This document shows, piece after piece, positions 1 to 64,000 of a stretch of 64,000 nucleotides of DNA. A model generated the notes under the pieces. That model had not been told where the DNA came from. It saw only the letters and a program-made list of their open reading frames with translations, and did not search any database. Within the stretch, counting starts at the first letter, position 1. Every line of letters begins with the position of its first letter. The stretch covers positions 1 to 64,000 of the forward strand of contig JALWVU010000052.1 in assembly GCA_027079305.1 (NCBI GenBank), written 5' to 3'. This DNA is from Aquificaceae bacterium (lineage in GTDB: Bacteria > Aquificota > Aquificia > Aquificales > Aquificaceae). A program made the position numbers and the translations under genes.

Positions 1-16
1 TATCGCATGCCCAATA

Positions 17-892
17 TTAAATCAGCACATCCATGATGATAGGGACGGTGAGGAAGCTCAGGAGTATGCCGAGAGTTATGGCAGAGAGGGCCAGAGCCTC
101 GTCGAGACCGAACTTTATGGCGAGGACACCAGCCATCACCATGGGAGGCATGGAGGTCTCAAGGAGGGCCACCCTGTAGGGGAGATCCCTCAGATCCAGG
201 CCCTTCAGAATAAAGGCCACCAGGAGGGGAACGAGGAGCATCTTTATGGAGAGGGCGATCAAGGTCCCCCTGGCGGATCTGGGAAGGTGGGAGGGAGCGA
301 ACCTCAGACCTATCGCAAACAGGACTATCGGTATGAGGGACTTTCCAGATATGTCCAGGAAGGTGTTCAGGGCATCGGGAAAGGGGACGCCCCTGCTCAG
401 GAGCCCCACCACGAGGGCTAAGAAGGGAGGGAAGAGGAGAACCTCTTTGGGATCGAATCTACCCGTGGCTATCAGAAAGCCGATGGAGGCCACAAGAAAG
501 AAGGACCCCAGCTGATCGTATAGGACCGCATACCTGAGCCCCTCGTCCCCGAAGAGGGCGAAGGTGAAGGGATAACCGAGGAAGGCGGTGTTCCCGAAGG
601 AGGAGACGAGCACAAGGGCCCTCAGGGACCCTCCCTTAAAACCGAACAGCTCCCCCAAAAGAAATGAGAAAAAGAGGGAGAGGCCTGTCGAGATCCAGGC
701 AAGCAGGACCACCCCCAGAGCCTCCCCACCGAGGGGAACCTCCCTGACCTTCTGTATGACGAGGGCTGGGAGGGAGAAGTAGATGACGTAGTCTATCAGA
801 ACCTTGGAGTGATCCTCCCTGAAGAGGCCAGCCACTTTGAATAGATAGGCTATCAGGAGGATGAGGGCTACGAAGAGAACCCTTTCGAACAT
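17..892 (-). CDS. AEC-family (auxin efflux carrier-like) membrane transporter
   Basis: A 291-residue, almost wholly hydrophobic protein with about ten membrane segments, the usual size of the auxin efflux carrier/malonate permease (AEC) family. Family-like features are the early FSLPALV segment, a GNTAFLGYP stretch near residue 100 and a PPMVMAGVLA stretch near the C-terminus. It should sit in the inner membrane and move a small organic anion, but the substrate cannot be read from the sequence. It is divergent from the moxR gene, with only 30 bases between the two starts. The gene is complete, with its stop at the window edge. Confidence 0.85.
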   Translation of the reverse strand: MFERVLFVALILLIAYLFKVAGLFREDHSKVLIDYVIYFSLPALVIQKVREVPLGGEALGVVLLAWISTGLSLFFSFLLGELFGFKGGSLRALVLVSSFGNTAFLGYPFTFALFGDEGLRYAVLYDQLGSFFLVASIGFLIATGRFDPKEVLLFPPFLALVVGLLSRGVPFPDALNTFLDISGKSLIPIVLFAIGLRFAPSHLPRSARGTLIALSIKMLLVPLLVAFILKGLDLRDLPYRVALLETSMPPMVMAGVLAIKFGLDEALALSAITLGILLSFLTVPIIMDVLI

Positions 893-922
893 GGGCCTTT
901 TAGTATATCATTAGGCTCTGAT

Positions 923-1828
923 ATGGACGTTAGGGCTGTGGTGGACGAAGTTTCGAAGGTAGTGAGGGGGAAGGAGGAGGTGGTCCTGAGGGCTGTCACC
1001 TGCCTCCTGGCGGGAGGGCACCTCCTGGTGGAGGACATACCTGGCGTGGGGAAGACGACCCTCGCCCTGGCCCTCGCGAGGGCCATGGACCTGAGCTTCT
1101 CCAGGATCCAGTTCACCAGCGACCTCCTCCCCTCGGACATAACGGGAACCTCTGTATTCGATCAGGCCAGGAAGGAGTTTGTATTCAAGGAGGGACCCAT
1201 CTTCCACAACGTGGTCCTGGCGGACGAGATAAACAGGGCCACGCCCAAGACCCAGAGCGCCCTCTTGGAGGCGATGGCGGAGAGGCAGGTGACTGTGGAC
1301 GGGAAGACCTACAGACTCCCAGAGCCCTTCTTCGTGATAGCCACCCAGAACCCCGTGGAGCACTACGGGACCTACCCCCTTCCCGAGTCCCAGATGGACA
1401 GGTTCATGATGAGGATAAACGTGGGATACCCAGACAGGGAGACGGAGAAGGATATAGTGATGGGGATAAACCCCTTAGAGAAGGTCGGTGCGGTGAGGAA
1501 GGTAACCACGAAGGAGGAAATCCTCGAGAGCATCTCCAAAGTCAAGGATGTATACCTCTCCCCAGAGGTGGCGGAGTTCATAGTATCCATAGTCCGTGCC
1601 ACGAGGGAGGATCCCCGCATACTCCTCGGCGTCTCCCCGAGGGGCGCCATACACCTTGCCCAGTGCTCGAGGGCCCTGGCCTTCGTGAAGGGGAGGGACT
1701 TCGTCGTCCCAGAGGACGTTATAGAGACGGCCCCCTACGTTCTCTCCCACAGGATAATAACCAGGGAGGGAGCGGAAGGAGAAGGTGTTGTAAGGGAGAT
1801 ACTTCAGAAGGTGGAGGTCCCGAAGTAA
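923..1828 (+). CDS. MoxR-family AAA+ ATPase
   Basis: 301 residues with the MoxR/AAA_3 layout: Walker A GVGKTT near residue 43, Walker B VVLADEINRA near 100, and the sensor-1 segment ATQNPVEHYGTYPLPE near 140. MoxR ATPases act as chaperones that help mature or activate protein complexes, often with von Willebrand factor A-domain partners. No VWA gene is next to it here; the following gene, 10 bases on, is a HAD phosphatase. The partner is therefore unknown. The family call is secure. Confidence 0.93.
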   Translation: MDVRAVVDEVSKVVRGKEEVVLRAVTCLLAGGHLLVEDIPGVGKTTLALALARAMDLSFSRIQFTSDLLPSDITGTSVFDQARKEFVFKEGPIFHNVVLADEINRATPKTQSALLEAMAERQVTVDGKTYRLPEPFFVIATQNPVEHYGTYPLPESQMDRFMMRINVGYPDRETEKDIVMGINPLEKVGAVRKVTTKEEILESISKVKDVYLSPEVAEFIVSIVRATREDPRILLGVSPRGAIHLAQCSRALAFVKGRDFVVPEDVIETAPYVLSHRIITREGAEGEGVVREILQKVEVPK

Positions 1829-1838
1829 AATACTTCCC

Positions 1839-2630
1839 ATGATCAACCTGCTCATAGACATGGACGGTGTGCTCACAAAGGACAAGGAGTTCACACCCTT
1901 CGACTACGCACCCCGCTTTATAAAGAACCTGAAGGAGAGGGGAATCCCCTTCAGGATAGTCTCCAACAACTCCACCAGATCCCCAGACCTCATAGTCCAC
2001 AAGCTGAGGACCAAGGGCTTCGAGATAAAGAGGGAAGACTTCATATCCCCCGTGGCGGTCCTTCCCGACTACCTGAGGGAGAAGGGGATAAAGAGGATCT
2101 TCGTGATAGGAACCCAGATGCTCAAGAGCTTCCTCTCGGAGCAGGGCTTCGAGGTCAGGGAGGACCACGAGGTGGAGGCGGTGGTGGTGGGCCAGGATAA
2201 GGAGATAGACTTCTGGAGGATAAAGACCGCGGTCTCTGCGGTCTTCTTAAACAAAGCGAAGATAATCCCGGTTAACCTCTCCAGGATAGTGAGGGACTCG
2301 GACGGCCTCTACTTCCCAGGAGCGGGATCCATCAGCAGGATGATCGCCTACACCACGGGATACGAGGAGGAGCTTTCCAACCTCGGAAAGCCCTCCCCCC
2401 AGTTCATAAAGCTCGCCCTGAAGGGCCTCCCCTCCGAGGAGGTCTACCTAATAAGCGACGACATCTACACGGATCTGATGGGAGCCAAGGAGCTGGGGAT
2501 AAAGACCGTGTTCATGACCACGGGGAAGTATAGGGAGGAGGAGCTTGAGAAGGCCAACTTCAAGCCCGATTACATATTCCACGATCTTGAGGAGCTCGAG
2601 AATAAAATATTCGAGTGGTCAAAGGACTAA
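1839..2630 (+). CDS. HAD-superfamily IIA (NagD-like) phosphatase
   Basis: 263 residues. The N-terminal DMDGVL motif supplies the nucleophile Asp8 and the acid/base Asp10. VSNNSTRS near residue 43 is motif II, and GKPSP followed by LISDD near the C-terminus are motifs III and IV. This is the NagD/phosphoglycolate phosphatase-like branch with a C2 cap; the natural substrate is probably a small sugar or nucleotide phosphate but is not determined. It follows moxR by 10 bases, and its end overlaps the GTG start of lptD by 16 bases, so the three genes are probably co-transcribed. Confidence 0.88.
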   Translation: MINLLIDMDGVLTKDKEFTPFDYAPRFIKNLKERGIPFRIVSNNSTRSPDLIVHKLRTKGFEIKREDFISPVAVLPDYLREKGIKRIFVIGTQMLKSFLSEQGFEVREDHEVEAVVVGQDKEIDFWRIKTAVSAVFLNKAKIIPVNLSRIVRDSDGLYFPGAGSISRMIAYTTGYEEELSNLGKPSPQFIKLALKGLPSEEVYLISDDIYTDLMGAKELGIKTVFMTTGKYREEELEKANFKPDYIFHDLEELENKIFEWSKD

Positions 2631-4609
2631 AGCTCCTTCTGCTGTTCCTCATCTCCTTCTCCTTCGGCGTGGAGATACTCTCCGAGAGGCTGAGCACGGA
2701 TGGGGAGGGGAACCTGATAGCGGAGGGAAGCGTCGAGGTCCACTACAGGGGCCTCCTCATAAAGGCGGATAGGATAAAGTATGATCCCCAAAAAAGAACC
2801 GTATTCGCTACGGGGAACGTCTACTTAAAGAGCGAGGATCAGGATCTCGAGGTCAGGGGGAGCGAGGCCTTCATAGATCTCAGGACCAGGGAGGGATACT
2901 TCCTGGACGCGGAGGGGAGGTTCAGGAAGTTCTACTTCAGCGCAAAGAAGATAAGGAAGATCGGCAAGAACGAGTATCTGGTGGAGAAGGGAGAGATAAC
3001 CACATGTCCCCCAGAGGACAAGGAGATGAAGCTCTGCTTCTGGAAGGCCAAGATCGACGACAGATACGTCTTCTCTTACAGCAACTCCTTGAAGTTTTTT
3101 AACGTCCCCGTAGGATACCTTCCCTTGGCCATCTTCCCAGTCGGGGAGAGGAGGTCGGGGCTCCTGCCTCCCATGATAGGTCAGAACAGCTACAACAGGT
3201 TCATATACATCCAGCCCCTCTATCTGGCCCTTTCGGAAGACAAGGACGCGACCTTGACCTTGGACTACAGGGACAGGCAGGCAACAGGTCTCTGGTTCGA
3301 ATACAGGCAGGCCTTTACATTCAGGGACAGGCTCTACATGAGGTTCTCCTACTACGCTGAGCCCACACCTCCGGGAGAGTGGTGGGAGGGAAGGGATCTA
3401 AGAACTTTTAGAGAGAACAGATACAGGGGTCAGTTCGAGTTAAGCTGGAAGGGATGGAAGCTGGGCCTCGACCTTCCTTCGGATCCCTACTTCTTCGAAG
3501 ATATGTATTTTTCCAGAGAGGAGAGGACCCTTCCATATACCCTCTCCTACGTAACCTATACGGATCTGGAAAAGGACTACCTCCTCTCCTTCAACCTCAG
3601 GAGCTACTACGACCTGACCTCCCCGAACAATAAAAGGAGCTTCAGCCTTCTTCCGGAGATGGGCTTCTACTCAAGACCCAAGAGAGTTGGCCCCATGCTT
3701 GTAAACCTCACCACCACCTTCACCAACTTCTACAGGGAGGAAGGTGTAAGGACCAAGAGACTCGTGTTCCTACCTCAGGCCCAACTTCCCTTTAGCCTTC
3801 TTGGATTTCAGAACTACGCGAGCGTTAAGTTTGTGAACAACTTCTACTTCACCGAGGGGGGAGCGCCCGGGGACGAGAGGGTCTCCTCCTTCAAGTTTGA
3901 GAACAGGACCCCCCTCTACAGCTCCTTTTCCCTCTCCTCCTTAAGATTCTTCAGTCTAACGGAGATGGTCTACACCTTTTCACCCCAGAACTTCAACAAT
4001 CCCCAGTTTGACAGCTTTGATCAGGTCGTTAAGGAGAACAACTTCAAGCTCAGGCTCAGCTCTTCAGTCGCATACAAGGAGAGAACCTTCTCTACCCTTT
4101 TCTTAGAGGGCGGATACAACCTGCTCAAGTCCTACAGGTTTCCTACGGACAATACCCTCGTAGAAGAGGAACTTCTCCCTGTAAGATTGATCCTGACCAT
4201 TTACCCTGCGGAATGGATGGACCTCTCCGAGGATCTCATATACGATCCGAACCTGGACGTAATTGCCAGGAGTGTGAGCTCTCTGCGGTTCAAATTCTGG
4301 AGCACCGCTATCTTCGGTAGCTACGTGGTTTCAAGAAATAGCGGAAAGGTTAGGTTGACAGATCAGTATACGCTGGGAGCACAGACGAGCTTAAAAGGCA
4401 TACTCCTGGGAGGTTCTATCACCAAGGATAACCTTACCAAGAGGGAAATCTACAGGAGGGCCTACTTAGGATACAGAGGTGCCTGCTGGGCCCTTAAGCT
4501 CGATTACAGAAGGACCTACTACGGGGAGAAGGGCTATCTGAAGGAGATCTTTTTAGTGTTTACAGTTTTCAACCTCAGGGACCTCAAACTGCCACTGCGG
4601 AGGAGATGA
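2615..4609 (+). CDS. lptD: LPS-assembly outer-membrane protein LptD
   Basis: 664 residues. A signal peptide at the N-terminus is followed by an OstA/LptA-like beta-jellyroll (about residues 20-150, with the repeated pattern of 'A-x-G-x-V' strands), then a long C-terminal beta-barrel rich in alternating aromatic residues. LptD inserts lipopolysaccharide into the outer leaflet of the outer membrane, with LptE and the LptA bridge. The GTG start at 2615 lies inside the end of the HAD gene. The 3' end overlaps the convergent rpe by 26 bases. It is shorter than E. coli LptD, as is common in deep-branching bacteria. Confidence 0.9.
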   Translation: MVKGLKLLLLFLISFSFGVEILSERLSTDGEGNLIAEGSVEVHYRGLLIKADRIKYDPQKRTVFATGNVYLKSEDQDLEVRGSEAFIDLRTREGYFLDAEGRFRKFYFSAKKIRKIGKNEYLVEKGEITTCPPEDKEMKLCFWKAKIDDRYVFSYSNSLKFFNVPVGYLPLAIFPVGERRSGLLPPMIGQNSYNRFIYIQPLYLALSEDKDATLTLDYRDRQATGLWFEYRQAFTFRDRLYMRFSYYAEPTPPGEWWEGRDLRTFRENRYRGQFELSWKGWKLGLDLPSDPYFFEDMYFSREERTLPYTLSYVTYTDLEKDYLLSFNLRSYYDLTSPNNKRSFSLLPEMGFYSRPKRVGPMLVNLTTTFTNFYREEGVRTKRLVFLPQAQLPFSLLGFQNYASVKFVNNFYFTEGGAPGDERVSSFKFENRTPLYSSFSLSSLRFFSLTEMVYTFSPQNFNNPQFDSFDQVVKENNFKLRLSSSVAYKERTFSTLFLEGGYNLLKSYRFPTDNTLVEEELLPVRLILTIYPAEWMDLSEDLIYDPNLDVIARSVSSLRFKFWSTAIFGSYVVSRNSGKVRLTDQYTLGAQTSLKGILLGGSITKDNLTKREIYRRAYLGYRGACWALKLDYRRTYYGEKGYLKEIFLVFTVFNLRDLKLPLRRR

Positions 4610-5255
4610 GCTCCTTTATCCTCCTCGTCTGGGCCTCCACGTCCTGTGCCCTGAATATCCCCGAGCCCACCACCACCACGTCCGCTCCCGCTCTCACCAC
4701 CTCCACCACGTTGCTCTCTTTTATCCCTCCGTCTATCTCTATGAGACAGCCGGGATTGAGCCTGTCCCTCATCTCCCTCAGAAGGGTAAGCCTCTCTAAG
4801 GACCTCTCTATAAACTTCTGACCGCTGAAGCCGGGGTTTACGGACATCAGGAGGACGTAGTCCGCGTAGTGGACCGCCTCCTCTATCGCGGAGAGGGGAG
4901 TTCCGGGGTTGAGAACCACTCCCGCCTTCGCTCCGAGGTCCTTTATAAAGTTGAGCGTCCTGTGGATGTGGGGAACGTTCTCTATGTGGACGCTGATCCA
5001 GTTGGCTCCCGCTTTCACGAACTCGGGGATGTATCTGTCGGGGTTCTCTATCATCAGGTGGGCGTCTATGGGGAGGTCTATCCTCTTCCTTATGCTGGCG
5101 AGGATCTCAGGACCTACCGTTATGTTGGGGACGAAGTGTCCGTCCATCACATCGAAGTGGATGATGTCCGCCCCGCCCCTGATGGTGGCCTCTATCTGCT
5201 CCCCTATGTTCCACCAGTCCCCCGCAAGGATGGAGGGGGCAAGGAGCTTCTTCAT
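4584..5255 (-). CDS. rpe: Ribulose-phosphate 3-epimerase
   Basis: 223 residues, full family length. The signature segments are LAPSILAGDW at the start, HFDVMDGHFVPN near residue 34 (metal-binding His and catalytic Asp), DAHLMIENP near 65, SVNPGFSGQKF near 138 and EIDGGI near 173 (second catalytic Asp). The enzyme interconverts ribulose 5-phosphate and xylulose 5-phosphate in the pentose phosphate pathway. It is the last gene of the rplS-rnhB-GT-HerA-hom-rpe run; its ATG overlaps the hom stop by 4 bases, which suggests coupled translation. Confidence 0.96.
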   Translation of the reverse strand: MKKLLAPSILAGDWWNIGEQIEATIRGGADIIHFDVMDGHFVPNITVGPEILASIRKRIDLPIDAHLMIENPDRYIPEFVKAGANWISVHIENVPHIHRTLNFIKDLGAKAGVVLNPGTPLSAIEEAVHYADYVLLMSVNPGFSGQKFIERSLERLTLLREMRDRLNPGCLIEIDGGIKESNVVEVVRAGADVVVVGSGIFRAQDVEAQTRRIKELISSAVAV

Positions 5256-6577
5256 TCAGCCTCCTCCTCGACCCTTATCAATGTAGGCTCTCCAACCACC
5301 ACGGGAAGCTTCTTTATCTCACCGAGGGCCTTCTGAACGTCCTGCTCGTAAGCCTTGTGGGTAAGTATCACGAGGGGGACCACCGGCTCTCCCTTCCTCC
5401 CCGCAAGCTCGCAGACCATCTCCTTCTGAAGGACCGCCGCTATGCTTATGTTGAAGTCCGCAAGGACCCTCGATATGGAGGCTAAAACACCGGGCCTGTC
5501 GGGAACGTCGAACCTCAGATAATACCTGCTGAAGAAGTTCTTTCTGACCGAGATCCTCTCCTCCTCCCAGTCCACGGGCGTTATCTCGAGGGAGTTTCCC
5601 GTAGCCACGGACCTTGCCACGTCCACGATGTCCGATACAACCGCGGAGGCGGTAGGAAGGGACCCAGCACCCTGCCCGTAGAACATGGTCCTGCCTACAA
5701 AGTCCCCCTCTATCAGGACCGCGTTGTAAACGCCCGAAACTTTTGCGAGAGCCTCCTCCGAGTGGATGAAGGTAGGATGGACCCTGATCTCCGCCTCTCC
5801 GTCGAACCTCTTGGCGATAGCGAGGAGCTTCAGTGTGTATCCGAGCTCCTTTCCGAGCTCCACATCCAAGCGGTTTACGTTCCTTATCCCCTCCACGTAA
5901 ACGTCCTCGAAGGGAAAGTAGTTTCCGAAGGCGAGGGAGGCGAGGATGTTTATCTTGTGGGCCGCGTCCCAGCCGTCTATGTCGAGGGAGGGATCCGCCT
6001 CCGCGTAACCTCTCTCGGAGGCCTCCTTCAGGGCACTCCCGAAGTCCATGTTCTCCTCGAACATCCTCGTGAGTATGTAGTTGGTAGTGCCGTTCAGTAT
6101 CCCGTATATAGTTTCTATCCTGTTCCCCACGAGTCCCTCTCTGAGAGCCTTTATGACAGGTATCCCGCCCCCCACCGAGGCCTCGAAGCCCACCCTCACA
6201 CCTTTTTTCTTCGCGCTCAGGAATATCTCCTCTCCCTCCATCGCCAGCAGATGCTTGTTGGCGGTGACCACGTGCTTTCCGCTGTCTATGGCTTCGAGCA
6301 TCAACTTCTTGGCAAAGTCCTTTCCTCCCACAAGCTCCACCACTATGTCGCTCGACTCGAGAACCTCCCTGTAGTCGGTAGTCCTGAGCTCACGGGGGAC
6401 CTCGAACTCCCTCTCCTTTTCCCAGTCGAGATCCGCCACCTTTACGAGCTGGAGGTCTATCCCGGTCTTTTTCCTTAGGATCTCCCTGTTCTCCAAGAGG
6501 AGCCTGACGGTCCCCGTGCCGACCACACCGCAGCCGACTATACCTACCCTTACCTTCACCGCCCTAATATGATACAC
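5252..6577 (-). CDS. hom: Homoserine dehydrogenase with C-terminal ACT domain
   Basis: 441 residues. The N-terminal Rossmann motif is GIVGCGVVGTGT, GGGIPVIKALREG near residue 150 is the family hallmark, and EADPSLDIDGWDAAHK near 205 carries the catalytic region. About 80 C-terminal residues, beginning around RFDVPDRPGVLA, form an ACT domain, so feedback control by threonine is likely. It reduces aspartate semialdehyde to homoserine on the way to threonine and methionine. The outermost start is GTG at 6577; a second GTG at 6559 would begin the protein at VKVRVGIVGCG, closer to family norm. Neither has a strong Shine-Dalgarno site. Confidence 0.96.
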   Translation of the reverse strand: MYHIRAVKVRVGIVGCGVVGTGTVRLLLENREILRKKTGIDLQLVKVADLDWEKEREFEVPRELRTTDYREVLESSDIVVELVGGKDFAKKLMLEAIDSGKHVVTANKHLLAMEGEEIFLSAKKKGVRVGFEASVGGGIPVIKALREGLVGNRIETIYGILNGTTNYILTRMFEENMDFGSALKEASERGYAEADPSLDIDGWDAAHKINILASLAFGNYFPFEDVYVEGIRNVNRLDVELGKELGYTLKLLAIAKRFDGEAEIRVHPTFIHSEEALAKVSGVYNAVLIEGDFVGRTMFYGQGAGSLPTASAVVSDIVDVARSVATGNSLEITPVDWEEERISVRKNFFSRYYLRFDVPDRPGVLASISRVLADFNISIAAVLQKEMVCELAGRKGEPVVPLVILTHKAYEQDVQKALGEIKKLPVVVGEPTLIRVEEEAE

Positions 6578-6580
6578 GCT

Positions 6581-8506
6581 TTACCAGTAGGGGATCTCCT
6601 CCATCTGGAAGAGGAAGCTGAAGGGAACAGCCAGACCGCTTATGTATGCGGTCCCGGGCTTTAGGAAGGGGAGGAGGTTGAAGATGTCCTCCTTCGACTG
6701 CTCGAAGAAGATGGAGACCGCCTCCAGGTCGTTCTTTGTTATCAGCTTGAAGATAACCTGAGTGTTTAGCTGGGAGAGGATGAACTTGCTCACGTTTGCG
6801 GGCCTCTGGGTTATGGCTATCAGGCCGAGCCTGAGCTTCCTCCCCTCCATCGCTATCCTGCGGGCGCTCAGATACGCAAGGTTCTCCCTGCCCGCCTGGA
6901 CCTCCGCGGTTCCCCTCTCGGGGGCGAAGTTGTGAGCTTCCTCCAAGACTATCAGCCTGTCCTGTGGATCCGATTTGGCGAGCTTGAGGATCTCCCTCAT
7001 CACAAGGCCCGCGGTATTCACCCTCGTCTCCGTTATGTCCACGTTCCTGTAGTCGTAGATAACTATTCTGCTCTTGCTTTTCAGGGACTCCCTCAGCAAC
7101 CTAACCGCCTCGGGCTGATCCCTGACCGACTCTTCACCGAAGGTCCTCTTCCAGAACTCCAGAACCTCAGAGAGGGAGTCCTTCAAAAACCTGTCTTTAA
7201 CTCTCAGGCTCGCCTCCTTTATGAGAGTCTCTAAGCTCTTCTGGCCGAGTGCGGTCCTGCCGAGATCCGGCTTTACGTGCTTCCTCAGGAAAGCCATCAG
7301 CTCCTTCTCGTCCGAGGACCTCTCCGAGATGGGAAGCCCGCTCTCCTTAAAGAGCTTTTTAAGATCGTCCCCGTCCACGGGCAGGAGAACGTTGGGGATA
7401 GGGACATTCTCCACATCTCCGATTTCCTTCAGACTCTCGTAGTATTCTCCATACATATCGAACACGAAGACCTTCGCAGGTTCTCTGAAGTTTTTAAGGA
7501 TCTTCCTAACGAAGGTGGTCTTTCCGGAGCCGGTCGTTCCTATCACCGCCATGTGCATGGAGAGGACCTTGTCCATGTCCAGGTAAGCCTTGACCTCGGT
7601 CCCCTGGAGCCTTCCCAGATACGTGGGAAACCTCATATCGTATCCCGAGTGGTTCTTCAAAAGGATAGCCCTCAGGGAGTCCTCCTCCACCTCCAGGATC
7701 TCCACCGGAGAGCCCGCGCTCACAGGCCTGACGGGTGTTTTAAAGAGGTTCCTCTCCCGCTCATACTCACCCAGGACCTCGAACTTGGCTACCTTTACCT
7801 CCACCCCCTCCTGAAACCTTGCGAAGAGTCCCGCTATCTTCCAGTCATCCTCCCTCTGGGAGAGTATCTCCGCAAGAGCTTTATAAGAAGCCACATCCTC
7901 CGCATCGAGGGAAAGGGACAGGTTCTGGCTCTTTATGTCGAACACCCTGCCCAGGAGAAAGTCTCCGTTCCCGAGAGGGATCCTTACGTAGGTCTGTTCC
8001 TGAACCTCCCTGAGTAGCAGGACCCTTCCCTCCCTCGCACTCTCGAGATCTATCACGAAGGCTACCGTCTTTGAAAAGTCGTAGGACTCTCTTTTTATCT
8101 CCTCAAAGGTCTCCTCCAGCTCCCTTATCCTGTCAGGATCGTCTATGTAAACCGCGGTCTCCAGGTTTCCCTCAGGAAGGAGTCCCGAGTGGGTTAGGTT
8201 GGCGGATCCCACGACCGCCTCCCTGCGATCGGAGATAACAAACTTGGCGTGGAGCCTGGGACTCAGGAAGATCTTTCCTCCTTTCTCCTTAATAGCTCTG
8301 AAGACTTCGGGATCGGTTATCCGCAGGTCCTCCAAGGAGGAGGCTCTCACTATAACCTGAACTTCAACACCGTCCGGGAGGAGAGAGAGAAGATCCCTTA
8401 GGACCTCTCCCTTTATCCAGGCGGAGGAGATCCTGAGGCTTTCTTTGGTTTTGGAGAAAACTTCTTTGAGTTTTTCAAGGATCCCCTCTCCCCTGAGAAC
8501 CTCCAT
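6581..8506 (-). CDS. PLD-nuclease-like domain fused to HerA-type ATPase
   Basis: 641 residues in two parts. Residues 1-130 form a phospholipase D-like domain with one HKD motif (H86-x-K88-x4-D93) followed by GSANLT. Residues from about 290 form a HerA/FtsK-type ATPase with Walker A GTTGSGKTT near 323 and Walker B LIVLEEAHNF near 520; RPANVSKF and SQLNTQVIFK near the end are HerA-like. HerA motors usually work with a separate nuclease (NurA) in DNA end processing, or with nuclease effectors in phage defence. Here the nuclease-like domain is covalently attached. A single HKD motif implies that a dimer would be needed for catalysis. The surrounding genes are all housekeeping, so the biological role is open. 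Confidence 0.82.
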   Translation of the reverse strand: MEVLRGEGILEKLKEVFSKTKESLRISSAWIKGEVLRDLLSLLPDGVEVQVIVRASSLEDLRITDPEVFRAIKEKGGKIFLSPRLHAKFVISDRREAVVGSANLTHSGLLPEGNLETAVYIDDPDRIRELEETFEEIKRESYDFSKTVAFVIDLESAREGRVLLLREVQEQTYVRIPLGNGDFLLGRVFDIKSQNLSLSLDAEDVASYKALAEILSQREDDWKIAGLFARFQEGVEVKVAKFEVLGEYERERNLFKTPVRPVSAGSPVEILEVEEDSLRAILLKNHSGYDMRFPTYLGRLQGTEVKAYLDMDKVLSMHMAVIGTTGSGKTTFVRKILKNFREPAKVFVFDMYGEYYESLKEIGDVENVPIPNVLLPVDGDDLKKLFKESGLPISERSSDEKELMAFLRKHVKPDLGRTALGQKSLETLIKEASLRVKDRFLKDSLSEVLEFWKRTFGEESVRDQPEAVRLLRESLKSKSRIVIYDYRNVDITETRVNTAGLVMREILKLAKSDPQDRLIVLEEAHNFAPERGTAEVQAGRENLAYLSARRIAMEGRKLRLGLIAITQRPANVSKFILSQLNTQVIFKLITKNDLEAVSIFFEQSKEDIFNLLPFLKPGTAYISGLAVPFSFLFQMEEIPYW

Positions 8507-8515
8507 GTATTAAGT

Positions 8516-9460
8516 TTAATCCTCCACGTTTATCTTCTCCTCGATCACGTAGGGTTTTTCTCCCCTCGACTCGTAGTAGGTCCTTATTATCAGCTCCGCA
8601 ATTACGCCCGTTGATATGAGCTGTATCCCTGCGAGTATGAGGAGAACGCCGAGGATGAGGAGGGGCCTGTCCCCTATGTCCGCTCCCGTAAAGAGCTTAA
8701 GAAGCGTGAGATATAGCTCTATGAGGAAGCCCGCCAGAAAGAGAAAGAAGCCAGCTCCTCCGAAGACGTAGAGGGGTTTGGTTATGTATTCGTTCAGGAA
8801 CTTAACAAGGAATATGTCCAGTATGACCCTGACGGTCCTGCCTATCCCGTATTTGGACCTTCCGTAAAGCCTGGGATGATGCCTCACCGGTATCTCGGTT
8901 ATCCTCGCCCCGAACCTCTTGGCGAGGGCAGGGAGGAACCTGTGCATGTCTCCGTAGAGCCTGTATCTCTTGGCTATCTCAGCCCTGTAAGCTTTGAGTG
9001 TGCACCCGTAGTCGTGGAGTTCTACACCAGTGACCTTGGAGATTATCCAGTTGGCTATCTTCGAGGGAAGCTTCCTCGAGAGGAAGGGATCCTTCCTGTC
9101 CTTCCTCCATCCGCTCACTATGTCGTAGCCCTCCTCTACCTTCTCCAGAAGCCTCGGGATATCTTCGGGATCGTTCTGGAGGTCCGCGTCCATCGTGATG
9201 ATTACATCCCCCCTCGCGTGCTCGAAGCCCGCATACATGGCCGCGGTCTGCCCGTAGTTCCTTCTGAAGCGTATGACCTTAACCTTCTTATCCTTTTCAG
9301 CGATCTCTTTCAAGACTTCCGGAGTTCTGTCCTCGCTCCCGTCGTCCACGAAGATTATCTCGTAGTCCTTACCGAGTGAGTCGAGAACCTTCTTTAGTTT
9401 CTCGTATAGAACAGGTATGTTCTCCTCCTCGTTGTAAGCGGGTATTACTATGGATATCAT
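8516..9460 (-). CDS. Family 2 glycosyltransferase, DPM1/ArnC-like, with C-terminal membrane anchor
   Basis: From the ATG at 9460 the protein begins MISIVIPAYNEEENIP, the canonical GT2 start. The longer reading to 9505 would run into rnhB and adds nothing conserved, so I rejected it. The metal-binding DADLQ motif lies near residue 96, the EDIPRL stretch follows, and two hydrophobic segments occupy the C-terminus. Relatives transfer a sugar from a nucleotide or polyprenyl donor at the inner face of the membrane (dolichyl-phosphate-mannose synthase or ArnC-like). Only 4 bases separate it from the rnhB stop. Confidence 0.9.
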   Translation of the reverse strand: MISIVIPAYNEEENIPVLYEKLKKVLDSLGKDYEIIFVDDGSEDRTPEVLKEIAEKDKKVKVIRFRRNYGQTAAMYAGFEHARGDVIITMDADLQNDPEDIPRLLEKVEEGYDIVSGWRKDRKDPFLSRKLPSKIANWIISKVTGVELHDYGCTLKAYRAEIAKRYRLYGDMHRFLPALAKRFGARITEIPVRHHPRLYGRSKYGIGRTVRVILDIFLVKFLNEYITKPLYVFGGAGFFLFLAGFLIELYLTLLKLFTGADIGDRPLLILGVLLILAGIQLISTGVIAELIIRTYYESRGEKPYVIEEKINVED

Positions 9461-9464
9461 TTCG

Positions 9465-10037
9465 CTAAAACCTGAAGCTCTTCCTGTGTATGTCAGAGGC
9501 TCCAAACTTCCTTATAAGCTCTCTGTGTCTTTTTGTGGGATACCCTTTGTGTCTGGCAAACTCGTATTGGGGATATATCTCGTGGAACTTCTCCATTATG
9601 CTGTCCCTCAGCACCTTCGCTATCACGCTCGCACAGGCACAGGAGAGGCTCCTTTCGTCTCCTTTAACTAAGGGCAGGCAGTTGAACTCATCGAGCCTGA
9701 CGTAATCGCTTATCACCACATCGAACTTGTGCTTGAGATCTTCGAGAGCTCTCCTCATAGCTATCTTTGTGGCCTGGTATACGTTCACCCTGTCCACGAC
9801 CGCGCTGTCCACGACCGCGGTTCCCACCGCGAGGGCCCTTTCCCTGATGGAGTGATAAAGTTCCTTTCTCTCCTCAGGACTGAGCTTCTTTGAATCCCTT
9901 TTGAGAAAAGGCTCCGTGAAGGGGGGGAGCACCACCGCGGCCGCAACTACAGGGCCCGCGAGTGGCCCTCTGCCCGCCTCATCCACACCTGCCACCAGGA
10001 GGCCTTCCTTCCAGAACCTCTCCTCGAACTCAGTCAT
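9465..10037 (-). CDS. rnhB: Ribonuclease HII
   Basis: 190 residues. [14 protein letters not shown] near residue 17 carries the first two catalytic acids (Asp, Glu) and the GRG motif that recognises the ribonucleotide. SDYVRLDEF near 110 and the KVLRDSIM segment near 142 hold the remaining acidic site. It cuts 5' of ribonucleotides in DNA and in RNA-DNA hybrids. The start overlaps the end of rplS by 8 bases, the classic rplS-rnhB arrangement. Confidence 0.96.
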
Positions 10038-10485
10038 TGGATTCTTGCTGAGCTTCCTCCTGGGCCTCCTTTTCCTCCTCCCTCTGTCTGCGGGCCTCCT
10101 CCTTCCTCCTCTGCATGGCTTCGAACTCCCACTTCTTGATCTCTTTGATCTTCCTCTGGGCCATCTTACCTTTAAGTTCCCTGAGGAAGTAGAGCTTTGC
10201 CCTCCTGACCTTTCCTATCTTCACGACCTCTATCTTCTCTATGTTGGGGCTGTAGTAGGGGAATATCCTCTCTATTCCTACCCCGTAGGACTCTTTTCTG
10301 ACCGTAAAGGTCTTGTCTGCTCCCGATCCCCTTATCCTTATCACCACACCTTCGAAGGGCTGGACCCTTTCCCTGTCCCCTTCCTTTATCCTGTAATGGA
10401 CCCTTACAGTATCACCCACCTTGAAGTTCGGGTAATCCTTCTTGGGAAGATATCTCCTCTGAACCTTCTCCAGAACGCTGGTCAT
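10030..10485 (-). CDS. rplS: 50S ribosomal protein L19 with long charged C-terminal tail
   Basis: I start the gene at ATG 10485 because GGAGGAG lies just upstream on the minus strand; this gives [13 protein letters not shown], the usual L19 N-terminus. The core ([22 protein letters not shown], read in two parts) matches L19 of about 115 residues, and [12 protein letters not shown] closes the core. A further 35 or so residues rich in Arg, Glu and Gln follow, predicted helical. L19 lies at the 30S-50S interface. The gene heads the rplS-rnhB operon and has its own promoter (10517-10545). Confidence 0.95.
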
Positions 10486-10516
10486 CTCTTCTCCTCCTGG
10501 GATTGTGGAATTCATA

Positions 10517-10545
10517 ATTATCCTATAACATGCTGTCCTTTGCAA
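10517..10545 (-). promoter_or_regulatory. Sigma-70-type promoter for rplS operon
   Basis: On the minus strand TTGCAA (10540-10545) is followed by a 17-base spacer and GATAAT (10517-10522), about 32 bases before the rplS ATG. It is back to back with the rpsT promoter in the same 155-base gap, so ribosomal-protein genes on both strands share this control region. The call rests on hexamers and spacing only. Confidence 0.6.
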
Positions 10546-10587
10546 GTTGGAACGCCCGCTGAACAGAGCACCTTATACGGGCACCGC

Positions 10588-10616
10588 TTTACAAAAGATT
10601 TAAAATCCTTTAAAAT
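10588..10616 (+). promoter_or_regulatory. Sigma-70-type promoter for rpsT
   Basis: TTTACA (10588-10593), a 17-base spacer and TAAAAT (10611-10616) lie 24 bases upstream of the rpsT ATG, with a GGAGG ribosome site in between. The spacing is optimal and the surrounding sequence is AT-rich. Confidence 0.6.
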
Positions 10617-10640
10617 ATCCGTCCCGGAGGTCGGAATAGG

Positions 10641-10919
10641 ATGGCTAACACTAAACAGGCTATAAAGAGAGCGAGAAGGGACGCGAGAAGGAGAGAGAGA
10701 AACAGGTATCATCTCTCCAGGATGAGAACCTATATAAAGAAGTTCAGGAGGATGGTTGAAAACGGTCAGCTGGAGGAGGCCAAAGAGTTTCTTCCCGAGG
10801 TCATAAGCGTTATATACCACACCGCCAGCAAAGGCGTTATCCACAAGAACGAGGCTGCGAGAAGGGCCTCAAGGGTTCAGACCCTTCTTAATAAAGCTCT
10901 GGAAAAGGCTCAGGGCTAA
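10641..10919 (+). CDS. rpsT: 30S ribosomal protein S20
   Basis: 92 residues, very basic, starting MANTKQAIKRARRDARRRE; the C-terminal half HKNEAARRASRVQTLLNKAL is typical of S20. It binds 16S rRNA early in 30S assembly. A GGAGG site precedes the ATG. Its last 51 bases lie inside the end of the convergent murJ gene, the longest 3' overlap in the window. Confidence 0.97.
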   Translation: MANTKQAIKRARRDARRRERNRYHLSRMRTYIKKFRRMVENGQLEEAKEFLPEVISVIYHTASKGVIHKNEAARRASRVQTLLNKALEKAQG

Positions 10920-12362
10920 CTTTTCCCTCAGAATGAACAACGTCAGAAAGTAAACCACACTTCCGGAGGGGATTCCCAATACAAGGGTCATGGTAGCTTC
11001 CGTTAAGTAGTTCTTTATCCAGAACACCGAAACACCCATCACCGAGCTTGCGATCAGACTCCTTATCAATGTGTAAGCCAGGGGTATTTTGTCTATGCGA
11101 ACCTTCTTTTTTACCATCAGAAAAGAAAAGCCTATGAGGAAGGAGATGACTGTTCCTAAGGGTAATCCGTAGATGCCGAGTCCCAGAAGGAAGGCAAACA
11201 GATAACCTAAGATACCTTCGCTCACAACGGAGAGGAGGGAGGCCTTTACGGGCGTTTTTGTATCGCCTCGTGAGAAAAACTCAGCGGAGATGACCTTCTG
11301 AAGGGATGAGAATACGAGACCGAGGGAATATATGGATAAGATCGTTGCGGTTATCCTCGCGTCCTCTTCGGAGAAGCTTCCCCTGCGGTATACGACCTTG
11401 ACTATCTCTTCGGAGAGTAGCACGAGGCCCGTGGAGGCTGGAACTATCAGCAGGAGAACGAGCCTGAAGGCCCTCGTCGTCTCTAAGTTCCTGTCCACGT
11501 CGCTCCGGGAAAGGAGAGATAGAAGTGAATTGGCCACGCCCACAGATACTATCCCAAAGGGAAGCTGGTAGAGCCTGTTGGCGTAATAGAGGTAGGAGAT
11601 GGCACCCGTCCGCAGGAAAGAGGCAAGGATGGTGTCTATGAACAGGGAGAGCTGATTCACGCCGAACCCACCGAGGGCGGGAAGGAGTCTCCTCACGAGC
11701 ACCTTTACCTCCTCGTCGAACCTGAGAACGGGTTTCAGGTAAACACCTTCCCTTACAAGCGAGGGCAAATACACGGAAACCTGAAGTATACCGCCAGCTA
11801 ACACGCCCGCTATTAAAGCGATGTGTCCGTATCTGTCCGATAGTAGGATCAGGACCGTGAGGAAGACCGCGTTGAATACCCCCTGGGATACCGCGGGAAC
11901 GAAGAACCTGCCCTTCACGTTCAGGACACCCATAAAGAAGGCACCCAGACCTATCAGGAGCAGGTATAGGAAGAGAAACCGGGCCATAAAGACCGCTAGA
12001 TGAAAGGTCTCCGTTCCCCTCAAACCCGGTGCGAGCAGGAGGACTATGTACTTTGAGAGAAGCACTCCGAGAAAGGTGATGATGGAGTTCACAAGCAGGT
12101 AAAAGAGGAACACCTTTCCCAAGAATTCTTTCTCCCTTCCCTCCTCAACAGCCCTCGTATAGAGGGGAACAAAGACAGCGTTGAAGCCTCCCTCGCCAAG
12201 AAGCCTTCTGAAGCTGTTGGGGATCCTGAAGGCCACGAAGAATGCGTCTGAAACATGTGAAGCACCGAAGTAGTAGGCTATACCCGCATCCCTGAGAAAG
12301 CCCAGAACCCTGCTTACAAGCGTGCCGAGGGCGAAGCTGAGGGCGAAGCGGATCAGTCTCAT
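10869..12362 (-). CDS. murJ: Lipid II flippase MurJ (MviN)
   Basis: 497 residues with about 14 membrane segments. The N-terminal GTLVSRVLGFLRDAGIAYYFG run, the SDAFFVAFRIPN segment and the FRRLLGEGGFNAVFVP segment are the MurJ hallmark. It flips lipid-linked peptidoglycan precursor across the inner membrane. It follows priA by 2 bases on the same strand. The 3' end overlaps rpsT. Confidence 0.96.
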   Translation of the reverse strand: MRLIRFALSFALGTLVSRVLGFLRDAGIAYYFGASHVSDAFFVAFRIPNSFRRLLGEGGFNAVFVPLYTRAVEEGREKEFLGKVFLFYLLVNSIITFLGVLLSKYIVLLLAPGLRGTETFHLAVFMARFLFLYLLLIGLGAFFMGVLNVKGRFFVPAVSQGVFNAVFLTVLILLSDRYGHIALIAGVLAGGILQVSVYLPSLVREGVYLKPVLRFDEEVKVLVRRLLPALGGFGVNQLSLFIDTILASFLRTGAISYLYYANRLYQLPFGIVSVGVANSLLSLLSRSDVDRNLETTRAFRLVLLLIVPASTGLVLLSEEIVKVVYRRGSFSEEDARITATILSIYSLGLVFSSLQKVISAEFFSRGDTKTPVKASLLSVVSEGILGYLFAFLLGLGIYGLPLGTVISFLIGFSFLMVKKKVRIDKIPLAYTLIRSLIASSVMGVSVFWIKNYLTEATMTLVLGIPSGSVVYFLTLFILREKLALSLFQSFIKKGLNP

Positions 12363-12364
12363 CC

Positions 12365-14428
12365 TCAGAAGGGATCGACCCTGACCTCAATTATATCCTT
12401 GCCGAATCTCTTAACGAGCTGTTTCACCTTAACCAGAGTTTTCCTGTCCCTGAAACGGACGAGGATCTCGTAGAGATTTTCTCTGGGATTGAAGCTGGTT
12501 CTTACCTTAGGAGAGAGGAACCTGACCGCGTATCCCCCCAGCTCCTTCCTCGTGGTCTTGATCAGTAGGAGCCTCCAGGCAGGGGGGAGAGCCTCCTCTT
12601 CCCTTCTTTTAAGCTCCCTCAGGTAGAACTCCTCGAACCTCTTCTCTTTAAGTAGACGGAACACCTCCTCCTCGGGGAACATGGTCTGGATCAGGAGCTT
12701 TTCCCCTGCGATCAGCAGAGCCTTTACCAGGTAAGTGAAGAGCTCCTCCTCCGATCTGTAGGAGGGGACCGAGAGCATGCTGTCCGCGGACAGGACCAGA
12801 ACGAGGTCGTAGTCCCCGTCCCAGGTGGGGTATGTGGAGAAGTGGAAGTTCTCGCCGAGGCCAAGGTTTCTTTCCACAACTTCCACCGCCTTCTCTATGC
12901 CGAACCCGATCTCCTCCAGATCGCCCTCACATTCGGGACAGATGAGTTCTTCCGATCTGTAGGAGCAGTTGGTGCAGTAGAGGATCTCCCTGTTCTGGGA
13001 GTAAGTCAGGAAGGTTCCGCACTCGGGACACTGAGCGAGGGTCTCACACCTGGGGCAGTGAACGTAGCTGTATCCCTGCTTGGGAACCAGGAATAGGATA
13101 TTCTTGTCCCTGCTCTTCTCCACCTTCCTGTAGGCCTCCTCCGTAAGTATCTCACCTGCCCTCTTAGGGATCAGTTCAACCTCGGGAAGGCCCTCCGGAG
13201 GACCTTTGAGAAGCATTCTTCTTTCATGAACGAGCTTGAAGGAGCTTAGTGTAGGCACCTGGGTTGCGAGGATGAGACGGGAGGAGGACTTCTTCGCAAG
13301 AAGGTAGGCTATTCTTCTGAGATCTATACCTCCTAACGCTTTTATCTTCACTCCCGGAGAACTTTCCCCTAAGAGAACCACAAGTCCCAGATCCTTCGCT
13401 GGACAGAGGGATGCTATATAGGAACCCACCACCAGAGAGGGTGATTCTTGGGCCTTAAACCAGTTCTCGATCATTCTCTTTGGCGATACGCCCGAGTGGA
13501 TCTCCCTAATCCTGTCGTCCAGACGTTCGTGAAAGAACTCCTTTACCGAACCTATGAGGGATGTTTCAGCGGTAAGGATCAGAGCTGATCTGCCTTCTTC
13601 TAAGCTGGAAAGGATGTCCGGCAGTATAAGCTCCAGAACCCTCCTGAGTCTGTCCCAGATTAGTATCCTCTCAGCTCCGAGTCTCTTTAAAATTTCCGCT
13701 CTGTCGTGTGATGCCTTTCCGGATCTCACATGCTCGTGTGTCCTCTCGAGAAAGCCCCTCTTGACAAGATCCCTGATCAGGCTCTTCTTAAACCCCCAGG
13801 AGAGAATTTCTTCCTCGCTTGTCCAGCCCCTTCCGCTCAGGAAGACCGCAAGCCTTTTCTTCTCCGGGCTTCTTAGCTTAGGTAGGATCTCCTTCAGAGG
13901 AACCTTAAGCCTGTAAAATACCTCCTCCACCTGTGGGTGTATCCATCTTCTCTCCCTCTTCAGTATTCCTTTAGAGATTAGAATCCTCAGAAGCTTCGGA
14001 TCGTATCTTCTCTTGAGGTTCTCCAGCTTTACACCTCTCCTCTTCTTCACGTATTCGAAGACCTCTCTGCTGAGTCTGTCCAAGCCCGGCACATCCTTTG
14101 ATGCCACCACCACGAGTTCCTCCTCCCTCCAGAGGAAGGCGGAGGGAATGAGCTTGAAGAGGAGCACGCCCCTCGGAAGTAGGTAGTCTGAAGCGAGCTC
14201 TTCCAGTAGGGAGAGCTGGGTTTGACCTATCAGCGGTAGTCTATCCGGAAATGAAATTATCTCGCCTTCGGCCTCAGAATCCCCTTCAATCCCGACCACC
14301 ACACCGGTGATCCCGCCCTCCTTAGAAGGAACCAGAACTCTCCACCCGAGGGGAGATCCTTCCCTATCCCATTTTCCTTTAAATCGCTTTACCCTTCCGC
14401 TCGGTAAGAGGACGCGAAATACCATCAA
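12365..14428 (-). CDS. priA: PriA-like replication restart protein with degenerate helicase motifs
   Basis: 687 residues in PriA order: an N-terminal DNA-binding region, a winged-helix region, a helicase core, and an eight-cysteine zinc module (C458, C461, C467, C470, C485, C488, C497, C500). The AETSLIGS and IHSG segments near residues 287 and 310 align with PriA motifs Ia/Ib. The Walker A loop expected near 255 reads ILIWDRLRR, and the Walker B DEEH expected near 354 reads LGES. Neither ATP-binding motif is present. ATP-dependent unwinding is therefore unlikely; a structural role in loading the replisome at stalled forks remains possible, as proposed for actinobacterial PriA. It lies between a flavin-binding protein gene and murJ. 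Confidence 0.88.
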   Translation of the reverse strand: MMVFRVLLPSGRVKRFKGKWDREGSPLGWRVLVPSKEGGITGVVVGIEGDSEAEGEIISFPDRLPLIGQTQLSLLEELASDYLLPRGVLLFKLIPSAFLWREEELVVVASKDVPGLDRLSREVFEYVKKRRGVKLENLKRRYDPKLLRILISKGILKRERRWIHPQVEEVFYRLKVPLKEILPKLRSPEKKRLAVFLSGRGWTSEEEILSWGFKKSLIRDLVKRGFLERTHEHVRSGKASHDRAEILKRLGAERILIWDRLRRVLELILPDILSSLEEGRSALILTAETSLIGSVKEFFHERLDDRIREIHSGVSPKRMIENWFKAQESPSLVVGSYIASLCPAKDLGLVVLLGESSPGVKIKALGGIDLRRIAYLLAKKSSSRLILATQVPTLSSFKLVHERRMLLKGPPEGLPEVELIPKRAGEILTEEAYRKVEKSRDKNILFLVPKQGYSYVHCPRCETLAQCPECGTFLTYSQNREILYCTNCSYRSEELICPECEGDLEEIGFGIEKAVEVVERNLGLGENFHFSTYPTWDGDYDLVLVLSADSMLSVPSYRSEEELFTYLVKALLIAGEKLLIQTMFPEEEVFRLLKEKRFEEFYLRELKRREEEALPPAWRLLLIKTTRKELGGYAVRFLSPKVRTSFNPRENLYEILVRFRDRKTLVKVKQLVKRFGKDIIEVRVDPF

Positions 14429-14865
14429 GATTTGTTTTTAAGAGCCTCCATAACTTTCTCGTCCAGCTCCACCATCTTTAAAACCTTACCCGTATGGGCG
14501 AAGGGTATTATCCCCGTTATGGTAGATCCCGGGAAGAGGGAGTTCTCCACGCTGTCGATCTCCATCTCGAATACGGAGACATCGAAGGGAACGCCCTCTA
14601 TTTTTTCCACAATTTCTTTGGCCTTTCCGTAGCAGGTGAGAGACTTGTCGGGGGCAAATATCTGAACCGCCACCTTTCCCGTCTCCCTGATGTTCTGGGC
14701 TGTTTTCGCCTTGGAGCTGACCGCGAGCCTGAGGATCCTCTCGTCTATGGGGTATACCCAGGTTATAAAGGTCATGTGCTGGTTGCCTTCCGAGTCCACA
14801 GTCCCTACAACCACCGGAAAAACTCCCAGATCCCTCATCAGATCTATAAGCTCTCTCGGAAGCAT
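14425..14865 (-). CDS. Pyridoxamine 5'-phosphate oxidase-like flavin-binding protein
   Basis: 146 residues forming the split-barrel FMN-binding fold: GVFPVVVGTVDSEGNQH, then FITWVYPID, VSSKAKTAQNIRETGKVAV and VFAPDKSL-like strands. Members range from true PNPOx enzymes to flavin reductases and haem-binding proteins. The specific reaction is not readable. The stop overlaps the priA start by 4 bases, so the two are probably translated together. It diverges from the inositol-phosphate synthase gene. Confidence 0.8.
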   Translation of the reverse strand: MLPRELIDLMRDLGVFPVVVGTVDSEGNQHMTFITWVYPIDERILRLAVSSKAKTAQNIRETGKVAVQIFAPDKSLTCYGKAKEIVEKIEGVPFDVSVFEMEIDSVENSLFPGSTITGIIPFAHTGKVLKMVELDEKVMEALKNKS

Positions 14866-14905
14866 TCCAAACCTCCTTCTTCGGTTTAAATGTTATGATA
14901 ACAGG

Positions 14906-14956
14906 GTTGTAGGTTGGGGGCGATGTTAATATAATTTTATTTAAGAAACCTACAAC
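14906..14956 (+). repeat. 10-bp inverted repeat flanking a promoter
   Basis: GTTGTAGGTT (14906-14915) and its exact complement AACCTACAAC (14947-14956) bracket the promoter of the inositol-phosphate synthase gene. The left arm covers the -35 box and the right arm lies just downstream of the expected start of transcription. This may be a pair of operator half-sites or a stem in the DNA; a transcript hairpin is unlikely because the left arm is upstream of the start site. Confidence 0.65.
14907..14935 (+). promoter_or_regulatory. Strong sigma-70-type promoter for inositol-phosphate synthase
   Basis: TTGTAG (14907-14912), exactly 17 bases, and a perfect TATAAT (14930-14935). The expected start near 14942 gives a leader of about 55 bases that carries an AGGAGGT ribosome site. 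It is one of the best promoter matches in the window. Confidence 0.75.
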
Positions 14957-14997
14957 AAGCGTGCTCAAACACCGAAAATCGGTAGGAGGTGGAGAGA

Positions 14998-16104
14998 ATG
15001 GCTGGAAAAGTCAGGGTCGCTATTGTGGGTGTGGGAAACTGCGCGAGCTCTCTTATCCAAGGGATTTACTACTACAAGAAGAAAGGAAGTGTAGACACAA
15101 GCGGGCTCATGCACGAGGACATAGGCGGATACAAGCCCTGGGACCTTGAGATAGTGGCCGCCTGGGACATAGACGCGAGGAAGGTGGGCAAGGATGTTTC
15201 CGAGGCCATTTTCGCACCTCCTAACTGCACCGCGGTGTTTGAGCCCGAAGTCCCCTACATGGGCGTTAAGGTGAGGATGGGCAAGGTTCTGGACGGGTTC
15301 GCCCCCCACATGAGGGAGTATCCCGAGGACAGGACCTTCGTCCTCGCGAACGAGAAGGAGGACGAGCTGGAGGACGTGGTCAGGGTCCTCAAGGAGACTG
15401 AGGCTGACGTTCTGATAAACTACGTTCCCGTTGGATCTGAGCAGGCGGCCAGGTTCTATGCCCAGGCATGCCTGGAAGCGGGAGTTTCCTTCATAAACGC
15501 TATGCCCACCTTCATAGTCTCCGATCCCGAGTGGGCCAAGAAGTTCGAAGAGAGAGGAATCCCCGTTGTGGGGGACGACATAAAGTCCCAGGTGGGTGCT
15601 ACGATAGTTCACAGGACCCTGGCCCAGCTGTTCATAGATAGAGGCGTTAAGCTCGACAGGACCTACCAGCTCAACTTCGGCGGAAACACCGACTTCCTGA
15701 ACATGCTCGCCAGAGAGAGGCTCAAGACGAAGAAAGTTTCCAAGACGGAGGCGGTGACCTCCCTCATACCGAACGGCATGAGCTGGGAGAACGTCCACAT
15801 AGGGCCTTCCGACTGGGTCCCCTGGCTCAAGGACAGGAAGATCGCTTACATAAGGCTCGAGGGAAGGCTCTTCGGAGACGTTCCCATGTATGTGGAATTG
15901 AAGCTCGATGTGGAGGACTCCCCCAACAGCGCGGGTTCCATGATAGACGCGGTCAGGTGCGCCAAGCTCGCGAGAGACAGGGGAATAGGAGGACCACTGT
16001 ATTCGATAAGCGCCTACACGATGAAGCACCCACCCATCCAGTATCCCGACTGGCAGGCCAAGAAGATGGTGGAGGAGTTCATAAGGGGTGAAAGAGAGAG
16101 ATAA
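14998..16104 (+). CDS. Myo-inositol-1-phosphate synthase
   Basis: Start chosen at ATG 14998 because AGGAGGT ends 7 bases upstream; the GTG at 14989 lies inside that ribosome site. The protein begins [19 protein letters not shown], the NAD-binding Rossmann loop of inositol-3-phosphate synthase. The middle contains [17 protein letters not shown] and [15 protein letters not shown], the conserved active-site region, and [11 protein letters not shown]. It converts glucose 6-phosphate to inositol 1-phosphate, the precursor of inositol phospholipids or inositol-phosphate compatible solutes. The end overlaps mqnA by 26 bases. Confidence 0.95.
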
Positions 16105-16828
16105 CCTCGGGGGCGGGCTTTCCCGTCTCCTTCTTCATGAAGGAGAAGAATAGGTTCAGGGATCTCATATGTTCCTCCCCCAGTGAGTAATCTATACACT
16201 CGCAGAAATACCTCTTCATAAAATCGCTGTCGCCTTCGAGCTTCAATTTTCCAAGTTTCAGGTCCTCGAAGAACCTCCTGACAGATAGCTTTAAACCCCT
16301 CAGCAACTCCGATACAGCCTCCCGCGGTGCTTCCTTTCTGACGAGGAAGAGGGCGAAGACGAATGGAAGTTTCGTCAGCTTGAACCACTCTTCACCGAGG
16401 TCGTAAACGTAAGGAAATCTGTTTCTGAAATCTATGGCCTCATCGCCTATCACCAGAAAGGCATCCCCTTCCTCGGGGGTTTCCTCAGGCAGGATACCGT
16501 AACCTTCCTTTAGGATAAATGTCAGCAGATACCTTGAGGTCATAGAGTTGGGTGTTATCCTTACCTTCTTTATAACTTTCATAGGTTTCTTCGAAAGCAG
16601 AAGGACCGAGCATACGCTCCCTTTCGAGGACACGGATATGTTCGGCAGAACCCAGTAGCTTTCGGGATTGAAGAAATACTCAACGGAAGAGACTATACCC
16701 GCTTCTATCTTTCCTTCTCTGAGGAGCTTCACGAGTTCGGAGGGATGTCCTTCCACTATTTCAAAGCCATCGAGCCTGTAAAAGAGAGGGAGCGTATTCA
16801 GGTAGCCTACCTTTCCAACGCGGAGCAT
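16079..16828 (-). CDS. mqnA: Chorismate dehydratase MqnA (futalosine pathway)
   Basis: 249 residues. The family start [14 protein letters not shown], the [21 protein letters not shown] segment and the VSSVEY motif identify MqnA, which removes water from chorismate to give 3-enolpyruvylbenzoate, the first step of futalosine-pathway menaquinone synthesis. mqnC, a later step, is at 41080-42165, so the genes are dispersed. It lies 9 bases downstream of a small coiled-coil gene on the same strand. Confidence 0.92.
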
Positions 16829-16837
16829 GGGTAAATT

Positions 16838-17080
16838 TTAGGACTTCCTGGCGGGTTCTCCTTTAGTTATAAGATCTTCGATCTTTTCAAACCTCCTTAC
16901 CATCTCATTCTCCAAATCCCTGAACCTCACATCCATCTCTTTTCTGAGATCTCTGAGGTCTTCCTCCACCCTGTCTATTCTTCTGCTTATCTCATCTATC
17001 CTCTTGTTTACAAGGAACATGAATATTCCCATGAACCCAGCAACACCGAAAATTATAGTTAGCACCTGCCCCCATTCCAT
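16838..17080 (-). CDS. Small membrane-anchored coiled-coil protein
   Basis: 80 residues. One N-terminal membrane segment (about residues 5-24) is followed by a charged heptad-like helix (RIDEISRRIDRVEEDLRDL and onward) to the C-terminus. The coiled coil probably projects into one compartment and makes an oligomer. I do not recognise a family function. It sits between trpD and mqnA on the same strand. Confidence 0.7.
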   Translation of the reverse strand: MEWGQVLTIIFGVAGFMGIFMFLVNKRIDEISRRIDRVEEDLRDLRKEMDVRFRDLENEMVRRFEKIEDLITKGEPARKS

Positions 17081-17099
17081 CGGTATAAATATAAACCGC

Positions 17100-18119
17100 T
17101 CAAAGCTTGTTAGAAAGCTCCACGAACTCCTCGAGCTTTCTCTTAGCCCTCCCGCTGTCTATGGACTCCCTGGCCATCTCGAGGGCTTCCCTTCTGTCCT
17201 GGGCCTTCCCGCTCGCAAGGATCCCGAAGGTGGCGTTGAGAAGGACTATATCCCTGTGAGGTCCCTCCTCACCCTCTAAGACCGAAAAACCGAGCCTGAA
17301 GCTTTCCTCCGGAGAGGATATGCATACTTGAGCAAGCTCCTTCCTCTCTATTCCGAGCTCTTCGGGGACGAACTCGTAGAGCTTAACCTCCTTTTGGGAG
17401 ACCTCTCCTATAAGAGTGGCATCGGATATAGAAATTTCGTCTATTCCGTCCTTGCCGTGGACCACAAATGCCTTTACTATCCCGAGCCTCTTCAGGACAT
17501 GGGCGAGCCTGTCTACGAGGTCCTCTGAGAACACGCCGAGGATCTGCCTCTTTGCTCCCGCAGGGTTGGACAGGGGACCTATCAGGTTGAATATGGACCT
17601 CACCCCCACCTCTCTCCTGGGGCCTATCACCCTCTTCATGGCGGGATGAAACAGGGGAGCGAACATAAAGCCTATCCCTATCTCCTCTATCATCCTCGCC
17701 ACCTTCTCCGCGGGCAGATCTATCTTCGCTCCTGCCTGCTCAAGGAAGTCCGCGCTACCGCACTTGGAGGATACGGACCTGTTGCCGTGCTTGGCCACCC
17801 TGACACCCGCCCCCGCGAGGACGAAGGCGGTCACAGTGGAGACGTTGAAGGTCCCCGACTTGTCCCCTCCCGTTCCGCAGGTGTCCACGAGGTCCTCTGG
17901 ATCGGATACCTCCACCTTTGTAGCCCTCTCCCTGAAGAACCTGCCCGCCCCCTCTATCTCCTCCACCGTCTCACCCTTCATCTTGGTTCCCATTATGAAG
18001 GCCCCTATCTGGGCATCGGTGGCGTTCCCATCCACCATCTCAACGAGGGCACCGTAAACCTCCTCCGCGGTAAGGTTCTCCTTCTCAGAGAGCTTGTGGA
18101 GTATGTCCCTCATGTCCAT
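17100..18119 (-). CDS. trpD: Anthranilate phosphoribosyltransferase
   Basis: 339 residues. The PRPP-binding DTCGTGGDKSGTFNVST near residue 79 and KHGNRSVSSKCGSADFLE near 108 are diagnostic. VRSIFNLIGPLSNPA near 175 and the DEISIS segment near 225 complete the active site. It makes phosphoribosyl anthranilate in tryptophan synthesis. No other trp gene is adjacent, so the pathway is scattered, as is usual for Aquificales. Confidence 0.97.
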   Translation of the reverse strand: MDMRDILHKLSEKENLTAEEVYGALVEMVDGNATDAQIGAFIMGTKMKGETVEEIEGAGRFFRERATKVEVSDPEDLVDTCGTGGDKSGTFNVSTVTAFVLAGAGVRVAKHGNRSVSSKCGSADFLEQAGAKIDLPAEKVARMIEEIGIGFMFAPLFHPAMKRVIGPRREVGVRSIFNLIGPLSNPAGAKRQILGVFSEDLVDRLAHVLKRLGIVKAFVVHGKDGIDEISISDATLIGEVSQKEVKLYEFVPEELGIERKELAQVCISSPEESFRLGFSVLEGEEGPHRDIVLLNATFGILASGKAQDRREALEMARESIDSGRAKRKLEEFVELSNKL

Positions 18120-18130
18120 GATCGATTATT

Positions 18131-18988
18131 TTATCTCGAAGACAGATAGGACATCAGATCCTCGTAGTCCTGAAGGATTATCCCGTCCGCACCGCTCCCA
18201 TCTACTATCCTAAGAGCATCCCTCAGAAGCTCCTTGCTCTCCCAGTAGAAGGACTCCCCTCCTACGGGGTTCCTCTCCACGGAGAAGGCTATCCTGAGAC
18301 CTTTACCCTGCCCGCTGGTGATGCTCCTGTAGTAGGTCACGTTTTCCTCTATCCTCTGAAGGTCCGTTATGTAGAGCATGACCACGAGCGTGTCCGCGAA
18401 GGGTAGGACCTCCGTGTCAAAGCTGTAGTATCTGTAAACGTAGGATATAACGGGGTTCAGATAACTCACCCTGTTTCTTACCTCGGTCAGCGTCTCTATG
18501 TAGAGGGTCCATATGTCGGGATCTATGAAGTTCTGCTGGCCATCTATGGCGTGGGGCTCTATGTCCAGGTTTATAGGAATCTCCCTCCCGTAGGCATTCG
18601 AGAAGTCCCTATAGAGATCGAGAATGTATATAAGATCCTGCCTCCTGTCCGGGAATATCCAGTCGTTCCTGCTTAAAACCAGCTCGAACTTTATCCCCGC
18701 GGAGCTGAGTTTGTCGATGAAGCTCACGAGCTCAGCCCTGCCGTCCCGGCTGAGGTAGTAGTCGATGGCGTTGGAGGAGAAGAGGAGGCAGTTTATCCCG
18801 TTTTGCTTGAGGTATAGTGTAAGCCCTTCCGCCCTTCCAACGTAGTTCTCCCCGTCCCAGAGGAATACACAGAGTTCTACCTTTACGCCTGCTTCCCTTA
18901 TAGGATGGATTCCACTTCTCTCCTCATCTTCTCCGCCACAAGCAAGAAGAAGCATAAGGATAACAGCTACTACTCCTATCCCCCTCAT
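18131..18988 (-). CDS. Lipoprotein with probable TIM-barrel, glycoside-hydrolase-like fold
   Basis: 285 residues. The signal peptide ends in LLLAC, a lipobox, followed by an acidic linker (GGEDEE). The body alternates hydrophobic strands and helices and carries LVLSRNDW, INLDIEPHA and TLVVMLYI segments, a pattern seen in carbohydrate-active TIM barrels where acidic residues end strands. The DIEPH motif is a plausible active-site strand. No exact family is recognised. It would be anchored in a membrane and face the periplasm. It lies 11 bases upstream of trpD on the same strand. Confidence 0.65.
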   Translation of the reverse strand: MRGIGVVAVILMLLLACGGEDEERSGIHPIREAGVKVELCVFLWDGENYVGRAEGLTLYLKQNGINCLLFSSNAIDYYLSRDGRAELVSFIDKLSSAGIKFELVLSRNDWIFPDRRQDLIYILDLYRDFSNAYGREIPINLDIEPHAIDGQQNFIDPDIWTLYIETLTEVRNRVSYLNPVISYVYRYYSFDTEVLPFADTLVVMLYITDLQRIEENVTYYRSITSGQGKGLRIAFSVERNPVGGESFYWESKELLRDALRIVDGSGADGIILQDYEDLMSYLSSR

Positions 18989-19014
18989 CCCCTAACCTAA
19001 ATTTATATCGGGTT

Positions 19015-19647
19015 ATGAGGAAAAGATATTTCGTCTTAGATAGGAGGCTCGAAAGGTTCAGGGAGGTCTTAAGGAAGAGACAGAAGGATCTTGTGGTCTT
19101 CGTGGAGAACGTCAAGAACGAGCACAACTTTTCCGCTATACTCAGAACCTGCGACGCGGTAGGGGTCCACAGGGTCCTTTACTACTACGAGGGGAAGGGG
19201 GACGTGAGTATTAACGAGGGAATATCCCTCGGCGCACAGAGGTGGCTCTTCTTAGAGAGGGTTTACGATGTATCTCAAAAGCTCGAAGAGCTGAAGAGTG
19301 AAGGCTTCCAGCTTGTGGTTACCTGGATAGGGGAGGGGAGTGTGGACTTCAGGAAGGTGGACTACACGAGGCCTACGGTCGTGGTGGTGGGGAACGAGCT
19401 TAAGGGAGTCTCGGAGGAGGTTGCCCGGCTTGCGGACATCAGGATAATTATCCCCATGATGGGAATGGTCAGGAGCCTGAACGTCTCGGTGGCCACAGCG
19501 GTGGTCCTCTACGAGGCCCAGAGGCAGAGGCAGGAGAAGGGAATGTATGACAGGCCGAGTCTGAGCGAGGAGGAGATGGAAGAGATTATAGAGAAGTGGG
19601 CCTTCGAGGAGATAATAAAGAGGAGAAAGCCGGAGGTGAGAGGCTGA
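19015..19647 (+). CDS. trmH: tRNA (guanosine(18)-2'-O)-methyltransferase TrmH
   Basis: 210 residues of the SPOUT class. The three motifs are present: ENVKNEHNFSAILRTCDAVGV near residue 30, VVVGNELKGVSEE near 125 and IPMMGMVRSLNVSVATAVVLYE near 145. It methylates G18 in the D-loop of tRNAs, which stabilises tRNA at high temperature. It is the first gene of a trmH-coaBC-DUF763 run and diverges from the lipoprotein gene with 26 bases between starts. Confidence 0.95.
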   Translation: MRKRYFVLDRRLERFREVLRKRQKDLVVFVENVKNEHNFSAILRTCDAVGVHRVLYYYEGKGDVSINEGISLGAQRWLFLERVYDVSQKLEELKSEGFQLVVTWIGEGSVDFRKVDYTRPTVVVVGNELKGVSEEVARLADIRIIIPMMGMVRSLNVSVATAVVLYEAQRQRQEKGMYDRPSLSEEEMEEIIEKWAFEEIIKRRKPEVRG

Positions 19648-20816
19648 AGCTGCTGGAAGGCAGAAGGATACTTCTTGGCATCACGGGAGGGATAGCGGTC
19701 TACAAGGCTGTCCTCCTCCTCAGGGAGCTCAGAAAGCTCGGTGCACAGGTGAGGGTTCTCATGACGCCCTTCTCCACCCAGTTCGTGGGGGGGCTGACCT
19801 TCGAGACCCTTTCCGGAAACAAGGTTTTCGTCGACTGGAGCAAGGACCCCCTGGCTCACATAAACCTCGCCAGATGGGCGGAGGTTTTCCTCATAGCCCC
19901 CTGCACCGTGAACACCCTCTCCAAGATAGCCCTCGGGATGGGGGACAACCTGCTCACCACCACAGTTTTGGCTTACAAAGGACCCCTGCTCCTTGCCCCC
20001 GCCGCCAACACGGTGATGTATAAGAACCCAGCGGTTCAGGAGAACCTGAAGAAGCTCAGGGAGAGGGGAACGGTAGTAATAGAGCCCGAGTTCGGTCTTC
20101 TCGCCTGCGAGGAGGAGGGAGAAGGGAAGCTGGCGGGCGAGGGGAGGATAGTGGACTGGATCCTGTGGTCCCTCCATCCCAAGCCCCTTGAGGGGAAGAA
20201 GGTCCTTATAACCTGCGGTGCCACGAGGGAATACATAGACCCTGTCAGGTTCATCTCCAACGACTCGAGCGGTGAGATGGGCTTCTCTCTTGCGAGGACC
20301 GCCAGGTGGCTGGGAGCTGAGGTCAAGGTGATAGCAGGCTTTACCACAGCGGAAGAGCCTCCCGAGGTAGAGGTAATAAGAGTTGTGAGCACGGAGGACA
20401 TGCTCAAAGAGACTTTAAAGGCCTTCGAGGAGGCGGACATAGTCGTGATGAACGCGGCGGTAGCGGACTTCAGGCCCAAGATCAGGTCAGACAGGAAGAT
20501 CAAAAAAGGTAAAGCCCTCACCCTCGAGCTGGAAAAAAATCCCGACATACTTGAGGAGCTTGGAAGGAGGAAGAGGGGGCAGTTTCTGGTCGGCTTTGCC
20601 CTCGAGAGCGAAAACCTTCTCCAGAACGCAAGGGAGAAGCTCAGAAGAAAGAACTTAGATCTTATAGTGGCCAACCCCGTCGACGTCATGGGAAGTTCCC
20701 ACCACAGGGGATACCTTGTGAGGGAAGACTCGGTGGAGGACTTCGAGTTCGAATCCAAGCTCGAGAGCGCTCTCCACATAATGAACAGGATCGCGGAGCT
20801 ACATTTAAAGAGATGA
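19644..20816 (+). CDS. coaBC: Bifunctional phosphopantothenoylcysteine decarboxylase/ligase CoaBC
   Basis: The N-terminal flavoprotein half shows GITGGIAVYK, the AHINLA segment with its catalytic His, APAANTVMY (usually PAMN) and the LLAC cysteine near residue 155. The C-terminal half shows ITCGATREYIDPVRFISN and FALESEN, the CTP-dependent ligase. Together they turn phosphopantothenate into phosphopantetheine for CoA. No ATG, GTG or TTG lies near the expected start. GGAGGT (19632-19637) sits 6 bases before a CTG at 19644 that overlaps the trmH stop as CTGA, so I prefer that start. The alternative is a GTG at 19596 deep in trmH. The end overlaps DUF763 as ATGA. Confidence 0.93.
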   Translation: MKLLEGRRILLGITGGIAVYKAVLLLRELRKLGAQVRVLMTPFSTQFVGGLTFETLSGNKVFVDWSKDPLAHINLARWAEVFLIAPCTVNTLSKIALGMGDNLLTTTVLAYKGPLLLAPAANTVMYKNPAVQENLKKLRERGTVVIEPEFGLLACEEEGEGKLAGEGRIVDWILWSLHPKPLEGKKVLITCGATREYIDPVRFISNDSSGEMGFSLARTARWLGAEVKVIAGFTTAEEPPEVEVIRVVSTEDMLKETLKAFEEADIVVMNAAVADFRPKIRSDRKIKKGKALTLELEKNPDILEELGRRKRGQFLVGFALESENLLQNAREKLRRKNLDLIVANPVDVMGSSHHRGYLVREDSVEDFEFESKLESALHIMNRIAELHLKR

Positions 20817-21883
20817 GGAAAGGGATAGCGAACCTCCCCCTCCACTACGGCAAGGCCCCGCCCTGGCTCTTCAGTAGAATGGTGGAGCTCTCCAGGAGCA
20901 TCTTGGAGCTTATAGTTATCGAACACGGAAAGGATACCCTCCTTAGAAGACTATCGGACCCTTTCTGGTTTCAGTCCCTGGGATGCGTTCTGGGCTTTGA
21001 CTGGCACTCGAGCGGACTGACCACCACCGTCTGCGGGGCCCTGAAGGAGGCCCTGAAGGATATAGGTGGGGATCTTGGCCTCTTCATGGCGGGAGGGAAA
21101 GGCAAGGTCGCCCTCAGGACCCCCGAGGAGCTGGATATCATAGGGGAGAGGTTCGGTCTTGACGTAGAACACCTCAAGGAGGTGAGCAGGTTAACCGCCA
21201 AAGTGGACAACGCCTTGCTTCAGGACGGCTACCAGCTCTATCACCACGTTTTGGTCTTCACCTCGGAGGGGGGCTGGGCTGTGATCCAGCAGGGAATGAA
21301 CGCAGAAGAGAGGCTCGCCAGGAGATACCACTGGCTCGGGGAGGGGCTAAGAAGCTTCGTGGAGGAGCCCCACTCGGGCATATCCGCCCAGAAGGTCCAC
21401 GAGAGAATAATCCTCGACCTAACCTCCAAAGGATCCAAGGAGACGAGGAAGGCCATAGGGGAGCTCCTCAAAGACAGGGAAGCTCTTCTCAGAGAGCTCG
21501 AAACCGTAAAGAGACTCGACCTTCCGAGGAGGCACTACATAACACCCGAGGACCTCAACTTAGAGAGCCTGAAGAAGACCGTAAAGAAGCTCGAGAGAGT
21601 GGAGGGCTTCGAGGACCTTATGAAGGCGAGGGGAGTCGGACCCAAAATGCTCAGGGCCTTGGCCCTCGTGAGTGAGCTCATCTACGGTGCCAAACCCTCC
21701 TTCGAGGACCCTGCCAGATACAGCTTCGCCCACGGGGGCAAAGACGGCCACCCCTACCCGGTTCAAAGGGAGATCTACGACGCCACGATAGAAACGCTCA
21801 AAAGGGCCATAGAGAAGGCGAAGGTGGGCCAGAGAGAGAAGGTAGGGGCCATAAAGCGCCTCTCAAGAATACTCAACGATTGA
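20813..21883 (+). CDS. DUF763 family protein with helix-hairpin-helix-like segment
   Basis: 356 residues. The start RKGIANLPLHYGKAPPWLF and the later GFDWHSSGLTTTVCGALKE segment are characteristic of DUF763, a family found in archaea and thermophilic bacteria with no established function. Residues around MKARGVGPKMLRALALVSE look like a helix-hairpin-helix DNA-binding motif, and YSFAHGGKDGHPYPVQRE near the C-terminus is strongly conserved in memory of the family. It is translated from an ATGA overlap with coaBC. A nucleic-acid role is an inference. Confidence 0.85.
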   Translation: MRKGIANLPLHYGKAPPWLFSRMVELSRSILELIVIEHGKDTLLRRLSDPFWFQSLGCVLGFDWHSSGLTTTVCGALKEALKDIGGDLGLFMAGGKGKVALRTPEELDIIGERFGLDVEHLKEVSRLTAKVDNALLQDGYQLYHHVLVFTSEGGWAVIQQGMNAEERLARRYHWLGEGLRSFVEEPHSGISAQKVHERIILDLTSKGSKETRKAIGELLKDREALLRELETVKRLDLPRRHYITPEDLNLESLKKTVKKLERVEGFEDLMKARGVGPKMLRALALVSELIYGAKPSFEDPARYSFAHGGKDGHPYPVQREIYDATIETLKRAIEKAKVGQREKVGAIKRLSRILND

Positions 21884-23161
21884 GCTGAGATCCTCAAAGA
21901 AGTTGGGATAGGATACCTTAACGCAGTCAGGATCGTCCAGCTCCGTCTCTCCTTCCGCCAGGAGGCCTGCGATCGCAAAGGCCATCGCTATCCTGTGGTC
22001 CCCGAAGGTCTCTATCCGAGCTCCCCTGAGCCTCTTCCTCCCCTCGATGATGAAGCCGTCTTCGAGCTCCTCCACCTCCACACCCATACCTCTCAGGTTC
22101 TTCACCACCGCCTTTATCCTGTCGCTCTCCTTAACCCTCAGCTCCCTCGCCCCCCTCACCTCGGACACCCCCTCCGCAAGGGCCATCACCACAGCAAGGA
22201 TCGGGATCTCGTCTATCATGGAGGGTATCTCCTCACCGCTCACCTTGATACCCTTTAGCCTTCTGCCAGCCCTCACCCTTATGTCCGCCACGGGCTCTCC
22301 CGATACCTCCCTCAGGTTCTCGTATTCTAAGTCCGCTCCCATCTCCCTCAGCTTCCTGTAAAAGCCGTCCCTCGTAGGGTTCACGAGGACCTCCCTCAGG
22401 ATCAGCTCCCCCTCGGGAGCGAGGACCGCAAGGGCGCAGAAGAAGGCCGCAGAAGAAGGATCCGCGGGACAGAGAACCTCCCTTCCCTCCAGCTCTTGGC
22501 CTCCCTCCAGCTTCACGATGTGTCCCCTTTCCTCGGATACGGTCACGAGCTTCGCCCCGAAGAAGCTCAGCATCCTCTCGGTGTGATCCCTCGAAAGGAC
22601 GGGCTCCACTACCTCCGTGAGCCCCTCCGCCCTCAGGCCGGCCATAAGCAGGGAGCTCTTCACCTGCGCGGAGGACCTCTTGTTGAAGTAAGAGATACCC
22701 CTAAGCCCGCCTCCCCTGACCGATACGGGGAGCCTGTTCCCCATCTCCCTTCCATCTATCCTCGCCCCCATCTCCCTTAAAGGCTCCACCACCCTGAGCA
22801 TGGGCCTATTTCTGAGGCTCCCGTCCCCCGTGATCACGCTGAAGAAGGGCTGGGTCGAGAGGACGCCCATGCATATCCTCGCGGTGGTTCCCGAATTTTG
22901 AGCGTTGAGAACGTCCGCGGGCTCCTCGAAGAGAAAGCTCCTCCCCTCTATGAGAAGGTCCTCTCCCCTCTCCTCTATCCTGGTTCCCAGGGCCCTGAAG
23001 AGGTCCAGCGTAGCCAAGGTGTCCGCGGATCTGAGCCACTTCCTTGCTACGGTTCTACCTCCGGCCACCGAGCCCAGTATGACCGCCCTGTGGGAGATGG
23101 ACTTGTCGGAGGGGACCCTTATCTCCCCCCTGACTTTATTAACTCTTCTATCTATCCTCAT
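21863..23161 (-). CDS. aroA: 3-phosphoshikimate 1-carboxyvinyltransferase (EPSP synthase)
   Basis: I start at ATG 23161, which overlaps the tyrA stop as ATGA; the longer open frame adds 53 residues that are antisense-like and unconserved. The protein shows PSDKSISHRAVILGS (PEP/shikimate phosphate binding), NSGTTARICMG, GDGSLRNRPM, KSSLLMAGL and RVKESDRIKAV, then FGDHRIAMAFAIAGL. It makes EPSP in the aromatic amino acid pathway. With tyrA upstream the operon favours tyrosine/phenylalanine supply and also feeds chorismate to mqnA. Confidence 0.96.
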   Translation of the reverse strand: MRIDRRVNKVRGEIRVPSDKSISHRAVILGSVAGGRTVARKWLRSADTLATLDLFRALGTRIEERGEDLLIEGRSFLFEEPADVLNAQNSGTTARICMGVLSTQPFFSVITGDGSLRNRPMLRVVEPLREMGARIDGREMGNRLPVSVRGGGLRGISYFNKRSSAQVKSSLLMAGLRAEGLTEVVEPVLSRDHTERMLSFFGAKLVTVSEERGHIVKLEGGQELEGREVLCPADPSSAAFFCALAVLAPEGELILREVLVNPTRDGFYRKLREMGADLEYENLREVSGEPVADIRVRAGRRLKGIKVSGEEIPSMIDEIPILAVVMALAEGVSEVRGARELRVKESDRIKAVVKNLRGMGVEVEELEDGFIIEGRKRLRGARIETFGDHRIAMAFAIAGLLAEGETELDDPDCVKVSYPNFFEDLSSIVEYS

Positions 23162-24006
23162 TCGAGGCTTATCCTCCTTGACCTTGCCTCCCTCAGATAC
23201 TCGGTGAGCTCCTCCTCCCTGCCCTCCTCTATGAGGGCTTTGAGCCTTTGGAGGGACCTCTGGTATACCTCCAACGCCTTCAGAAGGTTCTCCCTGTTTT
23301 CTAAGAATATGTCCCTCCACATGACGGGGTCGCTGGCCGCTATGCGCGTGAAGTCCTTAAAGCCCGCCCCTGGATACTGGAAGAGGTCCACCCCGTCGGA
23401 CATCTCTACGAGCGCGTCTATCAGGGCGAAGGCGACCGCGTGGGGGAGGTGGGAGACAGCTCCGAAGACCCAGTCGTGGAGGAGGGGATCCATGAACTCC
23501 ACCTTCCCCCCCGTGAGCTTCCAGAGCTTCACCACCTCCTCGAGGGCTTCCCTGTCCGTCCTTTCGGTAGGTGTGATGATAACCTTCCTGCCCTCGAAAA
23601 GATCTCCAAAGCTGTTCTCCACCCCCGACTTCTCCGTTCCCGCTATGGGATGGCCTCCCACGAACCTCGGGCCCAGTATATCTTCCAGTCTTAAGACGAG
23701 CCTACCCTTCACGCTCCCGAGGTCCGTCACGATAGTCTCATCCTTCAGGAATGGTTTTATCCCTTTTGCTATCCCCTCAAAGGTCCTTACGGGGGAGGCG
23801 AGGACTATTATGCTTGGAGAAAACCTCCCAACGTCCTCGAGTTTATCGGAACCATCCTCTATTACTCCGAGCTTTTTGGCTCTATCAATTACCTCCGGAC
23901 TCACGTCTATGCCGTAGATCTTTCCTTCAAAGCCTCCCCTCCTGAGGGCCAGGGCGAAGGATCCTCCCATAAAACCGACGCCTATTATCAGGAGGGAAAG
24001 GCTCAT
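23158..24006 (-). CDS. tyrA: Prephenate/arogenate dehydrogenase TyrA
   Basis: 282 residues. The Rossmann motif GVGFMGGSFALALRRGG is at the N-terminus, DLGSVKG near residue 95 and GGHPIAGTEKSG near 117 carry the conserved active-site His. An AVSHLPHAVAFAL helix carries the second His. It oxidatively decarboxylates prephenate or arogenate toward tyrosine, using NAD. It is stand-alone, without the chorismate mutase domain of enteric TyrA. Confidence 0.96.
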   Translation of the reverse strand: MSLSLLIIGVGFMGGSFALALRRGGFEGKIYGIDVSPEVIDRAKKLGVIEDGSDKLEDVGRFSPSIIVLASPVRTFEGIAKGIKPFLKDETIVTDLGSVKGRLVLRLEDILGPRFVGGHPIAGTEKSGVENSFGDLFEGRKVIITPTERTDREALEEVVKLWKLTGGKVEFMDPLLHDWVFGAVSHLPHAVAFALIDALVEMSDGVDLFQYPGAGFKDFTRIAASDPVMWRDIFLENRENLLKALEVYQRSLQRLKALIEEGREEELTEYLREARSRRISLE

Positions 24007-24017
24007 GGGAGGAAATA

Positions 24018-24722
24018 TTAAAACATATCGAGGAGCTTGAACTCCTCCTCCACCTCTGGAGGTATCTCTACGTCTCTGACCTCGCTACCCTCTATCATGA
24101 CCGCCTTTCCGGGGCCGAGCTCGAACTCTTTGACAAATTCCCTGAATTCTTTCTCCGTCTCCTCCTTGAACCTTTCATACTCCTCCCTCTCCTTCTCTAT
24201 ACCTTCCTCTATCTCCCTCCTGAACTCCTCGAACTCTTCTTCTTCCCTCTTTCTGTATCTTATGAACTCGCCCACCATCTTTCGGACCGAGAGGTGCCCT
24301 TCCTTCAGGTATATACCTATCCTGTCCCCTTCCGCGGAGACGAGGAACTTGGTTCCTTTTATTCCTATTATCACCGAGCGAACCCGGACCTTTATACCTC
24401 TTCCTTCACTCCTCTTCCTTATCTGAAAGATGGCTCTGCCCTCCTGGAAGTTGAGCCTGTCTATTCCCTCTATGTATAGAACGCTGTTCTCCGTCAGGAC
24501 GAGCTTTCCCACCCCGAGTAGCTTCACAAAGGCCAAGGAGCTGTAGTCGGTCTTCAGTATGTCCTTCACGTAGAGTGGTGTGGGAAGCTGGATAACAGGC
24601 TCTCCCGAAAGAGAACCTTCCCTGTAGAGCTTGACTCTCCCCTGCTTCTTGACCACCTCTCCCGCCTGCTCCGCGGAGAGGGAGAACCCTACCAGAATGA
24701 GAAGGATCAGCAGGAGTCTCAT
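24018..24722 (-). CDS. Secreted FecR-like domain protein with acidic coiled coil
   Basis: Started at ATG 24722, giving MRLLLILLILVGFSLS as signal peptide; a GGAGG site precedes it and the ATG overlaps the ubiX stop as ATGA. The region from about residue 20 to 150 contains VKLYREGS, LKTDYSSLAFV, LVLTENSVLYI and VRSVIIGIKGTKFLV, the pattern of FecR beta-domains. A Glu/Arg-rich helix (about residues 155-205) and a short end domain follow. The protein is probably periplasmic. FecR domains outside iron signalling are common and of unclear role. Confidence 0.7.
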   Translation of the reverse strand: MRLLLILLILVGFSLSAEQAGEVVKKQGRVKLYREGSLSGEPVIQLPTPLYVKDILKTDYSSLAFVKLLGVGKLVLTENSVLYIEGIDRLNFQEGRAIFQIRKRSEGRGIKVRVRSVIIGIKGTKFLVSAEGDRIGIYLKEGHLSVRKMVGEFIRYRKREEEEFEEFRREIEEGIEKEREEYERFKEETEKEFREFVKEFELGPGKAVMIEGSEVRDVEIPPEVEEEFKLLDMF

Positions 24723-25294
24723 TTCCCTCCTCCTTTCCATCTATTGTAGAGCCCGTGCTCCAGACCCAGAAGGTCGAGCACCTTCCCCACTACGAAGTTT
24801 ACCAGATCCTCCAGAGTTCTGGGTCTGTGGTAGAACCCGGGGCTTGCAGGAACCACTATCGCCCCTGCCTCGGTAGCTTTAAGCATGTTCTCCAGGTGGA
24901 CCTTTGAGTAAGGCATCTCTCTTACCAGAAGCACCAGCTTTACCCTCTCCTTTAAGGCTACCTCGCATACCCTGTGGATCAAGTTAATATTCACACCGGT
25001 GGCAACGCTCGCAAGGGTGCTCATGGAGCAGGGAGCTACAAGGACAGCTTCATAATTTGTTAGGACCGAACCGCTCGCTATAGGAGCGGTGAGATCCCGT
25101 TCCCCGTAGAAGTCAGCCTTCGGAAACTCCTCCTTTACATCCTTCAACGTCCTGCCCATCTCCTCCTTCAGGACGGTAGCGCCCGCGCTGGAGACGACCA
25201 CATCCACCCTACCTATCCTCGACAGCTCTTCGAGCAGCCTTACGCCGTATACACTTCCGCTCGCACCGGTTATGCAGAGGACGAACCTCTTCAT
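24719..25294 (-). CDS. ubiX: UbiX-type flavin prenyltransferase
   Basis: 191 residues. GITGASGSVYGVRLL-like start (ITGASGSVYG), SGSVLTNYEAVLVAPCSMSTLAS near residue 75 and LVREMPYSKVHLENMLK near 120 are the UbiX/Pad1 motifs, with PASPGFYHRP near 148. It builds prenylated FMN, the cofactor of UbiD-type decarboxylases, which act in quinone synthesis. The partner UbiD is not in the window. The start overlaps the moaC gene end by 4 bases. Confidence 0.95.
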   Translation of the reverse strand: MKRFVLCITGASGSVYGVRLLEELSRIGRVDVVVSSAGATVLKEEMGRTLKDVKEEFPKADFYGERDLTAPIASGSVLTNYEAVLVAPCSMSTLASVATGVNINLIHRVCEVALKERVKLVLLVREMPYSKVHLENMLKATEAGAIVVPASPGFYHRPRTLEDLVNFVVGKVLDLLGLEHGLYNRWKGGGK

Positions 25295-26049
25295 AACAGA
25301 TTTCCCAATATCCCTCCAAAGCTCTCAAAGAAGAATCTGATCTTTTCCTCCCTTGCGGGGAAAAGGATCACAAGTGTCCCTTCCCTGTCCCTGCCTATTC
25401 GGATCTCCTCACCCACGAGAGCCGGATCTTTCCTGAAGTCGTAGAGGGCCACCACACACTCTAAAGATCTTACCTCCTCCTCAAGATCGTAAAGCTCTCC
25501 GATAACGATGAGAAGATCCGCATCCTTGGATACCTCCGCTCCCAGATCTCTAAGGTAGGAAAGGACGAGCTCCTTAAGCTTCCCTTCTGACGAGAGGACG
25601 TTAACCTTCACACCTTTCAGATCTTTCTTCCAGTCTGACTTGCCTCCCCTCTTGTCCGTCAGCTTTATCTCCTCTATGACCATACTGTCGTCAAAGCCCT
25701 TACACATATCGTAGACGTTCAGGAGGGCGGTGGATACTGCTGTGAGAGCCTCCATCTCGTATCCGGTCCTCGCTATCCCGCTTACGGTTGAGAAAACCTC
25801 CACGTTCTCCTCGTTGACTTTAACGCTCACCTCCACGAAGTCTATGGGTATTGGGTGGCAGAAGGGCAGGATCTCTCCCGTTCTTTTTGCCCCGAATATG
25901 CCCGTGAGCTTTGTAGCCTCTACCAGGTCTCCTTTTGGCAGTTTTTTACTTTTTATAAGCTCGACGGTCTCCCTCTTAAGTTTTATTCTTCCGTAGGCGC
26001 TTGCGCTTCTGTGGGTTTCGGGCTTGGAGCTTACGTCTATGGTTCTCAT
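25291..26049 (-). CDS. moaC: MoaC (cyclic pyranopterin monophosphate synthase) fused to a C-terminal MoaB/MogA-like remnant
   Basis: Residues 1-155 are a full MoaC: TIDVSSKPETHRSASA, KRTGEILPFCHPIPI, ALTAVSTALLNVYDMCKGFD (catalytic Asp) and GGKSDW. MoaC converts 3',8-cyclo-GTP to cyclic pyranopterin phosphate in molybdenum-cofactor synthesis. About 100 more residues follow (VKVNVLSSEGKLKELVLSY onward) with an alpha/beta layout like a shrunken MogA/MoaB domain, lacking the GGTG loop. ATG 26049 gives the usual MoaC N-terminus; a GTG at 26091 would add 14 residues. Neither has a Shine-Dalgarno site. The gene starts the operon moaC-ubiX-fecR-like-tyrA-aroA. Confidence 0.88.
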   Translation of the reverse strand: MRTIDVSSKPETHRSASAYGRIKLKRETVELIKSKKLPKGDLVEATKLTGIFGAKRTGEILPFCHPIPIDFVEVSVKVNEENVEVFSTVSGIARTGYEMEALTAVSTALLNVYDMCKGFDDSMVIEEIKLTDKRGGKSDWKKDLKGVKVNVLSSEGKLKELVLSYLRDLGAEVSKDADLLIVIGELYDLEEEVRSLECVVALYDFRKDPALVGEEIRIGRDREGTLVILFPAREEKIRFFFESFGGILGNLL

Positions 26050-26099
26050 GGCTTTAAATATAACTCTTTTCCTTTGCGGGATTTCCTCCACTGCGGAGA

Positions 26100-26105
26100 T
26101 ATAAT
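26100..26105 (+). promoter_or_regulatory. -10 hexamer close to the flhA start
   Basis: A perfect TATAAT ends 9 bases before the flhA GTG (26115), and there is no ribosome-binding site in the gap. If used as a -10 box, transcription would begin at or next to the start codon, giving a leaderless or nearly leaderless message. No good -35 box is seen at the right spacing. Confidence 0.4.
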
Positions 26106-26114
26106 CATCTTATA

Positions 26115-28163
26115 GTGAAGTATAAAGAAGCCTGGATTATCTTAGCGTTCGTCATAATACTGACCGCCATAATAGTTCCGATCCCCGCTTTCCTGCTGGA
26201 CGTTCTGCTTGCGATGAGCATAACTTTCTCCCTCGCTGTTCTCGTCCTTACCTTCTTCATAAAAACCCCTCTGGAGCTGAGTTCTTTCCCCACCTTGCTC
26301 TTGATAGGGACACTCCTTAGACTCTCTCTGAACGTGGCGGCGGCGAGAAGGATACTCCTCTACGGACACGAGGGAACGGACGCGGCGGGGCACATAATAG
26401 AGAGCTTCGGTAAGTTCGTGGTGGGCGGTGAGGTGGTGGTGGGTCTGGTGGTCTTCCTCATCTTCATCGTCATAAACTTCATCGTTATAACGAGGGGCGC
26501 GGAGAGGGTATCGGAGGTTGCCGCCAGGTTCACCCTCGACGCCATGCCCGGAAAGCAGATGAGCATAGACGCGGACCTGAACGCGGGGATAATCACGGAG
26601 GAAGAGGCGAGGAAGAGGAGGGAACAGCTCGAAAGGGAGGCAGCCTTCTACGGGGCCATGGACGGTGCCAGCAAGTTCATAAGGGGGGACGCGATAGCCG
26701 CACTCGTCATACTCTTCCTGAGCCTCATAGGCGGTCTGATAGTGGGGCTCGTGTTCAAGGGGATGGACTTCATGGACGCTCTGAATACCTACACACTACT
26801 GACCGTGGGTGAGGGCCTCGCCTCCCAGATACCCGCGCTCATACTCTCTACCGCCGCGGGCCTTATAACTACCAAGAGCTCCTCCACGGAAGAGGTGGGA
26901 AGCGCCATAGCGGAGGAGTTTTCCAAAGAGCCAAAGGCCCTCCTGTTTTCGTCCGCCCTGCTCCTCTTCATAGGTCTGATCCCGGGCCTTCCCAAGATCC
27001 CCTTCTTCTTCATGGCGGGAGTCTTAGGCGGTCTCTACTACCTGATGAACAGATCCCTCAAGGAGAGGCAGATAAGGGAGCTTGAGAGACTCGTGGAAGA
27101 GCAGAAGAAGGAGGAACAGAAGAAGAAGGAGGAGACGGAAGAGGAGCTCCTTCCCCAGCCCGATCCCATAACTATGGAGGTGGGATACGGCCTGATACCC
27201 TATGTGGACGAGACCCAGGGTGGGGACATTCCCCAGAGGATAAGGACCATGAGAAAGCAGATAGCCCAGGAGTTCGGTGTGATAGTTCCCCTTGTTCACA
27301 TAAGGGACAACCTAAAGCTCCAGCCCAACCAATACAGGATACTGATCAAGGGGATAGAGGCGGACTCCTACGAGATAATGCCCGGCTACTACCTGGCTGT
27401 GGATCTGGGAACTACAAGGGGAAAGATAGAAGGTATAGAGACAAAGGAGCCTGCCTTCGGCATGAAGGCTTACTGGATAACTGAGGATAAAAAGGACGAC
27501 GCCCAGCGGAAGGGCTACATGGTTGTGGACATAAGCACCGCCATAATCACCCATCTCTCGGAGGTGGTCAAGAGGAATCTCCACGAACTCCTCGGCAGAA
27601 ACGAGGTGATAGAACTTATAGACAGACTATCTAAGAAGTATCCTAAGGTGGTTCAGGACATAGTTCCTGAGCAGGTCCCCATATCGGTGGTCCACAGAGT
27701 CCTCCAGAACCTCCTCAGAGAGGGTATTCCCGTAAACGACCTTCTCACCATACTCGAGACCCTCGCGGACTACATAGAGCAGACGAGGGATCCGGAAATG
27801 CTGACCGAATACGTCAGGCAGAACCTCTCCAAGAGGATAACCAGGATGTATCTTACGAACGGGATACTCTACGCCCTTGCCCTCTCACCCAGGGTGGAGG
27901 CTAAGCTCCTCCACCTTATAAACGAGAACAGAGAGGACGAGTTCATAGACATAGTTCTGAATAAGCTCTATCCCAAGATATCGAGGGAAATAGAGAAGTT
28001 CGTCCAGTTCCAGGCCCAGCCGGTTCTACTCACCTCCGCCAACCTGAGGAGGTATGTAAGGAAAGCCTTAGAGCCATACCTTCCCCAGCTTGCGGTTCTG
28101 TCCTATAATGAACTTGAAAAGCAGGTTAACATGAAGATATTAGGACTTATAGATGAAGACTGA
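26115..28163 (+). CDS. flhA: Flagellar type III export protein FlhA
   Basis: 682 residues. Eight N-terminal membrane segments include [16 protein letters not shown] (the FHIPEP-like region), [27 protein letters not shown] (read in two parts) and SIDADLNAG, then the cytoplasmic domain with GLIPYVDE and [14 protein letters not shown]. FlhA is the export-gate component that receives flagellar chaperone-substrate complexes. Start is GTG. It leads a four-gene flagellar operon with flhF, flhG and fliA. Confidence 0.97.
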
Positions 28164-29295
28164 GAAGATAATAGTCAGCTCCCTGCAGGAGGCGGTGGAG
28201 GAGTTAAAGAAGAACTACGGGGAGAACGCGGTCGTCCTTTCCTCGAGGGTGGTAAAGAAGAAAAGGTGGCCCTTTATCCCCTTCCTAAAGACAACCCTTC
28301 TCGAGGTCACCATCGGGATACCGGAGGAGAAGGGGGAGTTTCAGAGGGAGCTGGATGAGAGGGTAAAAGTATACGAGGAACTTGAGAGGCTCAAGAGCAC
28401 CCTCAGCGAGGTCATAAAGAGCGTCAGGCTCCAGGAGGAGGAGAAGGAAGTTTCCAAGTCCAAGGAGGCGGAGGACCTCTCCCTGAGGGCCAGGAGAATC
28501 CTCTCGAGGATGGTATACAGGGGGGTTAGGAAGGAGATAGCCAGAAAACTTATAGAGGAGGCCTGCGGATACGACATAGAGCTGGGAAAGCTGGACTTCA
28601 AGGAGGAGGTTCACGAGTCCCTTCTCGGTAGCTTCAGGAAGAACATAGTCATAGAGGGTGAGAGGATCTTTGAAGAGACTCCGAGGATAGTAGTCCTGAT
28701 GGGTCCCACGGGAGTTGGTAAGACAACCACCATAGCCAAGCTCTCCTATCTCTTTAAGAGGGCGGGCAAGCGCCCCGGTGTTATAACCCTCGACAGCTAC
28801 AGGGTCGGCGCTGTGGAACAGCTCAGAGCTTTCATAAACATAATGGAACTTCCCTTCAGGGTAGCGGGGACGCCGGATGAATTCCTCAAAAGCGTGGAGG
28901 AGATGGAGAACAGGGACGTTATCCTCGTGGATACCGCGGGGAGAAGTCAGCACGACAAGCTCAGGTTAAACGAACTCCGCTTATTCTTAGAAAGTCTCGA
29001 CACCCACGTATACCTCACCCTAAGCGCCAACCTGTCCGAGCTCGTCATGTATGAGGTGATAATGCAGTTCGGCATGTTCCCCATAAAGGGCCTTATATTC
29101 TCCAAGCTCGACGAAACCTCCTATCCGGGGAACGTTATCAACGTGGCCTACAGAACCAAGCTTCCTATCCTGTGTTTCACGACGGGGCAGACGGTTCCCG
29201 ATGACATCGTAATGGCGGACTACGAGTTTCTCACGAGGCTCATCTTAGAGGAGAAGCATGAGCTTGAATCAGCAGGCAATCCACCTGAAGCGTAA
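28153..29295 (+). CDS. flhF: Flagellar SRP-like GTPase FlhF
   Basis: 380 residues. An N-terminal B domain rich in charged residues is followed by an NG domain with [14 protein letters not shown] (P-loop) near residue 188, [12 protein letters not shown] near 213, [10 protein letters not shown] near 257 and [12 protein letters not shown] near 315. FlhF marks the cell pole for flagellar assembly. It overlaps the flhA end by 11 bases. With flhG it sets flagellar number and place, suggesting polar flagella. Confidence 0.96.
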
Positions 29296-30094
29296 GGAAG
29301 GCACCGCGGGAGGCACCAAGTACATCGCGGTCGCCAGCGGAAAGGGAGGAGTGGGGAAAACTATACTCTCCCTAAGCTTCGGGAAAGGCCTCTCGGACAC
29401 CGGTAAGAAGGTTCTGATAATAGACGCGGATCTGGGCCTCAGCAACGTCCACCTTATGCTCGGAATTACACCCCGGAAGAACCTTGCTCACTTCTTCTTC
29501 GGTGACGCCACCTTCGATGATATAACGGTTAAGATAAATGAGAGGTTCGCCTTCATATCGAGCGGGAACGGAATATACGAACTCGTCAAGCTCCCGAAGG
29601 AGCAGATTGTCAATCTTATAAGGAGGCTCCAGGAGCTTGCGGAGGAAAACTACGACTACGTCATATTCGATACGCCCCCCGGAATACACGAGGATACGGT
29701 AGCGGTTGTCTCTTCCGCGGACTTTCCTGTGATAGTAACCACGCCCGAACCCACCGCGGTGGCGGACGCTTACGCTCTCATAAAGATAATAAACAGGGAG
29801 AGCGAGGTTAAAGACTTCTTCCTCGTTGTGAACAAGGTGGAGAGTGATAAGGAGGGGAGGAAAGTATACGAGAGCATAAGGCTCCTTGCGGAGAGGTATA
29901 CGAGCGCTCAGTTGAATCACGTGGGGAGTATAAAGTACAGGAAAACTCTTATAAGAAAGATCATCGAGCAGGATCCCTTCGACAAAGGCTTTATGGACGA
30001 TGTGTATAATATTCTCTCCAATATGAACTTGGAGGTGGCTCCCAGAAGGAGAAGCTTCTGGGAAAGCATAGTATCAAGACTGCTTGGAAGATGA
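29258..30094 (+). CDS. flhG: MinD-like ATPase FlhG (FleN/YlxH)
   Basis: 278 residues. The deviant Walker A SGKGGVGKT near residue 27, IDADLGLSNVHLMLGI near 54 and FDTPPGI near 137 are FlhG marks. The protein counters FlhF to restrict flagellar number. An N-terminal tail with QQAIHLK could be the FlhF-activating segment. The ATG at 29258 lies within the flhF end. It overlaps fliA by 4 bases. Confidence 0.95.
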   Translation: MSLNQQAIHLKRKEGTAGGTKYIAVASGKGGVGKTILSLSFGKGLSDTGKKVLIIDADLGLSNVHLMLGITPRKNLAHFFFGDATFDDITVKINERFAFISSGNGIYELVKLPKEQIVNLIRRLQELAEENYDYVIFDTPPGIHEDTVAVVSSADFPVIVTTPEPTAVADAYALIKIINRESEVKDFFLVVNKVESDKEGRKVYESIRLLAERYTSAQLNHVGSIKYRKTLIRKIIEQDPFDKGFMDDVYNILSNMNLEVAPRRRSFWESIVSRLLGR

Positions 30095-30798
30095 AAAACC
30101 CATACGAGGTAAAGGACAAGGAGAGGGAAGAGCTTATACTGAAGTATCTTCCCCTCGTTAAAAGTATAGCTTTCACACTCAAGAGACACCTGCCTCCCAC
30201 AATAGACGTGAGGGACCTAATAGGCCATGGGATAATAGGGCTCATAAAGGCCCTCGACAAGCTCGACGCTCAGAAGAATCCGGAAAGCTATCTGAAGATA
30301 AGGATAAGAGGAGCTATGTATGATTACCTCAGGAGCTTGGACTTTGGGAGCAGAAGGATAAGGGAGAAGGAAAGGAGAATAAGGGAAGCTCTGAAAGAAC
30401 TAACGGAGGAGCTCGGCAGGGAACCTACCGACGAGGAGGTGGCCCGGAAGCTCGGAGAAAGGGTGGAGGATCTCCAGCACGACCTAAGCAAGATCTCTTT
30501 CTCCTACATACTGAACCTCGACGACATATTCACGGAGGAGAGACGGAACTACGAGGAGGTGATAAGCTCCAAAAAGGTGGACGTGGAGGAGGAGATAGTT
30601 AAAAAGGATCTCTCAGAAAAGCTTAGGAAGGCCATAGACAGACTGGACGAGAGGGAGAAGCTCGTTATCCAGCTCATATTCTACGAGGAACTTCCCCTTA
30701 AGGAGATAGCCGGCATCCTCGGATGCTCCATATCGAGGGTGTCCCAGATAAAGGGAGAGGCTATAGAGAAGTTGAGGAAGTTCATGAAAGATTTTTAG
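30091..30798 (+). CDS. fliA: Flagellar sigma factor FliA (sigma-28)
   Basis: 235 residues with sigma regions 2 (LPLVKSIAFTLKR, DLIGHGIIGLIKALDKLD), 3 (REALKELTEELGREPTDEE) and 4 (ERLDEREKLVIQL-type helix and GCSISRVSQIKGEA, the -35 recognition helix). It directs transcription of late flagellar genes. It ends the flhA-flhF-flhG-fliA operon and its last 17 bases overlap the convergent trmD. No anti-sigma factor FlgM is nearby. Confidence 0.96.
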   Translation: MKNPYEVKDKEREELILKYLPLVKSIAFTLKRHLPPTIDVRDLIGHGIIGLIKALDKLDAQKNPESYLKIRIRGAMYDYLRSLDFGSRRIREKERRIREALKELTEELGREPTDEEVARKLGERVEDLQHDLSKISFSYILNLDDIFTEERRNYEEVISSKKVDVEEEIVKKDLSEKLRKAIDRLDEREKLVIQLIFYEELPLKEIAGILGCSISRVSQIKGEAIEKLRKFMKDF

Positions 30799-31540
30799 AT
30801 CTTAACCACTCATCAAAGCTCCTGCCTTCTTTTATATTCTCCACTATCTCCCGTTCGAGGGGTGTGAGGTCTTCCGGAACGAGATCCGGCCTCTTCCTTA
30901 CTGTGTTTTCTATCCTGTGCCAGAGCTTCCAGAGTTCTATAAGTTTGTGGTTTCCCGAGAGGAGAACGTTGGGGACCTTCATTCCTCTGAACTCTCTCGG
31001 CCTCGTGTATACGGGGTATCCGAGCCACCTTTCCTGAAAGGAGTCCTCTTCTATGCTCCGAGGCTCGCTCAGAACACCCGGTATCAGTCTGATAACAGCT
31101 TCTATCAGCGTCAGGGCTACAAGCTCTCCACCGCTCAGTATCAGGTCCCCGATCGATACCTCCTCGTCCACTATGCTTTTTACCCTCTCGTCCACCCCCT
31201 CATACCTTCCGCAGATTATCATTATCCTGTCCTTTCCGAGTAGCTTCCTCACGTAGCTCTGGTCTATCTTCCTTCCCCATGGTTCAGTTATGAGAACGTA
31301 TGGCTTTCCGTGCTCCTTCACTATGCTCTCGTAAGCACAGAATATAGGTTCTGGCTTGAGAACCATTCCCGGAAGCCCCCCGAAGGGGACGTCGTCCACC
31401 TGTCCTTTCGGTGCAAATCTCCTCAGGTCCACCGCCTCCACCTTGGCTTTTCCTTTCTTTACCGCCTGCCGGACTATCCCGTAGTCAGAGTAACACTCGA
31501 TTATGCGGGGGAATATGGTAAGAACGAAGAAGTGAATCAT
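30782..31540 (-). CDS. trmD: tRNA (guanine(37)-N1)-methyltransferase TrmD
   Basis: 252 residues of the SPOUT class. FVLTIFPRIIECYSDYGIV at the N-terminus, DDVPFGGLPGMVLKPEPI near residue 53, ICGRYEGVDERV near 114 and SIGDLILSGGELVALTLIEA near 130 (the trefoil knot) are diagnostic. It methylates G37 next to the anticodon and prevents frameshifting. Its start codon overlaps the recombinase stop by 1 base (TGATG), so the two may be translationally coupled. Confidence 0.97.
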   Translation of the reverse strand: MIHFFVLTIFPRIIECYSDYGIVRQAVKKGKAKVEAVDLRRFAPKGQVDDVPFGGLPGMVLKPEPIFCAYESIVKEHGKPYVLITEPWGRKIDQSYVRKLLGKDRIMIICGRYEGVDERVKSIVDEEVSIGDLILSGGELVALTLIEAVIRLIPGVLSEPRSIEEDSFQERWLGYPVYTRPREFRGMKVPNVLLSGNHKLIELWKLWHRIENTVRKRPDLVPEDLTPLEREIVENIKEGRSFDEWLRSKNLS

Positions 31541-32409
31541 CAGCCTTGCAGAAAGTCCTTTACAAGCTCCTCCGCCCTTCTCTGGCTGAACCTGTAGTAA
31601 GTCTCAATAGTAGTTTTCACGTTGGAGTGTCCTGCAAATTCTTTGACAACCTCCACGGGAAATCCGCTGTTCACGAGGTTGGTTATGTAGGTGTGTCTAA
31701 AGCTGTGAACGCTGAAGGGAATACCGAGTCTTTTGGAAAGCCTATCTGTATAAACTTGCAAAACCCCCCTCTTCACGTAGAAGTTTTCCTCGTAGTTTTC
31801 AAGCCACTTCAACATCCTGTCCGTGATCCTGTAAGTTTCCTCTCTGTCCGGAGCTATTATGGGGGTGAGCCTCCCCTTGTTCCTCTTGGTCATGTGAGGC
31901 TCGAGCCTGATCCACAGGATACCGCTTTTGTCCAGGTAAAAGTTCTTTTTGGAGAGCTTCTCGAACTCCCCGAGCCTTATACCGCTGTATAGAAACAGGG
32001 AGTAAACCTTCTCGTACTTCTTTCCTCTGACCGCCTCAAATATCCTCTCCACCTCCTCCTTGGTCAGGGCTTTTGGATAGGAGGGTTTTTTCTTTGTGTT
32101 TAGCTCTTCCCTTATCTCCTCTATCGCCTGCTCTATCTCTGTGAACCTCTCCCTGTTTATGTATTCCCTCCTGAGGAGGAACTTAAAGAAGTGCTTTAGG
32201 GCGGACAGGTTGGCCAGCATGGAGGTGGGCCCCAAGGGTGTAGTGTCCGCATACTTGTATATCTGAGCGGAGGAGAGGTTGAAAAGCTGATTCTCCGTCT
32301 CGATCGAAGTAGCTTCAAGGAAGTTCCTCACGTGCCTAAGGTAAGCTTGTGTGGTTCTTTCGCTCTTAGTTCTCGAGAGGTTTCTCTCCCAAAGCTCGAG
32401 AACCTCCAT
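31540..32409 (-). CDS. Tyrosine recombinase, XerC/XerD-like
   Basis: 289 residues. An N-terminal SAM-like core-binding domain (TKSERTTQAYLRHVRNFLE) precedes the catalytic domain with SGIRLGEF (first Arg), HSFRHTYITNLVNSG (His-x-x-Arg), FAGHSNVKTTIETYYRF (His and nucleophile Tyr). All essential residues are visible. This is the size of Xer recombinases that resolve chromosome dimers, and no phage or integron genes surround it. It diverges from mobB with only 20 bases between starts. Confidence 0.9.
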   Translation of the reverse strand: MEVLELWERNLSRTKSERTTQAYLRHVRNFLEATSIETENQLFNLSSAQIYKYADTTPLGPTSMLANLSALKHFFKFLLRREYINRERFTEIEQAIEEIREELNTKKKPSYPKALTKEEVERIFEAVRGKKYEKVYSLFLYSGIRLGEFEKLSKKNFYLDKSGILWIRLEPHMTKRNKGRLTPIIAPDREETYRITDRMLKWLENYEENFYVKRGVLQVYTDRLSKRLGIPFSVHSFRHTYITNLVNSGFPVEVVKEFAGHSNVKTTIETYYRFSQRRAEELVKDFLQG

Positions 32410-32429
32410 ACTTCCATAATAATAGAAGG

Positions 32430-32858
32430 ATGAGGATCATTGCAATTGTGGGATACCACAACACGGGAAAGACAACCCTGATAGAGAATCTAATCGGGAA
32501 GCTGAAGAAGAGAGGATACAGGGTGGGGTATATAAAGCATGATCCCAAAGGGCACGGAGAGACCGACAGGAAAGGCTCGGACACGGATAGGGTGTTCAGG
32601 ATCGCGGAGAGGGTGGTCCTCGCCTCCCCGGACAGGATAACCCTCTGGAGCAGGTTCGAGGACGATCCGGTGAAGATAGCGGAGGAGTTCTTCAAAGGCT
32701 TTGATGTGGTAATACTCGAGGGATACAAGTCCCTCAAAGGTGTTCCCAAGGTGGCCGTAGGCGACGTCCTTGCGGAGGATGTTGCCCTTAGAATTGAAGG
32801 GAGCGCTGATGTGGAGGATATTATAGAATTACTGGAGAGTATGGAGGAGCGTCCATGA
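32430..32858 (+). CDS. mobB: Molybdopterin-guanine dinucleotide adapter MobB
   Basis: 142 residues. P-loop GYHNTGKTTLIENL near residue 7, KHDPKGHGETDRKGSDTDR near 33 and VVILEGYKSLKGVPK near 93 are the MobB pattern. MobB is a GTP-binding partner of MobA in adding GMP to the molybdenum cofactor; such bis-MGD is what the NXR-like enzyme next door would need. It begins a three-gene operon; its stop overlaps the next ATG as ATGA. Confidence 0.92.
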   Translation: MRIIAIVGYHNTGKTTLIENLIGKLKKRGYRVGYIKHDPKGHGETDRKGSDTDRVFRIAERVVLASPDRITLWSRFEDDPVKIAEEFFKGFDVVILEGYKSLKGVPKVAVGDVLAEDVALRIEGSADVEDIIELLESMEERP

Positions 32859-33430
32859 GTGTGAAGTGTCTCGAACACAGGGAGCTGTGTCCTTCCTGTC
32901 ACAGGATAGCTCTCAAGGTCTGCGAGTTCACCGAACCCTACCCGAGGGTTGAGGCGACCTGTGAGTGCTGTGGATACAGATCTTACGACATACCCATGAA
33001 GCTGGACAGGGAGACCTTCTTCAGGATACTGGATAAGCTCTCGAGGAAGGAGATAGGAGAGATATGCATAGATGATGGCTGTGGTTCGAGGGAGATAATA
33101 AAGCTCCTTCACGAAGGCAGGTACACCGAATACAGGTGCCTCGAGTGCGGGGCTGAGTGGAACAGCGACGAGGTTCTGAGGGCGATAAAGAGAGTCAAGT
33201 CCGTCCAAAGACACATAAACAACGGATCAAGCCTTATAGAGGTCCTGAAGGCGGAGGAGGGAGAGTGTCCTCTCTGCGGGTGGGACATAGGGCATCTTCA
33301 TGAGGGATACGCGGTAGAGATAAAGTGCCCTGTATGCGGATACCATAATGAGTTTAAAGAGGAGTTCCCCGAGAAAGAACCACCCCCAGAGGTCTGTGCC
33401 AAGTTCCCCAAGGCTGAGGAAACCGGATGA
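32855..33430 (+). CDS. Triple zinc-ribbon protein of unknown function
   Basis: 191 residues with three successive pairs of cysteine knuckles: C12-x2-C15 with C36-x2-C39, C71-x4-C76 with C95-x2-C98, and C138-x2-C141 with C158-x2-C161. Each would bind one zinc or iron atom. A helical link lies between the second and third ribbons. I do not recognise the family. It is coupled by ATGA overlaps to mobB before it and a helical protein after it, and lies next to the genes of a molybdoenzyme, so a part in molybdoenzyme maturation is plausible but unproven. Confidence 0.75.
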   Translation: MSVKCLEHRELCPSCHRIALKVCEFTEPYPRVEATCECCGYRSYDIPMKLDRETFFRILDKLSRKEIGEICIDDGCGSREIIKLLHEGRYTEYRCLECGAEWNSDEVLRAIKRVKSVQRHINNGSSLIEVLKAEEGECPLCGWDIGHLHEGYAVEIKCPVCGYHNEFKEEFPEKEPPPEVCAKFPKAEETG

Positions 33431-33921
33431 AGCTCCCCTTCCATGAGCTCCACAGGTTTATAAACTGGAAGGAGAGGTTCTTAAGAGATTACGAGAAGAT
33501 CGAGAAGAGCGATCTCGACATCATAAGGGAGGAGATAAAGGATCTTTGGGAGGAGGAACCTGATGAGAGGCTCCTGAAGGCTATCAGATCCATGTATGTA
33601 GGCGGGATGGAGAGGAGGGTGGAGGACGAGGAGATAAGGAGATGGACCAACTGGGCCGCGATAAAGACCTACAAAACCTTCAACAAGTTCCCCATACTCT
33701 CGGATATAGAGCTCGCCTTCGTCTTTTACGCAATAGGTAAGCTTTTTGTCCCCCTCCTTCTTCATGAAAGGGGCGTAAAGTCTGAAGCCTTCAAAAGGCT
33801 CTCCAAAGAGGAGCAGGAGGAGGCGGTATTTGAGGAGCTCGATACCATTTGGGAGACACAGCTCACCCTCATACTACAGGCCCTTGAGTTCCTGAACCTG
33901 AAAGAAGAAGTCAAAGAATGA
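33427..33921 (+). CDS. Mostly helical protein of unknown function
   Basis: 164 residues, rich in Glu, Lys and aromatic residues, predicted nearly all-helical. No signal peptide or transmembrane run is obvious, though LAFVFYAIGKLFVPLLLHE is a buried hydrophobic helix. There is no recognised motif. Its ATG overlaps the zinc-ribbon gene's stop as ATGA. Its stop codon abuts the stop codon of the torD-like gene on the other strand with no spacer. Confidence 0.7.
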   Translation: MKLPFHELHRFINWKERFLRDYEKIEKSDLDIIREEIKDLWEEEPDERLLKAIRSMYVGGMERRVEDEEIRRWTNWAAIKTYKTFNKFPILSDIELAFVFYAIGKLFVPLLLHERGVKSEAFKRLSKEEQEEAVFEELDTIWETQLTLILQALEFLNLKEEVKE

Positions 33922-34575
33922 TCACATGAAACCGCACTTCCATGTAGAACCCTCGAGGTTTTCCTTCTTATAGGAGGTAAGCTTCTTTAGCTCAAGACCC
34001 TCCGTTTCCCTGCTCAGGAAGGATCTAAGTAGCCGGGCCATCATTCTGTAATAATCCTCTTCAGTGGAAGATAGAACCTGTTCCACGAACACCTCGAACC
34101 ACCTTCCCAGGTGATCCCTGAGGAACTTGGTGTAGGCGTCCTGAACTATCTCCCTTCCCTCACCCTCGAGGAAAGAGAGCTTCTGACTCAGGAAGGATAG
34201 AAACTCCAGCTCCGCAACGAGGCTGTCGGGCTCCTGGGGAGGCTTTACCTCGAGTCCAAAGGCCCTGTAGAAACCCTCTATGTCCGCCATCTCCATAACG
34301 CGTCTTCCCATCTTGTCAAGCTCGTAGGAGGTCTCCCTTGCGGGAGCCTTTAGCTGGGTCTCGAAGAGGGTCGTGAACTCTCCCTGTAGGTCCTCTACCC
34401 TGCCCTCGCAGGATCTTAGAACCTCTCCCAGCCTGTCCACGGGAAAGTCTATCCCGAGAGCCTTCAGGCTCTTCTCGAGGTCCGGAAGGGCCTCCCTCAG
34501 CTCTCTGAGGCTTTCATAAGAAGGGTAGGAAAAGGCGAGGGCGAGGAAGCGGTAAAGGAAGGCTTTCTCTATCAT
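33922..34575 (-). CDS. TorD/DmsD-family molybdoenzyme chaperone
   Basis: 217 residues, all-helical, with the TorD pattern FLYRFLALAFSYPSYESLRELREALPDL (read in parts), LQGEFTTLFE, and a region of ADIEGFYRAFGLEV then PDSLVAELEFLSFLSQKL. These chaperones bind the Tat signal and help insert the cofactor in the catalytic subunit of DMSO-reductase-family enzymes. It is last of the alpha-beta-gamma-chaperone operon, 3 bases after the gamma subunit, which fixes its partner as the alpha subunit at 36586. Confidence 0.88.
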   Translation of the reverse strand: MIEKAFLYRFLALAFSYPSYESLRELREALPDLEKSLKALGIDFPVDRLGEVLRSCEGRVEDLQGEFTTLFETQLKAPARETSYELDKMGRRVMEMADIEGFYRAFGLEVKPPQEPDSLVAELEFLSFLSQKLSFLEGEGREIVQDAYTKFLRDHLGRWFEVFVEQVLSSTEEDYYRMMARLLRSFLSRETEGLELKKLTSYKKENLEGSTWKCGFM

Positions 34576-34578
34576 GAC

Positions 34579-35424
34579 TCACCTCTCTATCCTTAGTTTT
34601 ATCCACTGGTAGCTGAGGACCTTTCTCGCACCCCTATTTCCGCTACTTCCGTCCCATACAGCGAAGGTAACGAAGGTATCCCTGCCAGGTCCCCACTCGG
34701 GGTTGCTCGTGTTCTCCTCCACGAAGTCCCTCTTTATCACCACGTACCACTTCCCGTTCCTGTAAACTCCTCTTCCGTCCGCCCCCTGAACGTCCTTCCA
34801 GGTGGAGGAACCGTAGCCTTCCGCCACCACTTCCCTTATGGGCGTTTTGAGTGTGTTCTTCCTGTAAACCTTCTCACCCCCTATATATGCGAGGGCATAC
34901 TGGTTGTTCCAGTCCTCGGGATACCTGTAGGGAGGTTTCGCGTGGGGATACCAGTCGTAGGCGTAGTTGGGATGTATCTTGGCAACGTCCGAGTAGCCGT
35001 TGTCTATGTTCTCCTGCCTGAAGGCGGTCCAGTGAAGGATTAGGACCCTCTTCCCTTTAGCTCCCATCGTTACGGGAACGTCAGCGCTCGGCTCGTAGGG
35101 GATCTGAACCGCAACCGCATCCGAGAACTTGTTTATAAGGTGGAACCTGTCCTGGGTTTTGTCCTCCCATATAAGTAGGAAGGCTATCTCCTTGCCGTTG
35201 TTCACGCTCTTGACGGTTATCTCGCTGATGGGCAGATTCACCTCCATGGGCTTTGTTACCGTCTGCCCGGCGAGGGGAACCTTTACAGCCTTGGCCTTCT
35301 TCCAGACCTTGCTGAAGGGATCCGTGGGTATGGGGCCTTTGACCTTAACCGATACGAGCTCGAGTCCGAAGGAGAGGGCCAGACCTGCGAGGAAAGTTAT
35401 CAAACCAACGACCAGCCCGTTCAT
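34579..35424 (-). CDS. Haem-b-binding gamma subunit of the molybdoenzyme (EB_dh/NxrC-like)
   Basis: 281 residues with an N-terminal hydrophobic export segment (GLVVGLITFLAGLALS). The body is beta-rich and resembles the haem-b domain of ethylbenzene dehydrogenase and NXR gamma subunits: SDAVAVQIPYEP, AYDWYPHAKPPYR, and GKWYVVIKRDF near the C-terminus. It would pass electrons between the iron-sulfur chain of the beta subunit and a periplasmic or membrane carrier. It stands 12 bases after the beta gene. The family call rests on layout and order as well as sequence. Confidence 0.82.
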   Translation of the reverse strand: MNGLVVGLITFLAGLALSFGLELVSVKVKGPIPTDPFSKVWKKAKAVKVPLAGQTVTKPMEVNLPISEITVKSVNNGKEIAFLLIWEDKTQDRFHLINKFSDAVAVQIPYEPSADVPVTMGAKGKRVLILHWTAFRQENIDNGYSDVAKIHPNYAYDWYPHAKPPYRYPEDWNNQYALAYIGGEKVYRKNTLKTPIREVVAEGYGSSTWKDVQGADGRGVYRNGKWYVVIKRDFVEENTSNPEWGPGRDTFVTFAVWDGSSGNRGARKVLSYQWIKLRIER

Positions 35425-35436
35425 ATCACCACCTCC

Positions 35437-36573
35437 TCAAGGTATGTCCTGCCTGACCACGCCGAGCCTCTCGTCCTTGTGGGGCCTTATCTGGAAAGGC
35501 TCGTAGAGGGGAACCCTCACTATCTCGTTCATGTTCTCGTCGTAACCTATGACCTCGTTCGTTCCAGCGCTGAAGTGGTGGACAATCCTGTCGGTAGAGC
35601 CGAAGAGGTGAAGAAGCGCCTGAAGCTCCGGCTCTTTACCCTCTCTCATGGCCATGTAGGTCTTGACCGCGTGCTCCGCCCCGGGACCGAACATCTGCTT
35701 GAGGAAGCTGAGGGGAACGTTTATGGGAGGTATGTAGTAAACGTTAGGCTCGAGGCCCGTCTGGGGATAGAGGGGGAGGGCCACCTTCTTGATCCTCACG
35801 AGGAAGTCTATGGGGTTGTCCCGCTTCTCCTCACCGGGTCTGCTCAGGAATCCCATCAGCCTTATCTTCCCGATACAGGTTATGACGCACTGGGGCTGGA
35901 GGCCGTTCTCAACCCTGGGGAAGCACCCTATGCACTTCTGGGAGATCCTAGCCACGTAGTTGAACATGCTCTTCTTGTAAGGGCAGGCCTTGACGCACTC
36001 CTGGTAGCCCTCGCACCTCTCGGGATCTATGAGGACTATCCCGTCCTCCTTCCTCTTGTAGATGGCCTGTCTGGGGCAGGCGGCCACGCAGGCGGGGTAG
36101 GTGCAGTGGTTGCAGATTCTGGGCAGGTAGAACATCCATATGGGATGGGGAAACTTCTCCAAGACCGTTCCTATGTCCACCGGCTCGTTCACCTCGTCCT
36201 CACCTATGTTGGGGTTGGTCCAGTCCAGATCGTCGGGCATCCACCCGAGGACGGGTTCCGTGTCCGTCCCGTCGAGGACCGTCTTGCCCTCGTATCTGTC
36301 CCCCTTCCATCTCTGATCCTCTCCGAGAAGTTCCATCAGTTTGACGTCCCACCCGAGGGGATAGAAGCCGTTCGGTTTGGTCTCCACGTTGTTCCAGAGC
36401 TGATACTCCTGTCCCCTTCCTGGCGTCCATGTGGTCTTGCAGGCTACAGTGCAGGTCTGACAGGCTATGCACTTGTTGAGATCCATGACGACCGCGAACT
36501 GCTTCTCGGGACGCTCGTGCTCGTATGGGTAATTTACCTCCCTGTTGATTTGCCAGTTGTAAGCCTTAGCCAT
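35437..36573 (-). CDS. Iron-sulfur beta subunit of the molybdoenzyme (NarH/NxrB-like)
   Basis: 378 residues with four cysteine sets: C35-x2-C38-x2-C41-x3-C45 (CIACQTCTVACK), CNHCTYPACVAACP, CEGYQECVKACPYKK and CIGCFPRV...CVITC. Together they bind three [4Fe-4S] clusters and one [3Fe-4S] cluster; in the set CEGYQEC a tyrosine stands where a fourth cysteine would be, as in NarH where it is tryptophan. No signal peptide is present, so it is exported by piggy-backing on the alpha subunit's Tat signal. It is 12 bases downstream of alpha. Confidence 0.93.
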   Translation of the reverse strand: MAKAYNWQINREVNYPYEHERPEKQFAVVMDLNKCIACQTCTVACKTTWTPGRGQEYQLWNNVETKPNGFYPLGWDVKLMELLGEDQRWKGDRYEGKTVLDGTDTEPVLGWMPDDLDWTNPNIGEDEVNEPVDIGTVLEKFPHPIWMFYLPRICNHCTYPACVAACPRQAIYKRKEDGIVLIDPERCEGYQECVKACPYKKSMFNYVARISQKCIGCFPRVENGLQPQCVITCIGKIRLMGFLSRPGEEKRDNPIDFLVRIKKVALPLYPQTGLEPNVYYIPPINVPLSFLKQMFGPGAEHAVKTYMAMREGKEPELQALLHLFGSTDRIVHHFSAGTNEVIGYDENMNEIVRVPLYEPFQIRPHKDERLGVVRQDIP

Positions 36574-36585
36574 GGCAACACCCCC

Positions 36586-39500
36586 TTATGAAAACTTCAC
36601 GTAGCTTGCCTTCAGATACTTGGCGAAGGCCCTGCTCGGCTTGTGGGGCCTGAGACCGAGTCTCACTGGCCTCCAGACTCCCTTGCCGTTCAGACCTCCA
36701 GGTTCCGCCTTCACTATCTTGGCGTAGGCCTCCCTCGGAGCACCTATCAGACAGTGGACGTCCGGGGCAAAGCCCTTTCCTATGACCTGTCCCGCCAGGT
36801 TCTTCCTAACGAGGGAGTCCGTCTGCAGAGTAGCCTTGTGCCAGCTTCTCGTTACGCTCTGGTGGGAGCCTCTCCTATACATCGACTGGTATCCGGTGTA
36901 GGGGTTCTTGGCGAGGCCGTTCTTGTTCACCTTAGTTCCGAGCACCGAACCGTGGGAGGATCCGTACATGTTGAACCATATCTTGGCAACTCCGGGAGGC
37001 GTGTTGTTGGAAGCTCTCGCTCTCAGGAGGAGCCTCGCGACCTCGTAGTCTTCCTTCCTCTTCTCCCATCCCGCGAAGGGCCTGTCCTGGGGATCGGGGT
37101 CTACCCAGACGTAGTCCCCGTCCTCTATACCGAGCTTCCTGAGATCCTTCGGGTTCATGTCTATGTAAGCCTCGGAGACAAAGGGCTTCCTCTTGTCGTG
37201 CCTGTATATGTCCCCGAAGGGTCCAAATAGCAGGGTGGTTATGTCGGTGTCCCCCGTCGTTGTGTGGGCCGCGTGCCTGTATTTGGGCGTGTGGACTATG
37301 TGAGTCGCTCCGAGGGATAGCCTCAAGGGGTGCTTGGTCTTCTTTAACCTGGCCGGGGACACGATTACGTTCCTCGCCTGTCTCCACTCGGTGTTTATGA
37401 GGGCCTCCTTGGAATCTACGCCGTAGTCCTCGGGTCTCTTGGGCCTCAGGAGAGGATGCTTCTTAGCAACCACTATCACGTTAGGCTCGAAGTCGGTGGC
37501 GTCCACGGGTTCCCTGTAAACGGGCAGGTTCTCACCCGCCTCGATGAACTCCCTCTCCTCCCTGTAGAACTCCATCCTACCGCTCTTGGTATACCAGGGC
37601 ATATTGTCCTGTAGCTGGTCCATGCCAACGTATTTGGGGTAAGTTCTGGTCATTATTAGGGAGGGGATTCCCTCCTGGGCCTTCTTGGCTATCTCCTCGA
37701 GCTTGTAGCCCCTGAGGTTGGCGGAGGCGTTTATAACCCTCTGGACGTAAATCTCCTGCTTGCCCTCGAGAACGAACTTCCAGTAGTCTGCAAACCTTCT
37801 GTCTCCCGTGAGCTCCGCAAGCCTCCTTCCCACGAGGGCGAATACCTCCGCGTCGTTCTTGGTGTCGTAGAGCCTCCTGTGTCCCGTCTTGGGCCATACG
37901 TAGACGAAGGGGTTTGTAACCGAGCCAGCTATGTCCCAGTACTTGTTCTCGTTCCAGGCGTCCACTCCGAGAACTATATCCGAGTACTCACAGGTCAGGG
38001 ACCACCACCACTCGTTGGTGACTATGCACTCTATCTTGGGAAGGGTGTTCATTATGATGTTGTACTTCCACTTGGCGTTTCCGAGGATGGAGTTGGCGTC
38101 CACGAACCAGCAGAATTTGGTGGGTGTGGGCATGTGGGTCTTGCCCGTTATCAGATGCTTGCCCATGAACTGGGGATGATCGTCGTGGGAGTAGTAGTGG
38201 GCGGACTCCCCCTTCCAGTACCTCTTCACCTTGGCGGGCTTCTTGGGATCGAGCTCTATGTTGAAGGGATCCTCTAAGAAATACTGGCCCACTCCGTTGA
38301 AGAGGGCGAGCCTGAAGTTCCCCGCGTAAGAGCCGATGTTCCCGGTAAGGTGTCCCACGTTGTCGGTGAGGGCTACGATCAGATACATGGCCCTGTCCTT
38401 GAGGTCTCCGTGGAAATACTGGTTCACGCCCATTCCCTGGGCCAGCTTCATGTTTCTCGGGTGTGCAGCTATCTCCCTCGCGAGCTTCACTATCTTCTCC
38501 GCGGGGACACCCGTTATCTTCTCTGCCAGCTCGGGCCTGTAGTTGTCCTCGAAGAACTCCAGATAAACTTGGAAGAGGGGCTTGACCTTGACCTTCTTGC
38601 CCTCGACTGTCCTCACCGTGAACTCTCCCGTGAGGGCGGGATCTATACCCAGCTTCCAGAAGTCGTCCCCGACGTCGTCTCTGGTGATCACCTTGGGGGA
38701 GTTGGTCTTGGTATCCCAGACGACGAAGTCGTTCATGTCCTCTTCCCTTATTTTTTCAGGTATATACTGCTTCTCCTGCTTGTAGAAGGGAGGTAGCCTG
38801 TCTCCTTTCCTGAAGACCTCCGCCTTCTTGAGGGGTTTTGGTTTGTAGTCCGGTATTATGTCTTTGGCCCTGAGGACCTTTCCGTTGTCCATCCTCACAA
38901 GGAGGGGCATATCGGTCCAGGCCTTCACATACTTCTCCTGGTAGAGCTTCTCCTTCATGATCACGTGGGCTATTGAGAGGGCGAGGGCCGTATCCGTTCC
39001 AGTTCTCACCACTATCAGCTCGTCGGAGGCCCTTGCGGTGGGAGAGTAGTCGTTGGAAATCACTATCACCTTGGAGCCCTTTATCCTCGCCTCGGTGAGC
39101 CAGTGGCAGTCGGGCATCTTGGTGGTGAAGGGGTTCATCCCCCAGAGGATTATGAGCTTCGAGTATTCCCAGAGACATAGGTCGAAGTCTGTGTTCTGCT
39201 GGCCCGTTACCATCGGGTGTCCGGGGGCGAGGTCCGTGTGGAAGGAGTAGTTGTCCCAGCCCCTTCCTCCGAGGGCCTTCTCCGGTGGAACACCCCTGAT
39301 GTGGTGATCGAGGAGGGCCATGAGGTTGGCCATCCTGTAGGGGGAGGTGTATCTTACCACCGCGAGGAAGGGCATGGACCCCCTGAACTTGAAGGTCCTC
39401 GTTCCCGCCCCCTTCATCTCGTCGAGCATCTCCTTGGGATAGTGGCCCTGGGCTTCGAGCCTCTTCCTTCCCTCCTCACCCGAGTAGGTCTGGGCTATGT

Positions 39501-40053
39501 TTATCATCGTCTTGGCTATAATGTCCGCCACTTCGTCCCATGTTACCTTTATGAACTTGTCCTTACCCCTCTGGAAGTATTTCTCTGGAGGCTTTCCCGT
39601 CTTAGGATCCCTCGGGAAGCCCGCCTTATACCACTCGTAAAAGCCCTTCCTGACCATGGGGCCTTTGACCCTTCTGTCCCCGTAGAACCTTCTCATGAGG
39701 GAGAGTCCCTTGTTACAGCACCTCGGCTCCCACCTGGGAGACGCTTTGAGGCCGTATATGTCCGTGGCCTCGTGGAAGCGGTAGGTGGGCTCGATCCTTG
39801 TGACCACACCGTTCTTGACGTGGGCTCTCAGCAGGCAGTTGTGGGTGTCGTTCGGGGCGCAGAGGAATACGAAAGTGTCCTCGGACTTGAAGATGTCCCG
39901 ATACATGGTCTCCCATTCGCGGTTTGGGTAGTGCTTGATGGGGTTATCTACCTTGACCACAGGCTCAAAGACTCTGAGAGAGAAGCTCGGTGAAGAAAGG
40001 GCTGCCAAGGAAAGGCCGCCTACCTTTACGAAATCCCTCCGAGTCAGGCTCAT
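36586..40053 (-). CDS. NXR-like type II DMSO reductase family molybdoenzyme, catalytic alpha subunit
   Basis: 1155 residues. A Tat signal (TRRDFVKVGGLSLAALS) opens the protein. The N-terminal cluster motif aligns with NarG as C65, D69, C73, C113: the second ligand position is Asp. H-x-D274-LAPGHP (FHTDLAPGHP) matches the NarG/NxrA segment that gives the Asp ligand to molybdenum. The remainder is a full bis-MGD enzyme of NarG size. Similarity in my reading is to periplasmic NXR-type enzymes (Nitrospira-like, Hydrogenobaculum) more than to membrane-bound NarG. It could reduce nitrate or oxidise nitrite, or act on a related oxyanion. Gene order is alpha-beta-gamma-TorD; no NarI-like membrane subunit is present. 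Confidence 0.88.
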   Translation of the reverse strand: MSLTRRDFVKVGGLSLAALSSPSFSLRVFEPVVKVDNPIKHYPNREWETMYRDIFKSEDTFVFLCAPNDTHNCLLRAHVKNGVVTRIEPTYRFHEATDIYGLKASPRWEPRCCNKGLSLMRRFYGDRRVKGPMVRKGFYEWYKAGFPRDPKTGKPPEKYFQRGKDKFIKVTWDEVADIIAKTMINIAQTYSGEEGRKRLEAQGHYPKEMLDEMKGAGTRTFKFRGSMPFLAVVRYTSPYRMANLMALLDHHIRGVPPEKALGGRGWDNYSFHTDLAPGHPMVTGQQNTDFDLCLWEYSKLIILWGMNPFTTKMPDCHWLTEARIKGSKVIVISNDYSPTARASDELIVVRTGTDTALALSIAHVIMKEKLYQEKYVKAWTDMPLLVRMDNGKVLRAKDIIPDYKPKPLKKAEVFRKGDRLPPFYKQEKQYIPEKIREEDMNDFVVWDTKTNSPKVITRDDVGDDFWKLGIDPALTGEFTVRTVEGKKVKVKPLFQVYLEFFEDNYRPELAEKITGVPAEKIVKLAREIAAHPRNMKLAQGMGVNQYFHGDLKDRAMYLIVALTDNVGHLTGNIGSYAGNFRLALFNGVGQYFLEDPFNIELDPKKPAKVKRYWKGESAHYYSHDDHPQFMGKHLITGKTHMPTPTKFCWFVDANSILGNAKWKYNIIMNTLPKIECIVTNEWWWSLTCEYSDIVLGVDAWNENKYWDIAGSVTNPFVYVWPKTGHRRLYDTKNDAEVFALVGRRLAELTGDRRFADYWKFVLEGKQEIYVQRVINASANLRGYKLEEIAKKAQEGIPSLIMTRTYPKYVGMDQLQDNMPWYTKSGRMEFYREEREFIEAGENLPVYREPVDATDFEPNVIVVAKKHPLLRPKRPEDYGVDSKEALINTEWRQARNVIVSPARLKKTKHPLRLSLGATHIVHTPKYRHAAHTTTGDTDITTLLFGPFGDIYRHDKRKPFVSEAYIDMNPKDLRKLGIEDGDYVWVDPDPQDRPFAGWEKRKEDYEVARLLLRARASNNTPPGVAKIWFNMYGSSHGSVLGTKVNKNGLAKNPYTGYQSMYRRGSHQSVTRSWHKATLQTDSLVRKNLAGQVIGKGFAPDVHCLIGAPREAYAKIVKAEPGGLNGKGVWRPVRLGLRPHKPSRAFAKYLKASYVKFS

Positions 40054-40074
40054 AGCTCACCTCCATACATGACG

Positions 40075-40085
40075 CATATCATATG
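40075..40085. repeat. Palindrome CATATcATATG in the molybdoenzyme leader
   Basis: A perfect 11-base palindrome lies 22-32 bases upstream of the alpha-subunit ATG and downstream of the promoter's -10 box. Other TCATAT copies are close by. It could be an operator half-pair; it could also be chance in AT-rich DNA. Confidence 0.35.
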
Positions 40086-40100
40086 ACCTATCTCATATTA

Positions 40101-40129
40101 ATCATAAGCTTTTCTGATAAAAAAATCAA
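40101..40129 (-). promoter_or_regulatory. Promoter of the NXR-like operon
   Basis: On the minus strand TTGATT (40124-40129), a 17-base spacer and TATGAT (40101-40106). The expected start is about 40 bases before the ATG, which has a GGAGGTG ribosome site. The 130-base gap here is among the longest in the window. Confidence 0.55.
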
Positions 40130-40185
40130 CTTTTTGTTTGGGCGGTTTTGTTTGGGATTACTAAAGATTTAGAATTTTTAAAAAA

Positions 40186-40998
40186 TTAAGGTGCGGTAAA
40201 GACCTTACTGGCAAAGGCTATAACGTCGGACTGGGAACTTCCGTAAGCTGTAATGCTTATCACATAGTCCTTACCGCTTGTGAGAGATTGATCGGGATAA
40301 TTCTCAGAACATCCTAAAGGAACATTTCCATAGATAAGAGTGTTTACAGAACTGGGACAGGTTACACTCCATACTGTGCATTCGGAAAGGGAGATCTTGT
40401 TATACATACATATCTTGTCATAAACAGATATAAAAAAGCCGTTCACGCCAGCTATGGAGTTATCCCAAGATATATTCGGCGAAGAGCCTGTAACCTGTAT
40501 GTTTACACCATTTTCATCGCTATTGAGGGCGTATAGGACCCATTCTCCATTCGGCGCAACAAAATAAGAGCAAGCTCCTATCTCTACATGCACCTTACCA
40601 CCTGAGTTGTTCCAGGTCCCTGAAAACTTCGCACCATCCCAGTTACCTGTAAAGTTTCCACCTATGCTGATTCCGTCTACAGACCCATTCCAGTTACCGC
40701 TTATGCTGTTACCAATTCTGTTTCCTTCTACGTTCCCTATGTCTATACCACCAGCACAACCGTAGTAGGAGAATAGAAATTGAGACTTAAAAGGTCCGTT
40801 AGAACTTGGTATACATGCTATAAGAAAACCAGAGGTTGGATCTTCGGGGTTTGTAGATGGATCTTCTAAGTAGTATCCAAGGTATATGTCGTAGCCTGTT
40901 TGGTTGCAGTCGGATAGTTCCTCTGCACTATCTCCTCCTCCACCACAACTAAAAAGCACCGCCACAATAGAACTGAGAAGTAAGTTTCTTGCTTTCAT
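40186..40998 (-). CDS. Gly/Asn-rich putative lipoprotein
   Basis: Start at ATG 40998 (GGAGGT ends 7 bases upstream; a GTG at 41007 lies inside that site). The signal ends in LFSCGGGG, a lipobox. The middle carries short repeats of the form G-N-x-x-G-x-W-N/D-G (for example SGNWNGS, TGNWDGA, SGTWNNS), consistent with a beta-solenoid or strand-turn array. Six or more cysteines follow in the C-terminal half. The third-position A+T looks higher than in neighbouring genes. It is the gene upstream of, but not obviously coupled to, the NXR-like operon on the same strand. No family recognised. Confidence 0.65.
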   Translation of the reverse strand: MKARNLLLSSIVAVLFSCGGGGDSAEELSDCNQTGYDIYLGYYLEDPSTNPEDPTSGFLIACIPSSNGPFKSQFLFSYYGCAGGIDIGNVEGNRIGNSISGNWNGSVDGISIGGNFTGNWDGAKFSGTWNNSGGKVHVEIGACSYFVAPNGEWVLYALNSDENGVNIQVTGSSPNISWDNSIAGVNGFFISVYDKICMYNKISLSECTVWSVTCPSSVNTLIYGNVPLGCSENYPDQSLTSGKDYVISITAYGSSQSDVIAFASKVFTAP

Positions 40999-41079
40999 AT
41001 CTTCCACCTCCCTGCTTTTATATTTACTTTCAAGGTGTAAAAAGCGGAGTGAATTTTCCCTGAGAGTGAATTAAAAATT

Positions 41080-42165
41080 TCAGTCGAACCTTCTGACTAT
41101 TCTGTAATAAGTGTCCCTCTGGGCGGGGATAAAGCCCGCATCCCTTATAGCCTGAACCATATCCTCCACTTTCGGTATGTTCACCTTGAAGTCGGTGGAG
41201 GATATTACGTTCTCCTCGATCATAACAGAGCCCAGATCGTTGGCACCGAAGTGGAGCCCCACCGTCCCAACGGGCATGGTTTGAGTGACGTGGGAGCTCT
41301 GGACGTTCTCGAAGTTATCCAGGTAGATCCTGGAAAGGGCGAGGACCTTGAGGTAATAAACGCTTCCCGCAGGCTCTACAAAGTCAAGCTCAGTATTACC
41401 CCTCTGGAAGGTCCAGGGTATGAAGGCGGTGAAGCCTCCCGTCTCGTCCTGAATCCTGCGAACCCTCTCGAGGTGCTCGATTATATGCTCTATGCTCTCC
41501 AGGTGGCCGAACATCATGGTAGCGGTCGTGGTCATCCCAAGTTCGTGGGCGGTCCTGTGAACCTCCTCCCACTCCTCCACCGAGCACTTTCCGGGAGAGA
41601 TCTTATCTCTTACCTCCTGAGAGAGGATCTCAGCACCTCCCCCGGGAACGGACATAAGGCCCGCCTCTTTGAGCCTTCTAAGAACTTCCCTTATCGATAT
41701 CTTCTCAAGTTTTGAGAGGTAAACTATCTCTGGAGCGGAGAAGCAGTGTATCTGGATCTGGGGAAACCTCTCCCTTATGGCCGAGATCATCTCCTCGTAA
41801 AAGCTCAGCGGAAGGTCCGGGTTTATCCCGCCCTGCATCAGGAGGGTGGTCCCGCCCCAGTCCACCAGCTCCTGAACCTTCTGGAAGATGGTCTCGAGGT
41901 CGAGGGTGTAAGCGTCTGGATCGCTCTTCCTACGGTAGAAGGCGCAGAACTTACATCCCGCTATGCAGACGTTGGTGTAGTTCACGTTCCTGTCTATAAC
42001 GAAGGTGACCACGTTGTCGGGATGCTTCCTCTTTCTAACAAGGTTTGCCAGCATTCCGAGTGTGGTGAGGTCTGAATTCCTGTAAAGCTCCAGGGCCTCT
42101 TCAGGGGTTATCCTTTCCCCGTTTACGACTTTGTCCTTTATGTAATCTATGGAAAGGGTCCTCAT
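41080..42165 (-). CDS. mqnC: Cyclic dehypoxanthinylfutalosine synthase MqnC
   Basis: 361 residues. Radical SAM motif C-x3-C-x2-C in CIAGCKFCAF near residue 68, TTLLMQGGINPDLPL near 105, SVPGGGAEIL near 172 and TMMFGHLES near 210. MqnC closes the futalosine side ring in menaquinone synthesis and pairs with mqnA at 16079. The gene stands 36 bases downstream of the small secreted-protein operon on the same strand. Confidence 0.95.
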   Translation of the reverse strand: MRTLSIDYIKDKVVNGERITPEEALELYRNSDLTTLGMLANLVRKRKHPDNVVTFVIDRNVNYTNVCIAGCKFCAFYRRKSDPDAYTLDLETIFQKVQELVDWGGTTLLMQGGINPDLPLSFYEEMISAIRERFPQIQIHCFSAPEIVYLSKLEKISIREVLRRLKEAGLMSVPGGGAEILSQEVRDKISPGKCSVEEWEEVHRTAHELGMTTTATMMFGHLESIEHIIEHLERVRRIQDETGGFTAFIPWTFQRGNTELDFVEPAGSVYYLKVLALSRIYLDNFENVQSSHVTQTMPVGTVGLHFGANDLGSVMIEENVISSTDFKVNIPKVEDMVQAIRDAGFIPAQRDTYYRIVRRFD

Positions 42166-42201
42166 TCTCTCATCCTCCGAAAGGTTTTAAATAAATTTAT
42201 C

Positions 42202-42459
42202 CTATCTTCCCAGCTGTCTGCACACCTTAAGATGGGCTAAGAGGAGTGAATTAGCGCCCTCGTCCCTCAGGATCTCTCTGAGAGCAAAACAGCAGAGTTT
42301 TACATTGCTGTCTTCCTTCCTCGAGGGAACTCCCCCGTGGGCGTATCTTCCGAGGACGTGTCCGCAGTCCACGATCTTTCCTTTGTAGGTTACCAGACCG
42401 TTGTAGGAGGTTTGGGAAAAGGCAAGGGAAAATGACAGAAGTAAGATAACAGTGATCAT
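42202..42459 (-). CDS. Small secreted cysteine-containing protein
   Basis: 85 residues. A signal peptide (VILLLSFSLAFSQ) is followed by a short mature region with four cysteines in VDCGHVLGRY, LCCFAL and KVCRQL. Disulfides in the periplasm are likely. The ATG overlaps the preceding paralogue's stop by 4 bases (ATGA). A CGHxxLG-like segment recurs in the secreted protein at 45333. No recognised family. Confidence 0.6.
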   Translation of the reverse strand: MITVILLLSFSLAFSQTSYNGLVTYKGKIVDCGHVLGRYAHGGVPSRKEDSNVKLCCFALREILRDEGANSLLLAHLKVCRQLGR

Positions 42460-43232
42460 CTTCCCACCTTCCTGTAGCCCTCCGGGACGTGGAAGAAGCT
42501 CTCGGGAAGATCCACCTTTCTGACCGATTTTACGACCTCCCTTGTAGTGTCTACCCCGTCCGAGTATTCTTCCATGACCGGAGCACCATAATCTCTCAGT
42601 ATGTTTCCGAGCGCATTCAGTATACCTTTCAGGGAGGGAAGATTTTCGAGCCTGCTTCCCACGGCGGTTATCAGGTTCCCCATGTGCAACCTCTCAGCCT
42701 CCAAAAGTAGCTTGCTGTCCCTTGTATACCATCTGTTTGTAGTAAAGGCTCCCTGGTTAGATACAGCCTTAAGGACAACCTTCCTTGCCTTCCATCCGTT
42801 CAACTCCTTCCACTCGTCGGTGGGTTCAACCTTCAGCCTGCACTCTCTAATTCCATCGCAGGCAAGTGGGCCCAAGGATTCCAGCACCGCTGTATCACCG
42901 GGAAGCACATCTTCCGTGTAGTTTTTCTCCTGATCGTTAGGGGAGTAGAAGAAGACCTTTCCCTTTTTGAAGTGTATAAGCATAACAGCCCTCATTCGGT
43001 ATTTGGTCTTTCCGGGTATCCCATACATCCTGAGGAATTCCTCGGGAAGCTTACTTATATAAACGCTCTCCTCTTCGATTTCCTCCCTCTCGTATCCTTT
43101 CGCTATGTATAGCTTTACCTTTCTGTATGTTTTTCTTATGAAACTCTCTTTGAAAAGTTCCTTCTCCACAACTATAACGGGAATGGGGAAGGCGAGCAGG
43201 AAGGAGAGGAGTAAGCCTGCCAGAAGTCTCAT
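42456..43232 (-). CDS. Secreted protein, paralogue 1 of a tandem triplet
   Basis: 258 residues with a signal peptide (LLAGLLLSFLLAFP). The mature part contains a cysteine pair C-x5-C (CDGIREC), then EPTDEWKELNGWKARKVV, WYTRDSKLLLEAER, a DYGAPV stretch and SVRKVDLPESFFHVPEGY at the end. These blocks are shared with the next two genes upstream. The fold looks like the beta-strand plus helix arrangement of DUF4412/LolA-like periplasmic proteins, but I cannot name the family. ATGA overlaps at both ends tie it to its neighbours. Confidence 0.65.
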   Translation of the reverse strand: MRLLAGLLLSFLLAFPIPVIVVEKELFKESFIRKTYRKVKLYIAKGYEREEIEEESVYISKLPEEFLRMYGIPGKTKYRMRAVMLIHFKKGKVFFYSPNDQEKNYTEDVLPGDTAVLESLGPLACDGIRECRLKVEPTDEWKELNGWKARKVVLKAVSNQGAFTTNRWYTRDSKLLLEAERLHMGNLITAVGSRLENLPSLKGILNALGNILRDYGAPVMEEYSDGVDTTREVVKSVRKVDLPESFFHVPEGYRKVGR

Positions 43233-44056
43233 CTCTGTCTATACATATTGTAGCCTCCTAAGGGCGGTTTGAACTCCCGATATCCTTTAGGGACCTGGAA
43301 GAAGCTCTTGGGAACGTTTACCCTCTTTACGGACTTTACCACCTCCACCGTTGTGCTACTCTTAAAGGGTGTTTCGGTCTTGACGATTGCCCCGTAGTCT
43401 TTCTCTATCTTCTCGAGAGCCTTTTTTGCACTCTTCAAAAATGGAGAGATCTGAGGATCATTCCCTACAGCCCGGAGGACATTCTTCATGTTTATTCTCT
43501 CAGCCTTCAGAAGTAGCTTGCTATCTTTTGTAAACCAGTGATAAACCGGCTTCTCACGTCCCATCATGTTAACCCGCACGATGACCTTCCTCGCCTTCCA
43601 TTTGCCTATCCTCTTTACCTCCTTGGTGGGTTCAACCTTGGGTTTGCACTTTCCCTGCTGGTTGCAGTCGAGGATCATCATGAAGCCCATCAAAAGCATT
43701 CTGCCTTCCAGCTCGTTTTTCACGTATGTTTTCTTGTCGGGATCCAGGGTATAGGCTACGACCTTTCCCTTTTTAAAGTGAGTGATCTTCTCGCCTCTGT
43801 TTATCTGAGTTTTCGGTCCCTGCTCCGGAACATTCTTCATAAAGTTCTGCATAAAGGGCATCTGTCCGAGTGGATTTCCCTTGAAGGTGGTCTTCTCCTC
43901 CCAGACCTCCTTCTCGAAACCCTCCGCCCTGTAGATCTTCACCTTCTTGTAGCTCTCGCTGAAACTGCTCTTGTTGATAACCTCCTTTTCAATAAGTATG
44001 GCGGGTATAGAAAACCCCAATCCCAGGTAAAGGAGAAGCAAGATCAGCACCTTCAT
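43229..44056 (-). CDS. Secreted protein, paralogue 2 of a tandem triplet
   Basis: 275 residues, signal peptide LILLLLYLGLGFS. C-x5-C reads CNQQGKC, followed by EPTKEVKRIGKWKARKVIV, WFTKDSKLLLKAER, DYGAIV and SVKRVNVPKSFFQVPKGY. It is clearly the closest relative of the paralogue at 42456, with the same block order. A Met-rich insertion (PLGQMPFMQNFMKNVP) is unique to this copy. It overlaps the following gene by 4 bases and stands 12 bases after paralogue 3. Confidence 0.65.
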   Translation of the reverse strand: MKVLILLLLYLGLGFSIPAILIEKEVINKSSFSESYKKVKIYRAEGFEKEVWEEKTTFKGNPLGQMPFMQNFMKNVPEQGPKTQINRGEKITHFKKGKVVAYTLDPDKKTYVKNELEGRMLLMGFMMILDCNQQGKCKPKVEPTKEVKRIGKWKARKVIVRVNMMGREKPVYHWFTKDSKLLLKAERINMKNVLRAVGNDPQISPFLKSAKKALEKIEKDYGAIVKTETPFKSSTTVEVVKSVKRVNVPKSFFQVPKGYREFKPPLGGYNMYRQR

Positions 44057-44068
44057 GGCACACCTCCT

Positions 44069-44884
44069 TTAAATGGGAAGTTTTATCTCTTCATAATCCT
44101 TTGGAGGTTTAAACATACTCTCTGGTATATTTATCCTCTCCACTCTTTTGACGGTCTCTTTGACAAATCTGTAACTTCGAGTATCTACTTTCAGCATCCT
44201 GACGGGCGCGCCGTGTTCTTTTATAAAGCTTTGAAGTTCCTGAAAGGCATCATTGTATAGATTCAGAAGATCTCTGTTCTCCCTTAGTCCTCTCTCCACA
44301 GCCTTTATCTGCAATCTGAGGATGGTAAGGTTTGCCTCCTCGAGGTCCTTATCCTTAGCTATCCATGCTACAAACTTCTCTGTTCTTACCGTAAAAACAA
44401 CCTCCTTGGCTTTCCATTTAACTATCTTTTCCTCTCTGCCTGTGAATTTGTAAAAGCTCTTGTTCAGGCTACACCTTTTCTCGTAATTGCATAGAACGGG
44501 CAAGCTGAGAAATTCTCCCTCAAGTATCAGCTGATTAACAAAATGTTTGTATGGAATCAGGAGTCTTCTGAACAGTTTCCTGTCGTGATCCACGTAGTAA
44601 GTGATTATACCTTCCTTCGAAAGGAGACCTATGCTTGTTGATCTTGCTCTCAACACCTCTCCGCTCGACTCTATAACCTTTTCTTCCCTTATGAAGGCGT
44701 TCTCCGTTACGAAGTCCTTGACCTCTTTCAACTGGCTACCCGCATCGGGCAAACATGCACCGAACTTACCGGTTATATGTTTCACTCCCGCATATCTTAC
44801 CTCGACGATTTTCTCTATCAGATACCCCTCGACCGCATATGAGCTAAAGGTTATTAAGATTAAGAGTGTTAGTACCCACCGCAC
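44069..44884 (-). CDS. Secreted protein, paralogue 3 of a tandem triplet (divergent)
   Basis: I prefer the GTG at 44884 because AGGGGGAG lies upstream of it; another GTG at 44911 would overlap the preceding gene. The signal peptide is VLTLLILITFSSYA. Its blocks are weaker but in the same order: C-x5-C as CNYEKRC, VKWKAKEVVF, WIAKDKDL, EHGAPV and TVKRVERINIPESMFKPPKDY. It has an extra Cys near the N-terminus (FGACLPDAG). The oldest or fastest-changing of the three, by eye. Confidence 0.6.
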   Translation of the reverse strand: MRWVLTLLILITFSSYAVEGYLIEKIVEVRYAGVKHITGKFGACLPDAGSQLKEVKDFVTENAFIREEKVIESSGEVLRARSTSIGLLSKEGIITYYVDHDRKLFRRLLIPYKHFVNQLILEGEFLSLPVLCNYEKRCSLNKSFYKFTGREEKIVKWKAKEVVFTVRTEKFVAWIAKDKDLEEANLTILRLQIKAVERGLRENRDLLNLYNDAFQELQSFIKEHGAPVRMLKVDTRSYRFVKETVKRVERINIPESMFKPPKDYEEIKLPI

Positions 44885-44900
44885 ATAATCTCCCCCTGTA

Positions 44901-45323
44901 TCAGAATTCACCGAATATTAACCTGTTGGGATCTTCCTCTGAGAGCTTTACTCCCCTGCTCAGGATATACTTCTCCAGGTTTCCCCGATCTCTGAGGGGC
45001 GTGAGCCTCTTCTCCCCCTCAGGGGTTTCCCAAAGAACAGAGTAAGAGTCTCCCTTGACCACCACGTCAGGTTCGAGCTTCTTGAAACCTTTGCCTTCCA
45101 TGATTTTAAGGAATGTATCCTCCTCCAGGGCCAGAACGAAGAGTGGGTAGTCCTTCCTGACTTCTGGGGAATCGTCCACGGTAATATCGAGCTTCTTGAA
45201 AACCTCGAGCATTGCTTCGGACAGGGCGTTCCCGAAATCTTCCTCTGTCAGCCTGTCATCCCCCACAAACCAGATCTGAAACCTGTCCTCGTAGGAGTTC
45301 AGTTCAAGCTTAAAATACTTCAT
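44901..45323 (-). CDS. Cytosolic-looking protein of unknown function
   Basis: 140 residues, acidic, with alternating strands and helices and no signal peptide, so it differs from its secreted neighbours. KYFKLELNSYEDRFQIWFVG begins it; no motif is recognised. It lies 16 bases upstream of paralogue 3 and 9 bases downstream of the secreted gene at 45333, so it is embedded in the secreted operon. Confidence 0.6.
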   Translation of the reverse strand: MKYFKLELNSYEDRFQIWFVGDDRLTEEDFGNALSEAMLEVFKKLDITVDDSPEVRKDYPLFVLALEEDTFLKIMEGKGFKKLEPDVVVKGDSYSVLWETPEGEKRLTPLRDRGNLEKYILSRGVKLSEEDPNRLIFGEF

Positions 45324-45332
45324 TCTAATAAT

Positions 45333-45995
45333 CTACCCTCCCACAAGGCTTGTGGGAACGGTTATGGGTTTCCAGGCGGGAGTATGAGGTATCTTCTTAC
45401 TCTTCCCCTCATCGATAAGTTTTTGAATGTTCGGAGGTATGGGGGGATTTACCTCAAATTGGGACAGGTAGTATCTTACTCTGACCTTGGGAATTATCCC
45501 GGGTGTGGTAGCTATGGGAACCTCTATAAGCGCTTCAAAGCTGGTTTCTTGCTTTCCTGCTTTTATAGCATTCAGGACCTCCAGAAGAACCCTGCTTCCC
45601 GCAGCGTTGCTTAGATAGTTTTCCATCTCCTTGTTCCTCTGCTCGAGTCCTGCAGGGCTGAAATCGGAGGGCTGATTCTGTCTGTGCCCGAAGATGTAGT
45701 CAGGATCTGAGTATATGTCCGCGTGGTATCCAGCGTAGGTATCGGACCACACCACTATGGTAGGGATGTAGTAGTCCCCGCGTTTGGTGTCGAGCAAAAC
45801 CCACACACAGGTTTTCGGAGGCATCGGATCTACGCCTGTGGGCGAGACGTAACCTTTCATCCCCATAGGCATCATAGGGAAGGGAGCACCGCCCTCGAAC
45901 CCCAGCACCTCTATGTGCCCGCAGTATTTAAAGCTTTTCACTGGCTGTGAGAAGGAACCTGTCAGGAATATCAGAAGAAGCAAAAGAATTCTCAT
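45333..45995 (-). CDS. Secreted protein of unknown function
   Basis: 220 residues with signal peptide LLLLLIFLTGSFS and a GGAGGGGG ribosome site. The mature part has KYCGHIEVLGFEGG near residue 25 (compare DCGHVLGRY in the protein at 42202), a Met/Pro-rich turn, and a long body with aromatic and polar residues (YYIPTIVVWSDTYAGYHAD). It is the first gene of the six-gene secreted operon that ends at 42202. No family recognised. Confidence 0.6.
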   Translation of the reverse strand: MRILLLLLIFLTGSFSQPVKSFKYCGHIEVLGFEGGAPFPMMPMGMKGYVSPTGVDPMPPKTCVWVLLDTKRGDYYIPTIVVWSDTYAGYHADIYSDPDYIFGHRQNQPSDFSPAGLEQRNKEMENYLSNAAGSRVLLEVLNAIKAGKQETSFEALIEVPIATTPGIIPKVRVRYYLSQFEVNPPIPPNIQKLIDEGKSKKIPHTPAWKPITVPTSLVGG

Positions 45996-46052
45996 GATAA
46001 TACCCCCTCCTTTAATAGGATAGTCCTCTGTTCAGGTGTATAGATGTGAAAC

Positions 46053-47252
46053 TTACCCCCTCCTTACCCTGTAGAATTTCTTCTTCCCTACCTGGACCTT
46101 GAGCTCCCCGTTCAATTTTATGCTCTGGTGAGGATCGGTGATCTTCTCAAAATTCACCTTGAGGCCTCCTCCCTGTATGACTCTCCTTCCTTCGTTCTTT
46201 GAGGAGACCGCTCCAAGCTTTATAAGAAGGTCGAGAGCCTTTATCTCCTCGTCAGGCAGTTCGACGAGGGGGGCGTCCTCGGGAAACTTTCTCTTGGAGT
46301 AGGTGCTCTCGAACCACTCCCTGGCTTTTTTAGCCTCCTCCTCCGAGTGGAATCTGCTCACTATAATCTCCGCAAGGTGCTTTTTGGCCTCCATAGGATG
46401 CCAATCTTTTTTGAACCTCTCTATCTCTTCCTCCCTGTAGTCCGTCAACAGCAGGTAGTAATCCCACATGAGATCGTCCGAGATGGACATGAGCTTTCCG
46501 AACATGGTCTTGGGGTCCTCTGTTATCCCCACATAGTTTCCGTAGGACTTGGACATCTTCCTGACGCCGTCCAGACCCACCAGCAGGGGAAGGGTCATGC
46601 AAACCTGGGGCTCCTGTCCGTATTCCCTCTGGATGTCCCTCCCTATCAGGAGGTTGAACTTCTGGTCCGTTCCTCCCAGCTCCACATCAGCCTTTATGGC
46701 TACCGAGTCGTAGGCCTGGAGGAGGGGATACAGGAACTCGTGGATGTGTATGGGCTTACCCTCCTTAAAGCGCTTTGAAAAGTCCTCCCTCTCGAGCATC
46801 CTTGCGACCGTGTATTTGGCGGAGAGCTTTATTAGACCTTCAGTCCCAAGCTCCTGGAGCCAGGTGCTGTTGAAGACTATCGTGGTCTTTTCGGGATCAA
46901 GGATCTTGAAGACCTGCTGTTCGTAAGTCCTGGCGTTCTCGAGGACCTCTTCCTTTGTTAAAGGTGGCCTCGTCTCGCTCCTTCCCGTGGGATCCCCTAT
47001 CATGGCGGTGAAGTCCCCGATTATGAAGTAGACCTCGTGGCCGAGCTGTTGAAACTGGCGCATCTTCTGGAGAAGGACCGCGTGTCCCAGGTGTAGGTCC
47101 GGAGCTGTAGGATCAAAGCCGGCTTTAACCCTGAGAGGTCTTCCTTCCTTAAGCTTCTTAAGGAGTTCCTTCTCCTCTATTATTTCTACCGTTCCCTGTT
47201 TGAGGAGCTGGAGCTGCTTTTCCGGACTCACGGGAGAAAGATTATAACCCAT
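46053..47252 (-). CDS. tyrS: Tyrosyl-tRNA synthetase
   Basis: 399 residues. Class I signature motifs are HLGHAVLL near residue 55 (HIGH-like) and KMSKSYGN near 235 (KMSKS), with [11 protein letters not shown] and [13 protein letters not shown] around the tyrosine site. A C-terminal S4-like domain ([14 protein letters not shown]) binds tRNA. Its start lies 11 bases inside the end of iorB, an odd pairing with a Tat-exported oxidoreductase. Confidence 0.97.
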
Positions 47253-49338
47253 AGTAGGGAAGCTCCGTGATAGGCTTCCCCGTAATTCTGAAGAGGGCGT
47301 TGGCGACCGCCGGAGCTATCGGGGGAAGGCCTGGCTCCCCTATCCCTCCCATCTCACCCTCCGAGCGGACTATGTGGACCTCTATCTCGGGAACCTCCCC
47401 CATCCTCAGGATAGGGTAGGTGTCGAAGTTGTTGTTCACCGCGAAGCCGTTCCTGAACCTAACACCCTCGTAGAGGAAGGCGCTCAGGCCCATGATGATC
47501 CCGCTCTCCATCTGCTGGACCACCAGATCCGGATTAACCACGAGGGGCCCCAGATCCACCGCACACACCACCCTGTGGACCTTGACCCTGCCATCTATCA
47601 GAGACACCTCCGCCACCTGGGCCACGTGGGTTCCGAAGGAGTGGTGGTAGGCTATCCCGAGGGCCTGTCCCTCCCTAGGTCCCCTGTGCCATCCGGAGGC
47701 CTCCGCCACCTTCTCTATAACCCCCTGGGCCCTCATGTGCATCCCCAGAAGCTCAAGCCTCAGGTCCACGGGGTCCTTTCCCCCCAGGTGGGCGAGCTGG
47801 TCCAGGAAGGTCTCCATTACGTAGGCGTTATGGGTGTGGCCCACAGAGCGCCAGAACCAGACGGGGATCTTAACCTTTGACTTCACAAACTCAACGTGGA
47901 TGTTGGGGATCTCGTAGAAGGTGTTGGCCACTCCGGAGACCGCGGCACTGTCAACTCCCCTCCTCTCCTTACCTATAGCCCACTCGAAGACCGCCGGGAC
48001 AGCTATCTTGAAGTAGAGGGAGTTGGGGTTTCCTCTGTTGTCCACCGAGCCCCTGAGCTTCACCGCACACATGGGCCTGAACCAGCCAGACTGCACGTCG
48101 TCCTCTCTCGTGTAGAAGAGCTTCACGGGCCTTCCCGTCTTCTTGGCGATCTTGAGGGCCTCCGCCACGAACTCTGAGTTTGACTTCCTCCCGAAGCCTC
48201 CTCCGAGGTATGTGGTTATCACCTTTATCCTGCTCTCGGGGAGTCCCGTTATGCGCCTCGCGTGCCTGAGGACCGAGGTCTGGCTTTGGGTGGGGGCGTA
48301 TATGGTGCATCCGTCCCTGTCGATTTTGACCGTGCAGGCCATGGGCTCCATGCAGGCGTGGTAGAGGTAGGGAAGGAGGTAGGTGAGCTCTATTCTTTTT
48401 GGGAACTTTTCGTAAACCCCTTTCGGATCTCCGTCCTTGCGGGCTATGAGGCCCCTCTTCTGGAGGAGCTGTATGTAGTGTTCTTTGAGATCTTCCGTGC
48501 TTCCTACGGAGGTTTTGCTGTATTTGACCTTGAGCTTCTTCCTCCCCTCCAGGACCGCTTCGGGACTCTCCCCGCAGACCGCCACGCCCTTCCCTACTCT
48601 GAAGACGTGGGTGACACCCTTTACCTTCCTGGTTTCGGAAGGGTCGTAGGAGACTATCCTGCCCCCGAAGGGAGGTCTCTCCACAACCGCATACAGCTGG
48701 TTTTCGAAGAAGTGGTCCAGTCCGAACCTCGCCTCCCCGCTTACCTTATCATCGAGGTCAATCCTCGGAAGGGACCTGCCTATGTATCTGAACTCCTCTG
48801 GATCTTTGAGCTTGGGGTAAAGGGGCACGGGGAGCTTCATGGCAAGGCCCGCCAACTTACCGTAAGGGACCTTTTTGCCCGTCTTCGTATCGATCACATA
48901 GCCCAGCTCCGCCTTGAGCCTGCTTTTGGGGACCTTCCAGAGCCTCGATGCGGCCTCAATCAGCATCTCCCTCATCACTGCACCAGCGGAGCGCATTATG
49001 TCGAACATGTGCCTTATGCTGGTGCTCCCTCCGGTGAGCTGGGATCCCATATAGGGGTCTATGTATGCCTTTCCCGCAGGGGCGGGCATAACCTTTACCC
49101 TATCCCACGGAAAGTCGAGCTCCTCCGCAACGAGCTGGGCTATCCCCGTGTAGACCCCCTGGCCCATCTCCGACTTGTTAACTAAAACCGTAAGGTAGTT
49201 ATCTTCCGAGAGGTTTATCCAGAGCCTGGGGGAGTGCCTCTTCAGATCGTTCGCCTTAACTACGTCAAAGCCCTTCGAGGTAGCCACAATCAGCAGGCTC
49301 AGGCCTCCGAGCTTGAAGAACTCCCTCCTCGTCATCAT
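47242..49338 (-). CDS. iorB: Tat-exported molybdopterin oxidoreductase, IorB-like large subunit
   Basis: Start at ATG 49338 (ATGATGA overlap with the iorA stop); the longer frame adds 21 unconserved residues. Tat signal [18 protein letters not shown] leads. The body has [53 protein letters not shown] and, near the C-terminus, [13 protein letters not shown] with the Glu of the molybdenum site. This is the xanthine dehydrogenase-family layout of isoquinoline 1-oxidoreductase beta. The substrate (aldehyde or N-heterocycle) is unknown. Its partner is the small iron-sulfur subunit just upstream. Confidence 0.9.
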
Positions 49339-49781
49339 CCCATCATCTCCGAGGCTCTCATCACCGCCCTTACTATCCTCGGGTAGGTCCCGCATCTGCA
49401 CAGGTTCCCGTTCATGGCCCTTACGATCTCTTCCCTCGTGGGTCTGGGATTTCTACTGAGCAGGGCGTAGGCCCGAACTATCTGACCGCTCTGGCAGTAT
49501 CCGCACTGTGGGACTCCCACCTCCTTCCAGGCCCTTTTAATGGGATGGTTTTCGGGTATTCCTTCGATCGTCGTTATACTCTTTCCGACCACGTTCCCTA
49601 CCTGCACACTGCAGGAGCGGACGGGCTCCCCGTCCACAAGGACGGTGCAACTACCGCAAATTGCCTTCAGACACCCGAATTTGGTTCCCGTCAGTTTCAG
49701 ATGCTCCCGGAGCACCCAGAGAAGAGGAGTTCGGGGATCTACGTCTACTCGGTAAAGCCTCCCGTTTACCTTCAGCTCCAT
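49335..49781 (-). CDS. iorA: [2Fe-2S] small subunit of the IorAB-type oxidoreductase
   Basis: 148 residues with two [2Fe-2S] sets: GTKFGCLKAICGSCTVLVDGE near residue 35 (plant-ferredoxin type) and PQCGYCQSGQIV plus MNGNLCRCGTYPR near the end. There is no signal peptide, so it is exported with iorB. It is first in iorA-iorB-tyrS and diverges from a small lipoprotein gene. Confidence 0.93.
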   Translation of the reverse strand: MELKVNGRLYRVDVDPRTPLLWVLREHLKLTGTKFGCLKAICGSCTVLVDGEPVRSCSVQVGNVVGKSITTIEGIPENHPIKRAWKEVGVPQCGYCQSGQIVRAYALLSRNPRPTREEIVRAMNGNLCRCGTYPRIVRAVMRASEMMG

Positions 49782-49806
49782 CCCGCCCCTCAGAATATAA
49801 CTTAAA

Positions 49807-50145
49807 ATGTATGCGATGAGGTATATGATCTACATCTTCCTCACTATTGCCCTGGTCTCTTCGTGCGCTGATAAGAAAAAGGAAATCGAGAAGACAGATT
49901 ACGGTGAATACGAAAAATGCATGGACGCTATAGCCATATACGACAGATGCGCAAATCCAGGAACGAGCTGTGGATTTCACGCCAAGAAGGTATCGATAAT
50001 GCTGGAGAACTCAAAATTAAAGCCCGACCAGAGGGCTTTCATATTGAGGACCTGCTACAGGGTTTGTTCCCAGAGGGATGTCTACTTCAAGAAGGTAAGG
50101 CCGAAGTTGATGAAGGACTGCTCAAGGCTACTCAATCCAAGGTGA
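49807..50145 (+). CDS. Small cysteine-rich putative lipoprotein
   Basis: 112 residues. The signal ends in ALVSSC, a lipobox, followed by a Lys-rich linker. Besides the lipidated Cys, the mature part has about six cysteines, in a spacing (KCMDAIAIYDRC, TSCGF, RTCYRVC, KDCSRL) that suggests disulfides. An ATG at 49807 or a later one at 49816 could start it. No family recognised. It overlaps the mtnC end by 14 bases, convergent. Confidence 0.6.
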   Translation: MYAMRYMIYIFLTIALVSSCADKKKEIEKTDYGEYEKCMDAIAIYDRCANPGTSCGFHAKKVSIMLENSKLKPDQRAFILRTCYRVCSQRDVYFKKVRPKLMKDCSRLLNPR

Positions 50146-50800
50146 TTTCGTCGAAGCTCCTCGCTTGAGGATAGGGAAAGCCTTCTATAATCTCGTTCTC
50201 CCCTTCCCTTGCGAATCTGATAACCTTCATTCCCGCTTCGGAGGCGGACTTTATCTCCTCGGGGTTGTCCGAAAGGAACAGAATCTCTTCAGGCTTTAAC
50301 CCGATCTCCCGAGCGATCCTCCAGTAGGACTCAGGATCTTTCTTGTTCCCGATCTTGGTGTCGAAGTATCCCGAGAAGAGGTAGTTTATGTCACCGAACT
50401 GGGTGTGTCCGAAAAGGAGTTTCTGGGCTTTCACCGAACCTGAGGAGTAAACGTATATGGGAATTCCCTTCTCGTGCCACTCCTTGAGCTTTCTGTAAGC
50501 ATCCTCGTAGATGTGTCCCTTCAGCTCTCCCCTTTTGTAGCCCTCTTCCCAAATTAGCCCCTGAAGTTCCTTGAGGGGAGTTGCCTTCCTGTCTTCGTCT
50601 ATCCATCTGATAAGCGTATCCACTGGATCTCCGGGCTCTATCTTCTGAACTTCCTCCAGTATCCTTCTGACTTCCGGGTCTTCCGAATGCTCCCTGATGA
50701 ATTCCCTGAGCTTATTCCTTGAGTAAGGAAAGAGAACCTCTTTAACGAATGAGATAGAGGAGGTGGTTCCCTCTATGTCGGTTAAAACAGCCTTAATCAA
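50132..50800 (-). CDS. mtnC: Enolase-phosphatase E1 (acireductone synthase)
   Basis: 222 residues, HAD-type. LTDIEGTTSSISFVKEVLFPYS at the start is the MtnC signature (Asp then Glu in place of the usual second Asp), VYSSGSVKAQKLLFGHTQFGD near residue 117 is motif II and FLSDNPEEI near 175 is motif IV. It converts the diketone intermediate to acireductone in methionine salvage. It overlaps mtnD by 8 bases. Confidence 0.95.
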   Translation of the reverse strand: MIKAVLTDIEGTTSSISFVKEVLFPYSRNKLREFIREHSEDPEVRRILEEVQKIEPGDPVDTLIRWIDEDRKATPLKELQGLIWEEGYKRGELKGHIYEDAYRKLKEWHEKGIPIYVYSSGSVKAQKLLFGHTQFGDINYLFSGYFDTKIGNKKDPESYWRIAREIGLKPEEILFLSDNPEEIKSASEAGMKVIRFAREGENEIIEGFPYPQARSFDEITLD

Positions 50801-51347
50801 GGGCCACTATCCCCTCGTATTTGGGAAACCTTTTGGCTATATCCGAACCCGTGTAGTTGGCCACCCAGCCCTCCGGGGTTGTGAAGAGCCTTATGCACTT
50901 GAAGTTGGGGTTCTCCCCCATGTCGAACCAGTGGGGTGTATTGGGTGGAACACTTATCAGATCTCCGCCCTCGCAGTGAACCACGTAAACTTTGTCGTCC
51001 GGATGCAGGTAGAAGACACCGTCTCCATAGACGAAGTATCTCACCTCGAAGTCCGAGTGGGTGTGCTCGTCGAGGAACTTCTTCCTCAGCTCGTCCTTCT
51101 TGGGATTATCGGGTGTGAGTGAGACCACGTCGCAGGACTGGAAGCCGAACCTTATCATCAACCTGTTTATAGGGTCCTTGAAAGCCTCGAGGACCTCCTC
51201 CTCGTCCGCATCCTCACTTAGGGGAGTGTTCGGCTCCCACCTTTCAAAGAGAACGTTTATCTCGGAGAGCCTCTCGGCTATCTTCTCGGGATCATCTATC
51301 TTCTCCAAAAGCTTTCCTTCCTCATCGTAGATAAGAAGTCTACTCAT
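50793..51347 (-). CDS. mtnD: Acireductone dioxygenase
   Basis: 184 residues of the cupin fold. Metal ligands His, His and Glu lie in EHTHSDFEVRYFVYG near residue 100, and the last His in TPHWFDMGE near 138. With iron it gives the keto-acid precursor of methionine; with nickel it gives methylthiopropionate. It works with mtnC and indirectly with speE (60231), which makes methylthioadenosine. The rest of the salvage path is not in the window. Confidence 0.94.
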   Translation of the reverse strand: MSRLLIYDEEGKLLEKIDDPEKIAERLSEINVLFERWEPNTPLSEDADEEEVLEAFKDPINRLMIRFGFQSCDVVSLTPDNPKKDELRKKFLDEHTHSDFEVRYFVYGDGVFYLHPDDKVYVVHCEGGDLISVPPNTPHWFDMGENPNFKCIRLFTTPEGWVANYTGSDIAKRFPKYEGIVALD

Positions 51348-51436
51348 GGAACATATTTTACCCTATCCGCTCAGCAAACTCATTCGAATACCCTCGTGCT
51401 ATAATACGGCCAATTGGAGAAACAAGGAGGTGGAGG

Positions 51437-51856
51437 ATGGTCAGACACTTTGCATTCCTTGTTTTGCTTTCCCTTCTCGCACTCGTAGCAGGGTGTGAAA
51501 ACAAACCTTCAGAGGAACTTGCCCTCGAGGCTTTAAGGGACGCTTTCAGTGAGGTTGGCAAGATAGAATCTGTCAAGAAGCTGAACGGATGGTTTGAGGA
51601 TGAAAGTAAAAACAAGTATACGATGGAGGTAGAATACGTCATTAAGTTCAATAAAGAATTCATAACTGAGCTAAATAAGGCGAGGGGTAGTATAACCGCT
51701 TTGCTCCTTATGCCTATATACAATACGTGCTTTTCTGGAGAGAACAAAAAGCTTATGAAAGAGGAATCTAAGTGTAAATCACAGGCTAAGATAACCTTCA
51801 GAAAGACAGACAAAGGTTGGAAAATGATCAGTGAGGAGTCCGAACTCTGGAAGTAG
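51437..51856 (+). CDS. Small putative lipoprotein
   Basis: 139 residues. Signal ends in LVAGC, a lipobox. The rest is a mixed strand/helix domain with two cysteines (YNTCFSG, SKCKSQ) that may pair, and a C-terminal strand KITFRKTDKGWKMISEES typical of small periplasmic domains. The ribosome site AAGGAGG lies 9 bases upstream. A TATAAT at 51400-51405 may serve as -10. No family recognised. Confidence 0.65.
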   Translation: MVRHFAFLVLLSLLALVAGCENKPSEELALEALRDAFSEVGKIESVKKLNGWFEDESKNKYTMEVEYVIKFNKEFITELNKARGSITALLLMPIYNTCFSGENKKLMKEESKCKSQAKITFRKTDKGWKMISEESELWK

Positions 51857-51859
51857 TTC

Positions 51860-51888
51860 TTGAATCGGGGTATTCACAGACTTATAAT
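51860..51888 (+). promoter_or_regulatory. tRNA-Arg promoter
   Basis: TTGAAT (51860-51865), a 17-base spacer and TATAAT (51883-51888), 12 bases before the tRNA. A very good match to a housekeeping promoter. It begins just after the lipoprotein stop. Confidence 0.7.
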
Positions 51889-51900
51889 TTTTATCTGGCT

Positions 51901-51977
51901 GTCCCCGTAGCTCAGGCGGATAGAGCGCGAGATTCCTAATCTCGAGGTCGGAGGTTCGAGTCCTCCCGGGGACGCCA
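51901..51977 (+). tRNA. tRNA-Arg (anticodon CCT)
   Basis: 77 bases with the CCA encoded. The acceptor stem GTCCCCG pairs with CGGGGAC; the anticodon arm CGAGA/TCTCG encloses TTCCTAA, anticodon CCT, which reads AGG. The T-arm GGAGG-TTCGAGT-CCTCC is intact. AGG is a heavily used Arg codon here, which fits. The end touches the stop codon of the beta-CASP gene on the other strand. Confidence 0.96.
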
Positions 51978-53354
51978 TTAAATCTCCAGGACCTCTCCCA
52001 GTTCAGGGACATAGCTTTCAAGGTTGAGTTCGCCCTTTATATGCTCCGCAAAGATCTTCATCTTCTCCTCCTCGCCGTGGATAAGGAAAACTTTAGGATT
52101 TCCAGCGTGGGACAGCCACTCGGTGAGTTCCCTCTGATCCGCGTGGGAGGAAAAACCGTTTATCGTATAGACCTCCGCCCTTACCGCTATCTCCTCCCCG
52201 AGTATACGAACCTTATCAGCCCCCTCTATTATCCTCCTCCCGAGTGTTCCTTTGGGCTGAAATCCCACGAATATAAGACTGCACTCCTCCCTCCAGAGGT
52301 TGTGCTTCAGATGATGAAGTATTCTCCCCCCTGTAAGCATACCGCTCCCGGCTATGATTATCGCCCCGCTCTTTACGTCGTTTATCTTCTTCGACTCTTC
52401 CACCTCCCTCGTGAACTTGAGGTAGGGAAAGCTGAAGGGGTCCCTCTCCTTAAAGATCCTGTAGGTTTCCTCGTCGAAGAACTCAGGATTTTGAAGGAAT
52501 ATCTTTGTGGCGTTTATGGCAAGGGGGCTGTCGAGGAAGACCTGACACTCGGGGAGTATATCCCTCTCAAACATTTCCCTGAGAACAAAGAGGATGTCCT
52601 GGGCCCTTTCGAGGGCGTAGGAGGGTATCAGGACGTTCCCTTCCCTGTAGAGGGTCTTCAAAACCGCCTCCTCGAACTCTTTCTTAGACTCTTTGAAGCT
52701 CTTGTGGTTCCTGTCTCCGTATGTAGTTTCTATAAAGACCGCGTCCGCGGTAGAGGGAGGGGATGGATCTCTCACTATAGGTTTTCCTCTGTTCCCGAGA
52801 TCTCCCGAGAAGGTTATCTTCCTGCCCTCCACCTCGAACTCTATGAAGGCGGAGCCGAGTATGTGCCCCGCGTCCCTGAGTGTGAAGCTGAAGCCCGGCG
52901 CAAGATCGTATCTTTTTCCGTATTCGAGATAGGGATGGGAGAAGAAGTCGAAGCTCTCGAGAACGTCGAGTTCCTCGTAGAGGGGCGGGTTCACGATCTC
53001 TCCGGTTCTCTCCGCCTTCCTGAGCCTGCTCTTGTAGGTTTCGTTCATCACTTTTGCAGCGTCGAGGAGCATTATCCTCGCTATCTGGGCGGTTGGCCTC
53101 GTGCAGAGTATCTTTCCCCTGAAGCCTTCTCTGACGAGGAGCGGGATCCTTCCGCAGTGGTCTATGTGGGCGTGGGTAAGTATGAGGTAGTCTATCTCCT
53201 TAGGATCGAAGGGGAAGGGATCGTAGTTCTTTTCCTCGTCTTCTCCCTGAAACATTCCGCAATCCACGAGGACTTTGAGCCCCTTTGCCTCTAAAAGATG
53301 ACAGCTACCGGTAACGGTTCTGACAGCACCGCAGGGGGTTATCCTTATTGCCAT
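51978..53354 (-). CDS. Metallo-beta-lactamase/beta-CASP RNA-processing nuclease
   Basis: 458 residues. THAHIDHCGRIPLL is the HxHxDH zinc site, DAGHILGSAFIEF and FSGDLGN complete the MBL core, and the beta-CASP insert has PSYALERAQDI, then the motifs SGMLTGGRI and VYTINGFSSHADQREL, and LIHGEEE near the C-terminus. It resembles the YSH1/RNase J-like family of bacterial/archaeal RNA nucleases. Its stop adjoins the tRNA-Arg CCA, and its own start overlaps the tRNA-Phe promoter on the other strand. Confidence 0.92.
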   Translation of the reverse strand: MAIRITPCGAVRTVTGSCHLLEAKGLKVLVDCGMFQGEDEEKNYDPFPFDPKEIDYLILTHAHIDHCGRIPLLVREGFRGKILCTRPTAQIARIMLLDAAKVMNETYKSRLRKAERTGEIVNPPLYEELDVLESFDFFSHPYLEYGKRYDLAPGFSFTLRDAGHILGSAFIEFEVEGRKITFSGDLGNRGKPIVRDPSPPSTADAVFIETTYGDRNHKSFKESKKEFEEAVLKTLYREGNVLIPSYALERAQDILFVLREMFERDILPECQVFLDSPLAINATKIFLQNPEFFDEETYRIFKERDPFSFPYLKFTREVEESKKINDVKSGAIIIAGSGMLTGGRILHHLKHNLWREECSLIFVGFQPKGTLGRRIIEGADKVRILGEEIAVRAEVYTINGFSSHADQRELTEWLSHAGNPKVFLIHGEEEKMKIFAEHIKGELNLESYVPELGEVLEI

Positions 53355-53376
53355 AAAACTATTGTAGAGCTATAAT
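53348..53376 (+). promoter_or_regulatory. tRNA-Phe promoter, overlapping the divergent gene's start
   Basis: TTGCCA (53348-53353), exactly 17 bases, TATAAT (53371-53376), 13 bases before the tRNA. The -35 box covers the start codon of the beta-CASP nuclease on the minus strand, so the two may influence each other. Confidence 0.65.
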
Positions 53377-53389
53377 ATCTTACCCCGAA

Positions 53390-53462
53390 GGCCCGGTAGC
53401 TCAGTTGGTAGAGCACCCGGCTGAAAACCGGGGTGTCGGCGGTTCGATTCCGCCCTGGGCCA
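53390..53462 (+). tRNA. tRNA-Phe (anticodon GAA), CCA not encoded
   Basis: 73 bases. Acceptor GGCCCGG pairs with CTGGGCC (one G-T pair); the anticodon stem CCCGG/CCGGG encloses CTGAAAA with anticodon GAA; the T-arm is GGCGG-TTCGATT-CCGCC. After the discriminator A comes CTTT, so CCA must be added by enzyme, unlike tRNA-Arg next door, whose CCA is encoded. Confidence 0.95.
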
Positions 53463-53535
53463 CTTTAAATGAGCTAATCATTGAGCAGTCCGAGGTATAA
53501 GGAGGATTGCGATTTTTAGGGCCAAGTTTTTAGCT

Positions 53536-53889
53536 GTGCTTGTTCTACTGCTCTTCATAGCTCCCACAGTCTTTACAAAGGACAAGATCTACAAGATGGA
53601 GATATACGGGGACTGCTATTATTATCATCTTCCCTCCGAAAAGATATGTGGTTACAAATACTTTTGGAACTATGGTGATATCGCCTTCTGGACAGAATTC
53701 TTCACCATAAAGGAGAAAGAAAGTGGCAGAATCAAATACAACGTTAGATACGTATGGTGTAGAAGATATTATGGTGGGGGTGAGGTTGTCAAACTTTACA
53801 TATACATGACACCTGAAGATATAAAACTCTGCAATCAGAAACCTGAACCTCAATACGACATAAGAGTGAATGTGAAAGGCGGAAGATAA
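53536..53889 (+). CDS. Small secreted protein of unknown function, start uncertain
   Basis: 117 residues from GTG 53536. The start is a hydrophobic run (VLLLFIAPTVFT) lacking the basic end expected of a signal peptide. AAGGAGG at 53499-53505 lies upstream, and in frame after it an ATT at 53512 would add IFRAKFLA, giving a complete signal peptide; no ATG, GTG or TTG is available there. The mature part is rich in Tyr, Trp and Lys with four cysteines. No family recognised. Confidence 0.55.
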   Translation: MLVLLLFIAPTVFTKDKIYKMEIYGDCYYYHLPSEKICGYKYFWNYGDIAFWTEFFTIKEKESGRIKYNVRYVWCRRYYGGGEVVKLYIYMTPEDIKLCNQKPEPQYDIRVNVKGGR

Positions 53890-53896
53890 AGGCACA

Positions 53897-55531
53897 TTAT
53901 TTACTCTCTGCGGTAGCCGGAGTAGGTGGGCTCCCGCTCATAACACTTTCAAAGAATTCTCTCGCCACCTCCTTCCAGAAACGCTTCCCCTCCTCGATCT
54001 CATCCAGAGCCTTCTCCATGCGTGCGGTGAACTTGTAATCCATCAGAACGGGAAAGTTCTCCATCAGGAAGTCCACCACCTCGAAGGCTACCTCAGTGGG
54101 CCTGAGGCTCTTTCTGTAAAGCTTCACGTATTCCCTCTGCTTGAGGGTTTTGACTATGGTGGCGTAGGTGGAGGGCCTGCCTATTCCGAGCTTCTCCAGA
54201 GTTTTAACGAGACTCCCCTCGGTGTATCTGGGAGGGGGCTGTGTCCTCTTCTCATCCACGTAAACCTTCACCACCTTGAGAACCTCTCCTTCCTCAAACT
54301 GGGGCAGAACTTTCTCCTCCACTCCCGAGGGGTAAACCTTACTCCAACCGTCAAAACTGATCTCGAGCCCCTTTGCGGTAAGGTGTATGGGCCTTTTTAG
54401 TCTCGGGGCCGATACCTCTATCTTCGCCTCCTTTCTCTCCACGATCATATCCGCCATGAGACTGGCGAGCGTCCTCGAGAGGATGAGCTTGTATAAGGAG
54501 AGAAGTTCTCCCGATAAGGGGGGCTCCTTTATACCGGTCGGTCTTATGCACTCGTGGGCGCCCTGGGAGGTGGGCTTTTCCCTGAACTTCCTCACCCTTC
54601 CCACGTATTCCTTCCCAAATTTCTTAGCTATGTATGACATGAACTCTTTAGCTTTCTTTTCGTTCATCCTGTGGCTGTCGGTTCTGGGATAGGTTATGAA
54701 ACCTTCCTCGTAGAGCTTCTGGGCAAGGCTCTGCGTCTTCTCGGCGGAAAATCCCAGCCTGGCGTTGGCCTCGCTCTGGAGGGAGGAGGTTATGAAGGGC
54801 CTGGGAGGGGGAACCTTTTCACTCTTGCTCTCTACGCTAACCACCGCAAAGATCCCGTCCTTTATCCTCTCCGCTATATCCTTGGCGTCTGAGGGATTCT
54901 CATATCTGTAGTCGTAAACCGCTTCGAAGGTCTTTCCGTCTTTATCCAAGATGGCCTTCACGTAGTAGTAGCTCTTTACCTTAAAACTCTCTATCTCTCT
55001 CTCCCTCTCCACGATCAATCTTAAGGCAGGGGACTGAACTCTGCCCGCGGAGAGCCTGTAGTTTTTGAAGATCCTCCACAGGACGGGTGAGATCTTGTAT
55101 CCGATCAGTCTGTCGAGGATCCTGCGGGCAAACTGGGAGTGAACCATGTTCATGTTTATCTCCCCTGCCTCTTCTACACTTTTTCTTATGGCTTCCTTAG
55201 TTATCTCGTAAAAGACAGCCCGTTTAATGTTTCTGTTTACCTTGATTATTTCCTGCTTGAGAAAGTAGGCTATCGCCTCTCCCTCCCTATCCGGGTCGGT
55301 TCCTATGTAGACTACTTTGGCTTTCCTCGCGAGCTTTTTGAGTCCTTCTACAACTTTTTTCTTTCCCCTTATGTAAACGTATCTGGCCTCGAGAGTTTCC
55401 TCATCGACACCAAGCTCTTTGGGGGGCAGATCCTTTACATGGCCGAAGGTGGCCCTGACGGTAAACTCCTTTCCCAGGAACCTCTGTATTGTCTTGGCTT
55501 TGGTGGGGGACTCGACGATGAAGAGGTTCAT
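53897..55531 (-). CDS. topA: DNA topoisomerase I (type IA), short form
   Basis: 544 residues. The Toprim start MNLFIVESPTKAKTIQRFLG, DPDREGEAIAYFL near residue 83, and the catalytic Tyr in GFITYPRTDSHRM near 280 are intact. RPSTYATIVKTL and FTARMEKALDEI end the core. It stops after the core: the C-terminal zinc ribbons of E. coli TopA are absent, as in Aquifex. It relaxes negative supercoils. The gene start abuts the stop of the 164-residue helical gene. Confidence 0.96.
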   Translation of the reverse strand: MNLFIVESPTKAKTIQRFLGKEFTVRATFGHVKDLPPKELGVDEETLEARYVYIRGKKKVVEGLKKLARKAKVVYIGTDPDREGEAIAYFLKQEIIKVNRNIKRAVFYEITKEAIRKSVEEAGEINMNMVHSQFARRILDRLIGYKISPVLWRIFKNYRLSAGRVQSPALRLIVEREREIESFKVKSYYYVKAILDKDGKTFEAVYDYRYENPSDAKDIAERIKDGIFAVVSVESKSEKVPPPRPFITSSLQSEANARLGFSAEKTQSLAQKLYEEGFITYPRTDSHRMNEKKAKEFMSYIAKKFGKEYVGRVRKFREKPTSQGAHECIRPTGIKEPPLSGELLSLYKLILSRTLASLMADMIVERKEAKIEVSAPRLKRPIHLTAKGLEISFDGWSKVYPSGVEEKVLPQFEEGEVLKVVKVYVDEKRTQPPPRYTEGSLVKTLEKLGIGRPSTYATIVKTLKQREYVKLYRKSLRPTEVAFEVVDFLMENFPVLMDYKFTARMEKALDEIEEGKRFWKEVAREFFESVMSGSPPTPATAESK

Positions 55532-56026
55532 CTACACGATTTTAGCAAGGCTCCTCTCCCCTATCCTTACGTGATACTCGAGGGTTTTGACTATGTCCTC
55601 CATGGTCCTCGCCAGCTCCTCAGTTATAAGCTCCTCCTGCTCCCCAAGAGAGTTCTCTATGAACTCTACCACAGCCTCGATCCTTTCCAGTATAGGCTCC
55701 TCGTAAATTCTCACACTTTCCAGGAACAAAGGAGAGAGCTGTTCCAGCGTAGGAAGTAGAAGGGTGGAGAGGGAGAGGCTCTCGGAACTGAGCAGAAGGG
55801 CCTGCTCCCTCATGTATTTGTCCGTCATGGACTCTATCTCGTCAAGGACGAGGGCAACGAGCCTGAAGCTCTGGATGAGCCTCCTGAGTATGTCGAGGCT
55901 CTTTAATGTAAGCTCCGCGGATCTGTGCTGGGTGGCGAGGAAGGTGTTTATAACCTTCCTCTGGTAGCCTATCTCCTCCTCGAGCTTTGCGAGAAGTATG
56001 TAAAAGGGGGACACTTCCATCTCCAA
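55532..56026 (-). CDS. Helical protein of unknown function, PhoU-like in character
   Basis: 164 residues, predicted as long amphipathic helices throughout, Glu- and Leu-rich, no signal peptide. The pattern resembles PhoU or similar helical-bundle regulators but no PhoU metal motif is seen. It ends exactly where topA begins. A second Met at the third codon may be the real start. Confidence 0.6.
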   Translation of the reverse strand: MEMEVSPFYILLAKLEEEIGYQRKVINTFLATQHRSAELTLKSLDILRRLIQSFRLVALVLDEIESMTDKYMREQALLLSSESLSLSTLLLPTLEQLSPLFLESVRIYEEPILERIEAVVEFIENSLGEQEELITEELARTMEDIVKTLEYHVRIGERSLAKIV

Positions 56027-56032
56027 GAGAAG

Positions 56033-57160
56033 TTAAACCAGCTCCTCCTCCATTTCAACCTTGTATTCGTCCACCTTCTCGGTGTAGTCATCGAACCAGT
56101 GAGCCTCCGGATTTCTCTTGAAGACCATGAACTTGCCCGCGTTCTCCGGATCCGCAGCTCTGTGGTATCTGAAGAAGATAAGCTCTTCCGTCTTTCCGAG
56201 GATTTCTATCTTGCCCGTCTCGTGGGACATAACGTATCTGACCCTCGCCGCGAGGCCCGACATCTTGGCCCTGACCGCTTCCACGAGGTCTATCGTCTCC
56301 TCTATCTTGGTAGAGTAAGTCTTGTTCCCAGCGGTTGGCCTGCACTGGAAGACGTAGTAGGGAGGAACTCCGATAAAAGAGAGCTCCTCCAAAAGCTCCT
56401 TAAGAACCTCAGGAGAATCGTTTATGCCCCTCAGGATAGGTGTCTGGTTGGTGAGCGTGGTCCCGGTGAGCTGGACGAGTTCTACCGCCTTCCTCGCCTC
56501 CTCGGTCAGCTCCCTCGGGTGGTTGAAGTGGTTCATCAGATAAAGCTTCTTGCCTGTCTCGGTATTGAACCACTTGAAGAGGTCCAGAAGGTCTGGATCA
56601 TCTATAACCCTGAAGGGATTTACCGCCAGCATCTTGGAACCTATCCTCACGATCCTCACGTGCGGTATCTCCGCGAGGGCTTTGAGGATCTTCTCCAGCT
56701 TGAAGGTGGCAAGAACAAGAGGATCTCCTCCCGTGAGAAGGACGTTGTTTATCTCCGGATGGTTCCTGATATATTCGAGACCTTCCGAGACGTCCCTCGC
56801 GACCTCGTCGTTGTCGTTCATGAAGAGTCTCTTCCTGAAGCAGAACCTGCAGTATATACCGCAAACGTCCGTCACAAGCAGTAGGGCTGTATCGGGATAT
56901 TTGTGCTCCAGACCGTGAACCTTCATATACTTGCTCTCGTTGGAGGCGTCAAGCTTACCCCAAACCTCTAATTCTTCTGTTGTTGGGATAACTATACGCC
57001 TTATGGGATCCTCTGGATCATCCCAATTTATAAGAGAATTGTAATAATCGTTCGTTCTAAATGCGAACTTTTCTGTAACTTCTTTTAATTCTTTGCGCTC
57101 CTTTTCATCGAGCTTATCTATAAACTCAAGTTTTGTAATGTATTTAACCTTCCTTTTCAT
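56033..57160 (-). CDS. KamA-family radical SAM enzyme (lysine 2,3-aminomutase-like)
   Basis: Start at ATG 57160, with GGAGGTGGG just upstream; the ATG at 57175 lies in that site. Radical SAM cysteines are C100, C104 and C107 (CGIYCRFC). LLTGGDPLVL near 142 and HFNHPRELT near 211 follow the family. A Lys (K317) stands where KamA binds PLP. The Asp pair that holds lysine in clostridial LAM is absent: the QCDLSEG-like segment reads QCRPTAGN and the DAPGGGGK segment reads SHETGK. The substrate is therefore probably not lysine. Confidence 0.85.
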   Translation of the reverse strand: MKRKVKYITKLEFIDKLDEKERKELKEVTEKFAFRTNDYYNSLINWDDPEDPIRRIVIPTTEELEVWGKLDASNESKYMKVHGLEHKYPDTALLLVTDVCGIYCRFCFRKRLFMNDNDEVARDVSEGLEYIRNHPEINNVLLTGGDPLVLATFKLEKILKALAEIPHVRIVRIGSKMLAVNPFRVIDDPDLLDLFKWFNTETGKKLYLMNHFNHPRELTEEARKAVELVQLTGTTLTNQTPILRGINDSPEVLKELLEELSFIGVPPYYVFQCRPTAGNKTYSTKIEETIDLVEAVRAKMSGLAARVRYVMSHETGKIEILGKTEELIFFRYHRAADPENAGKFMVFKRNPEAHWFDDYTEKVDEYKVEMEEELV

Positions 57161-57206
57161 TCTACCCACCTCCATTTGGGAAATTTTACATGAACGGCAG
57201 CATTTA

Positions 57207-57234
57207 ATTTTAGTTGAAACTTCACTTTTGTCAA
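57207..57234 (-). promoter_or_regulatory. Promoter of the KamA-like gene
   Basis: On the minus strand a perfect TTGACA (57229-57234), a 16-base spacer and TAAAAT (57207-57212), about 45 bases before the ATG at 57160. The region is AT-rich. Confidence 0.6.
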
Positions 57235-57282
57235 GCCTGAATGTATAAGATGGCTTTAAAAGGGCTATAATTCATTTTTAAG

Positions 57283-58053
57283 ATGGACTGCGGAAAATTT
57301 AAAATCTTTTTAATCCTTTTGAAAATAGGTTTGATTTTTTCTTGCGGTATTAAAAAACCACCAAAACCTATACCGCCTCCCCAGTATGAGCTTAAAAGGA
57401 TAGGAAGCAATGTGTTCCTGATACCGAAAACACGGGGCCTTAAAGCGGAAGGCTTTGTGCCCTGGGACAGCTTTCTGGTTAGAAAGGACCCCTCCAGGTT
57501 CTGCTTTGAGGTCTCGAGTCCGCAGAGTAAAAAGGCGCTGGTCTGCGTAGAGGAGGCGGTTAGCGTCAGGCCGAGGTTTGAGCTTCAGATTAAAAAGGAC
57601 AGGTTGGTGGTGCGGATGGAGGAAGAGGGAAGGTATCGTGTTTACTCATACAGAGATGGAAAGCTTGTGCCCACTCCGCTTATGGAGGTTGAAGGAGACA
57701 GCGTAGCGCTAAAGAGAGATTACAAAGAAAAGGTCTTCGGAATAACGAAGGTAGTAGGGAAGGTAGAAAGTGAGCCTGTTGTTGTTAAGGTCCCTCCGCT
57801 CAAGCCTCCAGAGCCTGATCCTCCCAGGGACCTCAGATACATAATCAGAGGGGGGAAGATCTACATATACTGGTGGGGTGGTGAGGATCTCCGCTTTTTA
57901 GTTTACAGAAACGGCAGGCTACTCACTCCTGAGCCCATAGTAAGAAACTACTTTGTGGACAAACTACCCGAGTTGGAAGCTATTTACGAGGTAGTCAGCG
58001 TAAACAGGTTCGGAGGCAGAAGTAAACCTGCAAGGATAGTTTACAGGCCGTAG
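57283..58053 (+). CDS. Putative lipoprotein with Ig/Fn3-like end domains
   Basis: 256 residues. Signal ends in LIFSCG, a lipobox, then a Lys/Pro linker (IKKPPKPIPPPQ). The middle is beta-rich (LVVRMEEEGRYRVYSYRDGK). After PPEPDPPRDLRYI a fibronectin-III-like domain follows (KIYIYWWGGEDLRFLVYRNG, then YEVVSVNRFGGRSKPARI). The role is unknown, perhaps cell-envelope scaffolding. TATAAT at 57266-57271 ends 11 bases before ATG, with no ribosome site. Its end overlaps the biotin carboxylase by 13 bases. Confidence 0.7.
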   Translation: MDCGKFKIFLILLKIGLIFSCGIKKPPKPIPPPQYELKRIGSNVFLIPKTRGLKAEGFVPWDSFLVRKDPSRFCFEVSSPQSKKALVCVEEAVSVRPRFELQIKKDRLVVRMEEEGRYRVYSYRDGKLVPTPLMEVEGDSVALKRDYKEKVFGITKVVGKVESEPVVVKVPPLKPPEPDPPRDLRYIIRGGKIYIYWWGGEDLRFLVYRNGRLLTPEPIVRNYFVDKLPELEAIYEVVSVNRFGGRSKPARIVYRP

Positions 58054-59474
58054 TGGGCCGCTATGGCGGCGGATATGGCAAGAACTATGTCCTCCCTGTC
58101 TACCTCTCCTTCCACTTCGAAGTCATACTCACCCTTCTGGATCTTCTCCTCGAGGAACTTAACGCCGAAATCTCCCTTTAAGAAGTCCGGATCCCTAACT
58201 ATCTCCCTGTAGAGAGGTATGTTGGTAGGGACTCCCCTAACTATAAATTCGTCTATCGCCCTCCTCGATCTGGCCACCGCCTTCTCCCAGGTAAGGGCCC
58301 AGACTGTCATCTTGGCTATCATGGAGTCGTAGTAAGGCGGGATTATGTAGTCCTTGTAAACACCCGCATCTATCCTGACTCCGGGGCCTCCCGGAGAGTA
58401 GTAGGCTGTTATCTTTCCCGGCGAGGGAGCGAAGTTCTTTTTGGGATCCTCCGCGTTTATCCTGAATTCTATGGCGTATCCTCTGAAGGTTATATCGCTC
58501 TGGAGGAACGGAAGGGGCTCCCCAGCAGCTATCCTTATCATGGTCTCCACTATGTCCACGCCGGTTATGGTTTCGGTGATCGTATGTTCCACCTGAAGCC
58601 TCGTGTTCATCTCTATGAAGTAGTATTCTCCGGTCTTGGTATCAACAAGGAACTCCAGGGTCCCGGCGTTTTCGTATCCCACTCTCATAAGGGCCCTTAC
58701 AGCGTTTCCGAGGATCTTCATTCTCAGGTCTCTATCTAAGGCTGGGGAAGGAGCTATCTCTATCAGCTTCTGGTGTCTCCTCTGTATGGAGCAGTCCCTT
58801 TCACCCAGATGGATTATGTTTCCGTACTTGTCCCCGAGGACCTGAACCTCTATGTGCTTTGGATTGTCTATGTACTTTTCAACGAAAATATCTCCTTTCC
58901 CGAAGAAGGCTTCCGCTTCCCTGTAGGCGCTTTCGAAAGCACTCTTTAACTCCTCCTCGGAGCGAACAACCCTCATCCCCCTTCCACCGCCTCCGTAGGC
59001 GGCCTTGAGCATGACGGGGAAGCCTATCTCCTTAGCGAACTGAAGGGCCTCCTCCGGATCGCTCAAGGGTTCCGGCGTTCCGGGAACAACCGGAAGACCT
59101 GCCTCGGACATTACTTTCTTAGCCTTAACCTTGTCCCCGAACATCTCTATCTGTTCGGGAGTGGGACCTATGAAGGTTACGCTTCTCTTCTGGCAGTATC
59201 TCGCAAAGTCCGCGTTCTCCGCGAGAAAACCGTATCCCGGGTGTATGGCGTCCGCTCCCACCTGACGGGCAAGGTCCACTATGCGGACGTAATCGAGGTA
59301 TGCCCTTATGGGATCCCCGGGTATCAGGTAGGCTTCGTCCGCCTTTTTAACATACAGGGACCTTACGTCCGCCTCCGAGTATATGGCGACCGTTTTTATG
59401 CCGAGCTCCTTGCAGGCCCTTATGATCCTCAGGGCCACCTCTCCTCTGTTAGCAACGAGAACTTTCTTGAACAT
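58041..59474 (-). CDS. Biotin carboxylase subunit (pyruvate/2-oxoglutarate carboxylase type)
   Basis: 477 residues. LVANRGEVALRIIRACKELGI, AIHPGYGFLAENADFA, AAYGGGGRGMRVV (ATP loop), LGERDCSIQRRHQKLIEIAPS and YFIEMNTRLQVEHTITE are biotin carboxylase motifs. The end DREDIVLAISAAIAAHYGL resembles the small subunits of Hydrogenobacter pyruvate and 2-oxoglutarate carboxylases more than acetyl-CoA carboxylase AccC. It would carboxylate biotin on a separate subunit, and none is adjacent. TATAAT on this strand (59482-59487) ends 7 bases before the ATG, with no ribosome site. Confidence 0.9.
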   Translation of the reverse strand: MFKKVLVANRGEVALRIIRACKELGIKTVAIYSEADVRSLYVKKADEAYLIPGDPIRAYLDYVRIVDLARQVGADAIHPGYGFLAENADFARYCQKRSVTFIGPTPEQIEMFGDKVKAKKVMSEAGLPVVPGTPEPLSDPEEALQFAKEIGFPVMLKAAYGGGGRGMRVVRSEEELKSAFESAYREAEAFFGKGDIFVEKYIDNPKHIEVQVLGDKYGNIIHLGERDCSIQRRHQKLIEIAPSPALDRDLRMKILGNAVRALMRVGYENAGTLEFLVDTKTGEYYFIEMNTRLQVEHTITETITGVDIVETMIRIAAGEPLPFLQSDITFRGYAIEFRINAEDPKKNFAPSPGKITAYYSPGGPGVRIDAGVYKDYIIPPYYDSMIAKMTVWALTWEKAVARSRRAIDEFIVRGVPTNIPLYREIVRDPDFLKGDFGVKFLEEKIQKGEYDFEVEGEVDREDIVLAISAAIAAHYGL

Positions 59475-59478
59475 CTGA

Positions 59479-61073
<1,595 letters not shown>

Positions 61074-61081
61074 GAATTTCT

Positions 61082-61429
61082 TGGTGGAGGCGGCGGGAAT
61101 CGAACCCGCGTCCGAGGACGATGGCCCTATCCGGGGCTCTACAGGCTTAGCCCGTGTTTGCTTCTGCCCTCGGGTCGCCCACGGGCAGGCTTCCCAAGGG
61201 GAGCACGGGATAAGTTGTCGGTAGCCCCTCACCGTGCGTCGGGACTACCCGAGCGGGTGTCTCTGACGTCCACCGGCAAGCCACCCGCCAACTCACCGGG
61301 GACGCGCTGCCTTTCTAATTAGGCAGCGAGGGCGACTTCAGCTTCGGGAAGTGTTGTCAGTGGCTGTTAAGGGTGCCACCCTGCCTGCTCCCCGGGGGCC
61401 ATCAGACCCCGTCGAAACCTGTCGCCCCC
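61082..61429 (-). ncRNA. ssrA: tmRNA (SsrA)
   Basis: 348 bases on the minus strand. The 5' acceptor strand GGGGGCG pairs with 3' CGCCTCC, followed by A and CCA, and the T-arm CGGG-TTCGATT-CCCG is near the 3' end. GACAGGTTTCGACGGGG near the 5' end is the conserved tmRNA start. The tag reading frame ends in PEAEVALAA then TAA (61319-61321). The tag matches the Aquifex-type end ALAA, but no Ala codon precedes Pro in that frame. It releases ribosomes stalled on broken messages. Confidence 0.96.
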
Positions 61430-61448
61430 TCCTGAGAGCCAATATAAA

Positions 61449-61477
61449 AATTTATGCGGATGGTTGCATCCAGTCAA
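61449..61477 (-). promoter_or_regulatory. tmRNA promoter
   Basis: On the minus strand TTGACT (61472-61477), a 17-base spacer and TAAATT (61449-61454), followed by an AT-rich run to the tmRNA 5' end, which would be made by RNase P processing. Confidence 0.6.
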
Positions 61478-61544
61478 GCACTCGGAGTATGCATCTCACC
61501 CTATCCCGAGCAGATTGTCCGGGTTTCTATGCTATACTTTCAGT

Positions 61545-62051
61545 ATGAGAACGGTTATAAGAGGCAAGGTCTGGAAGTTTGGAGATAACGTTGATACGGA
61601 TCAAATAATTCCTGCGAGGTATCTGAATACATCCGATCCTTACGAGCTTGCCAAACATGTTATGGAGGATTCAGAACACCCCGACTTTGCCCAGAAGCAT
61701 CAGGAAGGTGACATAATAGTTGCGGGAAGGAACTTCGGTTCGGGATCCTCGAGGGAACATGCTCCTATAGCCATAAAGTTCTCCGGTGTCCCGGTGGTTA
61801 TAGCCAAGTCCTTTGCGAGGATATTCTTCAGGAACGCTATAAACATAGGACTTCCCATAGTGGAAGCTCCCGAAGCGGTGGACGAGATAAACCACGGGGA
61901 CGAGGTAGAGGTGGATCTTGAAAAGGGGGTGATAAAGAACCTATCTACGGGAAAGGAATACACCGCCACCAAGTTCCCCGAGGAGCTTCAGGCTATACTG
62001 AGAGCCGGCGGTCTGATGGAGTATGCAAAGGAGAGGCTCAAGGGTAGCTAA
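61545..62051 (+). CDS. leuD: 3-isopropylmalate dehydratase small subunit LeuD
   Basis: I start at ATG 61545; the longer frame to 61464 runs into the tmRNA promoter. The protein reads [21 protein letters not shown], then [14 protein letters not shown] near residue 65 (aconitase swivelling domain) and [18 protein letters not shown] near 88. It forms the isomerase of leucine synthesis with LeuC, which is not in the window. TATACT lies 6 bases before the ATG with no ribosome site. The stop is followed closely by the TnpB element. Confidence 0.94.
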
Positions 62052-62052
62052 C

Positions 62053-63717
62053 AGTTAACCGTTTTTCTAACAATACTTGACAGTTCATAAATAGGACTTG
62101 CAAAGAAAGCGGTGCGTAAAGCAACACAGAGATGGGCAAGAAGAAAACTGATAACAGGATTGTCCTCTCCCACAGGGTAAAACTTCCCAAGCACCTTGTC
62201 TTCTACCTTCACAACCTCTTTGAAAAGAACAAAGCTCTTGTGAACCTTCAGCTCGGAAAGCTATGGAATGAGAAGGGCTTTGAGCAGGTAAATGGAAGTT
62301 CAAAAGCGTGGAAATCCTTAGAACCTCTCTTCCAAAGACCGACCGCTATTCCCTCAAGAGTCTTCAGAAACTCCCTTGAGCTCTCAGGAAGAATAGTGAG
62401 ATCTCAAAGAGAAAGGAAAAGACTCTTTGAGCTTATTTACTCAAGACCGTGTCTGACTCTCATACCTGAGCGGAAAATAAAAGGGGAGCTTAAGCTCTCT
62501 TACAGCCCTAACTTTATACTCAACGTCAAAAGACAGGTCAGGAACCTGATAAGGAAAGGAAAGAAAGTAAGCTCCTACTTTGAACTCGAACCTCCTGAAT
62601 TTGCGGGAAATGTATTCCTTACAGATGCTGATGACTCCATAGAAAACGGACAGTTTAAAAAGCTCAGAGTGAATGATGAGAAGATAGAACTTCAAATAAA
62701 GCTTCCTGAAGGAAAAAGGTGGGTGTGGAAGAAGGTAGAGCTGGAAACTCCTAAGAGGGTAGGAAGACTTCTGGGAGAAGGATACTCCTTGAAAGCCCCG
62801 CTTTTGAAAAGGGAAAGGACTCACAGGGGAGAGGAATATTACCTTGTGCTTGTGCTTGAGAAAGAGACAGAGGAAGAAGAAAAGACACCCGAGAGAGTTC
62901 TCTCCATAGATCTCTGTCCCTCCATGAGAAGACTTGCGGTAGGGTGTGTTGTGGAAAGGAGCGGGAAGGTCTCAAGACCCATTTACTTCAAGGCGGAGGG
63001 AGCTGTGAGGAAGGTAAGGAGACTCAGGAGAGAGGCAAGCTTTCTGAGGAGCAGGATAGACAAGCTATACCTTGAGATGGAGAAGACCGAGAAAGGGATA
63101 GTGAGGGAAAGGCTCAGGAAGAAGATAGACCACCTTTTCAAGGAAAAGAGACTCAGAGAAAGGAAGCTCAGGAGCTTGAGGAAAGAGATACTGGAGACTC
63201 TCACCAATGAAATAATCCTCACCGCTAAAGTTTTCGGAGCGGACACAATAGTGATAGAGGAGCTTTCTTTTAAGGAAGTTCCCGAGTGGAAGGATAGGAC
63301 CTTGAGGTGGTCATTTTCAACGTGGTTTTATTCAAAGTTTTCGGAGAGACTGAGGAAGAAAGCGAAAGGGGAAGGGATAGTGGTGAAGGAGGAAAATCCT
63401 GCAAATACGAGCAAAAGATGCTTTTGTGGAGAAGAAGTCAAGAAGGATGGACACTACCTCGTCTGCGGTGTTCACGGGAGGTATGACAGGGACTATTTAG
63501 CTTCCATAAATCTGGGGAAGAGGTATCTAAAACTCCCTGCCCTTGAGGTGGGGAGTAGTCCAGAGACCGTTCCCTCTGGAGGTATCTCTTCCCCTATTCC
63601 GTCTCCCTCAACGCTTACCGCATATCTCAGACTCGTTTACTGCTACTTCCTCGTTTCTCTGTTCCCCTACCATATCAGAATACGAATTCTTAACAGTGTG
63701 GTTAAACGATGTTAACT
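62053..63717 (+). mobile_element. Probable IS605-family (TnpB-only) element
   Basis: A TnpB gene without tnpA fills the interval between leuD and a Sua5-like gene. At the two ends AGTTAACCGTTT (62053-62064) and AAACGATGTTAACT (63704-63717) form an imperfect inverted pair (12 of 14 positions). This family normally has subterminal hairpins rather than inverted repeats, so the true ends are uncertain. If the right end is at 63717, it includes the Sua5 start codon. Confidence 0.5.
62132..63715 (+). CDS. tnpB: TnpB-like RuvC nuclease (OrfB), active-site residues intact
   Basis: 527 residues. RuvC-I Asp260 lies in VLSIDLCPS, RuvC-II Glu376 in IVIEELSF and RuvC-III Asp454 in YDRDYLASINLG; the zinc finger is C430, C432, C445 and H448 (CFCG...VCGVH). 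The N-terminal 255 residues are the wedge/REC-like part. About 60 residues after RuvC-III (from PALEVGSSPETV) are low in structure, Ser/Pro-rich and end in a hydrophobic helix, and this DNA may double as the guide RNA gene. TnpB cuts DNA under guide RNA control. No tnpA in the window. Confidence 0.88.
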   Translation: MGKKKTDNRIVLSHRVKLPKHLVFYLHNLFEKNKALVNLQLGKLWNEKGFEQVNGSSKAWKSLEPLFQRPTAIPSRVFRNSLELSGRIVRSQRERKRLFELIYSRPCLTLIPERKIKGELKLSYSPNFILNVKRQVRNLIRKGKKVSSYFELEPPEFAGNVFLTDADDSIENGQFKKLRVNDEKIELQIKLPEGKRWVWKKVELETPKRVGRLLGEGYSLKAPLLKRERTHRGEEYYLVLVLEKETEEEEKTPERVLSIDLCPSMRRLAVGCVVERSGKVSRPIYFKAEGAVRKVRRLRREASFLRSRIDKLYLEMEKTEKGIVRERLRKKIDHLFKEKRLRERKLRSLRKEILETLTNEIILTAKVFGADTIVIEELSFKEVPEWKDRTLRWSFSTWFYSKFSERLRKKAKGEGIVVKEENPANTSKRCFCGEEVKKDGHYLVCGVHGRYDRDYLASINLGKRYLKLPALEVGSSPETVPSGGISSPIPSPSTLTAYLRLVYCYFLVSLFPYHIRIRILNSVVKRC

Positions 63718-64000
63718 ATTGTCAGCAAAGAAGGAACAGTAGTAAGTGAAGGCGATCCTTCGAGTATATCCGTTGCCATAGAGGCGCTCTCACGAGGAGA
63801 TTTCATCGTAGCTCCTACAGATACTATATACGGGATCCTTGCAAGGGCCCTCGATTACGAAACCGTCGTAAAACTGCGAAGGCTCAGGAGACCCTCGGGG
63901 AGACCCTTTATAGTACTCGTCCCGGACGTATTTTGGATCAAAAAACTCGGTCTTGAAGTCAGCAAGCCGGAGATCAAACTGCTGTCTACTCCAGGACTTA
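63709..64000 (+). CDS. Sua5/YrdC-type threonylcarbamoyl-AMP synthase, 5' part only
   Basis: An open frame from ATG 63709 runs past the window edge, 97 codons seen. It reads MLTIVSKEGTVVSEGDPSSI, then PTDTIYGILARALDYETV, LRRLRRPSGRPFIVLVPDVF: the KxR and S/T-binding blocks of the YrdC fold. The enzyme makes threonylcarbamoyl-adenylate for the t6A tRNA modification. Its first bases overlap the tnpB end, and its start codon may lie in the right end of the element. Confidence 0.85.
   Translation, partial: MLTIVSKEGTVVSEGDPSSISVAIEALSRGDFIVAPTDTIYGILARALDYETVVKLRRLRRPSGRPFIVLVPDVFWIKKLGLEVSKPEIKLLSTPGL

Follow-up and report, generated by a model that had tools for sequence, protein, structure and literature searches.

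The window analysed here, a 64,000-nucleotide stretch of an Aquificaceae genome, encodes a molybdoenzyme related to nitrite oxidoreductase (NXR), with an aspartate at an iron-sulfur ligand position. The question raised by this locus is whether the aspartate points to nitrite oxidation, or whether the complex is a nitrate reductase facing the periplasm; both options had been left by a first reading of the DNA without database searches (the sequence-only reading). We consider it probable, at roughly 0.86, that the locus is a four-gene operon for a periplasm-facing respiratory nitrate reductase, composed of NarGH, an EbdC/NxrC-like haem-b subunit and a TorD-like chaperone.

Operon organization and cofactor ligands

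The operon, its ligands and its export signals were read directly from the DNA. The genes and key residues are as follows.

36586–40053, minus strand: alpha subunit (NarG/NxrA, type II DMSO-reductase family), 1155 aa, with Tat signal and bis-MGD Mo site
40036–40041, minus strand: Tat twin-arginine pair R5-R6, seen in the sequence TRRDFVK (alpha residues 4–10)
39859–39861, minus strand: Cys65, FS0 ligand 1; His49 in E. coli NarG, Cys67 in Kuenenia NXR-A
39850–39852, minus strand: Asn68, proposed substrate-coordinating residue; Asn70 in Kuenenia NXR-A
39847–39849, minus strand: Asp69, FS0 ligand 2; Asp71 in Kuenenia NXR-A, Cys53 in E. coli NarG
39835–39837, minus strand: Cys73, FS0 ligand 3; Cys75 in Kuenenia NXR-A, C57 in E. 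coli NarG
39715–39717, minus strand: Cys113, FS0 ligand 4; Cys115 in Kuenenia NXR-A
39232–39234, minus strand: Asp274, Mo ligand; Asp275 in Kuenenia NXR-A
35437–36573, minus strand: beta subunit (NarH/NxrB), 378 aa, with exactly 15 Cys, all within four cluster motifs
34579–35424, minus strand: gamma subunit (NxrC/EbdC type), 281 aa, with N-terminal signal/anchor helix and haem-b domain PF09459
35065–35067, minus strand: Met120 of gamma, haem ligand; Met155 in Kuenenia NXR-C
34621–34623, minus strand: Lys268 of gamma, haem ligand; Lys305 in Kuenenia NXR-C
33922–34575, minus strand: delta, TorD/NarJ-like cofactor-insertion chaperone, 217 aa

The alpha ORF is uninterrupted and starts with ATG. 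Its FS0 region reads FLC65APND69THNC73 ... PRCC113NKG (CAPNDTHNC at residues 65–73 and RCCNKG at residues 111–116); the Mo segment reads YSFHTD274LAPGHP and follows the pattern Y-4x-D-11x-QN. Cys65, Asn68, Asp69, Cys73, Cys113 and Asp274 align gap-free with Cys67, Asn70, Asp71, Cys75, Cys115 and Asp275 of Kuenenia NXR-A, respectively; in the Kuenenia NXR crystal structure (7b04), FS0 is coordinated by Asp71 and three Cys (PMC8387239). In the profile alignment to E. coli NarG, Cys65, Asp69 and Cys73 fell on H49, C53 and C57; the NarG chain aligned was that of 3ir5, an H49C mutant. Compared to NarG, two of the FS0 ligands differ: the first is Cys instead of His, and the second is Asp instead of Cys. 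The sequence-only reading had rightly placed the Asp at the second ligand; the change at the first goes beyond what it stated. Its statements that the Mo segment FHTDLAPGHP is retained, that the alpha subunit is exported by the Tat pathway and that NarI is lacking were also borne out: Asp274 pairs with the Mo ligand of Kuenenia, the twin-arginine pair is kept in 37 of the 38 aligned rows (the remaining row is truncated and has a gap there), and the four-gene cluster contains no NarI-type gene.

The AlphaFold model of the alpha subunit reached a pLDDT of 44 with 16 sequences and 64 with 33; even with the larger set, the loops around FS0 and Mo scored under 50. Therefore, the site geometry was taken from the homologous crystal structure. 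A fold search with the alpha subunit returned 7b04 again as the top match, which confirms the family only.

Wherever ingroup rows extend over the site (36 rows, Kuenenia and nitrate reducers among them), Asp69 is invariant, and it is therefore not a chance substitution. The presence of Asp at FS0 had already been noted previously (PMC8387239), and it is a known trait of the periplasmic Nar/Nxr branch. Because it is common to nitrate reductases and nitrite oxidoreductases, Asp69 marks the clade rather than nitrite oxidation and cannot tell the catalytic direction. The haloarchaeal outgroup carries Cys at this position.

In the beta subunit, motif III holds Tyr190, as in a [3Fe-4S] FS4, and Cys45 is located where Nitrospira NxrB has Asp45. 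The beta subunit has no export signal, and would be co-exported with the alpha subunit. The haem ligands of the gamma subunit are kept in every homologue covering them (Met in 19/19, Lys in 18/18). The four genes lie on the same strand in the order alpha-beta-gamma-delta, alpha first, with intergenic gaps of 12, 12 and 3 bases; each is preceded by a purine-rich stretch suited to ribosome binding. The same order is also found in at least 7 Aquificaceae loci and in WOR-3 MAGs; in one WOR-3 operon (L028), two small cytochromes c come next.

Relatives and phylogeny of the alpha subunit

When solved structures were searched with the alpha subunit, Kuenenia NxrA (7b04) was by far the best match, with 902 bits over the full length; perchlorate reductase PcrA (206 bits), E. 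coli NarG (∼153 bits) and ethylbenzene dehydrogenase (140 bits) followed. The kinship with NXR of the Nitrospira/anammox type, which the sequence-only reading had proposed, is supported. The identity between the window alpha and Kuenenia NxrA is 41.1% over the full length. Anammox NXR shares ∼60% alpha identity with homologues of nitrite-oxidising and comammox bacteria, and ∼40% with those of Nitrotoga and Hydrogenobaculum (PMC8387239); the window alpha does not reach the ∼60% level. The features taken to define the periplasmic Nar/Nxr clade are present, namely the motif C-x-P-N-D-T-x2-C ... C, a Tat alpha, a signal-less beta, an EbdC-type haem-b gamma with Met/Lys, and no NarI; those of cytoplasmic NarGHI, the FS0 His ligand and the NarI subunit, are missing.

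Within the phylum, the alpha gene was found in 19 of 136 genomes, all of one family. The two closest contigs with a name, L010 at 98% and L018 at 92% alpha identity, belong to Aquificaceae/Aquificota MAGs, in agreement with the thermophilic chemolithotroph presumed at the outset. Among the other genomes, we take G028 to be Hydrogenobacter thermophilus TK-6, as its single 1,743,135-bp contig encodes a 100% match to the cytochrome c552 of that strain. The window proteins are 82.6% (alpha), 81.5% (beta) and 71% (gamma) identical to those of this genome. A second genome, G032, is very probably Hydrogenobaculum Y04AAS1; its alpha is 66% identical to the window alpha, and the alpha gene is divergent to nirS (cd1 nitrite reductase) and haem d1 genes.

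The maximum-likelihood tree comprised 38 alphas, with Kuenenia as the only NXR included; Nitrospira, Nitrospina and Nitrotoga were placed from published trees. The window alpha falls inside an Aquificaceae clade together with TK-6 (100/100), and Kuenenia falls outside (100/99). The check proposed with the sequence-only reading, an Asp at FS0 together with grouping with NxrA rather than with NarG, came out positive. Alphas from three alphaproteobacterial MAGs and from one MAG labelled Desulfuromonadales nest inside the Aquificaceae clade, which suggests lateral transfer or binning error. In the phylum of an alphaproteobacterial MAG, 21 of 398 genomes carry alphas of the same clade; apart from that of the centre MAG, these are ∼47–53% identical, with Asp wherever the motif is covered. 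In the plasmid search, the best full-length matches were haloarchaeal homologues; we are unsure of the place of these long-branched rows in the alpha tree. The phage search with the alpha subunit gave nothing relevant.

Several of the homologues are unusual. In that of the Halobaculum sp. CBA1158 plasmid (L094:3001-6210), FS0 reads C-HPN-C-TQS-C, with Cys standing at the His position as well as at the Asp position, and it may be a four-cysteine FS0 variant. The alpha of Bacterium HR39 (L015, HRbin39) is 75% identical, and its N-terminus contains two in-frame TGA and altered residues. In L087:6850-10803 (G038), an insert of ∼500 bases splits the alpha gene after residue 165; within this insert, a 159-aa ORF that matches no Pfam family runs in the opposite direction. 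Plasmid 2 of Natronococcus occultus (L093:8001-11374) contains an unannotated alpha, 47% identical, with an apparent frameshift near residue 100; the N-terminal frame still reads CTPNDTHNC, and intact beta and TorD genes adjoin it. In one IMG/VR contig classed as viral (L092, 3300022719_000113), an alpha fragment of 124 residues continues in frame into unrelated sequence, and phage-like genes follow; the contig is most likely chimeric.

Like the window, TK-6 has the same four-gene order and the FS0 motif CAPNDTHNC and belongs to Aquificaceae; different from the window host, it possesses a cd1 nitrite reductase. Hydrogenobaculum sp. has a putative nitrate reductase in the same operon, with FS0 CNPNDTHGC; its Mo segment is SEHTDLPPAH, compared to SFHTDLAPGH in the window, and its host has nirS. 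The Kuenenia stuttgartiensis NXR-A, -B and -C are full-length homologues of the window alpha, beta and gamma; the 3Cys/1Asp FS0, the Asn and Asp at Mo and the Met/Lys haem b are shared. However, the Kuenenia cluster contains 15 genes including NXR-T, whereas the window operon has four. The NXR of Candidatus Nitrotoga, compared by its published description, belongs to the same sister clade, with a Tat alpha, a Sec gamma without membrane helix and Cys at NxrB position 45 (PMC6050957); its Mo pattern ends in QM, whereas that of the window alpha ends in QN. E. coli NarGHI shares the type II family, the reaction and the Mo-Asp, but its FS0 is 3Cys/1His, it is located on the cytoplasmic side, and NarI serves as quinol oxidase.

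Probable nitrate reduction and the alternatives

In passages of PMC6050957 and PMC7325909 that cite Kameya et al. 2017, NarG of H. thermophilus TK-6 is described as a membrane-bound nitrate reductase oriented towards the periplasm. With nitrate, TK-6 can grow in the absence of oxygen (PMC3111988), and the nitrate reductases of Hydrogenobaculum and Beggiatoa are related to Kuenenia NXR (PMC8387239). Since the TK-6 ortholog reduces nitrate, TK-6 grows on nitrate, and the Hydrogenobaculum-like alpha gene adjoins nirS, nitrate reduction is the best explanation for the window operon, and the enzyme is of an already known kind, the periplasm-facing Nar of H. thermophilus type. By analogy with the characterised relatives, it would reduce nitrate, face outward and carry the cofactors named above. 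The option of a periplasm-facing nitrate reductase raised by the sequence-only reading is thereby strengthened. Reading the Asp as a sign of nitrite oxidation is not supported, as the same Asp is present in the TK-6 nitrate reductase and in the nirS-adjacent Hydrogenobaculum-like homologue, and the group containing the window alpha does not include NXR proper (Kuenenia).

During assembly, the chaperone would fold the alpha subunit and load Mo-bis-MGD; the alpha subunit would then be exported by Tat, carrying the beta subunit along. The gamma subunit would be exported separately and cap the electron chain. A c-type cytochrome, itself reduced by the bc1 complex, would probably hand electrons to the haem b of the gamma subunit, from where they would travel through FS4-FS1 of the beta subunit and the 3Cys/1Asp FS0 of the alpha subunit to Mo. 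Nitrate, held by Asn68 opposite the Asp274-bound Mo, would be converted to nitrite outside the membrane. Owing to its Met/Lys ligation, the gamma haem b is probably of high potential, as is thought for such haems (PMC8387239). Cytochrome c is probably the donor, because the complex has no quinol-oxidising subunit, the gamma haem is Met/Lys-ligated, the host has cytochrome c552 homologues, and cytochromes c follow the WOR-3 operon. Asp69 may have a redox role.

The host genome, which is 99.86% complete, gave no match to nirS or to nirF/nirN-type genes when searched for the cd1 haem domain, and the copper nitrite reductase family (nirK) matched only below its cut-off; a full-length nirS-type match was found in 6 of the 8 congeners searched. 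This absence does not fit simple denitrification, as the usual downstream step of the enzyme is missing in the host, which may stop at nitrite. norB is present, with a cytochrome-c/NorC-like gene beside it. The other Mo-bis-MGD enzymes found in the host are formate dehydrogenase, two PhsA-like proteins and the assimilatory NasA, which belongs to a NirB-like/NarK/NasA cluster.

We judge it very unlikely that the complex is instead a physiological nitrite oxidoreductase of a thermophilic nitrite oxidiser, in which a haem-copper oxidase would receive the electrons of nitrite by way of the gamma haem and cytochrome c. The clade includes the NXR of Nitrotoga, and its nitrate reducers might oxidise nitrite (PMC6050957); Kuenenia NXR works in both directions, periplasmic NXRs being reversible (PMC8387239). 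Besides norB, the host has three haem-copper-oxidase-type genes, and nirS and nirK were not found in its genome. By its name, HRbin39 seems to come from the 65–70 °C reactors that made nitrate for years and whose NarH/NxrB was distant from known NxrB (PMC5877337). However, the name is the whole of this link, and the alpha of HRbin39 is degraded at the N-terminus. The nearest characterised relative is a nitrate reductase, and the host combines norB with the assimilatory nitrate cluster. Aquificaceae are known for hydrogen and sulfur oxidation, and no cultured member is known to oxidise nitrite; all of this counts against nitrite oxidation. That the enzyme of this nirS-less and nirK-less host works mainly as an O2-coupled nitrite oxidoreductase, which would make the host a thermophilic nitrite oxidiser that belongs to none of the known groups, is a long shot. 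The reaction of the window enzyme may be reversible; its sequence does not give the catalytic direction, and little in the host genome suggests that nitrite oxidation is its physiological role.

Another substrate, such as perchlorate, chlorate, selenate or an ethylbenzene-like compound, is used by other type II members with the same architecture (PcrABC, SerABC and EbdABC), and the window proteins match TIGR03479/03478/03477, all below their cut-offs. We consider this highly improbable: TIGR03479 gave 339 bits versus a cut-off of 985, Kuenenia NxrA scores four times as high as PcrA, and the Asn68 of NXR/NAR is kept, whereas EbdA has Ile. An ordinary cytoplasmic NarG-type nitrate reductase, with the Asp as a misaligned residue, has practically no chance of being correct. 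Its weak similarity (TIGR01580, 179 bits versus a cut-off of 1084) is set against the Tat signal, the lack of NarI, the full-length identity to Kuenenia NxrA and the gap-free, clade-wide Asp; the NarG profile alignment and the ingroup alpha alignment refuted it.

Implications and other genes of the host

The Asp-ligated FS0 is common to a branch that contains both nitrate reductases and nitrite oxidoreductases; therefore, the Asp is unusable for annotating NXR in metagenomes. NarG (His/Cys), the haloarchaeal L094 (Cys/Cys) and the window clade (Cys/Asp) constitute a natural series for the effect of ligands on cluster potential. If the nitrate reductases of the clade are reversible, they would be concrete candidates in the search for thermophilic nitrite oxidisers.

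Three further observations concern other genes of the host. Contig C25 (L064) encodes a fused 990-aa protein with a NirB-like N-half and a ferredoxin-nitrite-reductase-like C-half; beside its gene lie narK and a NasA gene that is truncated where the contig ends. In the window, positions 42456–44911 hold three consecutive genes for related proteins of 258–280 aa, which probably carry signal peptides and match no Pfam family; neighbours are 39% and 28% identical. A second molybdoenzyme, the large subunit of a xanthine-dehydrogenase-family protein with an N-terminal twin-arginine motif, is encoded at 47242–49401.
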